64,000 nt of DNA from Chitinophagaceae bacterium (GTDB lineage Bacteria; Bacteroidota; Bacteroidia; Chitinophagales; Chitinophagaceae), in assembly GCA_022843585.1 (NCBI GenBank), contig JALHNJ010000003.1, positions 248,001 through 312,000 on the forward strand. The letters run 5' to 3'. Both the position numbers and the translations under genes were made by a program. Below the pieces are notes generated by a model. It saw nothing but the letters and a program-made list of their open reading frames with translations, was not told where the DNA came from and did not search any database. Shown one piece after another: positions 1 through 64,000 of this stretch (its first letter is position 1; each line of letters starts with the position of its first letter).

Positions 1-505
1 CCGACCAGATATTAGCCGGGTTCCTGAATGGTATCATCGTTATATCAATCAGGTATCTGAAACTGATTTAGCTGAAGCTATTCGAAATCAAACGAGTGAT
101 TTTATTTCGTTTCTGGCATCACTACCTGCTGATAAAATAGATTATCGGTATGCAGAAGACAAATGGACTATTAAAGAAGTATTGCAGCATATTATTGATG
201 CTGAAAGAATATTTGCTTACCGGGCACTTTGCTTTGCAAGAAAAGACACTACCCCCCTACCCGGCTTTGATGAAAACAGTTATGCGGAAAATTCTAAAGC
301 TTCAGGTAGAGATTGGAATGAAATGCTGGAAGAATTTAAAGCAGTTCGTCAATCAACAGCTATACTTTTTAAAAGTTTTGATAGCGATCAATTAGAAACA
401 AACGGGATTGCCAGTGGCAAAACTGTATATGTTTTAGGAATAGGATTTATTATTGTTGGCCATATCAACCATCATATAGCAGTAATAAAAGAAAAATACT
501 TATAG
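1..505 (+). CDS. DinB-like (DinB_2) domain protein, 5' end missing
   Basis: The reading frame is open from the first complete codon at base 2 to the TAG at 503-505, so the N-terminus lies outside the window and about 167 codons are visible. The protein looks like a DinB/YfiT-type four-helix bundle. It has the typical tryptophan followed by a helix carrying a histidine (WTIKEVLQHIIDAER) and a C-terminal helix with further histidines (GHINHHI), which would form the three-histidine metal site of the family. Such proteins are presumed metal-dependent enzymes, some of them thiol transferases, but the substrate cannot be read from sequence. An internal ATG at 182 would remove the first helix and is unlikely to be the start. 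A strong hairpin follows the stop. Confidence 0.8.
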   Translation, partial: RPDISRVPEWYHRYINQVSETDLAEAIRNQTSDFISFLASLPADKIDYRYAEDKWTIKEVLQHIIDAERIFAYRALCFARKDTTPLPGFDENSYAENSKASGRDWNEMLEEFKAVRQSTAILFKSFDSDQLETNGIASGKTVYVLGIGFIIVGHINHHIAVIKEKYL

Positions 506-523
506 ATAAATCGATACTAAATA

Positions 524-551
524 AAAATGCCCGGAATTGCCGGGCATTTTT
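524..551. terminator. bidirectional rho-independent terminator
   Basis: An 8-bp GC-rich stem (ATGCCCGG / CCGGGCAT) is flanked by A-run and T-run on the two sides, between the convergent DinB-like gene and the protease gene. It can terminate transcription from both strands. Confidence 0.85.
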
Positions 552-570
552 ATTTATGGTTAAAAGGAAA

Positions 571-2724
571 TTAAAAGGCCTTTTTAGCTGGCTCTTCTGT
601 CTTACCTTTTACAAGATTCTGTTGACCAATCATATCATTCATCACTTTTACAGCCTGGTCAAGATAAATATCTTTTTGCAAGCCTTTTAACCATTGATTA
701 AATCGGTCTTGCTTGGCTTTGTCCTCTGCCCAACGATTTGTTTCAGCAGGTAAAGCCGCAACATTTATTTCTCCTTTCAATTTTAATAATGTCTCTAACT
801 GCTTGATTGTAGAACGCAATTTGGCTTGTTCTGCTTTATATTTATCAATTTGCAAAGAATATTCTTTATCGTTCTGTTGAGAAAGCCACTCTGTACTTTC
901 TTTGATCAATTTAAAAGTAGGGTCATTTTCGAGACGCTGATCGCTGAATTTTTTAATTGTTTCCAGGTTATAACCAGGATTCCAACTAGCGTAGGGAGAT
1001 TTTCCAATTTCATCCCAGCTCAATGCATCTTCGTTATCCTTTTCTCTTACTTTCAGGTATTCCAAATTATCTGGCAACACAATGTCAGAGCTAACACCTT
1101 TTAATTGAGTAGAACCTCCATTGATTCTATAGAATTTTTGCAGCGTAAGTTTTACTGTTCCTAATTCTGCATTAGACATAGAGAATCCTGTTTTAGGATC
1201 AAGACCAATATTACGTTGCACCGTTCCTTTGCCATAAGTAGATGTGCTTCCGATTACAACGCCACGGCCATAATCTTGAATTGCTGCTGCAAAAATTTCA
1301 GATGCAGAAGCACTAAACTCATTTACCATTACGGCAAGCGGACCAGAATACAAAACTGTTTTGTCTTTATCTTTTAATACACTGGCATTGTCTTCCCTGT
1401 CTTTTACCTGCACTATTGGGCCCTCATCTATAAAAAGACCTGCCATTTGTACCACATCGTATAAAGAACCACCGCCATTATTACGAAGGTCAATAACTAT
1501 TCCATCTACTTTTTCTTCTTTCAGTTTAATTACTTCTTTCTGAACATCAATGTAACTGCGGTTTCCATTTGGTCTGTCAAAATCTGCATAGAATTCTGGA
1601 AGGAATATGTAACCGATTTTAGACCCGCCTTCTTGCACAATAGCACTACGGGCAAATGTTTCGTCCTGAACAATTTCGTCACGGATCAATGAAACTACTT
1701 TAATAGTGCCATCTTGTTTCTTCAATGTAAGTTTTACTTCTGTTCCTTTTTTTCCACGAATCAATTTCACTGCATCTGTTACAACAAATCCTGTCAATTC
1801 AACGGGCTCTTCTTTTCCCTGTGCCACTTTCATCACATAATCTCCAGCTTGTATCTCGCCAGACTTCCAGGCCGGGCTGCCTGATAATACACTGCTGATC
1901 TTAATGTTTCCATCATCATATTGTAATGAAGCACCAATACCATAAAATCGACCACTCATTTCCTCATCAAAATATCTTTTGTCTACCGGGGGAAAAAATT
2001 CTGAGTGGGGGTCCATAGTAGTTGTAATAGAATTGACAAACACATTGAACTTGTCATCATCAGAAAATTTAAAGCGATACCGTTCAAAAGTTCTATCCAT
2101 TGCCCTTTTCACTTTTTCTCTTGCCTCTTTTTCTAATTCAGCATCTGTTTTAACTACAAAGCCTTCTTTGCCTTTATTCTTTTCACGAACATCCATCAAA
2201 TCAGTGTAGCGTTCCAACGTCATAAACTTCATTTTCTTTCTCCACCTTTCTTTTCTTTCGGCATCGGTTTTCAAAAACTCAAACTTGTCTGTATCAAAAC
2301 TTACATTTTCATCGCTTGTAAAATCAAATGGTTTAGAAAGTAAATTGTTATAGATAACAGCGGACTCTTCCATTCTGGTATTAAAGACTTTTCCCGCTGC
2401 CATAAAAAATTCTACCGGAGCACCTTTAATCTCATCATCAATTAATGTCTCGTACTTTTTTAGTTTATCGAGATCGCTTTGCAAAAACATACTCTTATCT
2501 CCATCAAGATCTTTCATATATTTTTTGAAAACTTTTTGTGAGAACGCATCATCAATTTTTTGAGGGCTATAATGCGCCTGCGAAAAAATTTCGCCGATCA
2601 AGCGGAGAATTTGCTCATATTTTGTTGGGGGAGTAGAATTATTCTTCGGGCCTGTTCCCATCGTCTTAAATGCAAGGAATGAAGCCGCTACTACCATCAG
2701 TATAACAATAGGGAGTCTTTTCAT
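571..2724 (-). CDS. prc: carboxy-terminal (tail-specific) processing protease, S41 family
   Basis: Periplasmic serine protease of the Prc/Tsp type, which trims or degrades envelope proteins from their C-terminus. A signal/anchor segment (about residues 1-22) leads into an N-terminal Tsp domain, a PDZ domain (about 240-330, begins GRFYGIGASLQYD), the S41 catalytic domain with SASASEIFAAA (nucleophile Ser about 473) and YGKGTVQ (general base Lys about 499), and a C-terminal DUF3340-like region. Length of 717 aa fits the family. The frame is open up to 2808, but I prefer the ATG at 2724: it begins directly with the hydrophobic signal, and a perfect TAATTTTG box at 2758-2765 lies between the two candidate starts, so the longer start would be outside the transcript. 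It ends facing the DinB-like gene across a shared terminator. Confidence 0.93.
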   Translation of the reverse strand: MKRLPIVILMVVAASFLAFKTMGTGPKNNSTPPTKYEQILRLIGEIFSQAHYSPQKIDDAFSQKVFKKYMKDLDGDKSMFLQSDLDKLKKYETLIDDEIKGAPVEFFMAAGKVFNTRMEESAVIYNNLLSKPFDFTSDENVSFDTDKFEFLKTDAERKERWRKKMKFMTLERYTDLMDVREKNKGKEGFVVKTDAELEKEAREKVKRAMDRTFERYRFKFSDDDKFNVFVNSITTTMDPHSEFFPPVDKRYFDEEMSGRFYGIGASLQYDDGNIKISSVLSGSPAWKSGEIQAGDYVMKVAQGKEEPVELTGFVVTDAVKLIRGKKGTEVKLTLKKQDGTIKVVSLIRDEIVQDETFARSAIVQEGGSKIGYIFLPEFYADFDRPNGNRSYIDVQKEVIKLKEEKVDGIVIDLRNNGGGSLYDVVQMAGLFIDEGPIVQVKDREDNASVLKDKDKTVLYSGPLAVMVNEFSASASEIFAAAIQDYGRGVVIGSTSTYGKGTVQRNIGLDPKTGFSMSNAELGTVKLTLQKFYRINGGSTQLKGVSSDIVLPDNLEYLKVREKDNEDALSWDEIGKSPYASWNPGYNLETIKKFSDQRLENDPTFKLIKESTEWLSQQNDKEYSLQIDKYKAEQAKLRSTIKQLETLLKLKGEINVAALPAETNRWAEDKAKQDRFNQWLKGLQKDIYLDQAVKVMNDMIGQQNLVKGKTEEPAKKAF

Positions 2725-2757
2725 ATTCATGAGGTATTTAATTGTGGAGGACATACT

Positions 2758-2765
2758 CAAAATTA
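2758..2765 (-). promoter_or_regulatory. -7 box (TAnnTTTG) of the prc promoter
   Basis: On the minus strand this reads TAATTTTG, a full match to the Bacteroidota -7 consensus. No clear TTG is seen at the -33 spacing. Its position supports the 2724 start codon. Confidence 0.5.
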
Positions 2766-2835
2766 ACGTAAAAAGGGTGCTTTTCTTGCCTTTATAGCCT
2801 TTTAACAATGGTTTTTGATGAGTGGCAGAAATAAA

Positions 2836-2862
2836 AAAAGCTTCTCAATATGAGAAGCTTTT
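2836..2862 (-). terminator. terminator between tRNA-His and prc
   Basis: A 12-bp inverted repeat (AAAAGCTTCTCA / TGAGAAGCTTTT) with a 3-nt loop is followed on the minus strand by a T-run. It lies just downstream of tRNA-His and would end its transcript; it can also fold on the plus strand. Confidence 0.8.
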
Positions 2863-2869
2863 AAAACCG

Positions 2870-2944
2870 GGTAATCGAGGGGGCTCGAACCCCCGACCCT
2901 TAGAACCACAATCTAATGCTCTAACCAACTGAGCTACGACTACC
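2870..2944 (-). tRNA. tRNA-His (anticodon GTG)
   Basis: On the minus strand the cloverleaf is readable. The acceptor stem GTAGTCG pairs with CGATTAC (one G-U). The D-arm contains AGCTCAGTTGGTTAGAGC. The anticodon stem TTAGA/TCTAA frames the loop TTGTGGT with anticodon GTG, and the T-arm is GGGGGTTCGAGCCCCC. A G at the -1 position (2944) faces a C at position 73 (2870), the identity pair specific to tRNA-His. The CCA end is not encoded. Confidence 0.96.
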
Positions 2945-2956
2945 ATTTTAGGAATG

Positions 2957-2987
2957 CAAAAATAAAGAAATTCACTCCTCATTCCAA
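2957..2987 (-). promoter_or_regulatory. promoter of tRNA-His
   Basis: On the minus strand a TTG (2985-2987) is followed after 20 bp by TATTTTTG (2957-2964), a full match to the Bacteroidota TTG / TAnnTTTG promoter. It is placed so that transcription starts a few bases before the tRNA 5' end. Confidence 0.75.
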
Positions 2988-2996
2988 AACCAGATT

Positions 2997-3026
2997 TTGA
3001 TTCCGGCTCTCCTTTCAGTTTCTTTG
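2997..3026 (+). promoter_or_regulatory. promoter of the DUF445 gene
   Basis: TTG (2997-2999), 19 bp, then TTTCTTTG (3019-3026), one mismatch from TAnnTTTG, ending 17 bp before the ATG at 3044. It lies back to back with the tRNA-His promoter. Confidence 0.6.
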
Positions 3027-3043
3027 CACTCTTTTTTACACTT

Positions 3044-3649
3044 ATGAACTATTGGTTACTTCTAATTCCTGTTATTTCTGCATTTATTGGTTGGGTTACC
3101 AATTGGGTAGCCATTAAAATGCTATTTCATCCCCGGGAACCGAAAAAAATATTGGGTATCACCTTTCATGGCATCTTTCCAAAACGACAGCAAAAATTTG
3201 CTGAACAGCTTGGAAAGCTGGTCAGTGCTGAATTTCTTTCGTTTGACGATATTGAACAAAAAATAAGCAATCCCGACAATCTTCAGAAAATAATGCCGCT
3301 TATTGAGGAGCATATCGATGATTTTCTGCGAAACAGGTTGAAGGATGAAATGCCGGTGATTAGCATGTTTATTGGCGATAAAACGATAACCAATCTAAAG
3401 AGCATGTTTATGAAAGAGATTGAATCTCTTTTGCCTATAGTAATGAAAAAATATGCTGCCAACTTAAAAGAGGAACTAGATCTTGAGCAAATTGTTACCC
3501 AAAAAGTGGCCGCCTTTTCGTCTGATAAATTGGAGGAAGTTTTATATCAGATTATGTCAAAGGAGTTTCGCTTCGTAGAGATCATCGGAGCTGTCATTGG
3601 CTTTATAATTGGGAGCTTACAGGTATTGCTTACACTTTTTACAAGTTAA
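3044..3649 (+). CDS. DUF445 family membrane protein
   Basis: 201-aa protein with an N-terminal membrane helix running into the family signature WVTNWVAIKMLFHP, a soluble helical middle part (about residues 40-175) and a C-terminal membrane helix (GAVIGFIIGSLQVLLTLF). This is the short YheB/DUF445 architecture; the biochemical role of the family is unknown. It is a single-gene unit with its own promoter, divergent from tRNA-His. Nothing unusual in length or composition. Confidence 0.85.
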   Translation: MNYWLLLIPVISAFIGWVTNWVAIKMLFHPREPKKILGITFHGIFPKRQQKFAEQLGKLVSAEFLSFDDIEQKISNPDNLQKIMPLIEEHIDDFLRNRLKDEMPVISMFIGDKTITNLKSMFMKEIESLLPIVMKKYAANLKEELDLEQIVTQKVAAFSSDKLEEVLYQIMSKEFRFVEIIGAVIGFIIGSLQVLLTLFTS

Positions 3650-3777
3650 ATTTATACACACAGGTTGATAAACTGAACTTTATCCTTTCACCTTTGTCAT
3701 ACTGCCACTTATCAAGTTGTCATAAAATAGTCAGCAAGTTCTGGACTCAATGCCCGTCTAACTATCAAATTCCGAAA

Positions 3778-6396
3778 ATGAGAAATATAATATTCGTTTT
3801 AGCTTCATTATTAACCAGTTACATTGTCGCTGCACAACCTCCAGGAGGTGGAACAAGACCTGCAGGAAGTCGTCCAAATATGACAGGCAACTTTTATGGT
3901 AAGCTAGTGGAGGCTAAATCGCTAAAACCTATAGAATATGCATCGGTTCAATTATTACAGAACAGGTTAGATACGGCCACTAAAAAGAGAAAAGATGTAG
4001 TGGTTGGCGGTATGCTTACCAAAGCAAACGGTGAATTTTTACTTGAAAACGTTCCTGTCTTTGGCCAGTTTAAGCTTGTTGTATCAGTAGTTGGTTTTAA
4101 GTCGTACGAACAAACTGTATCCTTTGATATAAAACCTGGCGGTGGTGGAGCAGATATGGGTGCCCTGGATAAAGATCTTGGTAATATTAAAATTGACATC
4201 GAAGAAAAAGTATTGGATAATGTTACCCTTACTTCTACAAAACCAGGCTTGCAATTAGGTATCGATCGGAAAATTTTCAATGTAGATAAGAACCTGGTAT
4301 CAGCAGGTGGTACAGCAGTGGATATCATGAGAAATGTACCATCTCTTAATGTAGATATTGATGGAAATGTATCGTTGCGTAACAACAGCCCTCAAATTTT
4401 TGTGGATGGCAGACCTACTACTATGGAGTTAGATCAAATTCCTTCTGATGCCATTGAAAGTGTGGAAATCATTACTAATCCATCTGCAAAATTCGATGCA
4501 TCGGGTGGTACAGCTGGTATTTTAAATATCATCCTAAAGAAAAACCGCAAAGTTGGTTATAACGGAAGCTTAAGAACAAATATAGACACCCGTGCAAGAG
4601 TTGGTTTTGGTGGGGATATAAATGTTAGACAGAGCAAGGTCAACTTCTTCATTAGTGGAAATTTTAACCAGCGCAGATCTATAAGTGATGGAACCACAGA
4701 ACGTTTATCATTAATAGATAACCCGGATAATATTTTATACCAAACAGATCGTTCAATAATGAATGGGAATATGATGTTTGGCCGTGCCGGTATGGATTAT
4801 TTTATTACCAATCGTTCTACCCTTTCTGCAAGTATTAACTTAGGAAAAGGTCGCTTTTCACCAACTACAGAAAGTAACCTGTTAATAGATACTTTGTACA
4901 GCCCGATTGTTTCCTCATTGACAAAAAGATTTTCTAACTCTAGCCGTGAGTTCAACAATATGGGTACTTCGTTGAGTTTTAAACATAATTTTCCTAAAGC
5001 CGGCAGAGAGTTTACTGCTGACATAAACTTTAATAAAAGAACAGGTCCGAATGACAATGAAGTGATAACAGAATATTATCAGCCTGATCTTAAGACAATT
5101 GATTATACATCCAGACAAAGACAATTGGGTGATGGCAACAGCAAAAGTGTGATTATTCAAAGTGATTTTGTAAATCCCTTGAGCGAAAATTCGAAAATAG
5201 AAATGGGTGTAAGAGCCGCTTTTAATAACAACAATAGCACCAATGCTTTCTATCTTTTTGATCCGGGCACAGGCGATTTGGTATTGCAACCAGCATCACA
5301 AGTTGATTATGTTAGTACAGATCGTGTATTAGCAGCTTATACAACCTTTAGCAATAAAATTAAAAACTTTAGTTACCAATTAGGTTTAAGAGCTGAAAGT
5401 TCTAATTACAAAGGAGAACTTACTAAAACAAATGAGAACTTTGATATCGATTTTCCTATTAGCTTTTTCCCAAGTGTTTTTGTAAATCAGAAATTGGGAG
5501 AAACCCAGGAGCTACAATTAAATTACTCCAGAAGAATAAACAGACCAAATTTCTGGCAGCTAACTCCATTTACAGATTCATCTGACTTTTTAAATCTTAG
5601 CAAAGGAAACCCTGGCCTTAGCCCTGAATTCACTAATTCCTTTGAATTGTCATATCAAAAAACATTCAAGAATAGAGATAACTTTTTAATCTCTGCCTAC
5701 TATAAAAACACAACTAATTTAATCACCCGTTTCCAGGAAGTGCAGGTAGAACCAATTACAGGCAAAGACCAGGTTATTAATACCTATATCAATGCAAACT
5801 CCAGTTATGTTACTGGCCTCGAAGTAATACTAAGAAACAACCTCACTAAATGGTGGGAACTGACTTCAAATTTCAATTTATTTACTTCAAAAATTGATAT
5901 CGATAATGCCAATGTGCCAGAGCAAGATCAATTTGCAAGCTGGTTTACTAAGATCAACAACAGTTTCAAAATAACTAAACAATTAAGTTTCCAAATTTCC
6001 GGAAGCTACCAGTCTAAATCTATCTTACCGCCGGGTGGAAGTGGCGGTGGAGGCGGTGGCCGTGGTGGTGGCGGTGGAATGTTTGGGCAGAGTTCGTCTG
6101 CGCAAGGGTATGTTCGTCCCGTATATTTTGTTGATGCGGGTATGCGTTATACATTCATGAAAGATAACAGAGCTTCTTTATCAATTAATATGAATGACAT
6201 TTTCAGAACAAGAGTATCAGATGTTCATTCAGAGTCACCTTTCTTTATCCAGGATGTTTTCCGCCGTCGTGACCCTCAGGTTGCAAGACTTAACTTCAGC
6301 TGGCGTTTTGGAAAATTTGATGCGAACTTATTTAAACGTAAGAGCAATAAAGGCGATGGTGGAGATGGTGGAGAGAATATGAATATGGGGCAATAA
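3778..6396 (+). CDS. outer-membrane beta-barrel protein, TonB-receptor-like, glycine-rich loop
   Basis: 872-aa outer-membrane protein. After a signal peptide (MRNIIFVLASLLTSYIVAAQ) comes a carboxypeptidase-regulatory-like beta-sandwich (about residues 40-120), a plug-like domain with the typical FVDGRPTTM and IESVEIITNPSAKFDASG stretches, then a long barrel (OMP_b-brl_3 type) ending in paired aromatic strands. These proteins act in uptake or surface display, but the substrate is not evident. The frame is open 84 bp further upstream; the ATG at 3778 is chosen because it begins the signal peptide. A loop around residues 755-770 is almost pure glycine with arginine, inside the barrel. A terminator follows. 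Confidence 0.88.
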   Translation: MRNIIFVLASLLTSYIVAAQPPGGGTRPAGSRPNMTGNFYGKLVEAKSLKPIEYASVQLLQNRLDTATKKRKDVVVGGMLTKANGEFLLENVPVFGQFKLVVSVVGFKSYEQTVSFDIKPGGGGADMGALDKDLGNIKIDIEEKVLDNVTLTSTKPGLQLGIDRKIFNVDKNLVSAGGTAVDIMRNVPSLNVDIDGNVSLRNNSPQIFVDGRPTTMELDQIPSDAIESVEIITNPSAKFDASGGTAGILNIILKKNRKVGYNGSLRTNIDTRARVGFGGDINVRQSKVNFFISGNFNQRRSISDGTTERLSLIDNPDNILYQTDRSIMNGNMMFGRAGMDYFITNRSTLSASINLGKGRFSPTTESNLLIDTLYSPIVSSLTKRFSNSSREFNNMGTSLSFKHNFPKAGREFTADINFNKRTGPNDNEVITEYYQPDLKTIDYTSRQRQLGDGNSKSVIIQSDFVNPLSENSKIEMGVRAAFNNNNSTNAFYLFDPGTGDLVLQPASQVDYVSTDRVLAAYTTFSNKIKNFSYQLGLRAESSNYKGELTKTNENFDIDFPISFFPSVFVNQKLGETQELQLNYSRRINRPNFWQLTPFTDSSDFLNLSKGNPGLSPEFTNSFELSYQKTFKNRDNFLISAYYKNTTNLITRFQEVQVEPITGKDQVINTYINANSSYVTGLEVILRNNLTKWWELTSNFNLFTSKIDIDNANVPEQDQFASWFTKINNSFKITKQLSFQISGSYQSKSILPPGGSGGGGGGRGGGGGMFGQSSSAQGYVRPVYFVDAGMRYTFMKDNRASLSINMNDIFRTRVSDVHSESPFFIQDVFRRRDPQVARLNFSWRFGKFDANLFKRKSNKGDGGDGGENMNMGQ

Positions 6397-6416
6397 TTCC
6401 AAACTTATAACAATAG

Positions 6417-6446
6417 AAAGGCTCAGTTAAATACTGGGCCTTTTTT
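6417..6446 (+). terminator. rho-independent terminator after the barrel protein gene
   Basis: The stem AAAGGCTCAG / CTGGGCCTTT (one G-U) with a short AT loop is followed by a T-run. It separates the receptor gene from the sugar operon. Confidence 0.8.
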
Positions 6447-6460
6447 ATTGGCTGCTATTG

Positions 6461-6468
6461 TATATTTG
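6461..6468 (+). promoter_or_regulatory. -7 box of the sugar operon
   Basis: TATATTTG, a full match to TAnnTTTG, ends only 6 bases before the ATG at 6475. This implies a very short or absent 5' leader. The -33 region falls in the terminator T-run and has no clear TTG. Confidence 0.5.
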
Positions 6469-6474
6469 AACCTT

Positions 6475-7485
6475 ATGAAAGCTGCTTTACGATTCGCTAT
6501 AATTGGGTGTGGTAAAATTGCAGCAAGACATGCTGCTGAAATCATCAAGCAAGGTCAGCTGGTGGCTGTTTGTGATATTATTAAAGAAAAGGCCGATGAA
6601 TTGGCATCTGAAGTTTCTTGTACCCCCTACTATTCTATTGAAGATCTGTTTTCCAAAGAAAATAATATAGATGTAGTTTCCATTTGTACTCCAAACGGAT
6701 TACATGCAGAACATACCATGCTGTCGTTAAAAGCTGGCAGTAATGTCCTTTGCGAAAAGCCTTTGTGCATTACAGCTGCAGATGGAAATAAAATGATTGC
6801 AACAGCAAAAGAGTATAATAAAAAATTATTTGTTGTAAAATCAACCCGGTATAACCCTTCGTTGGCAGCTTTGAAAAAAATCATGGATAAAAACACACTA
6901 GGAAAACTCTATAGTTTTCAGCTCAATTGTTTTTGGAACAGGCCCGCACAGTACTATGCCAATTCATGGAAAGGAAGTTTAGCGTTAGATGGTGGAAGCC
7001 TTTTTACACAATTCAGCCACTATGTAGACGCCTTGCTTTGGTTGCTGGGTGATGTTGAAAATATTAGTGGTTTCCGAAAAAACATAGCGCATAAAAGCAT
7101 AATAGAGTTTGAAGATACCGGCGTTGTAGCTCTAGAAATGAAAAATGGAATGACAGGTGGCATCAACTGGTCGTTGAATACGTTTAAAAAAAACATGGAA
7201 GTATCACTTACCATAATTGCAGAAAAAGGGAGTATTAAAATTGGTGGTCAGTATATGAATGAGATAGAATACCAGTTCATTGACAATGCAACTCTTGAAG
7301 TTGAAAGAGATGGGAGTGCTAATGATTATGGCTTTTATAAAGGATCCATGAGCAACCATGACAAAGTATATGAAAACCTGGTAAAAGCCCTGCAAGACGA
7401 CAATCACCCTTTTACACATGCCGCAGACGGACTTAAAACCGTGGAAACCATTGAAAGAATTTACAATTCCGTTTCTTTGTCGTGA
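6475..7485 (+). CDS. Gfo/Idh/MocA-family NAD(P)-dependent sugar dehydrogenase
   Basis: 336-aa oxidoreductase. The N-terminal Rossmann fold shows the dinucleotide motif IGCGKIAARHA (about residues 10-20), the family lysine motif CEKPLC (about 97-102) and a C-terminal alpha/beta substrate domain with DGGSLFTQFSHYVDALLWLLG. The pattern resembles WbpB/WlbA, which oxidises UDP-GlcNAc-uronic acid in surface polysaccharide synthesis, and two glycosyltransferases follow with overlapping ends, supporting a nucleotide-sugar substrate. The exact sugar is inference. An upstream in-frame ATG at 6448 lies before the -7 box and is rejected as start. The stop overlaps the GTG start of the next gene by 4 bp, so translation is probably coupled. 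Confidence 0.85.
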   Translation: MKAALRFAIIGCGKIAARHAAEIIKQGQLVAVCDIIKEKADELASEVSCTPYYSIEDLFSKENNIDVVSICTPNGLHAEHTMLSLKAGSNVLCEKPLCITAADGNKMIATAKEYNKKLFVVKSTRYNPSLAALKKIMDKNTLGKLYSFQLNCFWNRPAQYYANSWKGSLALDGGSLFTQFSHYVDALLWLLGDVENISGFRKNIAHKSIIEFEDTGVVALEMKNGMTGGINWSLNTFKKNMEVSLTIIAEKGSIKIGGQYMNEIEYQFIDNATLEVERDGSANDYGFYKGSMSNHDKVYENLVKALQDDNHPFTHAADGLKTVETIERIYNSVSLS

Positions 7486-8591
7486 ATTGTACTTATCAAG
7501 TGAAAAAAATCTACTTTACTGTAACGAACGATCTGATTTATGACCAACGGATGCACCGCATCTGCACGTCATTAGCAGAAAATGGCTATGCGGTAACTTT
7601 GGTAGGAAGAAAATTAGGAACTTCTCTCCCATTAACTGATAAAAAGTTTAAACAGAAAAGACTTCGCTGCTTCTTTGACAAGGGAAAACTGTTTTACTTA
7701 GAATATAATCTACGGCTTTTTGCTTATCTGTTATTTCAGAAAATGAATGTCATTTGCGCTATTGATCTGGATACAATTATTCCTTGCTATACTATTTCAA
7801 GGCTAAAAAGAGTTCCCAGGGTGTATGATGCTCATGAATTGTTTACGGAGCTAAAAGAAGTAATTACAAGACCTGCTATACAGAAAGCCTGGTTGCGGGT
7901 TGAAAGAAAATTGGTACCAAAATTTAAAAACGGATATACGGTTAGTGAGGGAATTTCAAAAGAATTTCAACAACGGTATGGCGTAAATTATGAAACCATC
8001 CGTAATATGCCTTTATTAAAAGAATTAAATACAATTCCACAAAAACAAAAATTCATCTTATACCAGGGAGCTGTTAATGAAGCCAGAGGATTTGAGTTTC
8101 TAATTCCTGCTATGAAAATGGTAGACTGCCGTTTAGTAATATGTGGAGATGGTAATTTTATGGCGCAACTGAAAGAATTAATAAAAGAAAATAATCTTGG
8201 CTACAAGGTTGAACTAAAGGGCATGTTAGCTCCTGATGAATTACTGTCAATTTCTCAACAGGCTTATATTGGAATTGCAGTCGCAGAAAATGAAGGAATG
8301 AATCAATACTTAGCTTTACCCAATAAATTTTTTGATTACTTGCATGCCGGGCTACCACAGATAACAATGAAATTTCCTGAGTATCTAAAAATAAATCAGC
8401 AATACAACGTAGCATTGCTTATTAATGACTTGCACCCTCAAACAATTGCCCAGGCATTGAACAATTTGCTGAGTGATGATGTTTTACATAAACAAATGCA
8501 AAACAATTGCTTAAAGGCCAGAAAAGAACTGAACTGGCAAAACGAAGAAAAAAAACTTTTATCCTTTTACCAATCTTTAATTAACGCCTGA
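7482..8591 (+). CDS. glycosyltransferase, GT-B fold (GT4-like)
   Basis: 369-aa glycosyltransferase with two Rossmann-like halves. The N-terminal half starts at KIYFTVTNDL and contains RVYDAHELFTE; the C-terminal half has ILYQGAVNEARGFEFLI and the nucleotide-sugar region with a Glu-x7-like pattern (ENEGMNQY...LPNKFFDYL). No signal or membrane segment, so probably cytoplasmic and peripheral to the inner membrane, adding a sugar to a lipid-linked or surface glycan. The start is GTG at 7482 within the overlap GTGA with the upstream stop; a second GTG at 7500 (VKKIYF) is also possible. The acceptor is unknown. Confidence 0.85.
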   Translation: MNCTYQVKKIYFTVTNDLIYDQRMHRICTSLAENGYAVTLVGRKLGTSLPLTDKKFKQKRLRCFFDKGKLFYLEYNLRLFAYLLFQKMNVICAIDLDTIIPCYTISRLKRVPRVYDAHELFTELKEVITRPAIQKAWLRVERKLVPKFKNGYTVSEGISKEFQQRYGVNYETIRNMPLLKELNTIPQKQKFILYQGAVNEARGFEFLIPAMKMVDCRLVICGDGNFMAQLKELIKENNLGYKVELKGMLAPDELLSISQQAYIGIAVAENEGMNQYLALPNKFFDYLHAGLPQITMKFPEYLKINQQYNVALLINDLHPQTIAQALNNLLSDDVLHKQMQNNCLKARKELNWQNEEKKLLSFYQSLINA

Positions 8592-9718
8592 AACGGAAAT
8601 TACATATCGTTTGCTTGGATGTACCTTGGCCTGCGGATTATGGCGGTGCTATCGACATGATGAACCGCATTATGATGTTGAAAAAACTAGGCATTGGCAT
8701 TCATCTGCACTATTTCAGCTATAATGAAAGAGGCATGCCAAATGAGCTAAATCAATTTTGCGAAACTATTCATGTATATGAAAGGAAAACTGGTGCAAAA
8801 GGCTTGTCAGCAAAACTACCCTACATCGTTTCTTCCCGTATCAGTGAAGAGCTGATTAATAATTTGAACAAAGATGATCATCCTGTTTTATTAGAAGGTT
8901 TACATTGCACGGGTATCTTGCCCCATATTGATCTTACAAAAAGAAAAGTGGTGGCTCGTATGCACAACGATGAGAGTATATATTACTTTGAGTTGTCAAA
9001 ATCAGCATCAACATTTCTTAAAAGAATATTTTTTTTACATGAAAGCCGTTTATTAAAAAAATACATACAGCAGTTACCGGACGATTGTCGTTATGCCTGT
9101 ATATCTGAAGGGGATACTTTGCAACTGAAAAAGCAATATCATTTAAATCAAGTAGATTTTTTGCCTGCATTTCCATCCTGGCAAACTGTAACAAGTGAGG
9201 AAGGTATAGGTAATTTTTGTTTGTATCATGGAAACCTGTCTGTACCTGAAAATGAAAAGGCAGCTATTTGGCTTTTGGAAAATGTTTTTTTTAAAATAAG
9301 AAAGCCGTTTGTAATTGCAGGTAAAAACCCATCAAAGCGATTACAGAAAATAGCTGAGCTTTCCCAGCACACTTGTTTAGCGAAAGATCCATCGGAAGCT
9401 GAAATGAATGATCTAATAAGGAAAGCACATATTAATGTGCTACCATCTTTTAATAAAAATGTTACAGGTGTCCGTTTAAAACTCCTTCATGCTTTATATC
9501 AGGGAAGACATTGCCTGGTAAACGATGCAATGGTAAAAGGAAGCGGCCTGGAAGAAGCCTGCCATACCGGTACAACTGCTACTGCATTTGCTTCCATCAT
9601 CATGCAGTTATATAATCAACCCTTTACGGATAATGAGATTTTGCTTCGAAAAAAATTACTGGAGCAAACTTATAATAACGAAAAGAACACTCTGCTTCTT
9701 ATTCAATGGTTATACTAG
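8588..9718 (+). CDS. glycosyltransferase, GT-B fold, probable CTG start
   Basis: About 376 aa. The N-terminal GT-B strand reads KLHIVCLDVPWPADYGG, followed by a C-terminal half with FCLYHGNLSVPEN and TGVRLKLLHALYQG, the usual sugar-nucleotide-binding segment. No ATG or GTG exists between the in-frame stop at 8582-8584 and this first strand. The TTG at 8615 would delete the start of the strand (HIVC). The only plausible upstream initiator is CTG at 8588, which overlaps the preceding TGA as CTGA, the same geometry as the GTGA overlap one gene upstream. Start therefore inferred. It is the third gene of the sugar operon, and its 3' end overlaps the convergent ABC ATPase gene by 20 bp. Acceptor unknown. 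Confidence 0.78.
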   Translation: MKRKLHIVCLDVPWPADYGGAIDMMNRIMMLKKLGIGIHLHYFSYNERGMPNELNQFCETIHVYERKTGAKGLSAKLPYIVSSRISEELINNLNKDDHPVLLEGLHCTGILPHIDLTKRKVVARMHNDESIYYFELSKSASTFLKRIFFLHESRLLKKYIQQLPDDCRYACISEGDTLQLKKQYHLNQVDFLPAFPSWQTVTSEEGIGNFCLYHGNLSVPENEKAAIWLLENVFFKIRKPFVIAGKNPSKRLQKIAELSQHTCLAKDPSEAEMNDLIRKAHINVLPSFNKNVTGVRLKLLHALYQGRHCLVNDAMVKGSGLEEACHTGTTATAFASIIMQLYNQPFTDNEILLRKKLLEQTYNNEKNTLLLIQWLY

Positions 9719-10388
9719 CATTATCAATCACACGACCTCTTTCTGTACGTATCATGCGGGCAGGAAATTTTTGAACAACTATGTAATCATGCGAGGCCAT
9801 AACGATGGTTGTATTATAATCTTTACAAATACTAACGAGTAAACTCATAATCTCGTCTGAAGTTTCAGGATCGAGATTACCTGTAGGTTCATCAGCCAAT
9901 ATTAATTTTGGAGAATTTAATAAAGCTCTTGCAATGTCTATACGCTGCTGCTCGCCACCACTTAATTCAAAAGGCATTTTAAATCCTTTTGCTTTCAAAC
10001 CTACTTTGTCCAGCACATCCATAATTTTTTCATCCATTAGTTTCACATCTGTCCAGCCGGTTGCTTTTAATACAAACTTCAGGTTGTCGTTTACATTTCT
10101 ATCAGTCAGTAATTGAAAATCCTGAAAAACCACACCCAGATTACGACGGAGATACGGAACTTTTTTCCAATCAAGGTCACGAAGATTAAATCCGGCCACG
10201 GTAGCCTGCCCTTCTTTTAATTCTAATTCGCCGTATAATGTTTTCAGCAAGCTAGATTTACCAGTTCCGGTTTTACCTACCAGGTACACAAACTCACCTT
10301 TGTTCACAGTCAGATTAACATCCTGTAAAACAAGATTGTTGCCCTGATATATATTTACGTTGTGTAATTCTATTATTGATTCTGCCAT
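9699..10388 (-). CDS. ftsE: FtsE-like ABC transporter ATP-binding protein
   Basis: 229-aa single nucleotide-binding domain. It has Walker A (GKTGTGKSS, about residues 38-46), Q-loop (FQDFQLL), signature LSGGEQQR, Walker [15 protein letters not shown] and H-loop MASHD. The sequence and size fit FtsE, which with the membrane protein FtsX transmits a division signal to periplasmic peptidoglycan hydrolases. No ftsX is found beside it here. Other single-domain ABC ATPases of the LolD/MacB group share these motifs, so the FtsE assignment is probable rather than certain. Its stop overlaps the end of the convergent glycosyltransferase gene by 20 bp, and it lies 36 bp downstream of purM on the same strand. 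Confidence 0.82.
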
Positions 10389-10424
10389 TATAAAAAGCTT
10401 TGTTGCAAAATAAAGGAAAGTCGC

Positions 10425-11594
10425 TTAAAAAACTATTTCTTTTGTTGTAAGGTTAATCACCAACTCCTGCTTCTCACTCTTCTCTACCCTACCAATAACC
10501 TGTGCATCCACACCAAAACTTTTGGAGACGTTGATAATTGAATCAGCATCTTTTTCATTCGTATAAATCTCCAGCCTTGTACCCATATTAAATACCTGGT
10601 ACATTTCTTTGTCGTCGGATTTACTGGCTTCCTGTATCAGTTTGAAAATTATAGGCGGCTCAAAAAGATTGTCTTTTACTATCCGCACATTATCCGGAAC
10701 ATATTTCAGGCATTTTGTTTGCCCACCACCGCTGCAATGTATTACTCCGTTAATTGCATCAAAATTCTTTTCCAGTAACTGTTTCATTACAGGAGCAAAT
10801 GTTCGGGTTGGGCTTAACAACAGCTGCCCGATGGTAGTCGTTCTATCTCCATCATTAATTTCATCCGTCATTCTATGAGGGCCTATATACACTACCGATT
10901 CATCCAATCCATTATCATAGCTTTCCGGAAATCTTGCTCCATATGTTTTATGCAACACATCATGTCTAGCACTTGTTAATCCATTACTTGCTAATCCACT
11001 ATTATAAGATGTTTCATAGTCAGCTTGTCCAAAACCAGCCAATCCAACAATTATATCTCCAGCTTTTATTTTTTCATTAGTGATCACTTTTGATTTTGGC
11101 CATCTTGCAGCCATGGTTCCGTTTACGGCAATGGTGCGAACCACATCTCCCACATCAGCTGTCTCTCCACCCATATAAGTAATGTTGATACCGAATGTTT
11201 TCATGGCATCAAAAAACTCCTGTGAACCATTGATGATTGCTTCCAATACATTAGCCGGGATTACATTTTTATTTCGGTCAATCGTTGAAGAAAAAAGTAG
11301 TTGGTCATAGATTCCTGTACAAAGCAAATCATCGAGGTTCATTACAATAGCATCCTGAGCTATGCCTTTCCATACTGATAAGTCACCAGTTTCTTTCCAG
11401 TATAAATAAGCAAGGATACTTTTTGTACCAGCCCCGTCGGCATGCATAATGTTCACCCAGTTATCGTCACCACAAAGAGCATCCGGGTATATTTTGCAAA
11501 ACGCCTTTTCATAAAGCCCTTTGTCGAGCTTTTTAGTAGCGGCATGTACTTCTTCTTTTTGTGCAGAAACTCCCCGTTTTGAATAAAGACTCAT
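10425..11594 (-). CDS. purM: phosphoribosylformylglycinamidine cyclo-ligase (AIR synthase)
   Basis: 389-aa enzyme of de novo purine synthesis that closes the imidazole ring, converting FGAM to AIR with ATP. It has the AIR-synthase N-terminal half with HADGAGTKSILAY and QDAIVMNLDDLLCTG, then the glycine-rich MGGETADVGDVVRTI and the C-terminal ATP-binding half with GLAGFGQADYE and HCSGGGQTK. Somewhat longer than the roughly 345-aa E. coli enzyme, consistent with Bacteroidota homologues. It is transcribed divergently from ribF and may be cotranscribed with the ABC ATPase gene 36 bp downstream. Confidence 0.95.
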   Translation of the reverse strand: MSLYSKRGVSAQKEEVHAATKKLDKGLYEKAFCKIYPDALCGDDNWVNIMHADGAGTKSILAYLYWKETGDLSVWKGIAQDAIVMNLDDLLCTGIYDQLLFSSTIDRNKNVIPANVLEAIINGSQEFFDAMKTFGINITYMGGETADVGDVVRTIAVNGTMAARWPKSKVITNEKIKAGDIIVGLAGFGQADYETSYNSGLASNGLTSARHDVLHKTYGARFPESYDNGLDESVVYIGPHRMTDEINDGDRTTTIGQLLLSPTRTFAPVMKQLLEKNFDAINGVIHCSGGGQTKCLKYVPDNVRIVKDNLFEPPIIFKLIQEASKSDDKEMYQVFNMGTRLEIYTNEKDADSIINVSKSFGVDAQVIGRVEKSEKQELVINLTTKEIVF

Positions 11595-11610
11595 AATGAA
11601 ATTTGTGCCG

Positions 11611-11670
11611 CAAAACTAACTATTCCCGATTAAAGACTTGCAACTCCATGGCAGTTAATAATTATCTTCG
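11611..11670. promoter_or_regulatory. divergent purM and ribF promoters sharing a -33 palindrome
   Basis: The palindrome TTGCAA (11638-11643) supplies TTG to both strands. For purM (minus), TTG at 11641-11643 is followed after 22 bp by TAGTTTTG (11611-11618). For ribF (plus), TTG at 11638-11640 is followed after 22 bp by TATCTTCG (11663-11670). The arrangement is symmetric, so the two -33 elements abut and RNA polymerases could compete. Confidence 0.55.
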
Positions 11671-11680
11671 CTTATTTTAT

Positions 11681-12610
11681 ATGCAGGTACATTATAATAT
11701 TGAAGAATTACCGGATTTCAGGAATGCAGTTATCACCATCGGCACCTTTGATGGGGTTCATATGGGGCATAGACAGGTGCTTGACCGGTTAAAAACCGAG
11801 GCTACCGCCAATAATGGCGAGTCGGTTGTTATCACATTTCATCCGCATCCAAGAAAAGTAATTTCTTCTACCATTCTAGGCATCCGACTTATAAATACGC
11901 TGGATGAAAAAATAGAATTGCTCCGACAGCTGCATATTGATCATCTCGTCATTGTTCCTTTTACAGATGCTTTTGCCAATCAGCCGGCTGAAGAGTATAT
12001 TAAAAAATTCCTGGTCGATAAATTTCATCCGCATACGATCATCATTGGGTACGATCACCGTTTTGGTCGTGACCGCTTAGGTGATTATCGTTTGCTCGAA
12101 AAGAAAGCAGGAGACTTTAATTATCAACTCAAAGAAATTCCGAAACATATACTGGAAAACATTTCTATCAGTTCCACCAATATCAGAGAAGCAATTTTGC
12201 ATAATGATATTGCTACTGCGCATACATTATTAGGCTACGATTTCTTTTTCTCAGGAATAGTAATCCATGGCGATAAACTTGGTAGAAAACTAGGCTATCC
12301 TACAGCTAACCTGAGAATAGAAGATGAAGAAAAAATTACTCCGGGAAATGGAATATATGCTGTATATGCTCAACCCGAAAGTACAACTGACCGGCTAAAA
12401 GCTATGATGAGCATAGGTTTCCGGCCAACCGTGGATGGAAAGAAAAGAGTGATTGAAATAAATATCTTTGATTTTGACAAAGAAATTTATGGTCAAAAGC
12501 TAATAGTGTTTGTAAAGAAATATTTACGGGAAGAAATAAAATTTGAGGGCCTGGATGCTTTAGTTAAACAAATAGATCAGGATAAAATCGATAGCCTTCA
12601 GGTGTTATAA
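11681..12610 (+). CDS. ribF: bifunctional riboflavin kinase / FAD synthetase
   Basis: 309-aa enzyme making FMN and FAD from riboflavin in the cytoplasm. The N-terminal FAD synthetase domain carries the nucleotidyltransferase motif GTFDGVHMGHRQVL and later SSTNIREAI. The C-terminal flavokinase domain (from about residue 185) shows GDKLGRKLGYPTANL, with the PTAN motif that binds Mg-ATP. The ATG at 11681 is chosen over the in-frame ATG at 11603: homology begins here and the probable promoter box lies at 11663-11670, 10 bp upstream. A terminator follows the stop. Confidence 0.95.
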   Translation: MQVHYNIEELPDFRNAVITIGTFDGVHMGHRQVLDRLKTEATANNGESVVITFHPHPRKVISSTILGIRLINTLDEKIELLRQLHIDHLVIVPFTDAFANQPAEEYIKKFLVDKFHPHTIIIGYDHRFGRDRLGDYRLLEKKAGDFNYQLKEIPKHILENISISSTNIREAILHNDIATAHTLLGYDFFFSGIVIHGDKLGRKLGYPTANLRIEDEEKITPGNGIYAVYAQPESTTDRLKAMMSIGFRPTVDGKKRVIEINIFDFDKEIYGQKLIVFVKKYLREEIKFEGLDALVKQIDQDKIDSLQVL

Positions 12611-12640
12611 AAAAAGGCAGTAGTTACAACTACTGCCTTT
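12611..12640. terminator. bidirectional terminator between ribF and a lipoprotein gene
   Basis: A perfect stem AAAGGCAGTAGTT / AACTACTGCCTTT (about 13 bp) is flanked by an A-run upstream, which serves as a T-run for the opposite strand. It serves the convergent genes on both sides. Confidence 0.85.
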
Positions 12641-12658
12641 ACTAAGAAAATAATTACG

Positions 12659-13414
12659 TTAGTATTTTATTTTAAACTCCAGCGCAGAGGCGTCTTCAAA
12701 AAAGTCCTCCAGGTCTGCTGAAATGGTTACTTTCTTTTTATCCTCAGATAGTTTTACGGATTTTCCTTCCGCTTTTGTAGCGGGGCGGGGCAAGTTGATC
12801 ACATAATTCACTTTTGTATTCAATCCCATTGCACCGGCTTCTTTTAATCCTTCTAAATATTTATCATTTGCCGCATTGGCATACTTTTCTTTATTTACTT
12901 TTTTGGTTAGCTCACCATTTGAAAATTCCAGGGTGTAATAATCATCAACAGAAGTTTGTTCTGGCATTGCGGCTGCATCAGCGCCTGGTAATGCACCCAT
13001 TTGGGTTTTCATGGTAGAAGCCAGAATTTTTCCTGAAAGTTGATTTAATGTTCCGATCTCTGAAGGATTTGAAAAAGGAAAATTCAATTTAGTAATAAAC
13101 TTTTCGTCCTTTAAATTAAGGGTAATATTGGCGGTTCCTTTACGAACCATTTCCTTTTCTTCTGAACTAAGACCCGGAATACTATCAGCTTCTTTACCTA
13201 AAGCAAAAGTAGAGTCAATTTTTTGGTCTCCGGCTTCGCCCATTTTATCTGCACCACCCATTTGCTTTGCCATACTAATCAAGGCACTCATATCATTGGT
13301 ATTGGATACAGTACCACTCCCATCATCATTCAATGTAATTTCCTGGGTTGAGTCGTAACAACCGGCTAGCAATATTGCTGTAAAAAGGAGTGCCGGTAAG
13401 AATAGTTTTTTCAT
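12659..13414 (-). CDS. putative lipoprotein, function unknown
   Basis: 251 aa beginning with a lipoprotein signal (MKKLFLPALLFTAILLAGC, lipobox LAGC, lipidated Cys about residue 19). The mature part starts with a segment rich in polar residues (EITLNDDGSGTVSNTNDMSAL) and alternates beta-like stretches. It resembles the DUF-type lipoproteins common in Bacteroidota, but I cannot name a function. The frame stays open to 13498, but the ATG at 13414 starts the signal. It lies 87 bp downstream of holA on the same strand, possibly cotranscribed. Confidence 0.75.
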   Translation of the reverse strand: MKKLFLPALLFTAILLAGCYDSTQEITLNDDGSGTVSNTNDMSALISMAKQMGGADKMGEAGDQKIDSTFALGKEADSIPGLSSEEKEMVRKGTANITLNLKDEKFITKLNFPFSNPSEIGTLNQLSGKILASTMKTQMGALPGADAAAMPEQTSVDDYYTLEFSNGELTKKVNKEKYANAANDKYLEGLKEAGAMGLNTKVNYVINLPRPATKAEGKSVKLSEDKKKVTISADLEDFFEDASALEFKIKY

Positions 13415-13501
13415 TATGATTGTTTGATGGCCAAAAAGATGATAGCCTGTTTTAAAAAGTTGCACAAAGAAAAGGGATTTAGGCGGATTGTTACCCAACT
13501 A

Positions 13502-14500
13502 TTAGGCCATCATTTTCACTACCATTTCTTTTAACAAAGAAGCATCTTCTGTACCCGTACTGCCAATACCAATGCTTTTAAGATTGTAAGTATGCAGCAG
13601 AATTAAAGCTTTTTCTACTCCGGGATAGGTATATAAACGGGCAGCCTTTGTATAATCTTTCATGAAATAAGGATTCACTCCAATGCTTGCTGCAATGGAC
13701 TTTTCATCACCCCCACCTGCGCCAAAAATCATAAATACTTTGCTAAAAAAACTATAGAGAGAGGGTAATACCAATTGAATAGGTGCCGCTTTTGGGTTAG
13801 CCTCGAAATATTGAATAATTTGTATGCTTCTGGCCAAATCTTTTGATGCTAATGCAGCTTGTAATTCAAATACATTGTAGTCTTTACTTACACCAATGTA
13901 TTGTTCAATATCATCTTCTGTAATAGTTGTTCTCTTACCGAGATTTACAGACAACTTATCAATTTCATTTTCTATTCTTGAAAGGTCATTTCCGATATGA
14001 TCAACAAGTAAAGCCAGCCCTTTTTGCGTAATGGTAAATCCTTTTTGTTGCAACAGCCCTTGTGTCCACTCGGGCAACTGGCTATCATACATTTTTTTTG
14101 TGCTAAGTAGAACTCCATTTTCTTTTACAAGCTTTGCAAATTTCTTACGGGCATCTAACTTCTTTTCTTTATATGAAATAACTAATACGGTTGAAGCCAG
14201 TGGATTTTCAACATATGATTCCAGTTTTTCAATCTCCCGCATCTGTTGTGCTTCTTTTAAAAGCACTACCTGTCGTTCCGCAAACATTGGATAACGCCTG
14301 CAAGCATTTACCACATCTGCCCAGTTGGAATCTTTCCCATAAAATACAGAAAGGTTAAAAGAAGATTCACTTTCGCTTAAAATATGCTGTTCGGCATAGT
14401 TTGTAACCTTATCAATATGATAATCCTCTTCTCCTTCTAACCAATAAATTGGCTTGAAGGTTCCTTTTTTCCAATCGGCTATTATCTTTTCCACACTCAT
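13502..14500 (-). CDS. holA: DNA polymerase III subunit delta
   Basis: 332-aa clamp-loader subunit that opens the beta sliding clamp during replication. The family start pattern is visible (KPIYWLEGEEDYHIDKV), as are the mid-protein segment SRIENEIDKLSV and the following EDDIEQYIGVSKDYNVFEL, typical of HolA domain II/III. Length matches bacterial delta subunits. It stands alone on its strand, followed by a lipoprotein gene of unrelated type. Confidence 0.9.
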   Translation of the reverse strand: MSVEKIIADWKKGTFKPIYWLEGEEDYHIDKVTNYAEQHILSESESSFNLSVFYGKDSNWADVVNACRRYPMFAERQVVLLKEAQQMREIEKLESYVENPLASTVLVISYKEKKLDARKKFAKLVKENGVLLSTKKMYDSQLPEWTQGLLQQKGFTITQKGLALLVDHIGNDLSRIENEIDKLSVNLGKRTTITEDDIEQYIGVSKDYNVFELQAALASKDLARSIQIIQYFEANPKAAPIQLVLPSLYSFFSKVFMIFGAGGGDEKSIAASIGVNPYFMKDYTKAARLYTYPGVEKALILLHTYNLKSIGIGSTGTEDASLLKEMVVKMMA

Positions 14501-14576
14501 AAAATGCTAAGATACAGGCTTTCAGAACAAGCCAGCCTTTAAAATAACACCTGTTCATAAATTCTTGAGTCTATTC

Positions 14577-14603
14577 TGGCACGGTTTTCGAAATTTTGTG
14601 CCA
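14577..14603. promoter_or_regulatory. inverted repeat upstream of the coiled-coil/ASKHA trio
   Basis: TGGCAC, 15 bp, then GTGCCA, with TTCGAA at the centre, about 100 bp upstream of the first trio gene. It could be an operator for a dimeric regulator. The left arm resembles a sigma-54 -24 element, but the required GC at -12 is absent. Confidence 0.3.
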
Positions 14604-14705
14604 CGAACGGAATTTTAAACCGGATTTAGCAAAAGGAGATGCAACTAGCTACCACCTTATTAAATCCAAATTCCAACAAAATTTAAAATCTAAAAAATAA
14701 TCGTT

Positions 14706-15680
14706 ATGACAGACACTAATTATCCTACGGCGAGTGCCCCCCAGAACAATAAGCCGGCGAAAAACAACAACACTAAAAACCTAATGATAGGTTTATTAGC
14801 AGCTGGCCTTTTGGGAACCTGGGGTTATCTTCTTTGGGACAAAAACAAAGCAGGCGAAGAATTGAAAAAAGAACAAACAAACTCTATCTCTTATATGTCT
14901 CAGCGTGACTCTATCCGAGCAATGTACGATGAGGCTGAAATCAGATTGGACTCAATTACTGGTGCTAACAATTCCTTACAAGGAGAAAAAAGTGCCTTAC
15001 AAAAAGATATCGATGCCCGCAAAGCGGAAATTCGCAAAATCCTGAATGATAAAAATGCAACGCAAGCCCAATTGGCTAAAGCAAGAACAATGATTGCTCA
15101 ATTGAATGACCAGATTGGAAGTCTTGAAGCAGAAGTTACCAGACTTACTGGTGAAAACCAGGAGCTAAATGTTGCTAATACAACATTAACACAGGAAAAA
15201 GCTGATTTAGAAACAAATCTTATTACCACAAAAACAGAAAAAGAAGATTTGGAAAAAACTGTTGACGTAGCTTCTACTTTCAGTGCTTCAAATATCCAGA
15301 TTACTCCAATTAACGAAAAGAAAAGTGGTAAGGAAAAAAGTACTACCAGTGCCAAGAAAGTTGATAAGTTGGTGGTGTCTTTCGATGTAGAAAATCGTAT
15401 TGCAAAATCTGGTCCTGCAGACATGTACCTGATTGTTACTGCACCGGATGGCAAAGTAATATCTGAAAACGGCAATGTTTTAAACACCCGTGCAGATGGC
15501 GATAAAAGCTTTACAGCAAAAATTCCGGTAAATTATGAGCAAGGAACCCGTAAACCAATACAGTTTCCTATTCAGCAAAATGATTTTAATACCGGGAATT
15601 ATAAAATTGAAATTTATCATAATGGCTTCAAAATCGGTGAAGGCGTAAGAAGTCTTAAAAAAGGTGGTTTATTCGGTTAA
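14706..15680 (+). CDS. membrane-anchored coiled-coil protein (paralogue A), function unknown
   Basis: 324 aa. A short Asn/Lys-rich cytoplasmic head is followed by one membrane helix (about residues 26-44, ending GTWGYLLWDK), a long coiled coil rich in Glu, Lys, Ala and Leu (about 50-185), a linker and a C-terminal beta-rich domain (about 215-320) ending with NYKIEIYHNGFKIGEG. I do not recognise a named family. The protein at 17100-18029 has the same layout and shared motifs (LLxxGLxGTWxYxLxDK, IYHNGxxIG), so the two are paralogues. The C-terminal domain is predicted outside the cytoplasm. A terminator follows, but the next two genes run the same way. Confidence 0.8.
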   Translation: MTDTNYPTASAPQNNKPAKNNNTKNLMIGLLAAGLLGTWGYLLWDKNKAGEELKKEQTNSISYMSQRDSIRAMYDEAEIRLDSITGANNSLQGEKSALQKDIDARKAEIRKILNDKNATQAQLAKARTMIAQLNDQIGSLEAEVTRLTGENQELNVANTTLTQEKADLETNLITTKTEKEDLEKTVDVASTFSASNIQITPINEKKSGKEKSTTSAKKVDKLVVSFDVENRIAKSGPADMYLIVTAPDGKVISENGNVLNTRADGDKSFTAKIPVNYEQGTRKPIQFPIQQNDFNTGNYKIEIYHNGFKIGEGVRSLKKGGLFG

Positions 15681-15701
15681 AAGCAGTTAACTCCTGCAAG
15701 A

Positions 15702-15740
15702 AAGTCGTTCCCGTTTCTCATTCGGGAGCGGCTTTTTTAT
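15702..15740 (+). terminator. terminator after coiled-coil gene A
   Basis: The imperfect stem AGTCGTTCCCG / CGGGAGCGGCT with a loop of about 9 nt is followed by a T-run. Confidence 0.7.
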
Positions 15741-15881
15741 TTATACCCTGATAGGAATTATACTATAGTATTGAGCTGTCTAAACTTAAACACATCTTTT
15801 ACACATAATGCTTTATAGTGAGTAGAATAGTGCAAAACTGCTGCGCATTACAGTAATTTTATCCATGTAAATATTTACCCA

Positions 15882-17027
15882 ATGCAGCTATATTGTTTCA
15901 CCCGAATTTTCATTCTTATTTTTGTATTCATTACTACTGCAACGGCACTATCTGCACAGAATAGCATTAAGTCTAAAATAAATAGCAATACCTATACAGG
16001 AATTGAAGTAGGATCGAAAGGGATAAAAATGAGTGTAATTGAAATAGGGAAAAATGCGCAAAGCAGCGGCGCCTTTTATATTATAAAAGACACTTCCATT
16101 AACAGCGATTTCATTTCATTTTCAAGACCAACTTTTACGGCAACATTGAATGGCTTTTACGACTTATATACAACAGCCACTAAAGAGTATAAGATTCCGC
16201 CCAAGCGGGTGTTTACAGTTATAAGCAGCGGTGTAAAAATGCAAGCTGAAAAAGAAGAAAAAACTGCATTAATAAATGAGCTCATTGATTCATTTAGGGT
16301 AAGAATAAAAGAACCCGGACGTAAAGTAGAGGTAGTGGATGTAAGGAAAGAAGCAATGCTGTCACATCTTGGCATTGTTCCCGAATCAAGACGCTACACT
16401 ACCTTTTTAGTTGATATTGGAAGTGGTAATACAAAAGGCGGATTCTTTCCCGATGAAACAAAAAACAATTTCAAACTATTTCAATTGAACTGGGGTACTA
16501 AAAGCACTAACAATGAAGCAGAGAAAAAATCAGCCGATGATAAGAGTCTTGCCAATTACCATAAGCAACTTAACAGGGTTTTATGGAGTGCAGAAAATAC
16601 GGAGATCGCCTATGCAGTTAATGAAAGTGGTGCTTATCCATTAAGTGACAATATTGCCATTAGCGGAGGTATTGCCTGGGCAGTAGCCACACTTATTTAT
16701 CCGGAGCTTATTGAAAACCCCGTTGTATCTGTAAACTATAGCGAAGTGGAAAAATTTACAGAACAGCTATACAAAAACTTTAATTCTCTTTCTCCGGCAT
16801 CGTTGAGCAAAAATGTAAACAATCCGGAAGAAAAAAGCCTGATAATAAAAGAAGCCGGCACTGTACATAAGGTGTTCGACCAAAAATCTTTAATGGCGGG
16901 TGCAGGTCTCTTGCTAAAAATTATGCGTCAATTTGAATCAGCTTTTGAAACCAAACAATTTTTTCTTGTAAAAAATGGCCAGGTAGGATGGGTTTCTGCT
17001 TATGTTGATGCTTCCATTTCAAAATAA
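15882..17027 (+). CDS. exported ASKHA-fold (Ppx/actin-like) protein
   Basis: 381 aa with a signal peptide ending in ALSAQ (about residue 26). The mature protein carries three motifs reminiscent of the ASKHA phosphotransferase fold (Ppx/GppA, actin, Hsp70): phosphate-1 TGIEVGSKGIKMSVIEIG (about 40-57), phosphate-2 TTFLVDIGSGNTKGGFF (about 173-189) and adenosine-type IAISGGIAWAVATLI (about 266-280), plus a GAGLLLKIM helix near the end. The assignment is by motif only. The combination is odd because an ATP-binding fold is placed in the periplasm, where ATP is not expected, so it may be a binding or sensor protein. It lies between the two coiled-coil paralogues. No catalytic Ppx glutamate could be assigned with confidence. 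Confidence 0.7.
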   Translation: MQLYCFTRIFILIFVFITTATALSAQNSIKSKINSNTYTGIEVGSKGIKMSVIEIGKNAQSSGAFYIIKDTSINSDFISFSRPTFTATLNGFYDLYTTATKEYKIPPKRVFTVISSGVKMQAEKEEKTALINELIDSFRVRIKEPGRKVEVVDVRKEAMLSHLGIVPESRRYTTFLVDIGSGNTKGGFFPDETKNNFKLFQLNWGTKSTNNEAEKKSADDKSLANYHKQLNRVLWSAENTEIAYAVNESGAYPLSDNIAISGGIAWAVATLIYPELIENPVVSVNYSEVEKFTEQLYKNFNSLSPASLSKNVNNPEEKSLIIKEAGTVHKVFDQKSLMAGAGLLLKIMRQFESAFETKQFFLVKNGQVGWVSAYVDASISK

Positions 17028-17099
17028 CCTTAGCCTGCGTTTTCCACAATGTGGACTCTTTTTTGTCAGCTGCATTTATCAAATACTTAGATTGAGGGG

Positions 17100-18029
17100 A
17101 TGAAAGATATTAAAACCTTACTATTAGTATTACTTTCTACTGGCCTTGTGGGTACATGGGTGTACCATCTTTATGATAAAACCCAATACAGCAGCCGGAT
17201 AAAAGAAGTCTATATTAAAGATTCTACTGCCGTTGCTCAAGGTATACAGGATTCACTACAAAAAATTTACTCCGCCACTATTAACATATTGGATACACGG
17301 CTCGATTCTACCCGAACAACTGCCGATTCCTTAAAGAACCAGTTGGGTTCTAAACTAAATGAGATATATACACTAAAGAATGAGATTGATGGCATCTTGA
17401 AAAAAAGGGGTGCATCATCTGCTGACCTATTGCTTGCCAGAGAAAAAATAGCGGCGTTACAACAAATGGTTGATGAATTGAAAGGTCAGAAAGATTCTAT
17501 GGAACAAGAGAAACAACGGTTGAGTGATGTAATGCTACAACTATCAGGAGAAATAGTAGGTTTACAGCAAAACATGAAAAAACTGGATGAAGAAAATAAA
17601 AGCCTTATAGAAAAAGTAAACCTTGCCTCTGTATTTGTAGCATCGGAAATAAAATTTTCGCCGGTTACCGTTAAGAATGATAAAGAGCAGGAAACGAATC
17701 TTGCCAAAAAAACCAGCAAGCTGGTAATTTCATTTGCAGTTCAGAATAATGTGAATGAGTATAAAAATGCCGATGTGTATGTAATGATCATACAACCCAA
17801 TGGCAAACTCTTGAAAAATGACGATGTATGGGAAGCCAGTTCTATGATGTCGCTACACAACGGCAGTAAAATGAATTTTACAAGAAAAGTAAGATTTGAA
17901 TACCTGAAAGGAGAAGCAAAACGGTTGATATTCTCATTGAATGCGCCAGCATATGAAAAAGGTAATTATACCTTACAAATTTATCACAATGGATATATGA
18001 TTGGACAGGTTACAAAAACATTGATTTAG
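17100..18029 (+). CDS. membrane-anchored coiled-coil protein (paralogue B), function unknown
   Basis: 309 aa, paralogous to the protein at 14706-15680. A membrane helix lies at the very N-terminus (about residues 5-22, ending GTWVYHLYDK), followed by a coiled coil (about 45-180) and a beta-rich C-terminal domain (about 200-305) with KLVISFAVQN and NYTLQIYHNGYMIG. It lacks the long polar head of paralogue A. It begins 72 bp after the exported ASKHA protein and is probably cotranscribed with it. Function unknown; a scaffold spanning inner membrane and periplasm is plausible from the layout. Confidence 0.8.
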   Translation: MKDIKTLLLVLLSTGLVGTWVYHLYDKTQYSSRIKEVYIKDSTAVAQGIQDSLQKIYSATINILDTRLDSTRTTADSLKNQLGSKLNEIYTLKNEIDGILKKRGASSADLLLAREKIAALQQMVDELKGQKDSMEQEKQRLSDVMLQLSGEIVGLQQNMKKLDEENKSLIEKVNLASVFVASEIKFSPVTVKNDKEQETNLAKKTSKLVISFAVQNNVNEYKNADVYVMIIQPNGKLLKNDDVWEASSMMSLHNGSKMNFTRKVRFEYLKGEAKRLIFSLNAPAYEKGNYTLQIYHNGYMIGQVTKTLI

Positions 18030-18091
18030 TATTACTATTTTTCTTTTATCAGTGAGCCCATCCTTCGGCTGAAGGCAGCACTAAATTCTCT

Positions 18092-18718
18092 ATGATTTAT
18101 CCATCTATACTTCAAACATTTTTCATCGGCAACAAGTCCCTGGATATATTTGTACCAGATCCAGTTTCATTATTAGCGGCTTACAAAAAAGAAACCAAAG
18201 AGGCTACCTCATTGTATTGGACAAAGGTTTGGCCAGCCGCCATTGGACTTTGTACGTTCTTAGCAAACAATCTTCACTATATTCAAAATAAAAAAGTACT
18301 AGAGCTGGCCGCAGGTGCCGGACTACCGGGTATTTTTTGTGCCGCATATGCACAAGCGGTTTGCATCAGCGATATAGAAGCAGAAGCTGTTGCATTGATA
18401 GAGCAATCGATCAAACATCATCAATTAAAAAATACGAAGAGCTATATTATTGACTGGAACCGCCTGGCACCAATTCCATCACCAGAAATAGTATTGTTGA
18501 GTGATATTAACTACAATCCAGCTCAATTTGAAGAACTGCTGGTGGCTATCAATTATCTTCTTTCAAAAAAATGCACTATAATATTAAGCACACCACAGCG
18601 ACTAATGGCTAAGGATTTTATTAACGAATTGCTGGTATTTTGCAAAGAGCAAAAAGAGATTGAAGTGGGATTGGGAAATACAAGGGTGAACATCAATGTG
18701 ATTGTATTGAGCAATTAA
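18092..18718 (+). CDS. class I SAM-dependent methyltransferase, METTL21-like
   Basis: 208 aa. It shows the family opening with WTKVWPAAIGLCTFL, the SAM-binding glycine motif VLELAAGAGLPGIFCA (about residues 70-85), an acidic end of strand 2 (ISDIE) and a post-motif LLSDINYN. This matches the lysine-methyltransferase-like group (Methyltransf_16; METTL21, Nnt1). The substrate, possibly a protein lysine, is inferred only from family resemblance. It starts 62 bp after coiled-coil gene B on the same strand and may be read through with it, but the link may be accidental. Confidence 0.8.
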   Translation: MIYPSILQTFFIGNKSLDIFVPDPVSLLAAYKKETKEATSLYWTKVWPAAIGLCTFLANNLHYIQNKKVLELAAGAGLPGIFCAAYAQAVCISDIEAEAVALIEQSIKHHQLKNTKSYIIDWNRLAPIPSPEIVLLSDINYNPAQFEELLVAINYLLSKKCTIILSTPQRLMAKDFINELLVFCKEQKEIEVGLGNTRVNINVIVLSN

Positions 18719-18742
18719 ATCTATACCCATTCAAAAAAATAA

Positions 18743-18764
18743 GGTCCCGGATTACTCCGGGACC
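18743..18764 (-). terminator. terminator of the TonB-receptor gene
   Basis: A perfect 9-bp GC-rich stem (GGTCCCGGA / TCCGGGACC) with a 4-nt loop is followed by TTATTTTTTT on the minus strand, 30 bp beyond the receptor stop codon. Confidence 0.85.
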
Positions 18765-18793
18765 TGTATACTTAAAACCCAAGTCAGTGATTA

Positions 18794-21769
18794 TTAAAGG
18801 TTGAATCCATAGCTCATATAGTATAAGCCTCCAACTGCAGGGCTACCATAACCTGTGCGGTAATAGTTGTTACCGAGATTAGTTCCGCCTACACGGAAAG
18901 TACTCTTAGTTCCTGCAGGCTTATAAGTAACCTGTGCGTCAACAGAGGCAAAATATGGAAGAGTTCCTGTTACAAATGTTCCCTCGTAGAAGTTATTATC
19001 CTGCCATCTCATTACTATATTAAAACCAATATTCTTGCATACGTTATCATTACGTACACCAATGTTGTACCTGTATTTAGGTGCATTGAAGAAAGTAATA
19101 TCACCAGGTGCCACATCTCTTAATACATCAGAGAATAAGTTACCATACAGCATAAAGTTTTGTATCACCTTATACTCAATACCTATACCCCAACCGGTTG
19201 ATTTAACCGTTTGAGTAGAATTTTGAGTATAAGAAAGACTATTACTGCTAAAGTTAGAATATGTTTCAAATTGAAACCCAGTTGTAGCTCCCTGTACAAC
19301 AGCCTGGTTTACCAGGAAGTTATCATATTTGCTATAATAGAAATAAGCATCCACTAATAATTTTTTACCAATAATTCCTTTATAACCTATTTCATATGAT
19401 TTAACCGTTTCAGGAACTACGTCGTTATAAGTTGCTCTCACCAATCTGCTTGAATCAGCAAGAGTACCGGCACGATAAGCCAATACGCTGGCAGCAGTGT
19501 AACCAGGTTTGGTAGAATTTAGTTTGTATAAATTCTGAAATTCAGGTAATAACCCAATTAAGAAAGTGCTTCCGCCACCTATTCGTAAGTTTATATACTG
19601 ATTTTGATTGGATGGGAAACGATAAGAGGTCTGATAAGACAACCTGATATTATTATCTCTTGCTACTTTAATTACGGCAGCAAGCCTTGGAGTAAATTTT
19701 CCTTCAAAATTAGTTTGCTTGTCAAAGCGACCTGACGCCATTAAAGTCAGCACATCATTTAGCAATTTCTTTTTGATTTGGATATAACCCCCAATTTCAT
19801 TAATCTTGATAGAACCTGCAGTATCGGCAAATATAGTACCCTGAGAATTCATTGCCCATTGTTTCCATTGTGCGCCGGCAATCACCTCAAGTTTATCAGA
19901 AAAACGGAGTGCATCAGATAAATTCAGCTGACCTTCGGCTGCCCACAAATCAGATTTATCTAAAAATTTAGAACCGCCGGGTTTATTTACAGGAGTATTT
20001 TTTATTTGATTTGCTATTGCATTAAACTGAGCTGTACCGGGCATAATTCTATTAGCATCTAGTTGTGCACGGATATTGTTGTGAATAGTAATATCACTTT
20101 GCATTGGAACTAGTCCTTGTCCCATGGCACGTCTTGTTTCAGAAAAAGTTGCTGCATAAGTACCGAACCAGGTAGCACTAGGAGTAGCTGCTTCATTTAA
20201 AAAAGCACCAACTGCATCGCCAATATAAGAGTCCCCAGCATTTTCCTGAGTGGTGTAACCTCGAAGCATCCAATTATTGGCTTTGAATTCTAACTTATGT
20301 TGCGCCATTTTAAAACCACGGAGTGAATAGCGGTTAGCACCTGTGTACACTGTAGTACCTGTACCAAAATAAGAATTCCAGGATGCTTCTATTTTATCTG
20401 TTATTTTCCAATGTAATGCACCAGTTACTTTTGCATTAATAGTATTATAATCAACCAAATCTCTTTCGTTATACCCGGTTCTTGAAACGCTGGTATTTCT
20501 GTAATAGCCATTCTTTAATCCATTATAAGCCGGAAACATTTGATCAATCGAAGGTTTTAATGCCGGATTATTAATAGCACCCAACACCTGGGCACCAAAA
20601 GGAGCAAATGTATAGAAGCCGTCTCTTTGTGCATTGGTAGGGTAAACAGGATTGCCGATGGCATTGTAATAAATATTTAAAAGATTTACTACGTCAATTT
20701 GATTACCGGTGTTTGCTAAAATACCCCGTCTTGTTTGATCCTGAAAAAAGTAAGAAAATGCATCTAAGCTAAAGCTGGTTTCATCTCCGTACTGGTTAAT
20801 ACCATTAAAATTTGGATCGTTAGTACGGTTACCGCCAACAACAGAGCTTAAAATACCAAGTTGTTGTTTGTTTCGATAATCATCAGCTTGCCAATCATTA
20901 CCTTTTGTTAACTCACCCGTTATTTTAAAAGCCCACTTATCGTTAATAGCTTTTGCATAACGCATTGACCAGTTATAATAAGGCGCTGCAGATCTTTGCT
21001 TACCATCTACATGCATGATACCTTGCTTAATATTATAGCTTAATCCCTGATACTTGAATGGGTTTTTGCTGGAGATTAACACCGTCCCGTTCATACCACC
21101 AGAACCATAAAGTGCGGAAGAAGCCCCTGATAGAATTTCAATATTGTCCACATCCTGCTCTGTAAGACCAACAATGCTGCTAACAGCAAAGTTTAAGCCG
21201 GGTGCCTGGTTATCCATACCATCTACCAACTGATTTAAACGGGTGTTACCACTACTTACAAAACCACGGGTAGTTACTGTGCGGAAAGTAAGACTTGCGG
21301 TATGTACATCAACACCTTTTAAGTTGGCCAATCCTTCGTAATAAGTGGCAGCCGGATTGCTACGGATAGCACTACTGCTCAATCTTTCAACGGTAACAGG
21401 CGACTCAATAATACGCTGCGGTGCTCTTGTTGCTGCAATTACAACTTCTTGCCCTAAAGCATTATTAACTTTAAAATCAACACTTATAGCTTTAGAAGCA
21501 TCAGAAACAGTAAGCTCCTGGTCCAAATAACCAATAGAAGTAAAGACAAGAGTTACAGGAAGTTTTGAAACTTTCAAACTGAATGCTCCATTGGGATCCG
21601 TATAGGTCCCTTGCTCAGTTCCTTTAATACGCACAGATACTGATGGAACACTCTCTTTCGAAGATTCGTTGCGAACAGTACCAGAAACAGTAACTGTCTG
21701 AGCATTAGCAGCAATCGAAAACAAGACAGCCATCAGCCAGGCAGCTAAATAGCGGTAGCTTTTTCTCAT
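18794..21769 (-). CDS. TonB-dependent outer-membrane receptor
   Basis: 991 aa. A signal peptide (MRKSYRYLAAWLMAVLFSIAANAQ) is followed by a carboxypeptidase-regulatory-like domain (about residues 26-110), a plug domain with GLANLKGVDVHTAS, TRGFVSSGNTRLNQLVDG and DNIEILSGASSALYGSGGMNGTVL, then a roughly 750-residue barrel ending in YMSYGFNL with a C-terminal aromatic-rich strand. The layout is that of TonB receptors importing iron chelates, cobalamin or carbohydrates. No SusD-like partner lies beside it, so a polysaccharide-locus role is not supported. The substrate is unknown. Divergent from purC and terminated by its own hairpin. Confidence 0.92.
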   Translation of the reverse strand: MRKSYRYLAAWLMAVLFSIAANAQTVTVSGTVRNESSKESVPSVSVRIKGTEQGTYTDPNGAFSLKVSKLPVTLVFTSIGYLDQELTVSDASKAISVDFKVNNALGQEVVIAATRAPQRIIESPVTVERLSSSAIRSNPAATYYEGLANLKGVDVHTASLTFRTVTTRGFVSSGNTRLNQLVDGMDNQAPGLNFAVSSIVGLTEQDVDNIEILSGASSALYGSGGMNGTVLISSKNPFKYQGLSYNIKQGIMHVDGKQRSAAPYYNWSMRYAKAINDKWAFKITGELTKGNDWQADDYRNKQQLGILSSVVGGNRTNDPNFNGINQYGDETSFSLDAFSYFFQDQTRRGILANTGNQIDVVNLLNIYYNAIGNPVYPTNAQRDGFYTFAPFGAQVLGAINNPALKPSIDQMFPAYNGLKNGYYRNTSVSRTGYNERDLVDYNTINAKVTGALHWKITDKIEASWNSYFGTGTTVYTGANRYSLRGFKMAQHKLEFKANNWMLRGYTTQENAGDSYIGDAVGAFLNEAATPSATWFGTYAATFSETRRAMGQGLVPMQSDITIHNNIRAQLDANRIMPGTAQFNAIANQIKNTPVNKPGGSKFLDKSDLWAAEGQLNLSDALRFSDKLEVIAGAQWKQWAMNSQGTIFADTAGSIKINEIGGYIQIKKKLLNDVLTLMASGRFDKQTNFEGKFTPRLAAVIKVARDNNIRLSYQTSYRFPSNQNQYINLRIGGGSTFLIGLLPEFQNLYKLNSTKPGYTAASVLAYRAGTLADSSRLVRATYNDVVPETVKSYEIGYKGIIGKKLLVDAYFYYSKYDNFLVNQAVVQGATTGFQFETYSNFSSNSLSYTQNSTQTVKSTGWGIGIEYKVIQNFMLYGNLFSDVLRDVAPGDITFFNAPKYRYNIGVRNDNVCKNIGFNIVMRWQDNNFYEGTFVTGTLPYFASVDAQVTYKPAGTKSTFRVGGTNLGNNYYRTGYGSPAVGGLYYMSYGFNL

Positions 21770-21883
21770 AAATAGGAAATTTTGGTTTGCAATTTGACGG
21801 AAAAATAAGCATTGTATAGTTTATCTAAAAATTTAATTTTTAAGGGGAAAGGATAAATTGTTGAAATCTTGGGGCAGCCGTAA

Positions 21884-21914
21884 TTGGTTGGTTTTTTACC
21901 CCTCGCTACTTTCG
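21884..21914 (+). promoter_or_regulatory. candidate purC promoter, near-leaderless
   Basis: TTG (21884-21886), 20 bp, TACTTTCG (21907-21914, one mismatch from TAnnTTTG), ending 3 bp before the purC ATG at 21918. If used, the transcript would start at or next to the initiation codon. Confidence 0.45.
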
Positions 21915-21917
21915 ATT

Positions 21918-22841
21918 ATGACCCAATTTTCTTTCCCAAATCAAACTACATTTTACAGCGGTAAAGTTCGTGATGTCTATTCAATCGGCAATCAATTATT
22001 GGTAATGGTGGCATCCAATCGCATTTCTGCGTTTGACGTTATTCTACCCCGCCCAATACCCTACAAAGGCCAGGTTTTAAACCAGATTGCTGCTTATATG
22101 ATGGAGGCAACCAAAGATATTTGTCCTAATTGGTTGCTAACCGTTCCGGCACCGCAGGTTTCGATAGGAAAAAGATGTGTGCCTTTTAAGATTGAAATGG
22201 TGGTAAGAAGCAACCTTACCGGGCATGCCTGGCGCACCTACGCAACTGGTAAAAGAGAACTTTGTGGTGCCGCTATGCCTGAAGAAATGAAGGAAAATGA
22301 CTTTTTCCCCACTCCCATTATCACACCAAGCACCAAAGCAGAACATGGACATGATGAAGATATAAGTCCGGCAGAAATAATAAAACAAGGTTTAGCAACG
22401 GAAACTGATTGGCAAACATTGAGCAGCTATGCCTTGCAATTATTTAACCGGGGAAAAGAAATTGCGGCCAAACAAGGCCTTATTCTTGTAGATACAAAAT
22501 ATGAGTTTGGAAAAATTAATGATACTATTTACCTGATGGATGAAATTCATACTCCGGACAGCTCCAGGTATTTTTATGCCGATGGTTTTGAGGAAAGACA
22601 GGAAAAAAGTGAACGTCAAAAACAATTAAGCAAAGAATTTGTGAGAGAATGGCTTATCGCTAATGATTTTATGGGCAAAGAAGGTCAAACGATTCCCACA
22701 ATGAGTGATGAATGGATCGATACTATTTCAAAAAGATATATCGAGCTATATGAAAGAGTTATTGGAAAAAAATTTCAGCCAGTTGATATAAGTGATGAAG
22801 AGACATATGAACTCATTATAAAATCCCTTTCTACTTTATAA
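21918..22841 (+). CDS. purC: phosphoribosylaminoimidazole-succinocarboxamide synthase
   Basis: 307-aa SAICAR synthase, the ATP-dependent step joining CAIR with aspartate in purine synthesis. It starts with the family pattern [11 protein letters not shown], followed by [33 protein letters not shown] and [11 protein letters not shown], which carry the ATP and substrate sites. Length matches the longer, yeast-like PurC found in many Bacteroidota rather than the roughly 240-aa E. coli form. The upstream in-frame start at 21858 is rejected because the conserved part begins at 21918 and the candidate promoter lies between. It shares a perfect hairpin terminator with the convergent lipoprotein gene. 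Confidence 0.95.
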
Positions 22842-22851
22842 AGAATAAAAA

Positions 22852-22886
22852 AGTGCAGCTTGTATTTTTAAAATACAAGCTGCACT
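22852..22886. terminator. strong bidirectional terminator
   Basis: An almost fully complementary 35-bp palindrome (AGTGCAGCTTGTATTT / AAATACAAGCTGCACT) with A-rich upstream flank lies between the convergent purC and lipoprotein genes. Confidence 0.85.
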
Positions 22887-22900
22887 GATATTGAATCTAT

Positions 22901-23341
22901 TTACTTGCTACTTTTAACAGTAGTTGCCTTTTTAAATACTCTTGGAGTTGCGGCGGCTGTACCTTTTCCATAAATTGGACAATAGTAATCCAAAGCATCC
23001 TGAGCTTCCTGGTAAGACAACCAATAATCTGTTATCGTTCCTGTAAACACAACCCGATTAGTATAGTTGTATAAATCTCTTGTGCCCTGGGCACTGAAAT
23101 TTCCATACACAATACTTCCTTCAAATGGCTTATAGCTTCCATAAGCTCTAACAACAGCGAAACCATTGTACGTTTCAATTACATAGTAGTTACAGTAACT
23201 GTCGCTATATACAACTTCACCCTGCTCTTTTGAGAGCCAATAGTTTTCGTTGTTGGCAGGAATGCTATTGTCACGATAACAGCTGCTTAAAAAAATGGTT
23301 GCTGTTAATAAAACAGCAGAAAGTGTAAATATTTTTTTCAT
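22901..23341 (-). CDS. small lipoprotein, function unknown
   Basis: 146 aa with a lipoprotein signal (MKKIFTLSAVLLTATIFLSSC, lipobox LSSC). The mature part is rich in Tyr and contains three further cysteines, with patterns such as YYVIETYNGFAVVRAYGSYKPFEG that suggest a small beta domain. I recognise no family. It is a single gene between purC and the lactonase. Tyrosine-rich composition is the only notable property. Confidence 0.75.
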   Translation of the reverse strand: MKKIFTLSAVLLTATIFLSSCYRDNSIPANNENYWLSKEQGEVVYSDSYCNYYVIETYNGFAVVRAYGSYKPFEGSIVYGNFSAQGTRDLYNYTNRVVFTGTITDYWLSYQEAQDALDYYCPIYGKGTAAATPRVFKKATTVKSSK

Positions 23342-23480
23342 GGCGTTTGATTTTATTTTTTAAAAAAATTGTTGCCGCAAACTATAATTACAAGACTGTG
23401 CCAATTTTTTAAAAGCAAAAAAGAGGTTTGTTAAAATCAACTGAAAGCAGGATATTCACAGCAGCACAAAACAAGAAAAC

Positions 23481-24602
23481 ATGAAGCTGTCGGTAATAGC
23501 CATCCTATTCACAACCCTTATCCAGCCTGCTTTTACGCAAACGTATTATTTAATAGCAGGCACATATAATTCTCCAAAAAGCGAAGGTGTATACGTTTAC
23601 AATTTTAACAGTGTGGATGGCTCTGTTAAAAAAATTAACCAGGTTAAAACGTCTAATCCATCGTATGTGGCTATATCTCCCGATGAAAAATTTGTGTACG
23701 CAGTAGAAGAAACCGGCAACAACAATGTAGGTGGAAACATAGCTGCTTTTTCATTGAATAAACAAACAGGAGAATTAACACTAATTAACCAGCAACCATC
23801 CGGCGGCGATCATCCCTGCTATGTGGAAGTAGATAAATCAGGCAAATGGGTTTTTGCAGGCAATTATACCAGTGGAAGTGTAACTGTATTACCTGTTTTA
23901 GAAAATGGTGGATTGGGGGTCGCTACTTCAACAGTACAACATACAGGTAGTGGTGTAAATAAGGATCGACAAAAAAGCCCACATGTACACTGCACTGTTA
24001 TATCTGCAGATAACAAATGGCTGTTTGTGCCAGACTTAGGAATAGATAAAGTAATGATCTATTCGTTTAACGCCACAACCGGAAAACTGACTTCTGCTAA
24101 AGAGCCTTATGCTGAATCTGCCCCCGGTGCCGGGCCAAGACATTTTACATTTCACCCCGGTAACAAGTTTGCTTACCTCATTGAAGAACTTAGCGGAACT
24201 GTTGTAAGCTTTGGTTATAAAAAAGGCAAGTTGAAAGAACTACAACGAATTAGTAGTATGCCGGCTGGCGATACTAGTTTTGCCGGCAGTGCAGATATTC
24301 ATGTGTCATCCGATGGGAAGTTTTTATATGCCAGCAATCGCAGTAACTCAAACAGCATTGCCATTTATAGTATTGATAAAAAGAAAGGCACACTAACTCT
24401 TATTGGACACGAATCAGTATTAGGTAAAACGCCCCGCAATTTTAATTTTGATCCAACGGAGAAATTTCTATTTGTTGCTAATCAGAATAGTGATGAAATT
24501 GTAATTTTTAAAAGAGACACAGCAACAGGCTTATTAACAGATACCGGCAACCGTATTTCTTTAGGCAAACCGGTTTGTATAAAATGGGTCACCGCTGAAT
24601 AG
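23481..24602 (+). CDS. exported lactonase-family beta-propeller (6-phosphogluconolactonase type)
   Basis: 373 aa with a short signal peptide (about residues 1-19, ending AFTQ). The seven-bladed propeller fits the YbhE/Pgl (lactonase_10) family. Repeated blades show DEKFVYAVEE, DKSGKWVFAGNYTSGSV, DNKWLFVPDLG and FDPTEKFLFVANQNSD, and the family tract GAGPRHFTFHP sits in the middle. The cytoplasmic family member hydrolyses 6-phosphogluconolactone. Export of this copy argues for another lactone substrate outside the cytoplasm, which is inference. Its stop lies 8 bp from the end of the convergent kinase gene. Confidence 0.85.
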   Translation: MKLSVIAILFTTLIQPAFTQTYYLIAGTYNSPKSEGVYVYNFNSVDGSVKKINQVKTSNPSYVAISPDEKFVYAVEETGNNNVGGNIAAFSLNKQTGELTLINQQPSGGDHPCYVEVDKSGKWVFAGNYTSGSVTVLPVLENGGLGVATSTVQHTGSGVNKDRQKSPHVHCTVISADNKWLFVPDLGIDKVMIYSFNATTGKLTSAKEPYAESAPGAGPRHFTFHPGNKFAYLIEELSGTVVSFGYKKGKLKELQRISSMPAGDTSFAGSADIHVSSDGKFLYASNRSNSNSIAIYSIDKKKGTLTLIGHESVLGKTPRNFNFDPTEKFLFVANQNSDEIVIFKRDTATGLLTDTGNRISLGKPVCIKWVTAE

Positions 24603-24610
24603 CAAAAAAA

Positions 24611-25993
24611 TTAGTTATTTCCCGGAAGTGTAAAAGAAAAAATGCTGCCCTTCCCTATTTTACTTTCTACAAACATACGTCCGCCATTTTTGGCCAGAAA
24701 TTCTTTGCAGAGCATTAATCCGAGCCCGGTACCGGATTCATTGGCGGTGCCTTTGGTTGTAAAATAATTACTTTCATTGATCTTCTGCATTACATCCTCA
24801 CTCATACCCGTACCAGTATCTTGCACAAACACTTCTACAAAAGAATCGGTTTCGTTTGCACCGAGAAATACATATCCATTCTCCGGGGTGAATTTAATTG
24901 CATTGGAAAGCAAATTTCTAAGCACCAGGTTTACCATATCTCTATCTGCATATATGTAAACAGGCTCACTTGCTTTATTTTCAAGGAATACTTTTTTAGT
25001 ATCTGCCTGTAATCGTAATAATTGCATTACTTCTCTTATCAACTCAGATACATTAATTAATTGCGGCTTTAACGAATCTGCCTGCATCTGGCTTTTGGCC
25101 CATTGAAGCAGGTTTTCCATAAGCCCTGTGGTATAATTTAAGTCTGTAACTACATCAGGTATCATTACTTTTATTTCATCACCTGGCAAATCATACTCCT
25201 GCATATTTCTAAATAAATTACGCAGGGCATACATTGGCGTCTTCAAATCATGAGCAATAACAGAAAAAAGTTTGTTCTTTAAAGTATCTAATTCCTTTAA
25301 TTCAATAGTTTGCTTTTCTAACTGAATTGCTTTTTTCTCAATTTCCAATTTCTGATCCTCTATTTCCTTTTTGCTATTTTCCAGTTCTCTATTTCTATTT
25401 AAAAGCATGAACTGGAAGCCATTGTTTTCCGTTTTAAAAAGATACAGGCTTAAAAAAATAAATGTCGCTGCCAGCAGGTGATTAAAAAAATAAAACCCTG
25501 GATTCAGGTCAATCAGTCTCAAATCATAGTTATGCCAAACAACAAAAACGGTTAGATATAAAGCAATAGAAAAACCAAAAGATACAATTGCATTGATAAT
25601 TTTTTTAAGGAGAAATATGGCTAATACACCATATACAATAAAAAAAAGTTCAATTCCAATATCAATATTTGTTGTATAAGCTAATGCCGTTACCAAAGGG
25701 TAAAAAATAAAATAAACCATTTTGGCCTGCTCATATCTCTTGTAATAGGTTCCCAACAAAGCAATGCCACTGATCACCGCAGGGGAAAAAGCAACTATCC
25801 AGGCTAAGGCTGGTAATTTGTCGTTATTAAATAATCCGGCAACGGGAATTACAATTCCATTCATAATTCCCACGGAATTGAGAATATTGAAAATGGCTAA
25901 TTTTCTTTTTTCATAATCATCTAATTCAGGAGTAACGCCGATATGACGTATAAACAAGTAGAGTCCTACTATCGGTTGCAGTATTGTATTCAT
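24611..25993 (-). CDS. membrane sensor histidine kinase, orphan
   Basis: 460 aa. Six or so hydrophobic helices (about residues 25-185) form an N-terminal membrane sensor with no extended periplasmic domain. A coiled-coil linker rich in Glu and Lys (about 195-235) leads to the phospho-acceptor H-box FSVIAHDLKTPMYAL (His about 244), N-box LRNLLSNAIKFTPENG, G1 DTGTGM and G2 GTGLGLMLCKEFL of the ATPase. All catalytic elements are intact. No response-regulator gene is adjacent, so the partner is elsewhere. The frame is open to an ATG at 26032; the choice of 25993 is uncertain. Its signal is unknown. Confidence 0.87.
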   Translation of the reverse strand: MNTILQPIVGLYLFIRHIGVTPELDDYEKRKLAIFNILNSVGIMNGIVIPVAGLFNNDKLPALAWIVAFSPAVISGIALLGTYYKRYEQAKMVYFIFYPLVTALAYTTNIDIGIELFFIVYGVLAIFLLKKIINAIVSFGFSIALYLTVFVVWHNYDLRLIDLNPGFYFFNHLLAATFIFLSLYLFKTENNGFQFMLLNRNRELENSKKEIEDQKLEIEKKAIQLEKQTIELKELDTLKNKLFSVIAHDLKTPMYALRNLFRNMQEYDLPGDEIKVMIPDVVTDLNYTTGLMENLLQWAKSQMQADSLKPQLINVSELIREVMQLLRLQADTKKVFLENKASEPVYIYADRDMVNLVLRNLLSNAIKFTPENGYVFLGANETDSFVEVFVQDTGTGMSEDVMQKINESNYFTTKGTANESGTGLGLMLCKEFLAKNGGRMFVESKIGKGSIFSFTLPGNN

Positions 25994-26237
25994 GGTACGA
26001 AAAAGATTGGTTCGGATGGGTTTTCGTAGCATACGGACAAAAAATACCGGTTAATAACTTTCAGCTACCGGTAATTAGGTAAAGAAAATACGATATCTGC
26101 TGTTGTATGGATTTAACTAAACGATTCCTGAGGAACGATATTGTATATAATAGATTATTGACAACTAAGTAATCTTAATTATCAAATAATTGCAACACAT
26201 ATTGAAAAATAAAAAATGTGTTTGGCACAAGCTATTT

Positions 26238-27272
26238 CTATTTTCTACTGGTATTTGGCTTTAGTACTTTAGATTTATTAAAGACATTTCTTCCTTTGTC
26301 AATTCCCGAACGTAACTCTTTTTGCTTCTCTAACGGAAGCTCAATAAAGTTCAGGCAATCATCACTGCATGTGCCTTTCATTTTTTCTTTGCATTCATCG
26401 CATTGAATAAATAATAAATGACATGCATCGTTTACACAGTTTACATGTGTATCGGCAGGCTTGCCACATTGGTGGCATTGGGCAATAATATCTGGAGTAA
26501 TCCGCTCTCCCAACCTTTCATCAAAAACGAAATTTTTTCCAATGAATTTACTATCTAATCCATTTTCCTTTACCTGGCGGGCATAGTTAATAATGCCTCC
26601 TTCTAAATGAAATACATTTTTAAATCCCTGGTGCAGCATATAAGCTGATGCTTTTTCACAACGAATGCCACCGGTGCAATACATGATGATGTTTTTGTCC
26701 TTATCCGCTTTCATCATTTCCACCGCCATGGGCAATTGTTCCCGGAATGTATCACTGGGTATTTCCAATGCATTTTCAAAATGGCCAACCTCGTATTCAT
26801 AATGATTGCGCATATCAATTACAACAGTGCCATCCTGTTGCATCAGTTCATTCATTTGCGTAGCATTTACATAACGACCTTTGTTTTGCATATCGAAAGC
26901 AGGATCATCAATTCCATCAGCCACTATTTTTTTCCGCACTTTTACATCCAATACAAAAAAAGATTTTCCATCATCATCCACTGCGATGTTCAAACGAATT
27001 CCATTGAGCGGTTTAATAGCATACAGATAAGCTCTTAATGTTTCTAGGCTTGCCGTTGGAACACTAATCTGCGCATTAATTCCTTCCTGCGCCACGTAGA
27101 TTCGGCCCAACACTCCTATTTCTTTTAAATCCTTGTACAAGGTATTTCGGAAAACTTCGGGGTCTTCAATTTTAAAATAGCAATAAAATGAAATGGTAGT
27201 GCGGGGAGTTGAGTCGTTGAGGATTTTCTCCTTTAACTCCTTGCGGGAGATGCGATTGTGTAATTGTGCCAT
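26238..27272 (-). CDS. trhO: tRNA uridine(34) hydroxylase (rhodanese-like, YceA type)
   Basis: 344 aa. Contains the UPF0176/TrhO N-terminal domain ([31 protein letters not shown]), then a rhodanese domain with the active-site loop [15 protein letters not shown], and a cysteine-rich C-terminal tail ([19 protein letters not shown], then [16 protein letters not shown]) that probably binds a metal. TrhO forms 5-hydroxyuridine at tRNA position 34 using molecular oxygen. The C-terminal cysteine cluster is a known extension of this family. It stands as a single gene with a start at 27272 that fits the usual N-terminus. Confidence 0.92.
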
Positions 27273-27586
27273 GAGTTTAAATTTTATCCCGATAATTATC
27301 GGAACCCAATTGCAGGTTGGGCAAAATTTTTAAAGCAGGGCAAAGATAAGCCAGCAGGATAAAAGAGAAAAGGAGGAAAATTTAGGAGTCATTTGCCTTT
27401 ATGAAGCTCATGATGTTTAGGATTATCATTTAAGTATTCGCAAATGCTGATACTTCGACTTGCTCAGTGGAATTACCGGACGATGAATAGCGATTAATTT
27501 CTCCACTTCCACTGGAAGTAAAGAAATTAAAAGACCTGCGGTCGCAACTAGGCTGATAGTAGCAATGCAGCTGATGACATAAAAAA
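27273..27586. other. 314-bp intergenic region, no gene seen
   Basis: Between the TrhO start and the end of the DUF5686 gene. It holds a small palindrome TCCGATAATTATCGGA-like at about 27289-27302, a purine-rich stretch, and the phrase ACTTCGACTTGCTCAGTGG (about 27453-27471), which resembles a short sequence dispersed in Bacteroidota intergenic DNA. No convincing ORF, tRNA or terminator. Confidence 0.5.
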
Positions 27587-30067
27587 TTAAGGCCAATCAT
27601 TTCCTCTTCTACCGCTATTACGACTCAGGCCAAGTTTAAATCCGGTTTGCCAGGCTCTTCCATTTTGAAAGGATTGCACAAAATCAATCCGGAATTGTTT
27701 GAAGATATTATCGAAGCCAACAAAATATTCGTAATAATATTTATTGCTGTTGATATAGAAACCATTTACACCGGCTACGAGGTAAAGGTTCAATTTTTTT
27801 AACCCTGGAATTTTATTGGTAAGAAATCCATTGAAATTATGTTCCAGGTGTGCCAGTGTATAAAACTTATCAATGTTGCTATATTGGTAAATTGGCAGCA
27901 ACTGAAAACTGTTGACATACTCCGTAGCAAAAGTTGACAAATTACCATTGAAATGAAAATAGTCAGGCAGTTCTACATTATTAGTATTGATAAAACCGCC
28001 CATTCCTAATTTGTAACGTAACCGCCCTTGCAAACGAAGGTTTACATTATCAGTAACATTAAAATTCCATTTGCTGAAATCTGCATCGCTACCAAATAAG
28101 CCTTTAACCGATTTAATATACTGTGCCGATAATATTGGATATTTTGAGCCGATGCTGATCTTTCGATCGGGTAATTCTATATAGCGATTACCGGGTTGCC
28201 AGCTTGCACCGATTAATATAACCATCGATTGATGTCTCTTTAGATTTTCGTTGACAATTTCGTTGGGATAGTTGGGAGTGTATTCTCTGTCAGGTTTATC
28301 CCGCCAGGTATAATCAGTGATGTTATCCAAAGGCTTTCTATCCTGGAATTGAAAACCCGTATTGATGGTAAATCCACCACCGACAGCCTGCTTGTAACTA
28401 CCCCGCATGTAAACTGCCTCATAGGTTTTCATTCGGTTTTCTTCGCTTAACAAAGAAGAAATAGAATTACCCCTTTGACCAACCGGACTATTATTACTGA
28501 ATTGAAACACTCTGCTACCACCGGAAAGGCTTACCGAAGAAGCATATTGTTTTCCAAATGTATAAGTAGTTGTAAGATGGGCATTGAAATGTTTGTTTCC
28601 AAATCCATACCGTAAATTCGGCGATAAAGAAATTGCTCTGCGGCTCAGCAAATTGCTATCCAATCTTTTTGTCCAGGTAACATCAGGATTAATGACCCAA
28701 CCTTCTGCCGGATTAAAACTTACTAATTCTGTTAATGGGCGGAAGCTGAAAGTGGTTCTGTTCTTCTGGCTTGATACAGATTGTTCAAAAAACAACGCCA
28801 TCAAAGGATTTATTTTATTTCTTTTTTTATCCAATGAATCGAGATAACGGGGATCTTTTCTTACCTGCTCCAGGCTATCTTTCTTACTATAATCTGATAT
28901 TTCATCCGCCATCAACGGTACAGGTCTTGTTAGTTCCCAATAGTCAACACTTTTTTTATTGGCACTATCCGTATATTTTAAAATGGTGCTGGTAAATGTT
29001 TTTTTAGTGAACTCCGGTTCTGCATTGTAGTTGGAATAGATATTTATAAAACTTCCATAGGCATCAAAGCCTAATATTTTAATAGTGGGATAAATTACCT
29101 GGCTCGACATGTACCAAACATCTTTTGATAATGGCCGGTACAACTGATCGATGCGGAGTGAATCGGCCAGTTCCATTTGAGAAGTCTTCGTCAATAAAAG
29201 TTGGACTGAATGAATACGCCAATCTTCATCCACAATATTTATATAACCGCTGAATAAGGGCTCATATTTTCGTTTAGGAGTTACTTTTATACGGTTGATC
29301 TCTTTTCCATCTTCTGTAAAACTTCCTTCGAATTTATACCTGTAATAATTCAATGCATTATTAGAAATAGGAGAAATAAAACCTCTTGGATTGAGATTAT
29401 TCCCTATGAAAACATTGTTGTCATAAAAAGAATAAATTCTCGGTGCACTTAATCCAAATCCATCCCTTTGCCCACTTACTTTGGATGAGACTACTTCAAC
29501 CTTTTCTTTATTGGGCTTATCCACAGCATAATTAGAAACCGTTTCTGACAAGTACAGCATTTTTTGTTTGCTGGTATCGCCATCTTCAAAATCTACTTTT
29601 CGTCCCAGTATTTTTTTAGGATAATTCCTGATCCGCATCTGGCCTTTTGTATATACTTCAGCCGTAAACTTATTATACTGATTTTGATGATACTCTCTTT
29701 TGTCAATTGCATTCCGGATGATCTGGTAGGCAAGATCTTCGCCGTTTTTCAGAATTACTTCTCCGAGAGTCATTTCTTGCAGACCAAGTATAAAATCCAA
29801 CGTTATATCTGTATTGGCAACCGTAATTGATTTTTCTTGTCGGCTATAACCAACATACTGGCACACCAACGTATAAGTTCCCGGGGATAGACTGATTAAA
29901 TACTTGCCTTCGTTGTTTGCATTCGTTCCTTTGTTGCTTTCTTTTACAAACACGGAAGCATATGGCAAAATTTTCCCTTCTTTGTCAGTAACAACACCTT
30001 TTATTTTTTGGGCAGAGGAAAGCAACGAACAAAACAGACCGATTAAGGCGAAGAATAACGTCTTCAT
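27587..30067 (-). CDS. DUF5686 outer-membrane protein with regulatory-like domain
   Basis: 826 aa. A signal peptide (about residues 1-19, ending SSAQ) is followed by a carboxypeptidase-regulatory-like domain (KIKGVVTDKEGKILPYASVFV, about 20-100), the DUF5686 central region (GEDLAYQIIRNAIDKREYHQNQY is its start), and a C-terminal barrel with strand-like alternation to the end (LGLSRNSGRRGNDWP). Typical length of the family. It is probably an outer-membrane protein of unknown substrate. It is the last of three same-strand genes starting with penicillin acylase, with gaps of about 90-100 bp, so cotranscription is possible but not shown. Confidence 0.85.
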   Translation of the reverse strand: MKTLFFALIGLFCSLLSSAQKIKGVVTDKEGKILPYASVFVKESNKGTNANNEGKYLISLSPGTYTLVCQYVGYSRQEKSITVANTDITLDFILGLQEMTLGEVILKNGEDLAYQIIRNAIDKREYHQNQYNKFTAEVYTKGQMRIRNYPKKILGRKVDFEDGDTSKQKMLYLSETVSNYAVDKPNKEKVEVVSSKVSGQRDGFGLSAPRIYSFYDNNVFIGNNLNPRGFISPISNNALNYYRYKFEGSFTEDGKEINRIKVTPKRKYEPLFSGYINIVDEDWRIHSVQLLLTKTSQMELADSLRIDQLYRPLSKDVWYMSSQVIYPTIKILGFDAYGSFINIYSNYNAEPEFTKKTFTSTILKYTDSANKKSVDYWELTRPVPLMADEISDYSKKDSLEQVRKDPRYLDSLDKKRNKINPLMALFFEQSVSSQKNRTTFSFRPLTELVSFNPAEGWVINPDVTWTKRLDSNLLSRRAISLSPNLRYGFGNKHFNAHLTTTYTFGKQYASSVSLSGGSRVFQFSNNSPVGQRGNSISSLLSEENRMKTYEAVYMRGSYKQAVGGGFTINTGFQFQDRKPLDNITDYTWRDKPDREYTPNYPNEIVNENLKRHQSMVILIGASWQPGNRYIELPDRKISIGSKYPILSAQYIKSVKGLFGSDADFSKWNFNVTDNVNLRLQGRLRYKLGMGGFINTNNVELPDYFHFNGNLSTFATEYVNSFQLLPIYQYSNIDKFYTLAHLEHNFNGFLTNKIPGLKKLNLYLVAGVNGFYINSNKYYYEYFVGFDNIFKQFRIDFVQSFQNGRAWQTGFKLGLSRNSGRRGNDWP

Positions 30068-30168
30068 AATTGTGTGGTAGTGCCAAAATGGGATTAAATC
30101 AATTTGGCAATCAACAAGGTAAGTTAAAAAAAGAGAAGAATGGGTGAGTTAAGTCTATTTTGAAAGTT

Positions 30169-30522
30169 TTAACGTCCATCTTTTGAAGAACGAAGGAAAC
30201 TTCCGCTCATTGCGGCAAATCCAGCAACTACGCCGCCTATAAATGCAGTGAATAATATTAAGAATAAAGCATTACCGCCTAATGGAAGCACCGCAGCAAT
30301 TTTCGTAGCCATTATTCCCTGGTTTTGGATATTGATCCATGCTGAAAGCCCCGCCCAGAGTGCAAATACCCCAAGAATGCCAGCCAAAAATGCTTTGCCG
30401 GCTTTTTGATGAATTATTACCGCTACCAATAATGAGGTAATGGCAATTCCCCACCAGGGTAAAAACAAACCACTGATAAATGCAAGTAATGCAGTAAGAA
30501 TGGTGGCTACTAAAAATTTCAT
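30169..30522 (-). CDS. small four-helix membrane protein, function unknown
   Basis: 117 aa with four hydrophobic segments (about residues 3-19, 23-40, 44-66 and 78-105) and a positively charged C-terminal tail. No recognisable family. It lies between penicillin acylase and the DUF5686 gene on the same strand. Confidence 0.7.
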   Translation of the reverse strand: MKFLVATILTALLAFISGLFLPWWGIAITSLLVAVIIHQKAGKAFLAGILGVFALWAGLSAWINIQNQGIMATKIAAVLPLGGNALFLILFTAFIGGVVAGFAAMSGSFLRSSKDGR

Positions 30523-30611
30523 ATGTATTATTATTTCAGATTCGTTATCTAATCAGTTGTCGTGTGTTGGGTGTAAGCTGTCGGTTTTGCTTACTGCCCA
30601 TTGTCTATTCT

Positions 30612-33056
30612 CTATTTCCCATTACCAAATTTCATTGTCCATTTCACATTCTTATCTGTCCTGTCCCCTTCCCGCATAAACCAAAGTTTGTTGTACTTAC
30701 CTGCTACCCAATTATCCAAATAGTCATCATAATATTTGCTGCCAGGATTGCCGCTTTGTCCGCCTGGATAAACACCGTAGGCTTCTGTTGGCGTACTCAT
30801 TTGTACTACCATACGCCAGCTTGGTCCGTGACTATGTGTAATGGCATTTACAATATTTCCGTTTCCACCAACAGGTAACCCTTTTCTTGCAAAGGCAGGT
30901 AAAGCATCTTTTAATAGATGGTAAACGGTTGGATTCTTAAATTTTGTCCACTCTAATTTTCCTTCTGCTTCAGCTTTGGCTAAATCAACTGATGCTTTTT
31001 TTAATGCAACTGTTACAACATCAAACAAAGTTTCTTTTTGTGTAGTGTTAATATCATCAATAAATTTCAAAGCAGTATCTCTTTTTAAAAGCTCCATGGT
31101 AGTTTGCTCATCCGGAAAAGGTGATCCGGGATTGGTTCTTGACAACTCATCTTTCCAGATACCAATTTCTAAACTATCCCACCAACATTGATAAATCGTT
31201 TGTCCTTTGGAATCAGGCGAAGCCATCAGATCCCAATTCTTAACAACATCAAGATATTTTTTCTCAGTAGCATTCAGTTCACTTTCTTTTACATATCCCG
31301 TTAAAATACTTCTCGCATCTTCTGCCAGTGTATTGAAATAATTATTCTGCAGTTTCATCATATCATCCGGAGTGATACCACTCATGGCGGCCAACTTATT
31401 GGTGATAGTAATACCTCTTGGTGTAATATAACTTCCGGGAATAAAATAAGGATAGGTAGAATCAACAGGCCGCTGGTTAGCACTTTGTAAAAAACCTTCT
31501 ACCGGATTTTTGCTGTGCGGATTTTCTGCCTGCGGAATAAATCCCTGCCACATATAGCTGCTGTCTTCTCCCGGCATTACATACAAACCCTGCCTGTTCC
31601 ATCTTGCCGGAAATTTTCCTTGCTGCCAAATGGCGATATCGCCTGTTTTAGAAGCGAAGACAAAATTCTGACCAGGACAATCAAATGTTTTTATAGCATC
31701 CGCATACTCATCATAATTTTTTGCCCGGTTGAGTTTATAAAAAGTTACTCCATCATTACTTGGATCATGTGCTGCCCAACGAACAGCTAAATTCTTTTTA
31801 TTAGAAAAATCATTAGAAAAACTTTCATCAAACATCACAGGTCCGAAGACAGTGTAAGCGACAGTGTCAAGCACATCTGCTCCACCTTTAACTTTAATTG
31901 TTTCAACTTTACGGGTTGTTTTTTCCCATTTGCCATTGAACCAGTATTCCTGTTTTGTATTGTCTTTGAATTTTATCTCGTAGTAATCTTTAACATCCCG
32001 TTGTGCATTGGTAACTCCCCAGGCGATGCTGTCATTAAACCCGATTATTACAAAAGGACTACCGGGCAATGAAACGCCATATGAATTAGTAGTGGGAGTT
32101 TGCAATTGCATTTCGTACCAGATAGATGGCAGCGATAGTTCAAGATGCGGATCGTTTGCCAGAATAGGAACACCACTTTGGGTTTTGCTACCGGCTACTA
32201 CCCAGTTATTACTGCCATTGTTAATATCAGGTTTTGAAATTTCATTTGCTGCGATCGTTTCTTTGTTGCCGAAATAAAGTGAATCAGCCGATGCAGGTTG
32301 CACCGGAACAACACCCGGCTTTTCAAACACCGTACCTTTTGGAACAATTGGAGCCAGTGAATCATGCACCTGCGGATACATCGCTTTTAACTCGTCAGGA
32401 ATAAATATTGATTTGGCATTGGTGTTGGATAAATCGTTCTCCGTTCCGCCAGATAGCATTTTCGCCATCATTTTTAATAATAAAGCAGTGCGAAAATTGG
32501 TCCACTCAGCCGGTTTAAAATTGAGCAACTTATATTCAACCGGCAGTTCAGCTTCTTTTAATGATTTGATATAAGAGTTAACACCATTTGTATAAGCATC
32601 AAACATTTTTTTTGTTGCCTGGTCTTTGTCCATTTCTTTCATGGCGTTTTCGGCAGCATACACCATTCCTAATCTCCGTTGCTCTTTATCAAAATTGATT
32701 GCTTTGGGTCCGGCAATTTCGCTGGCTTGTCCTGCAGCGGCTTTTGTTTGCAGATCCATTTGGAACAAACGAAACTTTGCATGCAGGTAACCCTGTATGA
32801 AATAAAGGTCTTCATCATTTTCTGCAAATACATGCGGAACTAATCGTTCATCAAAATACACATTGGCATTTCCTTTTAAATCGGGAAAATTAAGTTCCGT
32901 ATCAAAGCCTTCAGCAGTGGGTTCGGCATTTTGCCAAAAACCATGTTGGGGACTTACAAATTTTCCGACCGGCGGAATAGTACCCCATTGTTTATTAAGG
33001 GCAAAAACTAATCCGGCAGTAACAATAGTTGAGATAGCAAATGGAACGATACGCAT
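30612..33056 (-). CDS. penicillin acylase family protein (Ntn hydrolase)
   Basis: About 814 aa. An N-terminal membrane/signal segment (about residues 1-20) is followed by an alpha-subunit-like region (FDERLVPHVFAENDEDLYFIQGY), a spacer, then the autocleavage site NGSNNWVVAGSKTQSG, whose Ser would be the N-terminal nucleophile of the beta subunit after processing, and ANDPHLELSLPSIWY. These match penicillin/AHL acylases of the Ntn-hydrolase superfamily. They cleave amide bonds of acylated substrates, which can include homoserine lactones, but the true substrate here is not visible. The ATG at 33056 is used; the frame extends two codons to a TTG. First gene of a possible three-gene unit. Confidence 0.92.
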   Translation of the reverse strand: MRIVPFAISTIVTAGLVFALNKQWGTIPPVGKFVSPQHGFWQNAEPTAEGFDTELNFPDLKGNANVYFDERLVPHVFAENDEDLYFIQGYLHAKFRLFQMDLQTKAAAGQASEIAGPKAINFDKEQRRLGMVYAAENAMKEMDKDQATKKMFDAYTNGVNSYIKSLKEAELPVEYKLLNFKPAEWTNFRTALLLKMMAKMLSGGTENDLSNTNAKSIFIPDELKAMYPQVHDSLAPIVPKGTVFEKPGVVPVQPASADSLYFGNKETIAANEISKPDINNGSNNWVVAGSKTQSGVPILANDPHLELSLPSIWYEMQLQTPTTNSYGVSLPGSPFVIIGFNDSIAWGVTNAQRDVKDYYEIKFKDNTKQEYWFNGKWEKTTRKVETIKVKGGADVLDTVAYTVFGPVMFDESFSNDFSNKKNLAVRWAAHDPSNDGVTFYKLNRAKNYDEYADAIKTFDCPGQNFVFASKTGDIAIWQQGKFPARWNRQGLYVMPGEDSSYMWQGFIPQAENPHSKNPVEGFLQSANQRPVDSTYPYFIPGSYITPRGITITNKLAAMSGITPDDMMKLQNNYFNTLAEDARSILTGYVKESELNATEKKYLDVVKNWDLMASPDSKGQTIYQCWWDSLEIGIWKDELSRTNPGSPFPDEQTTMELLKRDTALKFIDDINTTQKETLFDVVTVALKKASVDLAKAEAEGKLEWTKFKNPTVYHLLKDALPAFARKGLPVGGNGNIVNAITHSHGPSWRMVVQMSTPTEAYGVYPGGQSGNPGSKYYDDYLDNWVAGKYNKLWFMREGDRTDKNVKWTMKFGNGK

Positions 33057-33183
33057 AGGCAAATAATGATGGCGAAAGATAAGAATAAAAGGAATACCTG
33101 CTTACCCCCTATCCATGGGCATACCAGGAAAGGAAGATTGATAAGATTTTTTCATAATTTCAACATCACTAAAACAAACGACT

Positions 33184-33744
33184 ATGGTAATATTAATTGT
33201 AATAGGTGTTCTGGTGCTGATCATTTTCTGGGTAATAAGTTTATACAATACCCTTGTACGATTGCGCAACAGAAGAGAAAATGCCTTTGCTGATATAGAT
33301 GTACAATTACGGCAGCGACATGACCTGATTCCGCAGTTGGTAGAAACAGTAAAAGGCTATGCGGCTCATGAAAAAGACCTGTTGCTAAAAATTACCGAAG
33401 CAAGAACTGCGGCGATGAGTGCCACTACTATCGATGGTAAGATTGCTGCTGAACAACAATTAAGCGGTGCTTTGCAAGGATTAAAAGTGCAGGTAGAAGC
33501 GTACCCCGATCTAAAAGCCAATCAAAACTTTTTGCAATTGCAGGAAGAGTTGAGTGATATTGAAAATAAACTGGCTGCAGCAAGACGTTTCTTCAATGCG
33601 GCTACTACAGAGTACAACACATCCGTTGAAGCATTTCCCGGTAATTTGATCGCCAAAAACTTTGGATTTAAAAGAGAGATCATGTTTGATTTGGGTACAG
33701 ATACCCGCAAACAAATGGAAGAGCCACCGAAAATTCAATTTTAA
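33184..33744 (+). CDS. lemA: LemA family protein
   Basis: 186 aa. One N-terminal membrane helix (about residues 2-22) precedes the LemA core YNTLVRLRNRRENAFADIDVQLRQRHDLIPQLVETVKGY, a helical bundle (about 25-160) ending with the conserved PGNLIAKNFGFK. Family members occur in inner membranes of many bacteria with unsettled function; they are frequently next to M48 proteases, as here. It starts 30 bp before the protease gene and they probably form an operon. Confidence 0.92.
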   Translation: MVILIVIGVLVLIIFWVISLYNTLVRLRNRRENAFADIDVQLRQRHDLIPQLVETVKGYAAHEKDLLLKITEARTAAMSATTIDGKIAAEQQLSGALQGLKVQVEAYPDLKANQNFLQLQEELSDIENKLAAARRFFNAATTEYNTSVEAFPGNLIAKNFGFKREIMFDLGTDTRKQMEEPPKIQF

Positions 33745-33751
33745 CCCCCAA

Positions 33752-33763
33752 CCCCTAAAGGGG
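33752..33763. repeat. short palindrome CCCCTAAAGGGG in the lemA-M48 gap
   Basis: A 12-bp sequence with four-base GC arms lies in the 30-bp gap between lemA and the protease gene. It could form a small hairpin. Similar short C4-TAAA-G4 sequences are frequent between Bacteroidota genes in my experience, but only one copy is seen in this window. Confidence 0.4.
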
Positions 33764-33774
33764 AGTTAAGAAAT

Positions 33775-34737
33775 ATGCAATATATCGGTCTAGATAAACA
33801 AATTCGAAAGAACAATTTCAATTCTATTCTTTTATTAATAGCATTCCCGGCATTGCTGCTGGGAATGATCTATGCCATTACATGGGCTATTGTTGAAAAA
33901 CAAAATTCTGAATCAGGAGCTTATTCATCAAATATTGATACAAATACTACTTTCCTCCAAATGGCGCCGTTTGTACTCGGTGGTGTTGGTGTTTGGTTTT
34001 TAATAGCCTGGGCAGGCAATGCCGCTTTTATACGAATGGCTACCGGCAGTAAGACCTTGGAAAGAATGGAGAATAAACGGGTCTACAATCTCGTAGAGAA
34101 TCTTTGTATCTCACAAGGCATGCAAATGCCAAAGCTGTATATTATTGAAGATGATTCATTAAATGCATTTGCCAGTGGTATCAATCAAAGAACTTATTCT
34201 GTTTCTTTATCAAGAGGCATCATCAATAAATTAGATGATGAAGAACTGGAAGGAGTAATTGCACATGAACTAACTCATATTAAAAACAGGGATGTTCGCT
34301 TACTGATAGTCTCTATTATTTTCGTAGGCATTTTTGCTTTTTTAGCAGAAGTCGCTTTCCGAAGTCTTCGCCATATTGGTAGTGGCAGAAAAAGTAAGGA
34401 CAGTAAAGGCAGTGGAGGAATTATATTGATTGCTATTGTTGTTACGGCAGTCGCTTATTTTATCTCATTATTACTTCGATTTGGTATAAGCAGAAAAAGA
34501 GAATATCTCGCCGATGCCGGTGCTGCTGAAATGACGAAGAAACCTTATGCTCTTGCCAATGCTCTCCGAAAAATCTCCGGCGACCCGTTAATTGAAGCAG
34601 TAGAAAGCAGAGATGTTGCACAACTATTTATAGATAATCCCAAACCATCTACTCACAAATCTGCATCCTGGGATAATATGTTTGCTACACATCCGGCGAT
34701 TGAGAAAAGGATTGAGTTGTTGGAGCAGTTTGTGTAA
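33775..34737 (+). CDS. M48 family zinc metalloprotease, HtpX-like
   Basis: 320 aa. Two N-terminal membrane helices (about residues 18-42 and 60-85) are followed by the protease domain with the zinc motif HELTH (GVIAHELTHIKNRD, about 159-172), further membrane helices around 180-240 and the downstream zinc/active-site ligand region SRKREYLADAGAAEM. It resembles HtpX, which degrades misfolded membrane proteins. All motifs are intact. Follows lemA by 30 bp. The substrate is unknown. Confidence 0.88.
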   Translation: MQYIGLDKQIRKNNFNSILLLIAFPALLLGMIYAITWAIVEKQNSESGAYSSNIDTNTTFLQMAPFVLGGVGVWFLIAWAGNAAFIRMATGSKTLERMENKRVYNLVENLCISQGMQMPKLYIIEDDSLNAFASGINQRTYSVSLSRGIINKLDDEELEGVIAHELTHIKNRDVRLLIVSIIFVGIFAFLAEVAFRSLRHIGSGRKSKDSKGSGGIILIAIVVTAVAYFISLLLRFGISRKREYLADAGAAEMTKKPYALANALRKISGDPLIEAVESRDVAQLFIDNPKPSTHKSASWDNMFATHPAIEKRIELLEQFV

Positions 34738-34768
34738 TTTAATTTATGAATTAGCAATATAGCCGGCA

Positions 34769-35260
34769 ATGAAAAAATTCCTTTTTTATACCTCATTGTT
34801 TTGCTCGGCTCTTGTTTGTGTTTTCTTGTGCACAAAAGTTTCTTTAAGTGGCTACAGAAATGATTTTTACTTTTTTATAGCCGTACTTCTTTTAAACCTT
34901 ATTTGCTTTTGGATACTTCGTAAAATTGAAAGAACAAAACGAAAATCATATATAAATTTATTTTTATCGACATTTCAAATTATTGGTCTGTGCATTTTTC
35001 TAATGGTAGATACTTTACAAGTTGACAAGGTCTATAAACCAATTAACAACAAGTATAATTTATATTCTTCGCTTAGTGGTTGGCACAAACGAACATATTT
35101 CAAGAGACACAGGGGAGAACTTTGTAATGATGGTGAGCTATGGCAGACAAAAATTCCCTATTACTTTCCACTAATCGAAATTGAAACAAAACGAGATAAA
35201 TGTCATAAAGTCGGGAGCGACTCAACCTACAATTGGTTATATAAACATATTCCTGAGTAA
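34769..35260 (+). CDS. membrane protein of unknown function
   Basis: 163 aa with three hydrophobic segments in the first 95 residues and a soluble tail containing three cysteines and aromatic residues. No recognised family. It follows the M48 protease by 31 bp on the same strand, so it may be in the lemA operon. Its base composition is more AT-rich than its neighbours. Confidence 0.6.
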   Translation: MKKFLFYTSLFCSALVCVFLCTKVSLSGYRNDFYFFIAVLLLNLICFWILRKIERTKRKSYINLFLSTFQIIGLCIFLMVDTLQVDKVYKPINNKYNLYSSLSGWHKRTYFKRHRGELCNDGELWQTKIPYYFPLIEIETKRDKCHKVGSDSTYNWLYKHIPE

Positions 35261-35278
35261 CCCAAAACTATTACCACA

Positions 35279-35935
35279 CTACGACTCCTTCCCCCCCAAC
35301 ATCGGCACAAAAGAAAAATAATCAAACACTTCTTCTTTCAGCGAACCGTTTTCCAATTTTGTAATCCGCATCATTTGCTGCATATCACCTGCACCTAATG
35401 GTATCACCATCATACCGCCGGGTTTAAGCTGCTGAATTAATTTTTGTGGAATTTCTGGAGCTGCAGCAGTAATAATTACTCTGTCGAACGGACCATAGGT
35501 AGGCAAGCCTTCAAATCCATCGCCATAAAAGAATTTAATAGACAGGTATTTTTTTAAGAAAGCAAAACTCTTATTGGATTCAAATAATTTTTTTTGTCGT
35601 TCAATGGTGTAAACCTGTGCACCCATTTCTGCCAGCACCACAGCCTGGTAGGCACTGCCGGTTCCTATTTCCAATACTTTCATGAACGGTTTTAGTTCCA
35701 GCAATTGCGATTGATAAGCTACTGTATAAGGTTGCGAAATGGTTTGCCCTTCGCCAATGGGAAATGCTTTGTCTTCATAAGCCTTTTCATCAAATGCAGA
35801 ATCTAAAAAAAAATGACGGGGAACAGCCAGGATAGCATCCAGCACTCTTTCATCGGTGATGCCTTTTCCCTGGACGGTTTGCAGTAGTTTTTTTCGAAGG
35901 CCTTTGTGGCGGTAGGTGTCGTCAGTTGGTCTCAT
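35279..35935 (-). CDS. pcm: protein-L-isoaspartate O-methyltransferase
   Basis: 218 aa. Repairs damaged isoaspartyl residues by SAM-dependent methylation. Visible motifs are the SAM-binding VLEIGTGSAYQAVVLAEM (about residues 80-97), with Ala where Gly is usual, then VYTIERQKKL, and FFYGDGFEGLPTYGPFDRVIITAAAPEIP. The N-terminal GITDERVLDAILAVPRHFF is also typical. Length matches the family. The gene is convergent with the preceding membrane protein and followed upstream by the mutase on the same strand. Confidence 0.93.
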   Translation of the reverse strand: MRPTDDTYRHKGLRKKLLQTVQGKGITDERVLDAILAVPRHFFLDSAFDEKAYEDKAFPIGEGQTISQPYTVAYQSQLLELKPFMKVLEIGTGSAYQAVVLAEMGAQVYTIERQKKLFESNKSFAFLKKYLSIKFFYGDGFEGLPTYGPFDRVIITAAAPEIPQKLIQQLKPGGMMVIPLGAGDMQQMMRITKLENGSLKEEVFDYFSFVPMLGGKES

Positions 35936-36080
35936 AAGTTGGAGTGCAATATAGGCTAAGAGAATAAAAGAGAAAAGGAGAGAAAGTGTTTAATTCAAAA
36001 ATCTATTTTTCTCCTTTAAGTTATGTAAACACCAAATGGGTATCTATTCCTTTCTCATCGAATTTTATTCTTTCTCTCCT

Positions 36081-37808
36081 TTAACCTTCGAGCTTCATAT
36101 CAAAAATGATTTGCTTTATCTTTTCATCCAATTCATTGTTCTTTGCTTCATACTCAGCCGCACTATCCAATTTAGTATTTACACTAAAATAAAATTTGAT
36201 CTTTGGTTCTGTGCCACTTGGTCTTGCAGAAATGCTGCTACCATCTTCTAATATAAACTGCAACACATTTGACTTTGGTAATTCAATCGGCCACTCCTCC
36301 CCTGTTTGCGGATTAATTCCTTTCTGCAATTCATAGTCCAGTAGTTTCACCACCGCACAATCATTAATATTCTTTAGTGGATTATTCCGATAGCTTTCCA
36401 TCATCGCTGCGATCTGTTGCTGTCCATCCATTCCTTTTTTAGTTATTGAAATAAGATGTTCCTTATAAAAACCATACTGCACGTACAGATCGATCATCTT
36501 TTCATAGAGGCTGCGGCCTTTATCTTTTTCATAGGCCGCCATTTCGCAAAGCAAGGCCACCGCACTAATGCCATCTTTGTCACGGATCTTATCACCGATC
36601 ATTAATCCAAAACTTTCTTCTCCGCCAATAATATAATTTTCTTTTCCTTCTTTCTGGCGAATCAATTCGGCGATCCATTTAAAACCAGTCAGTACACGGT
36701 AACATCCCACTCCGTTCCCTTTTGCAATCGCATCGATCATTGGGGTAGTAACAATGGTTGTCACCACCATATCATTCGGCTGTGCAATACCTTTTGTTTT
36801 ACGGGCTTCCATCAAATAATTAAAAGCAAGAACGGCTGTTTGGTTGCCATTCATTAGCACCCATTTGCCATTGCTGTCTTTTACACCAATTGCCAGGCGG
36901 TCAGCATCCGGATCGGTTCCGCTTAAAATATCTGCATCTAATTTTTCTGCTAATTTCAAACCCAAACTCATCGCTTCGCTTTCCTCAGGGTTAGGATACA
37001 CAACCGTTGAAAAATTTCCATCAGGCTCACTTTGCTCTTCTACAATATGTACGTTTTCAAAACCAAATTTTTTCAACACTTGCGGTAGCAACGTAATTCC
37101 CGTTCCATGTATAGAAGTATAAACGATCTTCAGGTCTTTCTGTTTAGCAATCACTTCCGGATATATACTCAGCCCTTTTACCATCTCCATATAAATTTCA
37201 TCCAGCTCTTTTCCTATCGAAATAATATTAGCTTCCCCACCACTCCACTTCACATCATCTACCGATGCAATTTTATCAACTTCCAGAATCACATTCTTAT
37301 CATGTGGCGGCACTAATTGTGAGCCATCATCCCAATACGCTTTATAACCATTGTACTCTTTCGGATTGTGTGAAGCTGTTAACACCACTCCACCCTGGCA
37401 TTTTAAATGGCGGATAGCAAAGGACAATTCCGGTGTTGGCCGCAATGCTTCAAACAAATACACTTTTACTCCGTTTGCTGAAAATACATTGGCGGTAGTT
37501 TCTGCAAAGAAGCGGCTGTTGTTGCGGCAGTCATATGCAATGGCCACACTCACACCATCAGGAAAGCATTGTTTTAGATAGTTGGCATACCCTTGCGTAG
37601 CCATACCCACAGTGTATTTATTCATGCGGTTCGTACCTACTCCCATTAATCCACGAAGCCCGCCTGTTCCAAATTCAAGATTTTTATAAAAAGCATCTGC
37701 CAGTTCTTCCGGATTTTGCTCTTGCAGTTTTTTGATCTCGTCTTTTGTCGCAGCATCAAAACTTCCATTTATCCACGCATCAACTTTCGCTTGTATTACA
37801 GCATCCAT
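36081..37808 (-). CDS. phosphoglucomutase / phosphomannomutase family protein
   Basis: 575 aa. Four-domain alpha-D-phosphohexomutase. The catalytic serine loop is TASHNPKEYNGYKAY, the metal loop SGTDPDADRLAIGV, the sugar-binding loop GGEESFGLMIGDKIRDKDG and the phosphate-binding loop RPSGTEPKIKFYFSV. The length places it with PgmB-like or YhxB-type phosphoglucomutases (about 570-580 aa) that interconvert glucose-1- and glucose-6-phosphate. Mannose or glucosamine specificity cannot be excluded. Same strand as pcm, with a 145-bp gap. Confidence 0.93.
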   Translation of the reverse strand: MDAVIQAKVDAWINGSFDAATKDEIKKLQEQNPEELADAFYKNLEFGTGGLRGLMGVGTNRMNKYTVGMATQGYANYLKQCFPDGVSVAIAYDCRNNSRFFAETTANVFSANGVKVYLFEALRPTPELSFAIRHLKCQGGVVLTASHNPKEYNGYKAYWDDGSQLVPPHDKNVILEVDKIASVDDVKWSGGEANIISIGKELDEIYMEMVKGLSIYPEVIAKQKDLKIVYTSIHGTGITLLPQVLKKFGFENVHIVEEQSEPDGNFSTVVYPNPEESEAMSLGLKLAEKLDADILSGTDPDADRLAIGVKDSNGKWVLMNGNQTAVLAFNYLMEARKTKGIAQPNDMVVTTIVTTPMIDAIAKGNGVGCYRVLTGFKWIAELIRQKEGKENYIIGGEESFGLMIGDKIRDKDGISAVALLCEMAAYEKDKGRSLYEKMIDLYVQYGFYKEHLISITKKGMDGQQQIAAMMESYRNNPLKNINDCAVVKLLDYELQKGINPQTGEEWPIELPKSNVLQFILEDGSSISARPSGTEPKIKFYFSVNTKLDSAAEYEAKNNELDEKIKQIIFDMKLEG

Positions 37809-37878
37809 AGTTTAATAGTATTTAAGCTTGAAAGTTATTGAATTTTACCTTTTTCAAACTAAAAAGGAGAAGGAAACG

Positions 37879-37886
37879 TAAATTTG
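37879..37886 (+). promoter_or_regulatory. -7 box close to the DUF2279 gene start
   Basis: TAAATTTG, full match to TAnnTTTG, ending 6 bp before the ATG at 37893. No clear -33 TTG. If used, the leader would be nearly absent. Confidence 0.45.
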
Positions 37887-37892
37887 TTTTTT

Positions 37893-38954
37893 ATGAGGTC
37901 AACGTCATTACTACTATCATCTTCCCTTGCGTCGCACTCTTGTACGTCCCGATCTCTACTCTGCATTTTAACAATATTCCTGTTTTTTTCTACAAATCTT
38001 AAAGCACAAACTGATTCATTAAATAAAATAGGTTTAGATAGTTTTATAACTGTTGGAGAAATAGGAATAAAAAGACCTTATAGAGACATACATGTGGATT
38101 TAGGTAAACCCAACAAAAAGAGAATCTGGCTGGTAGCCGGTGCCAATGTAATTGGCTACGGCGGTACTATGATTGCACTTTCATCCGCCTGGTACAGTCA
38201 ATACGAACGATCAGGCTTTCATACATTCAATGATTGGCCGGAATGGAAACAAGTAGATAAAGTGGGCCATGTTTACAGTGCTTATATTGAAAGCCGGGCC
38301 AGTATGGAAATGTGGCGATGGACCGGCATCGACAGAAAAAAAAGGATCTGGATCGGGGGTATGAGTGGTGCAGTTTATCAAACTGCTATTGAAGTACTCG
38401 ATGGTTTTAGTGAAGGTTGGGGCTGGAGTTGGGGAGATTTTGGTGCCAATATTTTAGGAAGTGGTGCATTAGTAGCACAAGAACTTGCCTGGGATGAGCA
38501 ACGCATTAAACTAAAATTTTCTTTTCATCGCAAAACCTATAACGACCCTGAGTTAAATCAACGAAGCAATAAATTATTTGGGAATAGCAGCGCAGAAAGA
38601 TTACTAAAAGATTATAATGGGCAAACCTACTGGGCCAGCATCAACCTGAAGCCCTTCTTTAAAAACTCCAACCTGCCGGATTGGTTATCGGTATCCGTTG
38701 GCTATGGTGCAGAAGGAGTATTTGGCGGCACAGAGAATATTGGTAAAGATGATAATGGAAATATCATATTCGACCGACCCGATATTAAACGTTATCGTCA
38801 ATGGTATTTATCTCCCGATATCGACCTTACTAAAATAAAAACCAACAAAAAAGGATTGAAGTTTTTGTTCACCGTATTGAGTGCCTTTAAATTTCCTGCT
38901 CCTGCTCTGGAATTATCGAATGGCAAGCTGAAAGTAAATGCCATTTCTTTCTGA
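37893..38954 (+). CDS. DUF2279-like protein
   Basis: 353 aa. A signal segment near residues 20-40 (cleavage after KAQ) is followed by a region with VDKVGHVYSAYIESRASMEMW and GWSWGDFGANILGSG that resembles DUF2279 (YfiM-like), then a long tail containing beta-like stretches and ending at NAISF. Its function is unknown; exported, probably envelope-associated. The frame opens at a TTG at 37884, but the ATG at 37893 is more likely. It stands before the membrane iron-sulfur gene with a 46-bp gap. Confidence 0.7.
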   Translation: MRSTSLLLSSSLASHSCTSRSLLCILTIFLFFSTNLKAQTDSLNKIGLDSFITVGEIGIKRPYRDIHVDLGKPNKKRIWLVAGANVIGYGGTMIALSSAWYSQYERSGFHTFNDWPEWKQVDKVGHVYSAYIESRASMEMWRWTGIDRKKRIWIGGMSGAVYQTAIEVLDGFSEGWGWSWGDFGANILGSGALVAQELAWDEQRIKLKFSFHRKTYNDPELNQRSNKLFGNSSAERLLKDYNGQTYWASINLKPFFKNSNLPDWLSVSVGYGAEGVFGGTENIGKDDNGNIIFDRPDIKRYRQWYLSPDIDLTKIKTNKKGLKFLFTVLSAFKFPAPALELSNGKLKVNAISF

Positions 38955-39000
38955 TTCCTTACCCTAACATTGCTTAAATTAGCAGCTGTAATCCATTACT

Positions 39001-40326
39001 ATGCAGCTTGTACAACAAATATTGTTTATCCTTATCAGTGGTATTTCTATCTGGTTTTTTACTAAAAAAGTAAAAGAGATAAGCCGTAATATAAAATTGG
39101 GCCGTGATGAAGATATCAGCGATAATAAACCGCAGCGATGGAAAAATTTATTGCTGCTGGCTTTCGGTCAAAAGAAGATGTTTCGGAATCCTTTGGTTGC
39201 CATATTGCACTTCTTTGTGTATGCCGGTTTCGTTATCATCAACATAGAAGTATTAGAAATTGTGCTGGATGGTATTTTTGGTACCCACCGAATGTTTGCT
39301 CCGGTGTTGGGAAGCTTTTATAGTTTTTTGATCAATAGCTTTGAAATATTAGCACTGCTGGTACTGGTATCAGTTATAATTTTTCTTGTTCGAAGAAATA
39401 TCATCAAACTAAAACGGTTTATCAGCAACGACCTTGATGGATGGCCAAGAAGTGATGCGAACTACATCCTATTTATAGAAATTATTCTCATGTCGCTGTT
39501 TCTGTTGTTGAATGCCAGTGACACATTACTACAGGCAAGAGGTGTTGAACATTATGCGGCGCATCCTACCGGCAACTTTGTTATTTCGCATTATTTACAA
39601 CCTTTATTAAATGGTATAAGTAACAGCGGTCTGGAGATGATTGAGCGAACAAGCTGGTGGCTGCACATTGTTGGCATTTTTGCTTTCCTTAATTATTTAC
39701 CTTATTCCAAACATTTGCATATTGTATTGGCTTTTCCTAATGCCTGGTACGCCAAACTGCAGCCAATGGGTGAAATGGACAATATGAAGTCCATACAAAA
39801 TGAAGTACTGTATTCAATGCAAACTGAACTTGCTCCTACCGGCGAACAAGCAACCACTCCACAAAAATTTGGTGCAAAAGATATAACCGATCTTAGTTGG
39901 AAGAGCCTGATGGATGCTTATAGTTGTACCGAATGTGGAAGATGCTCTGCTGCCTGCCCGGCTAACCAAACGGGTAAATTGCTTTCTCCAAGAAAGATAA
40001 TGATGGATACCCGTGACAGAGCAGAAGAAATGGGTAAGAATATTAATAAGAATGGTGAGTTTAAAGACGATGGTAAATCATTACTGCATGATTACATCAC
40101 GGTGGAAGAACTTCGTGCCTGCACCACCTGTAATGCCTGTGTGCAGGAATGCCCCGTTAGCATCAACCCGCTGGATATTATTTTAGAGCTGCGCCGATAT
40201 TTAGTGATGGAGGAAAGCAATAGTCCGCAGGAATGGGCCGTTATGTTTAGTAACGTGGAGAATAATTTCGCTCCGTGGAAGTTTAGCCCGGATGAAAGAG
40301 ATAAATGGGCAGAGGAAATGAAGTAG
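39001..40326 (+). CDS. membrane-bound 4Fe-4S oxidoreductase subunit (HdrD/GlpC-related)
   Basis: 441 aa. An N-terminal membrane region with about five helices (residues 5-260) resembles the respiratory nitrate reductase gamma type that can carry haem. Then comes a cytoplasmic ferredoxin-like domain with two 4Fe-4S motifs, CTECGRCSAACP and CTTCNACVQECP (about residues 312-395). This layout is that of membrane electron carriers paired with a CCG-domain protein. The likely partner is at 44163-44942, separated here by about 3.8 kb. The electron donor and acceptor are unknown; a role in quinone-linked oxidation is inferred. Confidence 0.85.
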   Translation: MQLVQQILFILISGISIWFFTKKVKEISRNIKLGRDEDISDNKPQRWKNLLLLAFGQKKMFRNPLVAILHFFVYAGFVIINIEVLEIVLDGIFGTHRMFAPVLGSFYSFLINSFEILALLVLVSVIIFLVRRNIIKLKRFISNDLDGWPRSDANYILFIEIILMSLFLLLNASDTLLQARGVEHYAAHPTGNFVISHYLQPLLNGISNSGLEMIERTSWWLHIVGIFAFLNYLPYSKHLHIVLAFPNAWYAKLQPMGEMDNMKSIQNEVLYSMQTELAPTGEQATTPQKFGAKDITDLSWKSLMDAYSCTECGRCSAACPANQTGKLLSPRKIMMDTRDRAEEMGKNINKNGEFKDDGKSLLHDYITVEELRACTTCNACVQECPVSINPLDIILELRRYLVMEESNSPQEWAVMFSNVENNFAPWKFSPDERDKWAEEMK

Positions 40327-40395
40327 TGAATAGATATTAATAAGTGCCCTTGCTTTTTTCAAATACTTAATGGGTATTTACGTTTTAAAGTAATT

Positions 40396-40929
40396 ATGAA
40401 TAAGTTTTTTCTTATCACCTTAGCTGCGTTACTGATTACAGTAAGCACTATTGCACAAAGACCTTTTGAATTGGGTGCTGAATATTTAAGGCCTATTGGC
40501 AAAGGTTATAATAGTGCCAAAGCGGCAATAAGAGGTGAATCATTTAATAACAAAGGCAGTTATAGTGCCGGCATTACCTATCAGCTTGCTTCTAAAAAAG
40601 CATATTCCGTTTCGAGTGGCTTTGGCCTTTATCTGGGTTATCGTTATGCATTTGGAAAGAATTATATCAATGGTAATAATATGTTTGCTGGTGCAAGAAT
40701 CTTATTCTCTCTGGAAAATTTTGAAGGCCAGACAAACCGCAACAGTTTATTTATTACACCCTGGGCAGAAGTTGGGTATCATCTAATATTTGCCAAACGT
40801 TTTTATGCTGCTCCGAGTATCGGTTATGGATATACCAAGAAAATGAGCAAGGATTATAATTCGTTGAATGAGGATGATGGTGGTCGTATTATTCCTTCTT
40901 TGTCGGCTGGTTATCGCATCAAAAGATAA
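40396..40929 (+). CDS. outer-membrane beta-barrel protein, small
   Basis: 177 aa. A signal peptide (about residues 1-20, ending TIAQ) is followed by alternating strands rich in Tyr, Gly and Ser, such as SGFGLYLGYRYAFG and FYAAPSIGYGYTKKMS, ending in RIIPSLSAGYRIKR. It looks like an eight-stranded barrel. No named family. It lies 69 bp after the membrane iron-sulfur gene and ends 3 bp from the convergent LysE gene. Confidence 0.75.
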   Translation: MNKFFLITLAALLITVSTIAQRPFELGAEYLRPIGKGYNSAKAAIRGESFNNKGSYSAGITYQLASKKAYSVSSGFGLYLGYRYAFGKNYINGNNMFAGARILFSLENFEGQTNRNSLFITPWAEVGYHLIFAKRFYAAPSIGYGYTKKMSKDYNSLNEDDGGRIIPSLSAGYRIKR

Positions 40930-40932
40930 AGG

Positions 40933-41673
40933 CTAATCCTTATCGTCTTTCTGTGAAATTTTATCGAAGCCTTCTTCTATTTTTTCCATCTGTTCTTCTA
41001 TTTTCTCGGTCATTTCTTCCGGGTGTTCCATTTTATATGCTGAATCTTTTTTCTTCACCATTCTCCAAATCTGTATCAATGCCGTTATTGCAAATATGCT
41101 TCCGATAACCCAGTTGAGAACATGTTGATTATTATTGATCTTATCTGCAATAAGCCGACCTCCATAAATAAAGATCAGGTTGCCGGCAAATGTTCCTAAT
41201 CCTATTCCAATGATATAAGTGTTATAATGATCTGACCGGGGCAATAATATTTTCTTAGTGAATAAAACAGTACTCCATCCAAACCAGAACGGGATCTGAA
41301 CAGGATTTAATGCACTCATAGTAAAACCCAGTAAGAATTTAGGCAGGTTGCTGCTCAATATCACATTATCGTTCTGGGATGGATGCAAGGCTGCGTAAAA
41401 ACTGGCCGCAGCCAGTGCTGCAACAATTATTAATGTAACCCACTCTAATGCTTTTAAAATCTTCTCCTGTTTCCGTATCCAATCCATTGCAACCAGCGAC
41501 AGGCGGACGTAAATAATTTCTGCTAACAGAGAACCCATTGAAAACAACAGAGCTGCCGTAACACCATCAGAAATCGATATCTGCATAGCGGCGATATTCA
41601 GTGTTCCCAACGGTAATGAACCGATAAAACTGACCAACATGCCGGTAAGAAAAATTTTTAGCAGGGGGTGCAT
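40933..41673 (-). CDS. LysE/RhtB family exporter
   Basis: 246 aa with six membrane helices typical of LysE-type amino-acid exporters, including the opening GMLVSFIGSLPLGTLNIAAMQ and an internal GFTMSALNPVQIPFWFGW, plus a charged coiled-coil C-terminus (EEMTEKIEEQMEKIEEGFDK). The frame opens at 41730, inside the upstream regulator gene; the ATG at 41673 is preferred because the first helix starts there. It lies 43 bp after the Crp/Fnr gene. Export of a small amino-acid-like compound is inferred from family. Confidence 0.83.
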   Translation of the reverse strand: MHPLLKIFLTGMLVSFIGSLPLGTLNIAAMQISISDGVTAALLFSMGSLLAEIIYVRLSLVAMDWIRKQEKILKALEWVTLIIVAALAAASFYAALHPSQNDNVILSSNLPKFLLGFTMSALNPVQIPFWFGWSTVLFTKKILLPRSDHYNTYIIGIGLGTFAGNLIFIYGGRLIADKINNNQHVLNWVIGSIFAITALIQIWRMVKKKDSAYKMEHPEEMTEKIEEQMEKIEEGFDKISQKDDKD

Positions 41674-41716
41674 GCAACGAAAATACGAAGTAAGAACGAA
41701 GAAAATTGTTTGCTGA

Positions 41717-42418
41717 TCAGGTAACGACAACGAGTTTCTCCAGTTTTTTTATATCTGGCAAGGTGATCTTCTTTCTTGTAATTTTTACCAGGCCTTCTTC
41801 TTCCAGTTGGTTGATAAATGTAGTTACCGTTTGCCGGGCACTTCCTATCAACTTGGAAATATCATCATGCGTAAGGAAATTTTCCATGGAATAAGAAACA
41901 GCAGACGCATTACAGCCGTCCATCATTGCCAGGTTATAAAAAAATGCAAGCAATCTTGACCGAACATCTTTGTTCAGCATATTTACCAAACGAAACTCCG
42001 CCCGGCGAAGCTTCTCACCCATTTGCTTGGTATATTTTATGGCCAGCGAAGGTTTTTTAGTCAGCAGCTTTTCAAAATCTTCTATATTAAAGGCACATAG
42101 GCTTACATTACCTTTGTATGCCCGGGCAAATTCTCCATTCATGTTATTACGTTCCAGGGCAAACTGGCCAAATATTTCTCCTTCTTTTATAATCTCCTTT
42201 ATTATTTCATTTCCATTTTCATCGATGTAGCCAATCTTTATATAGCCATCCTTAACGAAGTAAAGTTTGTTAAGATGGTGGGAGTCGAAATAAATATAAT
42301 CTCCCTTCTTTGCAACTATAAAATGATGTGATACATTCAATGCTTCATACTCTTCATCACTCATCTCACACCAGAGATCGTAATTACGAAGCACCATCAT
42401 TTTTTCATCAGCAGGCAT
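41717..42418 (-). CDS. Crp/Fnr family transcriptional regulator
   Basis: 233 aa. A cyclic-nucleotide-binding-like beta barrel (about residues 22-130, including GDYIYFDSHHLNKLYFVKDG and EGEIFGQFAL) leads through a dimer helix to a winged helix-turn-helix with THDDISKLIGSARQTVTTFIN (about 188-208). The barrel lacks the full cAMP signature and has no Fnr cysteine cluster, so its effector is unknown. It lies between the ATP-grasp gene (32 bp upstream) and the LysE gene (43 bp downstream), and could regulate that unit. Confidence 0.9.
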   Translation of the reverse strand: MPADEKMMVLRNYDLWCEMSDEEYEALNVSHHFIVAKKGDYIYFDSHHLNKLYFVKDGYIKIGYIDENGNEIIKEIIKEGEIFGQFALERNNMNGEFARAYKGNVSLCAFNIEDFEKLLTKKPSLAIKYTKQMGEKLRRAEFRLVNMLNKDVRSRLLAFFYNLAMMDGCNASAVSYSMENFLTHDDISKLIGSARQTVTTFINQLEEEGLVKITRKKITLPDIKKLEKLVVVT

Positions 42419-42450
42419 AGTAGAAATTGAAGATGTAAGTTCGTAAAATC

Positions 42451-43488
42451 CTAATCATATTTCTCCAGCATTTTAAAATGCCGGCTGGATTGACGAAGAA
42501 AATCATATCCTTTTTTAAACGACCAGTAAGGTGTGCCGTTTTTGTGATTGTAACGGCTTATTTTAAACAGCACTTTCCAGTGATGGAGAATAACACCATA
42601 TGCTTTCCAGATACTCATATCACAATCGTAAATATGGTTGGGTTCTGCACCACAACCATTAAACTCCAAAATCTGAAAGTTCTTTCCTTGCTTTAGATCT
42701 TCAATAGAAGTTGTTTTAATATCATACCGGCCGTAGTAAAATTTATCGGTATAGTGGCTAAGTTCATCAAATACTTTATGCAGGTTTTCGTCAATTTCCA
42801 TGTGCAGGTTGGTAAAATGAGCTCCCCTGTTGTGATTACCGGCATAGGATAAATAAAAAATTTCCCCGGCTGGTATCACCCGGTCAAACCGGTGACCATG
42901 GCGATGCTCCATTTCTTCCATTCTGAATTTTGCCCTGGGGTGTTCGGCTACCAATTCTTTCAATGTAGATTGGCCGTTTCCTTTTACCTGTAATAATTCT
43001 TTATCGATAAATCCGCTTACAACCCCTTTTTTCTCCCAGGGAAACCGATAATAAAATACACTCACTTCAACAGGCAGTTCTATTAAATCTTGCACGATGT
43101 ATTCAACCGGAATACGTTCATGATATTTTATTAGTTGGTCTTCATTATCAATTTTGCGAAATAAAATACCTTTCATACCAATATCCGGCTTAACAATAAA
43201 AGGAAATTTAAAGCCGGCTTCTTCAATTTTCTTCTTTACTTCTGTAAAGTCCCAATCATGCAGTATATAAGTAGTCCGGGGATAAGTATGCGGGGGCAAT
43301 TGATCATACATCTCTTTTTTACCCTCCCCTTCAAAACCGCCAAAAGTAAGTGTTGGGTTTGATGAACTAAAATACCAAAAGGAGCGGCTTCGAAGACAAT
43401 ACCATAACCAAACGGGACTAATTGGTAAATACAGGACATAAAAATTCCATAGTTCCCAATTGGTCAATTTTTGAAAAAATTTCTTCAT
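42451..43488 (-). CDS. ATP-grasp ligase-like protein
   Basis: 345 aa. An N-terminal hydrophobic stretch (about residues 13-40, with LPISPVWLWYCLRSRSFWYF) is followed by an ATP-grasp domain: KFPFIVKPDIGMKGILFRKI (ATP-binding loop), YIVQDLIELPVEVSVFYYRF and the metal-binding end ILEFNGCGAEPNHIYD. It resembles D-Ala-D-Ala-ligase-type enzymes that make amide bonds from a carboxylate, but is not Ddl itself. Substrate unknown. It leads an operon with a Crp/Fnr regulator and a LysE exporter, suggesting it makes or handles a small amino-acid product that is then exported. Start uncertain between 43488 and 43494. Confidence 0.78.
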   Translation of the reverse strand: MKKFFQKLTNWELWNFYVLYLPISPVWLWYCLRSRSFWYFSSSNPTLTFGGFEGEGKKEMYDQLPPHTYPRTTYILHDWDFTEVKKKIEEAGFKFPFIVKPDIGMKGILFRKIDNEDQLIKYHERIPVEYIVQDLIELPVEVSVFYYRFPWEKKGVVSGFIDKELLQVKGNGQSTLKELVAEHPRAKFRMEEMEHRHGHRFDRVIPAGEIFYLSYAGNHNRGAHFTNLHMEIDENLHKVFDELSHYTDKFYYGRYDIKTTSIEDLKQGKNFQILEFNGCGAEPNHIYDCDMSIWKAYGVILHHWKVLFKISRYNHKNGTPYWSFKKGYDFLRQSSRHFKMLEKYD

Positions 43489-43583
43489 ATTCATGCAGCG
43501 GATAAACAAAAATAGGTTTCCTGTAAAGAAAGTAATGGTTTTACATATTTTTTTTACTTTCTATAACCAATAAACTTTTTGCC

Positions 43584-44093
43584 ATGAAAAAATATTATAC
43601 GTTGATCTTTATTCTTGTTTTGTTTTTTCGGGCAGAAGGCACCGTTTATACACCTATAACTGCGCCTTCAACTGGAGTCGTATCAATCGAACCTATTACT
43701 GCAACAGTATATATCACAACTGCCAAAACAAAAGACATTGAAAAATTATTAGGTAGAAAGCTAAAGCTTAAAGAAAAAATTGCTCTTAAAGTTTTTCAAT
43801 GGAAATATAAGAAGGGATTACGGGTAAAAAATACCGAAAAGTCAGATAAAAAAGGAAAAGCAGCTTTGATTTTAGGTATTATAGGAATCTCAGCACTACT
43901 TATTCCTTACCTTTCTATTGTAGCTCTCCCCTGCGCCATATTAGCTATTATATTCGGCAACCAGGCAAAAAAACAAAATCCCAATAACGGACAGGCAAAA
44001 GCAGGTGTTATACTTGGATGGGTTACAGTGGGACTTTTCGCACTTGCTCTAATTGTGGTTTTAGCTATTCTCTCTAGTTGGAGCTGGCTTTAA
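43584..44093 (+). CDS. DUF4190-domain membrane protein
   Basis: 169 aa. A signal-like N-terminus (about residues 1-17) is followed by a charged central part (KTKDIEKLLGRKLKLKEK) and then the DUF4190 pair of helices (KAALILGIIGISALLIPYL and ILGWVTVGLFALALIVVL, about 92-165) with the connecting LAIIFGNQAKKQN. Small family of membrane proteins without known function. It separates the two iron-sulfur genes on the plus strand. Confidence 0.7.
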   Translation: MKKYYTLIFILVLFFRAEGTVYTPITAPSTGVVSIEPITATVYITTAKTKDIEKLLGRKLKLKEKIALKVFQWKYKKGLRVKNTEKSDKKGKAALILGIIGISALLIPYLSIVALPCAILAIIFGNQAKKQNPNNGQAKAGVILGWVTVGLFALALIVVLAILSSWSWL

Positions 44094-44162
44094 TATTGGC
44101 AGCCTTCTTACATAGTAAGACCTAAAATTCAGTAATATTGTTGTTGAATTACTTTATACTAT

Positions 44163-44942
44163 ATGCAAGTACCTACTGTTGCTGATAAAATGGCCAATGG
44201 ACTAAGCCCGGAAATATTATTTTGGGTAGGCTGTGCTGGTAGCTTTGACCAACGGGCACAAAAAATAACCAAAGCATTTGTAACAATCCTTGATAAAGTT
44301 GGAATAAACTATGCAATTCTAGGTAAAGAAGAAATGTGTACCGGTGATCCTGTTCGAAGAGCCGGAAATGAATTCATGTTCCAGATGATGGCTTACCAGA
44401 ATATTCAAATCCTGAATAATTATGGGATCAAAAAAATTGTAACCGCTTGTCCGCATTGTTTCAATACAATCAAGAATGAATATCCTGAGTTGGGTGGTAA
44501 TTATGAAGTCATTCATCACACTACATTTTTACAACAGCTGATTGATGAAGGAAAAATAAAACTGAAAGAAGGCGGTTCTTTCAAAGGCAAAAAAATTACC
44601 TACCACGACAGTTGTTATCTCGGTCGCTCCAATAACATTTATGAAGCTCCACGCAAAGTGTTAGAAGCATTGGATGCAGAATTAATTGAAATGAAACGCT
44701 GCAAAAGCAATGGTCTTTGCTGTGGTGCTGGTGGTGCACAAATGTTTAAAGAAGAAGAAAAAGGAATTACCCGGGTAAATATTGAACGAAGTCATGAAGC
44801 GATAAACACCGGTGCGAATGTTATCGCAGCTGCATGTCCTTTTTGTAATACGATGATGACAGATGGAGTTAAACTGGCAGAAAAAGAAGATTCAGTGCAA
44901 GTATTAGATGTGGCGGAATTGATTGCGCAATCACTGGCATAA
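44163..44942 (+). CDS. cysteine-rich (CCG) domain (Fe-S)-binding protein, HdrD/LutA-like
   Basis: 259 aa. Two cysteine-rich CCG-type domains. The first half has VGCAGSFDQRAQ and CPHCFNTIKNEYPEL. The second half has YHDSCYLGRSNNIYEAPR followed by KSNGLCCGAGGAQMFKEEE, and a final CPFCNTMM. These domains bind a non-cubane iron-sulfur cluster in heterodisulfide reductase and related proteins. It most likely completes the membrane iron-sulfur protein at 39001-40326, which has the 4Fe-4S part. Its stop overlaps the end of the convergent hypothetical gene by 12 bp. The redox partner is unknown. Confidence 0.85.
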   Translation: MQVPTVADKMANGLSPEILFWVGCAGSFDQRAQKITKAFVTILDKVGINYAILGKEEMCTGDPVRRAGNEFMFQMMAYQNIQILNNYGIKKIVTACPHCFNTIKNEYPELGGNYEVIHHTTFLQQLIDEGKIKLKEGGSFKGKKITYHDSCYLGRSNNIYEAPRKVLEALDAELIEMKRCKSNGLCCGAGGAQMFKEEEKGITRVNIERSHEAINTGANVIAAACPFCNTMMTDGVKLAEKEDSVQVLDVAELIAQSLA

Positions 44943-45311
44943 GGCTGCATCTGACAATAATCTTTCTTCAACTTCAAATGCTTCCCTCAACTTACCTTTT
45001 GGTACAGGTATAATTATTTCGCCCCGCTTCTTTGCAGATGCGTTGGTGCATTGATATGCTATTTCAATAATATTTATTATACCTTCTTCCCTGATATTAA
45101 TTTGGGTAAGGTAATGGCGTCCGCTGCTGAAATATTGCTGATTAGCACCTATACAAACTAACTCCGGGGTTATTTTTACTTCGGGTATTTTTTTATAGGC
45201 TGTTGAAAAAAGCAAATACATCATATAATATATAATACCTTTTTGTTTCCGTTCAGAACGGACAAAAGCGTTCCATTCTTGTTTTGAGTATGTCCAATGG
45301 GCAAGTATCAT
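44931..45311 (-). CDS. small conserved protein, function unknown
   Basis: 126 aa with no signal or membrane segment of note; it has a mixed alpha/beta pattern, with HWTYSKQEWNAFVRSERKQKG at the start. I do not recognise the family. Its end overlaps the CCG protein gene by 12 bp, tail to tail. Divergent from the gene at 45360, with a 48-bp gap that must hold both promoters. Confidence 0.65.
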   Translation of the reverse strand: MILAHWTYSKQEWNAFVRSERKQKGIIYYMMYLLFSTAYKKIPEVKITPELVCIGANQQYFSSGRHYLTQINIREEGIINIIEIAYQCTNASAKKRGEIIIPVPKGKLREAFEVEERLLSDAALCQ

Positions 45312-45359
45312 GCTGCTAGGTTTTGTAGAAATGAATTTAATTGGTTGTAATTTAGCGGC

Positions 45360-45881
45360 ATGAACCTAGATTTTATATACCTGCTGGACGGTAGTTTTCA
45401 TCCCGAATCAAGAGTGTGGGTGTACCAAAGCAGCCGTTTATTTAGCCTTAGCGAAGCTTTTGATATTGAAGACTTACTGAAAGAATTTACAGCGCACTGG
45501 AAGAGCCATGGTACCCCGGTAAAAGGAGCTGGTTATTTATTCTTTGGGCAGTTCATCATATTAATGGCAGATGAAAAAGCTACGGGAGTTAGCGGATGCA
45601 GTACGGATAGTTCGGTGCGTCTTATAAAAGATGTTGAGCAACGTTTTGCTGTTAATATGTTCGACAGAACTACGCTAACATTTGTGGTTAAAGATAAAAT
45701 TGAGTTATTTCCCCTCTCCCAATTGCAATATGCTGTTGATAATGGGTTTATTAAAGCCGATACCTTATATTTTAATAACCTGGTTCAAACGAAAGAAGAA
45801 TTGGAAACCCAATGGATTATTCCGGTAAAGGATAGTTGGCTGTCAAAGAGAGTTTCCTTTGCAAAATCAACAAGCCAGTAA
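45360..45881 (+). CDS. conserved Bacteroidota protein, function unknown
   Basis: 173 aa soluble protein with SRVWVYQSSRLFSLSEAFDIED near the start. It resembles a group often labelled as ABC transporter ATPase in databases, although no Walker A motif is present, so that label should not be used. Its role is unknown. Its end lies 5 bp from the convergent PorP/SprF gene. Confidence 0.7.
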   Translation: MNLDFIYLLDGSFHPESRVWVYQSSRLFSLSEAFDIEDLLKEFTAHWKSHGTPVKGAGYLFFGQFIILMADEKATGVSGCSTDSSVRLIKDVEQRFAVNMFDRTTLTFVVKDKIELFPLSQLQYAVDNGFIKADTLYFNNLVQTKEELETQWIIPVKDSWLSKRVSFAKSTSQ

Positions 45882-45886
45882 TTTGA

Positions 45887-46879
45887 TTAATACCAGGGCA
45901 CCAGCCTTTTCATCTCCGAATTATCTGGTGACGTATACACCATACTAATTTCAAACCCGTTTCTTGTTTGTCCACCTGTTTTTAATTTAGAAGTAGTATA
46001 GTCAAAACTAAACCCGGTTTGAAAGCCTTCCAATTGATAGCCGATATACGGTATCACCGCATCTTTTAACCGATACCACGCACCAAGACTTATTATATTC
46101 TTCTTTTGATCGCCTAACTGAATGCCATATGCAGAACCTAATGTTGTTTCATTGGTGCTACCCTGCTGCTGGTAATTGAGTGAGAAATAAAATATACCAC
46201 TGTATCCAACATCTATATTTCCACCTGCAACGGCGGTATATCTTTTGGGCAATTGAAATTGAGGATCGTTATATACATCTTTTTTCTTTAAAAGATTATA
46301 TACACTAATCCCTGCAAAGAAAGATTTGTCGGGCAATGAAGCATGGTAAGCCGCTCCCGTACTCATATCAAAATAGTTTCTATTGCCACCCGGGAGTTCT
46401 TCTCCTATTGGTAAAGAAACATCAAAGCCTCCGCTGGTTAATTGGTTTTCAAAACTTAGCTTATTAAAATTGATTCTTCTCTCACTATATACTCCTTGCA
46501 AACCCAAGCCGATCGTATGGACATTATCAGGATCAAGAGAAAGATTATAAGCCGTACTAAAACTGATAGAATTAAATTGTACCGCACCTTCAAGCGTTTT
46601 ATCACTAAGGGCAGCAATACCAAAGCCTAACTTATTTCCCGGTGCCAGTTTATCTCTCAATGGACTTACATCTACCGACAATGAAGTAGTACTGTATGGC
46701 GAGCCGCCGTTTCCCCATTGCGAACGATAATTACCGGCAACTCTAAATGAACCTTCGGTATAACCGGTAAATGCCGGATTTATCAATAGCGGTGAAGAAT
46801 AGAATTGAGAAAAATGTGGCGATTGTGCTTGTGACAATCCCATCCAACATAGTAAGATTATAGTTATCCTGAGTTTCAT
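45887..46879 (-). CDS. type IX secretion PorP/SprF family outer-membrane protein
   Basis: 330 aa. A signal peptide (MKLRITIILLCWMGLSQA) leads into the family start SPHFSQFYSSPLLINPAFTG and a barrel with GNYRSQWGNGGSPYSTTSLS. PorP/SprF proteins occur in the outer membrane of T9SS bacteria and attach or export gliding-type cargo. They are typically encoded next to the large cargo protein whose display they support, as here: it follows the giant gene by 10 bp and ends the three-gene operon. The frame opens upstream at 46915, overlapping the giant gene; the ATG at 46879 starts the signal. Confidence 0.93.
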   Translation of the reverse strand: MKLRITIILLCWMGLSQAQSPHFSQFYSSPLLINPAFTGYTEGSFRVAGNYRSQWGNGGSPYSTTSLSVDVSPLRDKLAPGNKLGFGIAALSDKTLEGAVQFNSISFSTAYNLSLDPDNVHTIGLGLQGVYSERRINFNKLSFENQLTSGGFDVSLPIGEELPGGNRNYFDMSTGAAYHASLPDKSFFAGISVYNLLKKKDVYNDPQFQLPKRYTAVAGGNIDVGYSGIFYFSLNYQQQGSTNETTLGSAYGIQLGDQKKNIISLGAWYRLKDAVIPYIGYQLEGFQTGFSFDYTTSKLKTGGQTRNGFEISMVYTSPDNSEMKRLVPWY

Positions 46880-46889
46880 TACCATCATT

Positions 46890-49800
46890 TTAGCGTATAA
46901 GAACTGTTTTACCACTTGCTTTTATAATAGTGCCATCCTGGCTTTTCCCTAAGAATACCCAGGTATAAGTTTCTGTTGGCTGTGGTATATTTTTATAATT
47001 ACCATCCCAGCCCTCTCCCACATTTTGTGTTTGATACATTAGCTGCCCCCATCGGTTATATACTCTGAAATAATCAATTGAAAAAGCACTTACACCTAAC
47101 GGCCTTAATTTATCATTCGCATTATTACTGTTTGGAGTAAATGCTTTAGGAACATAAATATCAGCCTTATCAAAAGCCTGTACTAATACTGTATCTGTAA
47201 CAAGACAGCCCGCCGCAATTCTTATTCTCACCAAATATTCTCTATCTGCAGAAGTAGTTACAACCGGATTTTGAATGGTTGAATTATTAAGTGCAGTTGC
47301 CGGTTGCCAAACATATTGCACGCCAATATTTCTGGCCGATAATGTAAAAGCTGTATTTTTTAATACTCTTACATTGTCATATCTTATTCCGGGTGTCGCA
47401 GGAATTACCGTTATCAATTTTTTAATAGTATCTGCTAATTGCACACAGGCCGTAGGAGTAGCAATTAGCTCTACAGTGTAAGAACCAGGCTGAGTATAAA
47501 CATGTGTTGGTGCAAAAAGTGAAGAAGTGCTATTATCACCAAAATTCCAACTCCAGTTTACTGTACCACTGCTTCCCGTTGTGCTTGTATTATTGAAAAT
47601 GGTTATCTCATTTTGACATAACGCTGAAAAATCAAAAGCTGTTATTGGTTTTTGAATTACCTGAATATTAGCCGTGTTTGAAGCCATCGCTTTACATCCA
47701 TTAGCAGCATTGATCTCCACACTATAAATTCCTTGTGTAGTTACGGTAATGACATCTGTTGTAGCACCATTTATAGGAGCTCCATTTAATAACCATTGGT
47801 AAGAAACACCTCCTGATACGGTAAGTATTTGAGATGAACCGATACAAATTGTGGCATTACCGGGACTGATTGATCCTGTTGGTAGCGAATTAACCGTCAG
47901 TATTAGGGTAGCTGTTGAATCACAATTATTAGAACCTGTAAGTATAACATTATAACTACCAGAGGCAGTATAACTATTACCATTCCAGCTAAATGGTAAT
48001 TGATTAGCACAAATGCTGATAGAAGTAGTGCTTGTTGCCACCGGTTTTATTGCAAGATTCAATGTGGCAATGGAGTCGCAACCATTAGAACCCGGGATAG
48101 TAACATTGTAACTACCTGCCGCAGTATAATTATTGCCATTCCAGCTATATGGCAATTGATTGGTACAGACTTCAATATTGGTTGAGCTGGTTTGTATATT
48201 TTTTATTTCCAAATTCAAGGTGGCTATGGAATCACAACCGTTAGAACCATTTAATGTAACATTATAAATTCCCGATGTTGAATAGTTATTCCCATTCCAT
48301 ATATAAGGGGCCTGGTTTGCACAGATACTTGCATTAGTGATACTCGTCAATACAGGGTTTACCGTAAGGTTCAAGGAAGCAATCGAATCGCAGCCATTTG
48401 AACCTGCCAGCGTAATATTGTAAATACCTGTTGCAGTATAATTATTGCCATTCCATAGATACGGCAATTGATTTTCGCATCGGCTGATATTTGTTATACT
48501 GGTTAATACAGGAGTTACACCAAGGTTTAAAGTAGCAATGGAATCACAGCCTGCCTGACTTACCAGTGTTACATTAAATGATCCTGCCGTATTATAGCTA
48601 TTACCATTCCAACTATAGGGCAATTGATTTGCGCATACATTAACATTGGTAGTGCTGGTTAACACGGTGCCTATAGAAAGATTTAACGTAGCAATGGAGT
48701 CGCAGCCATTTGAGCCGACCAATGTAACAGTATAGATTCCTGCCAAATTATAATTATTACCATTCCAATTATAAGGAAGTTGATTATTGCAAATACTTAC
48801 ATTAGTGGTACTTGTTTGCACAGCATTTACAACAAGGTTGAGGGTAGCTATGGAATCGCAGCCATTGGCCCCAATTAGGGTAACGTTGTAGTTTCCTGCA
48901 CCATTATAAATATTACCATTCCAGTTATACGGAAGTTGATTGGAACAAACAGCCACATTAGTAATGCTTGATGATATTGAATTAATTGAAAAGTTGAGGG
49001 TAGCAATGGAATCGCAGCCGTTGGAGCCTAGTAATGTAACATTATAAGTGCCTGCCGTGTTATATGCATTCCCATTCCAGTTATACGGCAATTGATTGGA
49101 GCAAGTACTGGCATTAGTTGTACTAGTTAATACCGGATTAATGGCAAGATTTAAAGTAGCAATTGAATCACAACCAGATTGGCTTACCAATGTTACATTG
49201 AAGGTGCCTGCTGTATTGTAATTATTTCCATTCCAAGGATACGGAAGTTGATTAGTACAAACAGCCACATTGGTGGTACTCGTCAATATTGCACTTACCG
49301 TAAGATTTAAGGTAGCTATCGAATCGCAGCCATTGCTCCCCATTAAAGTAACACTATAAATACCCCCAGCATTATAGTTATTTCCATTCCAGCTATAAGG
49401 TAATTGGTTAGTGCAAATATTTATGTTAGTAGTACTGGTTGCAGCTACGTTAACCGAAAGATTTAAAGTAGCGACTGAATCGCATCCATTAGAACCAGTT
49501 AGTGTAACAACATATGTGCCTGCCGAATTATAACTATTCCCATTCCAGTTATACGGCAATTGGTTAGTACAGGTACTTATATTGGTGGTACTTGAGGATG
49601 TTTGATTGATTAAAAGATTTAAGGTGGCAATGGAATCGCAGCCATTTGAACCTAACAAGGTGATATTATATGTTCCAGCAATATTATAATTATTCCCATT
49701 CCATATATAGGGAAGTTGGTTGGTACAAACACTTGCATTGGTGGTGCTTGTTAATATCGGATTTACCGAAAGATTCAAAGTTGCAATTGAATCACAACCC

Positions 49801-52800
49801 GATTGACTCACTAATATGACATTAAATGTTCCAGCCGCATTATAATTATTTCCATTCCATATAAAGGGAAGTTGGTTGGTACACACACTTGCATTGGTGG
49901 TACTCGTCAAGACTGTATTAACCGTAAGATTTAAAGTAGCAATCGAATCGCAGCCATTTGTTCCGGGCAGTGTAACGTTATAAGTCCCCCCGGCATTATA
50001 ATTATTTCCATTCCAGCTATAGGGAAGCTGATTGGTGCAAATACTGATATTAGTAGTACTGGTTGAAACCGGATTAACGGATAAATTTAACGTTGCTATC
50101 GAATCGCAATTATTAGAACCCGTTAGTGTAACAAAATAACTACCTCCGGCATTATAACTATTCCCATTCCAGCTATAGGGCAATAGATTTGAACAAACAG
50201 CTACATTGGTTATACTTGATGACGTTGGATTAATAGCAAGGTTAAGTGTGGCTATCGAGTCACATCCGTTTGAACCAATTAAAGTAACATTATATGTTCC
50301 GGCGGAACTATAATTGTTTCCGTTCCATACATACGGAAGTTGATTGGTACATACGGAGAGATTTGTAGTACTGGTTAAAGGTGGCGAAACTGTCAAATTA
50401 AGTGTTGCAATAGAATCGCAGCCTGCCTGTGTAGTCAACGTCACATTGTAAGTACCGGCGGTGTTATAATTATTTCCATTCCAGCTAAATGGAAGTTGAT
50501 TAGAGCAAATAGCAATATTAGTTGTGCTAGTAGGTGTTGGGGTTAAAGTTATTATTGACGTGTTAGACAGAGTTGAACTACAGCCATTAACAGATGCACT
50601 CACCTGGTACGTACCAGCAATAGTAGCATTATAAGTTGAAGATGTAACTCCATTAATAAGATTATTATCTCTTGTCCATTGATAAGTATCACCACCGGTC
50701 GCAGTTAACAATTGTGAGTTACCCTGACAAATTGTTGCTGAAGCAGGGCTTAAAGTTGGTGTTGGAGGTTCGGCTGGTGTTGTAAAAGAAATTACTGTCC
50801 AATTACTACAGAAGGTATAAGAATTTATGTCGAAGTTAGGGATCGTAGCTCCACGTACATGAATATAATAGGTAGTGGATGGAAGTAAACCACCTACTGA
50901 TCCACCTATGGATGTTGTAGATATTCTAGCAGGCAAAGGTGGTGGGCTAGAAGACAAGGTTACTGCATATTGGAATATTTTAACCGGACTTCCATAATCC
51001 CTCCAACTAAAAGAAACTTGATTGGGACAAACAGATGTTGTTGCCAACTCCGAAACACCACCGTAATAAACAGATACAGGATTAGAGTAAACAGTATCAC
51101 AATCTGGCTTTCTGGATTCTACTATATAAGTGCCTGAATAACTTGCTGTCATTGCAAAATTTAAACTTTGATTTCCTCCACCACCACCAATTGGTACATA
51201 GTAGGATGCTGGTCCCATCCATTCATAGTCTTGTTCGTTCTGGGTTTCTGGTATGCCCACATTTACATTTGCACCCTCACAGTAAACACCATTACCCCCA
51301 AGTGAGGGTGCTATGGATGCAGAACCAAGAACAACTGTTTGAGAAAAAATTTCACATAGTCCTGTTATAGATTTTACGTAATATGTACCTGCTGTAGTTG
51401 CGGTATAGGTAGAACCAGATTGTCCGGGTATTAGTATCCCATCTTTGTACCAGCTATATCCGGTTCCGCCTGAAACTGTTAACTCAATAGAATTGACACC
51501 AAAACAAAAACGACCCGATGCCGGTGTAATAGAAAGATTACCAGAACAGGGATTGAAATTCCATAAATCATTCAGTGAAAAATACTGGCTGATATATTTC
51601 CCTAGCCCACTTCCACCAAACATCCAAAGCTTTCCTTCACTTGTTTTGTAACTCATACTACTGTTTCTTCCTCCCGGGTTATTTGTTACACTTGGAACAG
51701 TAGCTGTTCCATAAATACCTGGGTTAGAACCTGGCTCTCCCTTTACCCATGTCCATACATTCAAAAACCGATTGTACTTCCATACATCGTTAAGCGCATC
51801 GCCACCCCCAAATAAATAAAACTCATCGCTGTTTGATACCCATGCAGACATATTAGACCTTCCGCCAGGTGTGTTTTCTACAGAGGGTACCCCCATATAG
51901 CCAAAAACGGGAGTAATATTATTTAAGTCGCTTCCATTAACCCATGTCCAAATATCTGTGGATGGCTCATACTTCCAGAGATCACTTAAATAACCCTCAG
52001 CATTCTCCTGAAAAGCTTTACCATAACCTCCAAATAGCCATAAATTGCCATCACTGTCTAAAAATCCTGCAGAAGCATTCCTGCCACCGGGTTGAGTGTT
52101 TACAGTTCCAGCTCCGATGACACCATAAACTCCGGCATTATCAATTGTTTTACTTCCCTTAATAAATGTCCATTGTGTTGTTGAAGGGTTGAATTTCCAA
52201 AGATCGTTAAGATACCCACTTCCACCGCTTTCACCATATCCATAGCCTCCAAATAGCCATAGCATCCCGTTGCTATCTGTCCATGTTATGGCATCATATC
52301 TTGAGCCAGGCTTGTTTGTTGCAGATGCTACCCCTATAGTACCATAGCTTCCTAGATTATTAAGAGTATTATCTCCTTTTATCCATGTCCATTGAGAAGT
52401 GGCAGGATCAAATCTCCATAGATCATTTAAATAACCTGCTGTAGCTGTAGTTGAATAACCATTACCACCAAAAAGCCAAAGTCGGCCATTGTTATCTTTC
52501 CAGGTCATACATGCAAATCTGCCCCCAGGCCTGTTAGAGACTGCTGGTACATTAACAACGCCATAATTACCGGTTAAATCAGCAAGACTATCACCTGCAG
52601 TCCATGTCCATTGATTAGTACCCGGCTGATATCTCCACATATCTGACAAATACCCCTGCTGGTTGATGCCACCCACTCCATTTCCACCAAATAACCAAAA
52701 GTCTCCTGCTGCATCCATCCATGTTCCTGCACTATAACGGTTACCCGGATAATTCGCAGCATTAGTTGTATTAATTGTTCCATACACACTACTCCCTATT

Positions 52801-54185
52801 CTGGAAAAATCTCTTATCCAAGTCCAGTTACTGGAGGAGATAGTAAATCTCCACAACTCATTATTGGTATAGCCCCCAAAAAGCCATAGGTTTCCAGTAG
52901 ACTGAAACCAAAAATGGCAACTTGACCTGCCGCCCGGTTTATTCGCCGCAGCCGGTACTCCCATTGTACCAAAAACTGTAGTGCCACCAGGTGTATTATC
53001 CCCTTTAATCCATACCCACTGGTTAGCGGCAATATTATATCTCCACAAATCATTTAATCTGCCTACACCTGATGCGCCATAACCATCACCCCCAAATAAC
53101 CAAAAATTACCTGATCCATCAATTTGAGAACTTACTGACTCTCTTGCTCCAGGATTATTGGTGGCAGCACCCGTCCCCATTGTCCCGTACACCCCTGCAT
53201 TGTTGATAGTATTAGGCCCTTTCATCCAAGTCCACTGAGTAGTTGCAATATTATAGCGCCATAAATCACTCAACCTGCCATTGGTATTGGTTGCGGGGCG
53301 ACCATACCCGCCGAATAACCAAATATTATTGCTGGCATCAATAGACATAGCTGCAAACTCACGGCCACCCGGTTTATTTGTGGCTGAAGCTGTGCCCTGT
53401 GTTCCATAGACACCCAAAAAAAGACCAGACTTATCACCCTTCAACCATGTCCATTGATTAGTAGTAGTATTATATCGCCATAAATCATTAAGTAAACCGA
53501 TGCCGCTTTCATTATAGCCATACCCACCAAAAAGATAAAAATTTCCACTATTATCTTTACATGCCATAGTTCCTTCCCTTGAGCCCGGTTTATTTGCAGG
53601 ACTGGGGGTTCCCATTGTACCATATACCCCGGATACATAAGGTGTGTTATTTCCACTCATCCATGTCCATTGATTTGATGTAGGATTATATCGCCACAAA
53701 TCATTCAGTCTATCTGAATAAGAATAACCCTGAGCATAACCATCACCTCCAAAAATCCAGATATTTCCCACTGCATCTACCCAGCCACTACCATTACTTC
53801 TTGCACCGGGATAGTTGGTAGCTGAAGGCACTGTAATAGTTCCATATACACCAGAAGTATTGGTACTTTTACTACCCGAAACCCAAGTCCACATATTAGT
53901 TACTGGCGAGTATTTCCACAAATCATTTAGCCTTCCTTGTGTACTTTCACCATAACCTTGGCCGCCAAATAACCAAAAATTACCTGATGCGTCTGTTAGG
54001 TAGATTGCTGCACTTCTTTGCCCTGGTCTATTATTACTATTAGCAACATTTTGCGTTCCATAAATCCCGAAGTTTGTATTACTTATTCCTTCATCCCCTT
54101 TCATCCAAACCCATTGGTCATTCTGTGAACGAACTGCCTTTGTATATAACAAAAAAATTGTAAGCAAGACAAATATTTTTTTCAT
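46890..54185 (-). CDS. giant T9SS cargo: kelch propeller, 17 tandem Ig-like repeats, PKD, gliding-type C-terminus
   Basis: 2,431 aa with signal peptide (MKKIFVLLTIFLLYTKAVRS, about residues 1-21). In order: 12 kelch-like blades (about 24-880), two Ig-like segments and an FN3-like domain (about 880-1215), 17 tandem 52-residue repeats (about 1218-2102), an Ig-like segment, a PKD domain (NWSWNFGDNSTSS, about 2190-2260) and the gliding-motility/CHU_C C-terminal domain (DIYVPKAFTPNSNNANDKL to the end), which is the type B T9SS sorting signal. It is probably displayed on or released from the cell surface as an adhesin. It is 23 bp downstream of the CHAT gene and 10 bp upstream of porP/sprF. The frame opens 51 bp upstream, but the 54185 ATG starts the signal. 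Confidence 0.92.
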   Translation of the reverse strand: MKKIFVLLTIFLLYTKAVRSQNDQWVWMKGDEGISNTNFGIYGTQNVANSNNRPGQRSAAIYLTDASGNFWLFGGQGYGESTQGRLNDLWKYSPVTNMWTWVSGSKSTNTSGVYGTITVPSATNYPGARSNGSGWVDAVGNIWIFGGDGYAQGYSYSDRLNDLWRYNPTSNQWTWMSGNNTPYVSGVYGTMGTPSPANKPGSREGTMACKDNSGNFYLFGGYGYNESGIGLLNDLWRYNTTTNQWTWLKGDKSGLFLGVYGTQGTASATNKPGGREFAAMSIDASNNIWLFGGYGRPATNTNGRLSDLWRYNIATTQWTWMKGPNTINNAGVYGTMGTGAATNNPGARESVSSQIDGSGNFWLFGGDGYGASGVGRLNDLWRYNIAANQWVWIKGDNTPGGTTVFGTMGVPAAANKPGGRSSCHFWFQSTGNLWLFGGYTNNELWRFTISSSNWTWIRDFSRIGSSVYGTINTTNAANYPGNRYSAGTWMDAAGDFWLFGGNGVGGINQQGYLSDMWRYQPGTNQWTWTAGDSLADLTGNYGVVNVPAVSNRPGGRFACMTWKDNNGRLWLFGGNGYSTTATAGYLNDLWRFDPATSQWTWIKGDNTLNNLGSYGTIGVASATNKPGSRYDAITWTDSNGMLWLFGGYGYGESGGSGYLNDLWKFNPSTTQWTFIKGSKTIDNAGVYGVIGAGTVNTQPGGRNASAGFLDSDGNLWLFGGYGKAFQENAEGYLSDLWKYEPSTDIWTWVNGSDLNNITPVFGYMGVPSVENTPGGRSNMSAWVSNSDEFYLFGGGDALNDVWKYNRFLNVWTWVKGEPGSNPGIYGTATVPSVTNNPGGRNSSMSYKTSEGKLWMFGGSGLGKYISQYFSLNDLWNFNPCSGNLSITPASGRFCFGVNSIELTVSGGTGYSWYKDGILIPGQSGSTYTATTAGTYYVKSITGLCEIFSQTVVLGSASIAPSLGGNGVYCEGANVNVGIPETQNEQDYEWMGPASYYVPIGGGGGNQSLNFAMTASYSGTYIVESRKPDCDTVYSNPVSVYYGGVSELATTSVCPNQVSFSWRDYGSPVKIFQYAVTLSSSPPPLPARISTTSIGGSVGGLLPSTTYYIHVRGATIPNFDINSYTFCSNWTVISFTTPAEPPTPTLSPASATICQGNSQLLTATGGDTYQWTRDNNLINGVTSSTYNATIAGTYQVSASVNGCSSTLSNTSIITLTPTPTSTTNIAICSNQLPFSWNGNNYNTAGTYNVTLTTQAGCDSIATLNLTVSPPLTSTTNLSVCTNQLPYVWNGNNYSSAGTYNVTLIGSNGCDSIATLNLAINPTSSSITNVAVCSNLLPYSWNGNSYNAGGSYFVTLTGSNNCDSIATLNLSVNPVSTSTTNISICTNQLPYSWNGNNYNAGGTYNVTLPGTNGCDSIATLNLTVNTVLTSTTNASVCTNQLPFIWNGNNYNAAGTFNVILVSQSGCDSIATLNLSVNPILTSTTNASVCTNQLPYIWNGNNYNIAGTYNITLLGSNGCDSIATLNLLINQTSSSTTNISTCTNQLPYNWNGNSYNSAGTYVVTLTGSNGCDSVATLNLSVNVAATSTTNINICTNQLPYSWNGNNYNAGGIYSVTLMGSNGCDSIATLNLTVSAILTSTTNVAVCTNQLPYPWNGNNYNTAGTFNVTLVSQSGCDSIATLNLAINPVLTSTTNASTCSNQLPYNWNGNAYNTAGTYNVTLLGSNGCDSIATLNFSINSISSSITNVAVCSNQLPYNWNGNIYNGAGNYNVTLIGANGCDSIATLNLVVNAVQTSTTNVSICNNQLPYNWNGNNYNLAGIYTVTLVGSNGCDSIATLNLSIGTVLTSTTNVNVCANQLPYSWNGNSYNTAGSFNVTLVSQAGCDSIATLNLGVTPVLTSITNISRCENQLPYLWNGNNYTATGIYNITLAGSNGCDSIASLNLTVNPVLTSITNASICANQAPYIWNGNNYSTSGIYNVTLNGSNGCDSIATLNLEIKNIQTSSTNIEVCTNQLPYSWNGNNYTAAGSYNVTIPGSNGCDSIATLNLAIKPVATSTTSISICANQLPFSWNGNSYTASGSYNVILTGSNNCDSTATLILTVNSLPTGSISPGNATICIGSSQILTVSGGVSYQWLLNGAPINGATTDVITVTTQGIYSVEINAANGCKAMASNTANIQVIQKPITAFDFSALCQNEITIFNNTSTTGSSGTVNWSWNFGDNSTSSLFAPTHVYTQPGSYTVELIATPTACVQLADTIKKLITVIPATPGIRYDNVRVLKNTAFTLSARNIGVQYVWQPATALNNSTIQNPVVTTSADREYLVRIRIAAGCLVTDTVLVQAFDKADIYVPKAFTPNSNNANDKLRPLGVSAFSIDYFRVYNRWGQLMYQTQNVGEGWDGNYKNIPQPTETYTWVFLGKSQDGTIIKASGKTVLIR
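47880..50532 (-). repeat. 17 tandem 156-bp coding repeats with a four-repeat superperiod
   Basis: The units code for a 52-residue motif with LPYSWNGNNYN and GCDSIATLNL, each with two cysteines spaced 29 residues apart. Copies 1, 5, 9 and 13 have a Gln-x-Gly before CDS; copies 3, 7 and 11 begin Ser-Ser and follow copies (2, 6, 10) that end in Thr/Ile-Ser. This shows that blocks of four (624 bp) were the unit of expansion. The DNA copies differ at many silent sites. Confidence 0.9.
51550..54125 (-). repeat. 12 kelch-like coding repeats
   Basis: Each copy spans about 64-74 residues. It has WTWMKG at the start, then VYGT, an NxPGxR motif, a DxxGNxWLFGG stretch and LNDLWRYN. Copies 6 and 11 are shorter in the loop before LNDLW. 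The array is the N-terminal part of the giant protein and probably folds as one or two propellers. Confidence 0.9.
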
Positions 54186-54208
54186 TTCTGTAGTTTTGGT
54201 TTGCTTAA

Positions 54209-57145
54209 TCACTTCACTAATACCCATGCTGCCCATTTATAAGGTTCGTTTCTATACTTATTTCTCATTAAATTTTGTGCTGTGTAAAATGCAGTAGCAA
54301 TGGCTTTTCCTTCAAACATATTTTTATAAAACAACTGCATAAACTCTGCTGTTTCTATATCCGGCACTTTCCATAGACTCATTACCAAATGTTGCACACC
54401 CGCCATTTTAAATGAACGTTGTAAACCATATACACCTTCGCTTCCTTTAATATCTCCTAATGCTGTTTCGCAGGCACTCAGCACCACCAAACTTGTATTG
54501 GGAAGATAAAGATTAGATACTTCATAGGCTGTCAGGATGCCATCATCTGTACCTGTTGTTTTTTTTCCCTTCCATGCATCATTAGCGCCGGCAAACAGCA
54601 GACCTGAGCGAAATAATGAATTACCTGATTGCTGAAACACCTTTCCGCCTGTTGAACTATCAACAGGTTCACCTGGCTTCTTTTTCTCAGGATCATCGAA
54701 GAAAAAACCATGGGTGGCTATGTGTAATATTTTTGGTGATTGCTTTCCGGTTAAGTTTTTAACGACATTCTCTTTCGCTGCAAGTCCTTGCACCACTGTG
54801 GGTGAAAATTTCTTAAGCCGCCCTGTCTTTGCAATTCCAATTACCTCTTTGGATGTGCCAGGTAAATAGTCGAACCCACTTCTCTTTGCAACACTACCTT
54901 TTTCATTATTTGGTTGTACACCTGTAGTATCGGTTACATACTGAATACCTCCGAATAAATATATTTTATCATTCACTTTTACATAACTGGAGTTTTGATC
55001 GGCAACAGCTGCAGTAGTTGACAGTTGTACCAATTGATATTTGTCGCTCAGGACTGTTGACTTGTCAACCGGCAATGCTGCAAATGCTATGCGATGTAAT
55101 AAACCTGCCGGAGCAAAATAAATTGTTGTTATCCCTTTCAAATCATTTTCCAGCGGTTTCCAGATTGTGTTATACGACAATTGAGATAAGGAACTGTCTT
55201 TTCCAACTTTTAGTCCCCTTGTATAAAATGAATTAATACTTTGTCCGCCTTCAGCAGTTTTTGTAAGCAGATTTTCTAACTGTTTTTTTTCAAACAGCAT
55301 TACAGAAATTGGCTCGGCCATATCCTTTTTTAAAATGAGTGCTGCATAATAAGTACTATCTGTGTGGCGGCGTCCGTCAAAATAATTGAATTCAATAAAT
55401 TCTATAGTAGCTTCGGAAGACTGTAGCTTTTGTTGTATTGCTTTCCAGCCAGCAGTCACATCCTGTGTTTTTTTGAATGCTTCAGAATTGCGTACCAAAT
55501 CCTTTTCCAGTAAAGATGCTTTTTCTGTTATATCCTTTAAATGCTCCTTTGGAACATCTTCTACTTTGGAGCTAATTGCCGCTATTTGTTTTTTTAAATC
55601 TAACCAGGTATCATACTTTTTCGAGATTGCTGTATCACCGCTGTTATAAATAATTTGATGTAACTGTTTAGCAGAAGAAAGTATCTGGTTTCTTCGCAAA
55701 AGAGAAATTAAATATGGCTGACCTTTATTACCGCTACTTAACTTGTCAAAATAAAAAGAATAGTATTCACCTTCTGCCCCGGCTATATTATCCAGGTATA
55801 ATTGTTTTTCATCTTCAGAAGTAAAAGAGAACATCCGGGCTGCTTGTGCATTTTGTGCTTCAAATGCTTTTACATACAATTCATTTGCCTGTGCAATTTT
55901 ATTATCCGCCCAATATACTTTTGCAAGACTTAATGTGTTGCTTGTATAAAATGGGTGCTCTTCACCAAGATTTTTTTCCCATAAATTTCTTGCTTGCAAT
56001 AGAAATTGTTCAGCCTTATCGTATTTACCAGTAACAAAATATAGGGAACCAAGACTGTTATTATTGATAGCTATATCAGCTTCAGCCGATGCACCAATTC
56101 CTTCAAATAGTTTTCCTGCTTCACTTGCAAGAGATTCTGCTTCATCAAATTTTCCCATTTCTCTATATAGCTGTGCAATATCACTGCAACTTTGTGCATA
56201 GTAATAACCATTGGGAGCTATTTTTTGTCTTATATCTTTTGCTTCGAGATAAAGTGGTTCCGCCTTATCATATTGCTTCATAAAATAATAGAGGTCGGCA
56301 AGAATAGTACAACTAAGTGCATAGTCATCATGCTGCTTTGTAAATACTTCCTCTCTTACTTTTCTTGCCTCAATATACAATGGCTCTGCCTGCTGGAATT
56401 TTCCCATGTCCCGATAAATATTGGCAAGATTTACACAGCTTATAGCATAGGTAGCCTTCGGAATTCCTTTTACCCTTCCTCGTATTTCTTTAGCTTCCAG
56501 TGCAAGCGGTTCGGCTTTATCATATTGACCTAAATTCCAGTATATAGCCGCCAGGTTATTACAACTTTGCGCATAAGCACCATGTTCCTTTGTAAATAAT
56601 TGTTCCCGGATAGCCCTTGCCTCCAAATGTTGTGCTTCTGCCTTTTCAAATTCACCACTATCGTTATACAAAATTCCTAATGCATTACAACTACCGGCAT
56701 ACTCTCTGCTTTTCTTTGTGTGGAGTTTTTCCCAAATCTCTTTTGCTTCTATATAAAATGCTTCTGCTCTATTGTACTGACGGAGCAGATAATAAATCTG
56801 TCCGAGAAGATTTGCATTTGCTGCATAAGTGTCGTTAGACAAACCTAGCTTTTGCCTGATCACTTCTCTTGCTTCGAGATATATAGGTTCCGCATTATTA
56901 TACTGACTTTTATTAAAGTAAATAAGATTGGCAAGATTGCTGAGGATTTGAATATAAGAGTCGGAGTAAACAGAATCTTTTGGAATAAGCTGTTTAGAAA
57001 GCGTATAATATTTAATGGCACTGTCTGTATTCTTTTGCACTCTAAACGTATCAGCATTGTCCCGGTAATGTTGCCATGACTGAGCCTCAACTTCCGGGAG
57101 AAATGAAAATAAAGCCAATACAACATATAACAATCTAATGACCAT
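54209..57145 (-). CDS. exported TPR-CHAT protein (caspase-like peptidase)
   Basis: 978 aa. A signal peptide (MVIRLLYVVLALFSFLPEVEAQ) is followed by about nine tetratricopeptide repeats of 42 residues (about 40-430; units such as YAQSCNNLAAIYWNLGQYDKAEP), a linker and a CHAT domain (about 690-978). The CHAT catalytic pair is present: His in LHIATHGFFF (about 812) and Cys in LVVLSACETALG (about 892), with the closing YKWAAWVLVK. CHAT domains share the caspase/separase fold. The gene heads the operon; its stop lies 23 bp before the giant cargo gene. Processing, sensing or release of the cargo is a hypothesis. The ATG at 57145 is used; the frame opens 3 codons earlier at 57154. Confidence 0.92.
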   Translation of the reverse strand: MVIRLLYVVLALFSFLPEVEAQSWQHYRDNADTFRVQKNTDSAIKYYTLSKQLIPKDSVYSDSYIQILSNLANLIYFNKSQYNNAEPIYLEAREVIRQKLGLSNDTYAANANLLGQIYYLLRQYNRAEAFYIEAKEIWEKLHTKKSREYAGSCNALGILYNDSGEFEKAEAQHLEARAIREQLFTKEHGAYAQSCNNLAAIYWNLGQYDKAEPLALEAKEIRGRVKGIPKATYAISCVNLANIYRDMGKFQQAEPLYIEARKVREEVFTKQHDDYALSCTILADLYYFMKQYDKAEPLYLEAKDIRQKIAPNGYYYAQSCSDIAQLYREMGKFDEAESLASEAGKLFEGIGASAEADIAINNNSLGSLYFVTGKYDKAEQFLLQARNLWEKNLGEEHPFYTSNTLSLAKVYWADNKIAQANELYVKAFEAQNAQAARMFSFTSEDEKQLYLDNIAGAEGEYYSFYFDKLSSGNKGQPYLISLLRRNQILSSAKQLHQIIYNSGDTAISKKYDTWLDLKKQIAAISSKVEDVPKEHLKDITEKASLLEKDLVRNSEAFKKTQDVTAGWKAIQQKLQSSEATIEFIEFNYFDGRRHTDSTYYAALILKKDMAEPISVMLFEKKQLENLLTKTAEGGQSINSFYTRGLKVGKDSSLSQLSYNTIWKPLENDLKGITTIYFAPAGLLHRIAFAALPVDKSTVLSDKYQLVQLSTTAAVADQNSSYVKVNDKIYLFGGIQYVTDTTGVQPNNEKGSVAKRSGFDYLPGTSKEVIGIAKTGRLKKFSPTVVQGLAAKENVVKNLTGKQSPKILHIATHGFFFDDPEKKKPGEPVDSSTGGKVFQQSGNSLFRSGLLFAGANDAWKGKKTTGTDDGILTAYEVSNLYLPNTSLVVLSACETALGDIKGSEGVYGLQRSFKMAGVQHLVMSLWKVPDIETAEFMQLFYKNMFEGKAIATAFYTAQNLMRNKYRNEPYKWAAWVLVK

Positions 57146-57354
57146 ACAATGCATCTGAATTTAAAGACAATCTAATCACCACAATGTGTTTGCTAATAAC
57201 CCTTAACAGGTCTTCCTAAAATTGGAGTGTTTTCAGAGATGGGATGGGTAAGTTCTCCTTGTCCATTCGGTTGCACTTTTGTTTCAAAAGGAGATATGCT
57301 TTGAAGATAGTAAGAAGAAATGAAGAAGAATAATTTTTGACTACCTGTTTATTA

Positions 57355-57378
57355 AAAATACCCAGAAGTAGGTATTTT
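57355..57378 (-). terminator. terminator of the 805-residue receptor gene
   Basis: An 8-bp stem AAAATACC / GGTATTTT with an 8-nt loop is followed by a T-rich stretch on the minus strand, 16 bp beyond the receptor stop codon. AT-rich stem, hence moderate certainty. Confidence 0.55.
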
Positions 57379-57393
57379 AAAACCACTACCTTG

Positions 57394-59805
57394 CTACTTT
57401 AGTTTGGGAAGCACCACCGGTTTTTTCTTCGGGGTCTTTGTCAAGTTATAAGCCAAACTCAACCTGAAATTTCGGGTTTGTGTGATGCTATAGCTTTCTA
57501 AATTGAAATTGGTGCCATAGGTAAATATCCTGCGCTGCTGGTTTACAAAGGGGTCAATTACATTTACCGTAACCACCATTTTCTTATTGAAGAATTTTTT
57601 CTGCAATCCCATATTCATACTGGTATTCCATCGGGCAAATCCCTGGGGGTTACCAAACCGGTTTACATTGAAACCGCCTGTAACATTCCATTTGTCAGTA
57701 GGTGCAAAACTTGAATTAATATTTGAAGTAAAAGAACCTCCATTGCGAAACTTACGAACTGATATATCAAAAGCACTGTATTTACTGTATGTATAACTGG
57801 CACTAACATTCACTTTTAGTTTTTTGGTGATAGTGACACCATTCCAGCTACTTACTTCATATTCCTTACGGCCGCTGATATTCTCCCAGGTAACCTGTGT
57901 TTTTCCTTCAGGTAACAATGTTCGTACCTGGCTAAAAATATCCTGTACACTGTTATACCCAACCCCAATGTTTACATAGTATTTTGGCTTAGTTCTTCCG
58001 GCTATGAAATCAAAATTATGTGCAGTGGATGCCTCCAGTTTTTCGTTACCGAAACGAACATTGTAAGGGTCAGAAAAATCGATGGTAGGATTTAATTCGC
58101 CAATGCCGGGTCTTCGGATGCTTCTACGATAGGCGAATGTCAGGTTTAATTTGTCTTTCCAGGTCTTATTGATGTTGGCAAATGGAAGCCAGGTAAAATA
58201 ATCGTTCTTAACATCACGGCTTTCTTTCAACAATTCAAACCAGATATCTGTTTTTTCTACTGAAGTTCCGGCGGTGAAACTGAAATCTTTGCCCAGTATC
58301 TGCTTTACGGATGCCCGTAGATTACTGACTGTTTGATGAAACCAGAAATCATTACTCAATAATTCCAGTTTCTCCATAGTGCCTTCCGGCTTCTTTTTGT
58401 AGGTGGCATTTACAATAACATGATTGTTGTTTCGGTTAAGTGCTGTACCTAATGACAAAAATGTTTTTTTGTTATCCAGCATTTTATCATAATTAACCCG
58501 AATACTATAGTTATTGATCTTTGTATTATTTAATTGCTGCTGCATTGAGTCAATACCATTGGGTGTAAAATCCGGATTGAAAAACTGCTGGTAAAAAAGC
58601 CGGTCATTTTGATTAGAGGAAAAACTATACCCGGTGATTATTCGCAAGGTTTCACCCAGTTTTCTTTTCCAGGTATAACTTAAATTAAGATTGGGACTGT
58701 AATTATCACCCTCACTTTGTACCTGCCGCCTGCTCAACCTCCATAACTCATCAAAGCGATTAATGTTTTGATATTCCGTGTTGTTACTGTTATCATAACT
58801 GTTCTGGTTATAATTTACAACCAGGTTTAACGAGTTCGCTTTATTAATGTCGTAATCGATGTTGGCCCTGAAGTTGGGCCGAATATTTTTATTAGTGTAG
58901 TTATTAGTAGTATTAAAAAAGTTTGAAGAATCCGTATAAATATTATTGCGGATTGAATAGCCATTTCCTTCAAACTCATTATAACCGCCACCTGCATTAA
59001 TATTTATTGCCAGGCCTTGTTTGCGATAAGTAAAACTTCCATTCATTGTTGCCTCACCTCTTGTTCCAGCCGTAACAGAAACCCTTCCGCTTATTCCTAC
59101 TTTGCCCTTCTTCGTAACAATATTAATTACACCGCCTTGCTCATTGGCATATTGTGGCGGCGGGTTTGTCATCACTTCGATTTTATCAATAGAACTTCCG
59201 GGCATTGATTCTAATAGATCCTGCAATTGCTGAAGATTTAATTCAACAGGTTTATCATCAATCAAAATTTTCGGTTCCTTTCCACGTACCGTTATTTTCC
59301 CATCGGGGTCTTTACCTACCAGTGGTACATTCGTCAACAGGTCGCTGGCAGTACTACCTGCAGCAATTGCTGATTCACCTGCATTAAACGTAATATTCCC
59401 TTCCTTCGATTCTATCAGTGGCTTTTCAGCATAAATAATTACCGCTTCTAAATTATCAGTTGAACGGGGCATTAATATAACATCCGAGAGATTAAAATCA
59501 AATCGTTCCATCCGAAAATAAATGCTATCAATAGTGAGTGGTTGCAGGCCTACATAACTAATACTTAATTTATAATACCCAAAATCGACATTTTGAAAAC
59601 TGAATTCTCCCGTCTTATCTGTTGAAATTGATCTAACCTTCAGCGAATCCGCAAAAGAAATTAACTGAACCGTGGCTCCTTCCAATGCTTTTTTCTTTTC
59701 ATCCATCACATTCCCCGTCAGTAAACCGGATGCAGCTTTCTCCTGTGCAACGGCAGAAATAAATAATAACAGGGCTGTTAAGGTGGAAGTGACTTTTTTA
59801 AGCAT
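57394..59805 (-). CDS. outer-membrane receptor, OMP_b-brl_3 / TonB-receptor type
   Basis: About 803 aa. A signal peptide (LKKVTSTLTALLLFISAVAQ) is followed by a regulatory-like sandwich (about 28-110, LLTGNVMDEKKKALEGATVQL), a plug-like domain with ILIDDKPVELN and IDKIEVMTNPPPQYANEQGGVINIVTKKG, and a barrel to the end. It resembles the protein at 3778-6396 in layout. Substrate unknown. The ATG at 59805 is used; a second in-frame ATG is at 59811. Preceded by a TATCTTTG box and divergent from miaB. Confidence 0.88.
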   Translation of the reverse strand: MLKKVTSTLTALLLFISAVAQEKAASGLLTGNVMDEKKKALEGATVQLISFADSLKVRSISTDKTGEFSFQNVDFGYYKLSISYVGLQPLTIDSIYFRMERFDFNLSDVILMPRSTDNLEAVIIYAEKPLIESKEGNITFNAGESAIAAGSTASDLLTNVPLVGKDPDGKITVRGKEPKILIDDKPVELNLQQLQDLLESMPGSSIDKIEVMTNPPPQYANEQGGVINIVTKKGKVGISGRVSVTAGTRGEATMNGSFTYRKQGLAININAGGGYNEFEGNGYSIRNNIYTDSSNFFNTTNNYTNKNIRPNFRANIDYDINKANSLNLVVNYNQNSYDNSNNTEYQNINRFDELWRLSRRQVQSEGDNYSPNLNLSYTWKRKLGETLRIITGYSFSSNQNDRLFYQQFFNPDFTPNGIDSMQQQLNNTKINNYSIRVNYDKMLDNKKTFLSLGTALNRNNNHVIVNATYKKKPEGTMEKLELLSNDFWFHQTVSNLRASVKQILGKDFSFTAGTSVEKTDIWFELLKESRDVKNDYFTWLPFANINKTWKDKLNLTFAYRRSIRRPGIGELNPTIDFSDPYNVRFGNEKLEASTAHNFDFIAGRTKPKYYVNIGVGYNSVQDIFSQVRTLLPEGKTQVTWENISGRKEYEVSSWNGVTITKKLKVNVSASYTYSKYSAFDISVRKFRNGGSFTSNINSSFAPTDKWNVTGGFNVNRFGNPQGFARWNTSMNMGLQKKFFNKKMVVTVNVIDPFVNQQRRIFTYGTNFNLESYSITQTRNFRLSLAYNLTKTPKKKPVVLPKLK

Positions 59806-59820
59806 TGGCATTTAGACGCC

Positions 59821-59828
59821 CAAAGATA
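59821..59828 (-). promoter_or_regulatory. -7 box of the 805-residue receptor gene
   Basis: On the minus strand TATCTTTG, a full match to TAnnTTTG, ending 15 bp before the ATG at 59805. No clear TTG at the -33 spacing. Confidence 0.45.
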
Positions 59829-59939
59829 GTTTTAACCTGCTCTGGTTTTAAAAGTTTTGGAAAAATGGTAAACACAAACAGTTGTTGGTCAAGCCTCCAT
59901 ATTTCGCTGACATACTGTCATAATCTTGGAGATTTTAGG

Positions 59940-59947
59940 TATATTTG
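59940..59947 (+). promoter_or_regulatory. -7 box of the miaB cluster
   Basis: TATATTTG, a full match to TAnnTTTG, 21 bp before the miaB ATG. A weak AAAGAAG follows near the start codon. Confidence 0.5.
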
Positions 59948-59968
59948 TCCTCCAAATTTTAAAGAAGA

Positions 59969-61399
59969 ATGCTTGATTACGTGTCGGATAAGATACAGGA
60001 CGAAGGAAGACAGGGTGAAGCTTTTTCATCCCTTTCTAACGACTCACAACTATTTAAGAAACGATTTTACATCGAGAGCTATGGCTGTGCCATGAACTTT
60101 GCGGATAGTGAGGTGGTGGCATCCATCTTAAATAAAGAGGGCTTTGGTGCAACCCGCAACCTTGAAGAAGCTGATCTTATTTTTATTAATACTTGTTCAA
60201 TCAGGGAAAAAGCGGAGCTAACCGTTCGAAAACGACTTACTGAATTTAGGTTACTGAAGAGAGCCAAAAAGGGAATGCTTATTGGCTTGCTCGGATGTAT
60301 GGCAGAACGGTTGAAATCAAAATTATTAGAAGAAGAAAAGCTGGTTGATATTGTTGTTGGTCCCGATGCTTATCGCTCATTACCTGCTTTGGTAATGGAA
60401 GCCGAAAGCGGACAAAAAGCAGTGAATGTTTTATTAAGCCGTGATGAAACATATGCTGATATTTCTCCGGTAAGATTAAATAGTAATGGCGTAAGTGCTT
60501 TTGTAAGTATTATGCGTGGCTGCAATAATATGTGTTCTTTCTGCGTGGTACCACTTACAAGAGGAAGAGAAAGAAGCCGCAGTGCAGAAAGTATTATTGC
60601 TGAATGTGCAGATTTATTTCAAAAGGGATACAAAGAAGTAACATTGCTTGGGCAAAATGTTGACAGCTATTATTATTTTGACGAGCAAAAAGATTCGTCG
60701 ATAACTTTTGCCATGCTTTTAGAAAAAGTAGCATTGATATCGCCGCTGCTTAGAGTTCGTTTCTCTACCTCGCATCCAAAAGATATTACAGACGAAGTGC
60801 TGCATACAATTGCAAAGCATGAAAATATCTGTAACCACATACACCTTCCAGTTCAAAGTGGTTCTTCAAGAGTGTTACAGTTAATGAACCGCACCTATAC
60901 CAGAGAATGGTATATGGCAAAAGTGGACAGGATCAAACAAATAATTCCCGACTGTGGAATTACAGCAGATATAATTACAGGTTTTTGCACCGAAGAAGAG
61001 CAAGACCATCAAGACACATTAAGCATAATGGAATATGCAAAATATGATTATGGCTATATGTATTTCTACTCTGAAAGACCGGGCACTTTAGCACAACGCA
61101 GATATGCAGATGATGTGCCATTGGAAGTAAAGAAAAGAAGATTGCATGAAGTAGTGCAGATGCAAAACAAGCTATCGCTGGAAAGCAATCTGAAGGATAT
61201 GGGTAAAACATTTAAAATTTTAATAGAAGGCGACAGCAAAAAAAGTGATACAGATTGGGTGGGAAGAAGTTCTCACGGTAAAGTGTTTGTTTTTCCTAAA
61301 GAAAATTATGAATTAAGTAAAGGAGATTATGTACTGGTAAAAGCAACACATTGTACCCAGGGAACATTATTAGGATCTATTGTCAACAATAAATTATAA
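59969..61399 (+). CDS. miaB: tRNA-2-methylthio-N6-dimethylallyladenosine synthase
   Basis: 476 aa. Radical-SAM methylthiotransferase adding the 2-methylthio group to i6A at tRNA position 37. The N-terminal MTTase domain has its three cluster cysteines in [23 protein letters not shown] and LLGCMAERL. The radical-SAM core has the CNNMCSFC triad (about residues 188-195) and later [14 protein letters not shown]. The TRAM domain forms the C-terminus (about 410-476, [13 protein letters not shown]). All catalytic cysteines are intact. Its TAA shares its final A with the ATG of the next gene (TAATG). Confidence 0.96.
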
Positions 61400-62640
61400 T
61401 GGATATTCAAGCAATAAAAAATCGATTTGCTATTATCGGCAACTCCCCCGCCCTTAATTATGCACTGCAGGTAGCGGCGCAGGTTTCTAATACCGATCTT
61501 ACAGTTTTAATTAACGGACAAAGCGGTGTAGGGAAAGAAGTATTTTCGCATATCATTCATTCACTTTCTGCCCGCAAGCACAATCCGTTTATTGCTGTTA
61601 ATTGCGGTGCTATACCAGAAGGAACTATTGACTCTGAATTATTCGGTCACGAAAAAGGATCATTTACCGGAGCAGCGGATGCAAGAAAAGGATATTTTGA
61701 AACTGTAAATGGTGGAACAATTTTCTTAGATGAAATTGGTGAGTTGCCACTGGGTACACAGGCACGACTATTGAGAGTTTTGGAAACCGGCGAATACATA
61801 AGAGTTGGTTCATCTAAAGTGCAAAAAACAGATGTGCGGGTAATCGCAGCAACTAATAAAGATTTATTAGAATTAGTGCAGTCGGGAAAATTCAGAGAGG
61901 ATTTATATTATCGTTTAAGTACCGTTCCTATCCGGGTCCCCTCGTTACACGACAGGCCGGAAGATATTCATATCCTTTTCCGAAAATTTGCAGCCGATTT
62001 TGCTACAAAATATAAGACTGGCTCTGTACAGTTAGATGATGAAGCAAAACAACTGTTAATAAGCTATCCCTGGCCCGGTAATGTGCGGGAATTAAAGAAT
62101 ATTGCAGAGCAAATTTCGGTGTTGAGTACCGATAAGAATATTAATGCAAAACAACTGAGCAAGTTTTTGCAACCGTATTCAGAAAACAGGATGCCAATAC
62201 TGGCCTCTGCCAATGGAAACAGTCATGAGTTTGCGAATGAAAGAGAAATTCTGTACAAGTTGTTTTTTGATATGAAGAAGGATGTTACAGAATTAAAACG
62301 AATGTTCCTTGATGTGTTACAAAATCCGGGCATGGTATCGCAAAACCAGGCTTTTATCAATGAACTGAAAGAATTAAAAAACAATGAAATTGTTCAGCAG
62401 GTTCCTTTGTCTATCAGTTCTCATCAACCTATACAAACAACACAGCCAGTTATTATGCGGGATGATATTCATGACCATGTGGAAGTTGAAGAGAGTCTGA
62501 ATATTGTGGATAAAGAAAAAGAGCTTATCATTAAAGCATTAAAAAAACATAAAAGCAAGAGAAAAGATGCGGCACTTGATTTAGGCATCAGCGAACGAAC
62601 TTTGTACAGAAAACTTAAAGAATACGACATTGAAGAATAG
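61399..62640 (+). CDS. sigma-54-dependent transcriptional activator, no receiver domain
   Basis: 413 aa. The AAA+ sigma-54 interaction domain is near the start: Walker A GQSGVGKEVF (about residues 39-48), the loop GSFTGAADARKGYFE that contacts sigma-54, Walker B GGTIFLDEIGELP and YPWPGNVRELKNI. A linker follows, then a Fis-type helix-turn-helix at the C-terminus (RKDAALDLGISERTLYRKL, about 389-407). No receiver, PAS or GAF domain precedes the AAA+ core, so it is probably controlled by level, partner or the extra central region rather than by phosphorylation. It overlaps miaB by 1 bp (TAATG) and precedes the LptE-like gene. Targets unknown. Confidence 0.93.
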   Translation: MDIQAIKNRFAIIGNSPALNYALQVAAQVSNTDLTVLINGQSGVGKEVFSHIIHSLSARKHNPFIAVNCGAIPEGTIDSELFGHEKGSFTGAADARKGYFETVNGGTIFLDEIGELPLGTQARLLRVLETGEYIRVGSSKVQKTDVRVIAATNKDLLELVQSGKFREDLYYRLSTVPIRVPSLHDRPEDIHILFRKFAADFATKYKTGSVQLDDEAKQLLISYPWPGNVRELKNIAEQISVLSTDKNINAKQLSKFLQPYSENRMPILASANGNSHEFANEREILYKLFFDMKKDVTELKRMFLDVLQNPGMVSQNQAFINELKELKNNEIVQQVPLSISSHQPIQTTQPVIMRDDIHDHVEVEESLNIVDKEKELIIKALKKHKSKRKDAALDLGISERTLYRKLKEYDIEE

Positions 62641-62659
62641 TTTAAATCGAAACCACTTT

Positions 62660-63184
62660 ATGCAAACCAGGAGCAAGAAAGGAGTTCCCTTCCTTGTAGT
62701 CATTGCTTTTGCCGCTTTCTTTTTGTTGATGGGTAGCTGTAATATTTATAAGTTTAATGAAGCCACTATTCCAGTAGATATAAAGACCGTTAAAGTACAT
62801 TATATAGAAAATAAGGCCCGTTACATCAATCCGCAAATGAGCCCAAAGCTCACTGATAAACTTCGACAAAAAATTATAGGCCAAACTAGATTATCGCAAA
62901 CCAATAGCGATACGGCCGATTGGGACGTTAGCGGATATATTACAGATTATAGTTTCAGCACATCGGCTATTTCCGGACAGCAAGTGGTGAACAACCGGCT
63001 TACCATTGCTGTTCATATTATTCTTATTGACCGAAAAAAAGATGAGAAAAAAGAACATGATGTATCCCGCAGTTTTGAATTTAAAGGAAATCAAACTTTT
63101 CAACAAGCAGAAAATGCTTTGTCAGACGAAATAATAAGAACCCTTACCGATGAAATTTTCAACCGCCTCTTTTCTAACTGGTAA
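62660..63184 (+). CDS. lptE: LptE-like lipoprotein
   Basis: 174 aa with a lipoprotein signal (about residues 1-28, lipobox MGSC) and a mature alpha/beta domain with YKFNEATIPVDIKTVKVHYIENKA, DWDVSGYITDYSFSTS and QAENALSDEIIRTLTDEIFNRLF. This resembles the Bacteroidota LPS-assembly lipoprotein LptE, which plugs LptD in the outer membrane. The frame opens at a TTG at 62630 overlapping the upstream stop; the ATG at 62660 is preferred because the signal starts there. Its position in the miaB-sigma-54 activator cluster is common in this phylum in my recollection. Confidence 0.82.
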   Translation: MQTRSKKGVPFLVVIAFAAFFLLMGSCNIYKFNEATIPVDIKTVKVHYIENKARYINPQMSPKLTDKLRQKIIGQTRLSQTNSDTADWDVSGYITDYSFSTSAISGQQVVNNRLTIAVHIILIDRKKDEKKEHDVSRSFEFKGNQTFQQAENALSDEIIRTLTDEIFNRLFSNW

Positions 63185-63204
63185 GTAAACTTTATCTTGA
63201 ATTT

Positions 63205-64000
63205 ATGAATGGTCAGATCAATCAATTAGTAAAGTCGTTGCTGCAAAAAGATTCGTTGGAGCATTGTAGCCTGGAGGAATTACAAACCTTTGCAGATCGT
63301 CATCCGTATTTTGGCGCTGCACAATTATTGTTGACAAAAAAATTAAAGACAGAAGACTCTGCCCAATACAATGATCAGTTACAAAAAACTTTTCTTTTCT
63401 TTCATAACCCACTTTGGGTAGAGCAATTATTGAGCGATACAGGACATGCAGAAATCATTCTCGCAAAAAAAACAGCAGTGCCTGAAATTGATGAAGCAAT
63501 ACAAGAACCTGCTGTAACCATTACAGATAGCAAAGTACCAGTGAGTGAGCCTATTTTAGAAATTGAAAAAAAGATTGCACCAAATCAAGCTGTAGAAAAG
63601 ATAGAAACTATAATTGAAGAAACAACAGATGTGGTAAGCCTGGCCGAACAAAATGCGGAAGAACCAGAAATGAAAATCCCGCAACTGAAAATGGAGCCAT
63701 TCGATCCAACCAAAACCGAACTTACATTTGAACCGTTCCATACGGTTGACTATTTTGCTTCCCAGGGTATCAAATTTAAAGAGGAGGAGAAACCGCTTGA
63801 TAAATTTGGACTTCAGTTAAAAAGCTTTACATCCTGGCTTAAAACAATGAAAAAGTTGCCGGTAAGCGAAATTGCGGCTGTGGTGGATGGCATTAGTGAG
63901 AAAAAAGTTGAAAAACTGGCTGAACACTCTTTGCAACAACGGGAAATTGTAACTGAAGCCATGGCAGAAGTGTGGGAAAAACAGGGTAACAACGCCAAAG
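63205..64000 (+). CDS. hypothetical protein, 3' end beyond the window
   Basis: Open from the ATG at 63205 to the window edge (265 codons, no stop), 20 bp after lptE, so the product is truncated here. The start MNGQINQLVKSLLQKDS is followed by an N-terminal helical part with HPYFGAAQLLLTKKL (about residues 33-47), a long acidic low-complexity middle (about 88-160, rich in Glu, Ile, Pro and Val), then VDYFASQGIKFKEEEKPLDKF and a region with LKSFTSWLKTMKKLP (about 207-221). I recognise no named family. It is probably in the same operon as miaB and lptE. Confidence 0.8.
   Translation, partial: MNGQINQLVKSLLQKDSLEHCSLEELQTFADRHPYFGAAQLLLTKKLKTEDSAQYNDQLQKTFLFFHNPLWVEQLLSDTGHAEIILAKKTAVPEIDEAIQEPAVTITDSKVPVSEPILEIEKKIAPNQAVEKIETIIEETTDVVSLAEQNAEEPEMKIPQLKMEPFDPTKTELTFEPFHTVDYFASQGIKFKEEEKPLDKFGLQLKSFTSWLKTMKKLPVSEIAAVVDGISEKKVEKLAEHSLQQREIVTEAMAEVWEKQGNNAK

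Follow-up and report, generated by a model that had tools for sequence, protein, structure and literature searches.

A gene for a TPR-CHAT protein with an export-type N-terminus precedes a type B T9SS cargo/shuttle pair in a Chitinophagaceae bacterium and two close relatives

Introduction

Type B cargo proteins of the type IX secretion system (T9SS) are paired with a cognate PorP/SprF protein and anchored at the cell surface (PMC9143113, PMC12618676). In SprB-SprF, PG1035-PorP and Fjoh_3952-Fjoh_3951, as in the locus presented here, a large repetitive protein with a CHU_C/TIGR04131 C-terminus is followed directly by PorP/SprF, and the SprA_N family that accompanies SprB-SprF-type systems is present in the genome studied here as well. 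The row described below differs from these pairs by a kelch head, a 52-residue stalk unit and, in three species, a preceding TPR-CHAT gene. The PorE operons, too, combine a gene for a TPR protein with those for a type B cargo and the corresponding shuttle, but the protein found here carries a CHAT domain where PorE has propeller and OmpA domains. In Csx29 of Craspase (type III-E CRISPR), a CHAT domain with a His/Cys dyad likewise comes after a TPR array, and the substrate is reportedly encoded nearby. Unlike Csx29, the present protein has an export-type N-terminus and no linked Cas family, as neither Cas7-11 nor another cas gene was detected when 44 of the window's 45 ORFs with at least 150 aa (ORF 2-505 left out) were scanned with Pfam. 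All 29 of its sequence matches in the PDB fall on the TPR part and are to TPR proteins, kinesin light chains first.

Results

The window, i.e., the complete stretch of 64,000 bases that was analyzed, contains one minus-strand row in the order TPR-CHAT, giant kelch/repeat/PKD/CHU_C protein and PorP/SprF (Table 1). The ORF coordinates agree with the sequence-only reading of this DNA, which had reported three minus-strand genes with gaps of 23 and 10 bases. The ORF of the giant reaches base 54236 (2448 aa), while a start at codon 18 (base 54185), from where the translation begins with a putative signal peptide of typical form, yields 2,431 aa and the 23-base gap; the PorP/SprF ORF reaches base 46915, and a start at codon 13 (base 46879) yields the 10-base gap. 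Predicted promoter and terminator sites are no commoner than in shuffled sequences, and the scans are therefore silent on co-transcription. The radical-SAM/TRAM flank gene is presumably miaB.

Table 1. Coordinates of the row, its domains and its flanking genes in the window.
Feature	Position	Strand	Basis or remark
Flank marker: convergent 173-aa gene, kept across genus and order	45360..45881	+	Present in 57/58 genomes
Gene 3, PorP/SprF outer-membrane shuttle	45887..46879	-	PF11751, TIGR03519
Gene 2, giant type B T9SS cargo	46890..54185	-	2,431 aa from putative signal-peptide start; ORF and domains
Type B sorting domain (CHU_C/TIGR04131), residues 2362-2430	46947..47153	-	Pfam and TIGR04131
PKD domain, residues 2204-2261	47454..47627	-	PF18911 (PKD_4), E 9.1e-16
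Stalk, built from a 52-aa unit repeated 17 times	47892..50549	-	CDSIATL-type motif seen 17 times, always 52 aa apart; 156-base repeats
Kelch head, ~residues 30-900 of the 2448-aa ORF	51537..54149	-	Kelch matches; 11 blade motifs (counted by one pattern), mostly ~73 aa apart
Gene 1, TPR-CHAT with export-type N-terminus	54209..57154	-	981 aa (978 aa if start = 57145); ORF, PF12770
Codon of putative nucleophile Cys895 (LSACET)	54470..54472	-	Cys in 71/73, 2 gaps; invariant in alignment A2
Codon of putative catalytic His815 (HIATHG)	54710..54712	-	His in 72/73, 1 gap; invariant in alignment A2
TPR array, ~residues 61-430, period 41-42 residues	55865..56974	-	Pfam; direct repeat family D5
Flank: outer-membrane beta-barrel protein	57394..59811	-	PF14905; adjoins site in 13/13 genus-mate intervals read
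Flank marker: radical-SAM/TRAM protein	59969..61399	+	PF00919, PF04055, PF01938; present in 57/58 genomes

The giant and its neighbor make up a conventional type B T9SS pair of cargo and cognate shuttle, and surface display of the cargo is predicted. The earlier description of the cargo as a 2,431-residue protein with kelch blades and a gliding-type C-terminus is borne out by the ORF, by Kelch_4 exceeding the curated cut-off in eight stretches and by the C-terminal matches to CHU_C (PF13585; 38.5 bits against a cut-off of 27) and TIGR04131 (44.6 against 35); PKD_4 likewise exceeds its curated cut-off. Its repeats, taken for Ig-like in the same description, are instead 17 copies of the 52-residue unit, and no Ig family was found by Pfam at E <= 0.01. 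The third gene was correctly named PorP/SprF (PF11751, 151.6 bits against 22.3; TIGR03519, 179.8 against 90.55). That it works with the adjacent cargo is supported by their adjacency, by published work (PMC9143113, PMC12618676) and by the genome itself, in which three of the four other PorP genes also directly follow a CHU_C gene; our iterated PorP model recovers the same five PorP genes of this genome as Pfam.

The product of gene 1 can be read as a peptidase that is exported and belongs to a widespread TPR-CHAT family, with both export and peptidase activity predicted from sequence features. Its CHAT domain (PF12770) scores 179.3 bits against a curated cut-off of 24, and TPR_12 exceeds its cut-off in five stretches. 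A repeat search recovered eight ungapped TPR copies recurring each 123-126 bases, which makes the original estimate of about nine a fair one. The putative catalytic residues reported by the sequence-only reading are indeed in place, as His815 and Cys895 lie in conserved motifs of an alignment of 73 CHAT ORFs longer than 700 aa (this one included) and are invariant in a second alignment of 41 CHAT sequences (A2). The signal peptide claimed for this protein corresponds to a hydrophobic, export-type N-terminus.

The complete row is known only from three close species. It occurs at the same site in two close relatives, G059 (on one contig) and G058 (over three contigs), and is absent from the site in all 24 genus-mates in which the two flank markers share a contig, a count that leaves out G060-G064 and 10 of the 34 genus-mates (markers missing or on different contigs). 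The genome of the Chitinophagaceae isolate IBVUCB2 carries the complete row on a single contig (L144). Every gene was inspected in 13 of these 24 intervals. Twelve of the 13 contain no CHAT, cargo or PorP gene, and that of G033 contains a CHAT gene without cargo and without PorP. The other 11 intervals span 177-2,592 bases and belong to genomes without a match to the TPR-CHAT protein anywhere. CHAT, CHU_C and PorP were not found in the partial stretches L123-L127, which stem from those ten genus-mates or from the second contig of G033. In a tree of 104 sequences, the CHAT of G033 is placed beside those of the row with a local support of 0.53, and the clade with L149 has a support of 0.92. Conversely, cargo-PorP pairs without CHAT in the stretch are present in G003, G016, G024 and G088, and in the genomes of the first three, where all candidates were scored, no match to the CHAT of the row was found. 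The pair and the CHAT gene are thus separable, each existing without the other.

A general linkage between CHAT and T9SS genes was considered and rejected, as the neighborhood counts are at background once this operon is left out. Across 140 CHAT-bearing stretches (four pairs of which share a CHAT gene), this operon is the only arrangement with PorP no more than two genes away from CHAT; many of these stretches end at contig ends, with 35/46, 13/15 and 57/79 being at least 10 kb long. The first same-strand gene downstream of a CHAT gene encodes T9SS cargo or a PorP protein 8 times in 81 (two from this operon, six type A cargo), compared to 24 of 534 genes at a distance of at least five genes (p = 0.056), with gene calls made by greedy longest-ORF picking and T9SS models iterated from sequences of this analysis. 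The earlier expectation that CHAT genes would lie near T9SS cargo elsewhere does not hold, since exclusion of this operon leaves 6/79 against 24/534 (Fisher p = 0.26). One of the nearest other arrangements is that of L105, from another family of the order, where a CHAT gene comes after a CHU_C/PorP pair in the same orientation, a short-chain dehydrogenase and a glycosyltransferase gene intervening between CHAT and PorP. In L091, at least two genes, one of them on the opposite strand, separate CHAT from PorP; in L086, PorP lies on the strand opposite CHAT. A 2,164-aa CHU_C protein is encoded one gene downstream of CHAT in L197, and CHU_C also occurs near CHAT in L045/L147 and L046, all without PorP in the stretch.

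Between the window genome (G000) and G059, dN/dS is 0.09 for CHAT, 0.04 for PorP and 0.18 for the cargo, values that are rough given a dS of 0.7-1.5. The kelch head varies between the species, while the TPR region of CHAT tracks the rest of the operon. The head of G058 is 78% like that of G059 and 46% like that of G000, whereas its TPR region (residues 61-430) is identical to G000 at 347 of 370 positions and to G059 at 314 of 370; G058 is a metagenome assembly, and the split of its row over three contigs together with parts 99-100% identical to G000 indicates that it may be mixed. A tuning of the TPRs to the kelch head is accordingly unsupported. CHAT residues 431-610 are about equally distant among the three proteins (82-84%) and therefore carry no information on head matching.

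Discussion

We favor, with moderate confidence, a self-sufficient adhesin/shuttle pair located downstream of the gene for a CHAT protein that is exported and serves a different client. The giant would cross the inner membrane via Sec and pass the type IX translocon by means of its type B C-terminal domain, which would then be passed to the PorP/SprF barrel of the neighboring gene; the barrel would keep the giant on the surface. The 52-residue repeats would serve as a stalk and the kelch head as the variable tip that meets a ligand. The putative exported TPR-CHAT peptidase was probably at the site before the adhesin pair, which would have landed directly behind it in the common ancestor of the three species to give a co-oriented, probably co-transcribed row. 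Its TPR array may bind a client to be cut by His815 and Cys895, most likely an envelope component other than the adhesin. Some observations count against this account. The three species all keep the row intact, dN/dS is low and the genes are tightly spaced, a picture that a functional link would give as well. The site in G033 may have had the pair and lost it, and CHAT would then not have been the first to arrive; the branch support for G033 is also weak. Finally, the CHAT gene of L105 follows a CHU_C/PorP pair of the same strand after two intervening genes.

The sequence-only reading had proposed instead that cleavage, activation or release of the giant may be the task of the exported CHAT protein, whose TPRs would recognize the cargo or a partner such as PorP/SprF. 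The tight, co-oriented row shared by the three species, an intact dyad and a predicted passage of both proteins through the periplasm argue for it, as does Craspase, in which a TPR-CHAT protease acts together with a protein encoded by a linked gene (PMC9729208, PMC10028731). Nevertheless, linkage outside this clade is no higher than background and each part occurs alone, leaving the link possible but unsupported by genome comparison, and we consider it unlikely; it may be special to the three row-bearing species. The TPR region does not follow the head type in G058, which counts against this reading, though recognition may involve the better conserved stalk, C-terminal domain or PorP/SprF. A caspase-like peptidase, exported and recruited into a type B adhesin/shuttle operon with an exchangeable kelch head, could act on these parts, and not on the head, to control shedding or anchoring, which seems less likely still. 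To our knowledge, no enzyme with such a role has been described for type B secretion. We consider it very improbable that TPR-CHAT is a periplasmic partner of PorP/SprF that, like PorE, anchors or checks the shuttle without cutting the cargo. PorE, with TPR and propeller domains, does form complexes with PorP, and in five operons of F. johnsoniae a PorE homologue is encoded alongside a shuttle and its type B substrate (PMC9143113, PMC12618676), but the Pfam table of the TPR-CHAT protein lists neither an OmpA-type peptidoglycan-binding domain nor a propeller domain, and CHAT genes are numerous without PorP nearby.

The family may also form a tandem-expanded module for envelope conflict or self-recognition, with the repeat array as sensor and CHAT as executioner, its position before the adhesin pair being incidental or regulatory. 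Tandem arrays of CHAT genes fit this idea; in addition, CHAT is listed among the effector domains of conflict systems (PMC10907252), and the T6SS variable region of Bacteroides fragilis has CHAT-domain proteins, one apparently transmembrane (PMC11854122). Still, PADLOC returned only a generic TPR model for the protein, and signal-peptide-like N-termini in 66 of 70 complete CHAT ORFs would place the family outside the cytoplasm. The described CHAT effectors, as far as we know, act inside it. We regard a conflict role as quite improbable.

The importance of the locus lies less in the operon, itself one more cargo/shuttle pair with a lineage-specific neighbor, than in the CHAT family around it. 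The literature searched listed no publication on exported TPR-CHAT proteins of Bacteroidota. Their abundance and tandem expansion with a conserved His/Cys pair is the less expected result of this analysis: proteins with an export-type N-terminus and an intact dyad are numerous in Bacteroidota, with up to eight in a row (counts per genome are lower bounds, as at most 14 candidates were scored in each, while every candidate was scored in CHAT-free genomes). If active as peptidases, they would constitute a class of caspase-like enzymes of the envelope that lacks known substrates, for which the three row-bearing species supply a defined candidate, the giant. In agreement with the account favored above, several other BLAST-defined CHAT groups keep fixed sites beside housekeeping genes. 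Examples, with one member scanned per group, are the genes for a class II (D/K/N) aminoacyl-tRNA synthetase and for a 3-hydroxyacyl-CoA dehydrogenase.

Composition of the row and its copies in close relatives

The minus-strand row of a TPR-CHAT gene, a giant cargo gene (2,431 aa) and a PorP/SprF gene stands as the sequence-only reading described it, including the gaps between the genes, if the signal-peptide starts are taken, and its families score above the curated cut-offs. In the TPR-CHAT protein, His815 and Cys895 lie within the expected motifs. Among 73 aligned CHAT ORFs over 700 aa, out of 77 found, 72 have His and 71 have Cys at these columns, the remainder being gaps; judged by this dyad, the protein is a putative peptidase. 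By hydropathy, assessed with a simple rule and not with a signal-peptide program, the N-terminus is hydrophobic in 66 of 70 complete CHAT ORFs. The giant has a kelch head and a 52-residue unit repeated 17 times at an exact period, together with a PKD domain and a sorting domain of type B (CHU_C), and its reading as a cargo with PorP/SprF as shuttle is supported. In the host genome (4.49 Mb on 20 contigs) there are four CHAT matches, five PorP/SprF matches and one SprA_N match. A CHU_C gene directly precedes PorP in three of the four other host PorP loci, and no CHAT gene lies near these four in the stretches read.

With the giant as query against 42 genus genomes, the matches listed include G059 (Chitinophagaceae bacterium IBVUCB2) and G058 (a metagenome assembly), both outside the 58-genome set searched for CHAT, in which 35 genomes have a match, the own genome counted. 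G059 repeats the gene order of the window: outer-membrane barrel protein (93% identical), CHAT (85%), giant (67% of aligned residues), PorP (94%) and 173-aa gene (92%). G058 carries the same genes at the ends of three contigs, compatible with the same order. At E up to 1e-75, the window PorP matches 3 of 396 genomes of the order, namely itself, G059 and G088 (45% identical); G058 is absent from that set, probably because it was not drawn. Among the matches listed for 34 genus-mates, the best are at most 39% identical. G088 and the genus-mates G003, G016 and G024 carry CHU_C-PorP pairs in stretches that lack a CHAT gene, the latter three having no match to the window CHAT genome-wide.

Searches of a literature mostly without subscription journals found nothing on CHAT domains together with type IX secretion (T9SS), with TPRs in Bacteroidetes or with gasdermin. 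The accessible parts of PMC5108060, PMC10907252, PMC11854122, PMC4209131 and PMC6208414 treat neither exported TPR-CHAT proteins like these nor this operon. They do describe CHAT proteins bearing N-terminal TPRs as gene neighbours in a Beggiatoa relative (PMC5108060) and CHAT-domain proteins, one apparently transmembrane, in a Bacteroides fragilis T6SS region, TPRs being unmentioned in the part available (PMC11854122).

Neighbourhoods of CHAT genes

Three sets of stretches were compared. The first, drawn around CHAT matches, comprises 47 stretches, of which 46 contain a CHAT gene; of the 20 in the second, taken from order-mates and other sources, 15 do so, and two had been selected for PorP; in the third, from named genomes, all 79 stretches contain one. 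The 140 CHAT-bearing stretches hold 187 CHAT genes, 182 of them distinct by their last 120 residues; four pairs share a CHAT. PorP occurs anywhere in only four of these stretches (L086, L091, L105, L144); it lies within three genes of CHAT only in L105, as the third gene, and in the G059 copy of the operon (L144). CHU_C genes occur in eight (L045, L046, L068, L086, L105, L144, L147, L197). A cargo or PorP gene is the first downstream same-strand gene for 8 of 81 unique CHAT genes versus 24 of 534 genes at a distance of five or more genes (p = 0.056). The window and G059 account for two of the eight, type A cargo for six; with the own operon thus excluded, 6/79 remain (Fisher p = 0.26). The proposal that the CHAT protein acts on the cargo therefore draws no support from the comparison, and such action is possible within one clade. 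Since the parts are separable and the CHAT family is scattered, we infer a client other than the adhesin for the CHAT protein.

By Pfam, six of ten neighbours belong to housekeeping or central metabolism, some less clearly, including a D/K/N-class aminoacyl-tRNA synthetase, a methionyl-tRNA synthetase, S-adenosylhomocysteine hydrolase, 3-hydroxyacyl-CoA dehydrogenase and an ATP synthase alpha/beta-family subunit. T9SS cargo accounts for two (type A in L042, type B in L046), and an outer-membrane barrel, a DUF2911 protein and a protein without a match make up the rest; the tally overlaps by one, as L083 and L078 are the same group. The synthetase group lies upstream of CHAT at nine loci (L047, L049, L052, L053, L056-L058, L061, L063) and the dehydrogenase group downstream at ten (L076-L085). 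These fixed places suggest old, vertically kept paralogues.

The site in genus-mates

The 173-aa gene and a radical-SAM/TRAM gene, here called miaB, flank the site and each occur in 57 of 58 genomes. In this set, 24 of 34 genus-mates carry the two on a single contig. The interval between them measures 177-4,114 bases in 22 of the 24, 5,542 in G033 and 7,329 in G001; none could hold the whole row together with the barrel gene. The barrel gene is present in all 13 intervals read gene by gene (G001, G004, G009, G012, G015, G017, G022, G025, G027, G028, G029, G032, G033). At the G033 site it is accompanied by a CHAT gene (40% identity to the window CHAT) whose end is 8 bases away from the 173-aa gene; cargo and PorP are absent there. 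The models for CHAT, CHU_C, type A cargo and PorP find no match in the other 12. G001 has additional genes between barrel gene and miaB, G015 carries a 449-aa gene, and one marker is inverted in G012 and G028. The remaining 11 genomes (G003, G006, G007, G011, G013, G016, G023, G024, G026, G030, G034), with intervals known by length (177-2,592 bases), have no match to the window CHAT genome-wide. The stretch between the markers is possibly an insertion spot.

A tree of 104 CHAT sequences places that of G033 nearest the operon CHATs, at a node whose local support is weak (0.53); the clade of operon CHATs, G033 and the stretch L149 reaches 0.92. Because G033 has CHAT without the pair and is so placed, CHAT probably occupied the site before the cargo-PorP pair. 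Loss of the pair by G033, which would speak against this order, is a conceivable alternative that the same site and the weak local node would also allow.

Kelch head and TPR region

The G058 contig that starts in CHAT, from an assembly that may be mixed, matches host DNA at 99-100% over its first 800 bases and at 91-94% in the final 400 bases of CHAT; the kelch head follows at 53-66% from the gene junction, then 71-88%, and the stalk at 80-99%. In G058 and G059 the head is of one type (78% aa), from which the host differs (46-47%). In the CHAT TPR region (residues 61-430), 347 of 370 residues of G058 are identical to the host and 314 of 370 to G059, while over residues 431-610 the three species pairs are about equally distant. 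The TPR region thus tracks the operon backbone rather than the head, which argues against head-specific recognition by CHAT; stalk, CTD and PorP are possible clients. The head itself looks as if replaced between the host and G058/G059.

Coordinates of features in the window and in fetched stretches (L)
Feature	Location	Observation
173-aa gene	window 45360..45881	flank marker
miaB	window 59969..61399	flank marker
Barrel gene	window 57394..59811 (-)	beside TPR-CHAT gene
Site interval	window 45882-59968; counterparts in L111, L112, L044	extra genes differ by species (CHAT in G033; 449-aa gene in G015; several in G001)
Kelch head	window 51537-54149; L140, L142	sharp divergence, host vs G058/G059, from the CHAT/giant junction; both flanking sides more similar
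TPR-CHAT array	G027:C62, L041 9740 to L042 15825	eight consecutive one-strand genes, ORFs about 990-1117 aa; ATP synthase alpha/beta-family gene before, type A T9SS protein after
CHAT and CHU_C genes	L197 9195-19770 (Saprospiraceae)	CHAT, 258-aa gene and CHU_C protein (2,164 aa), all same-strand; stretch lacks PorP
PorP/SprF-OmpA domain fusion	L105 15383-17329	648 aa, behind CHU_C gene
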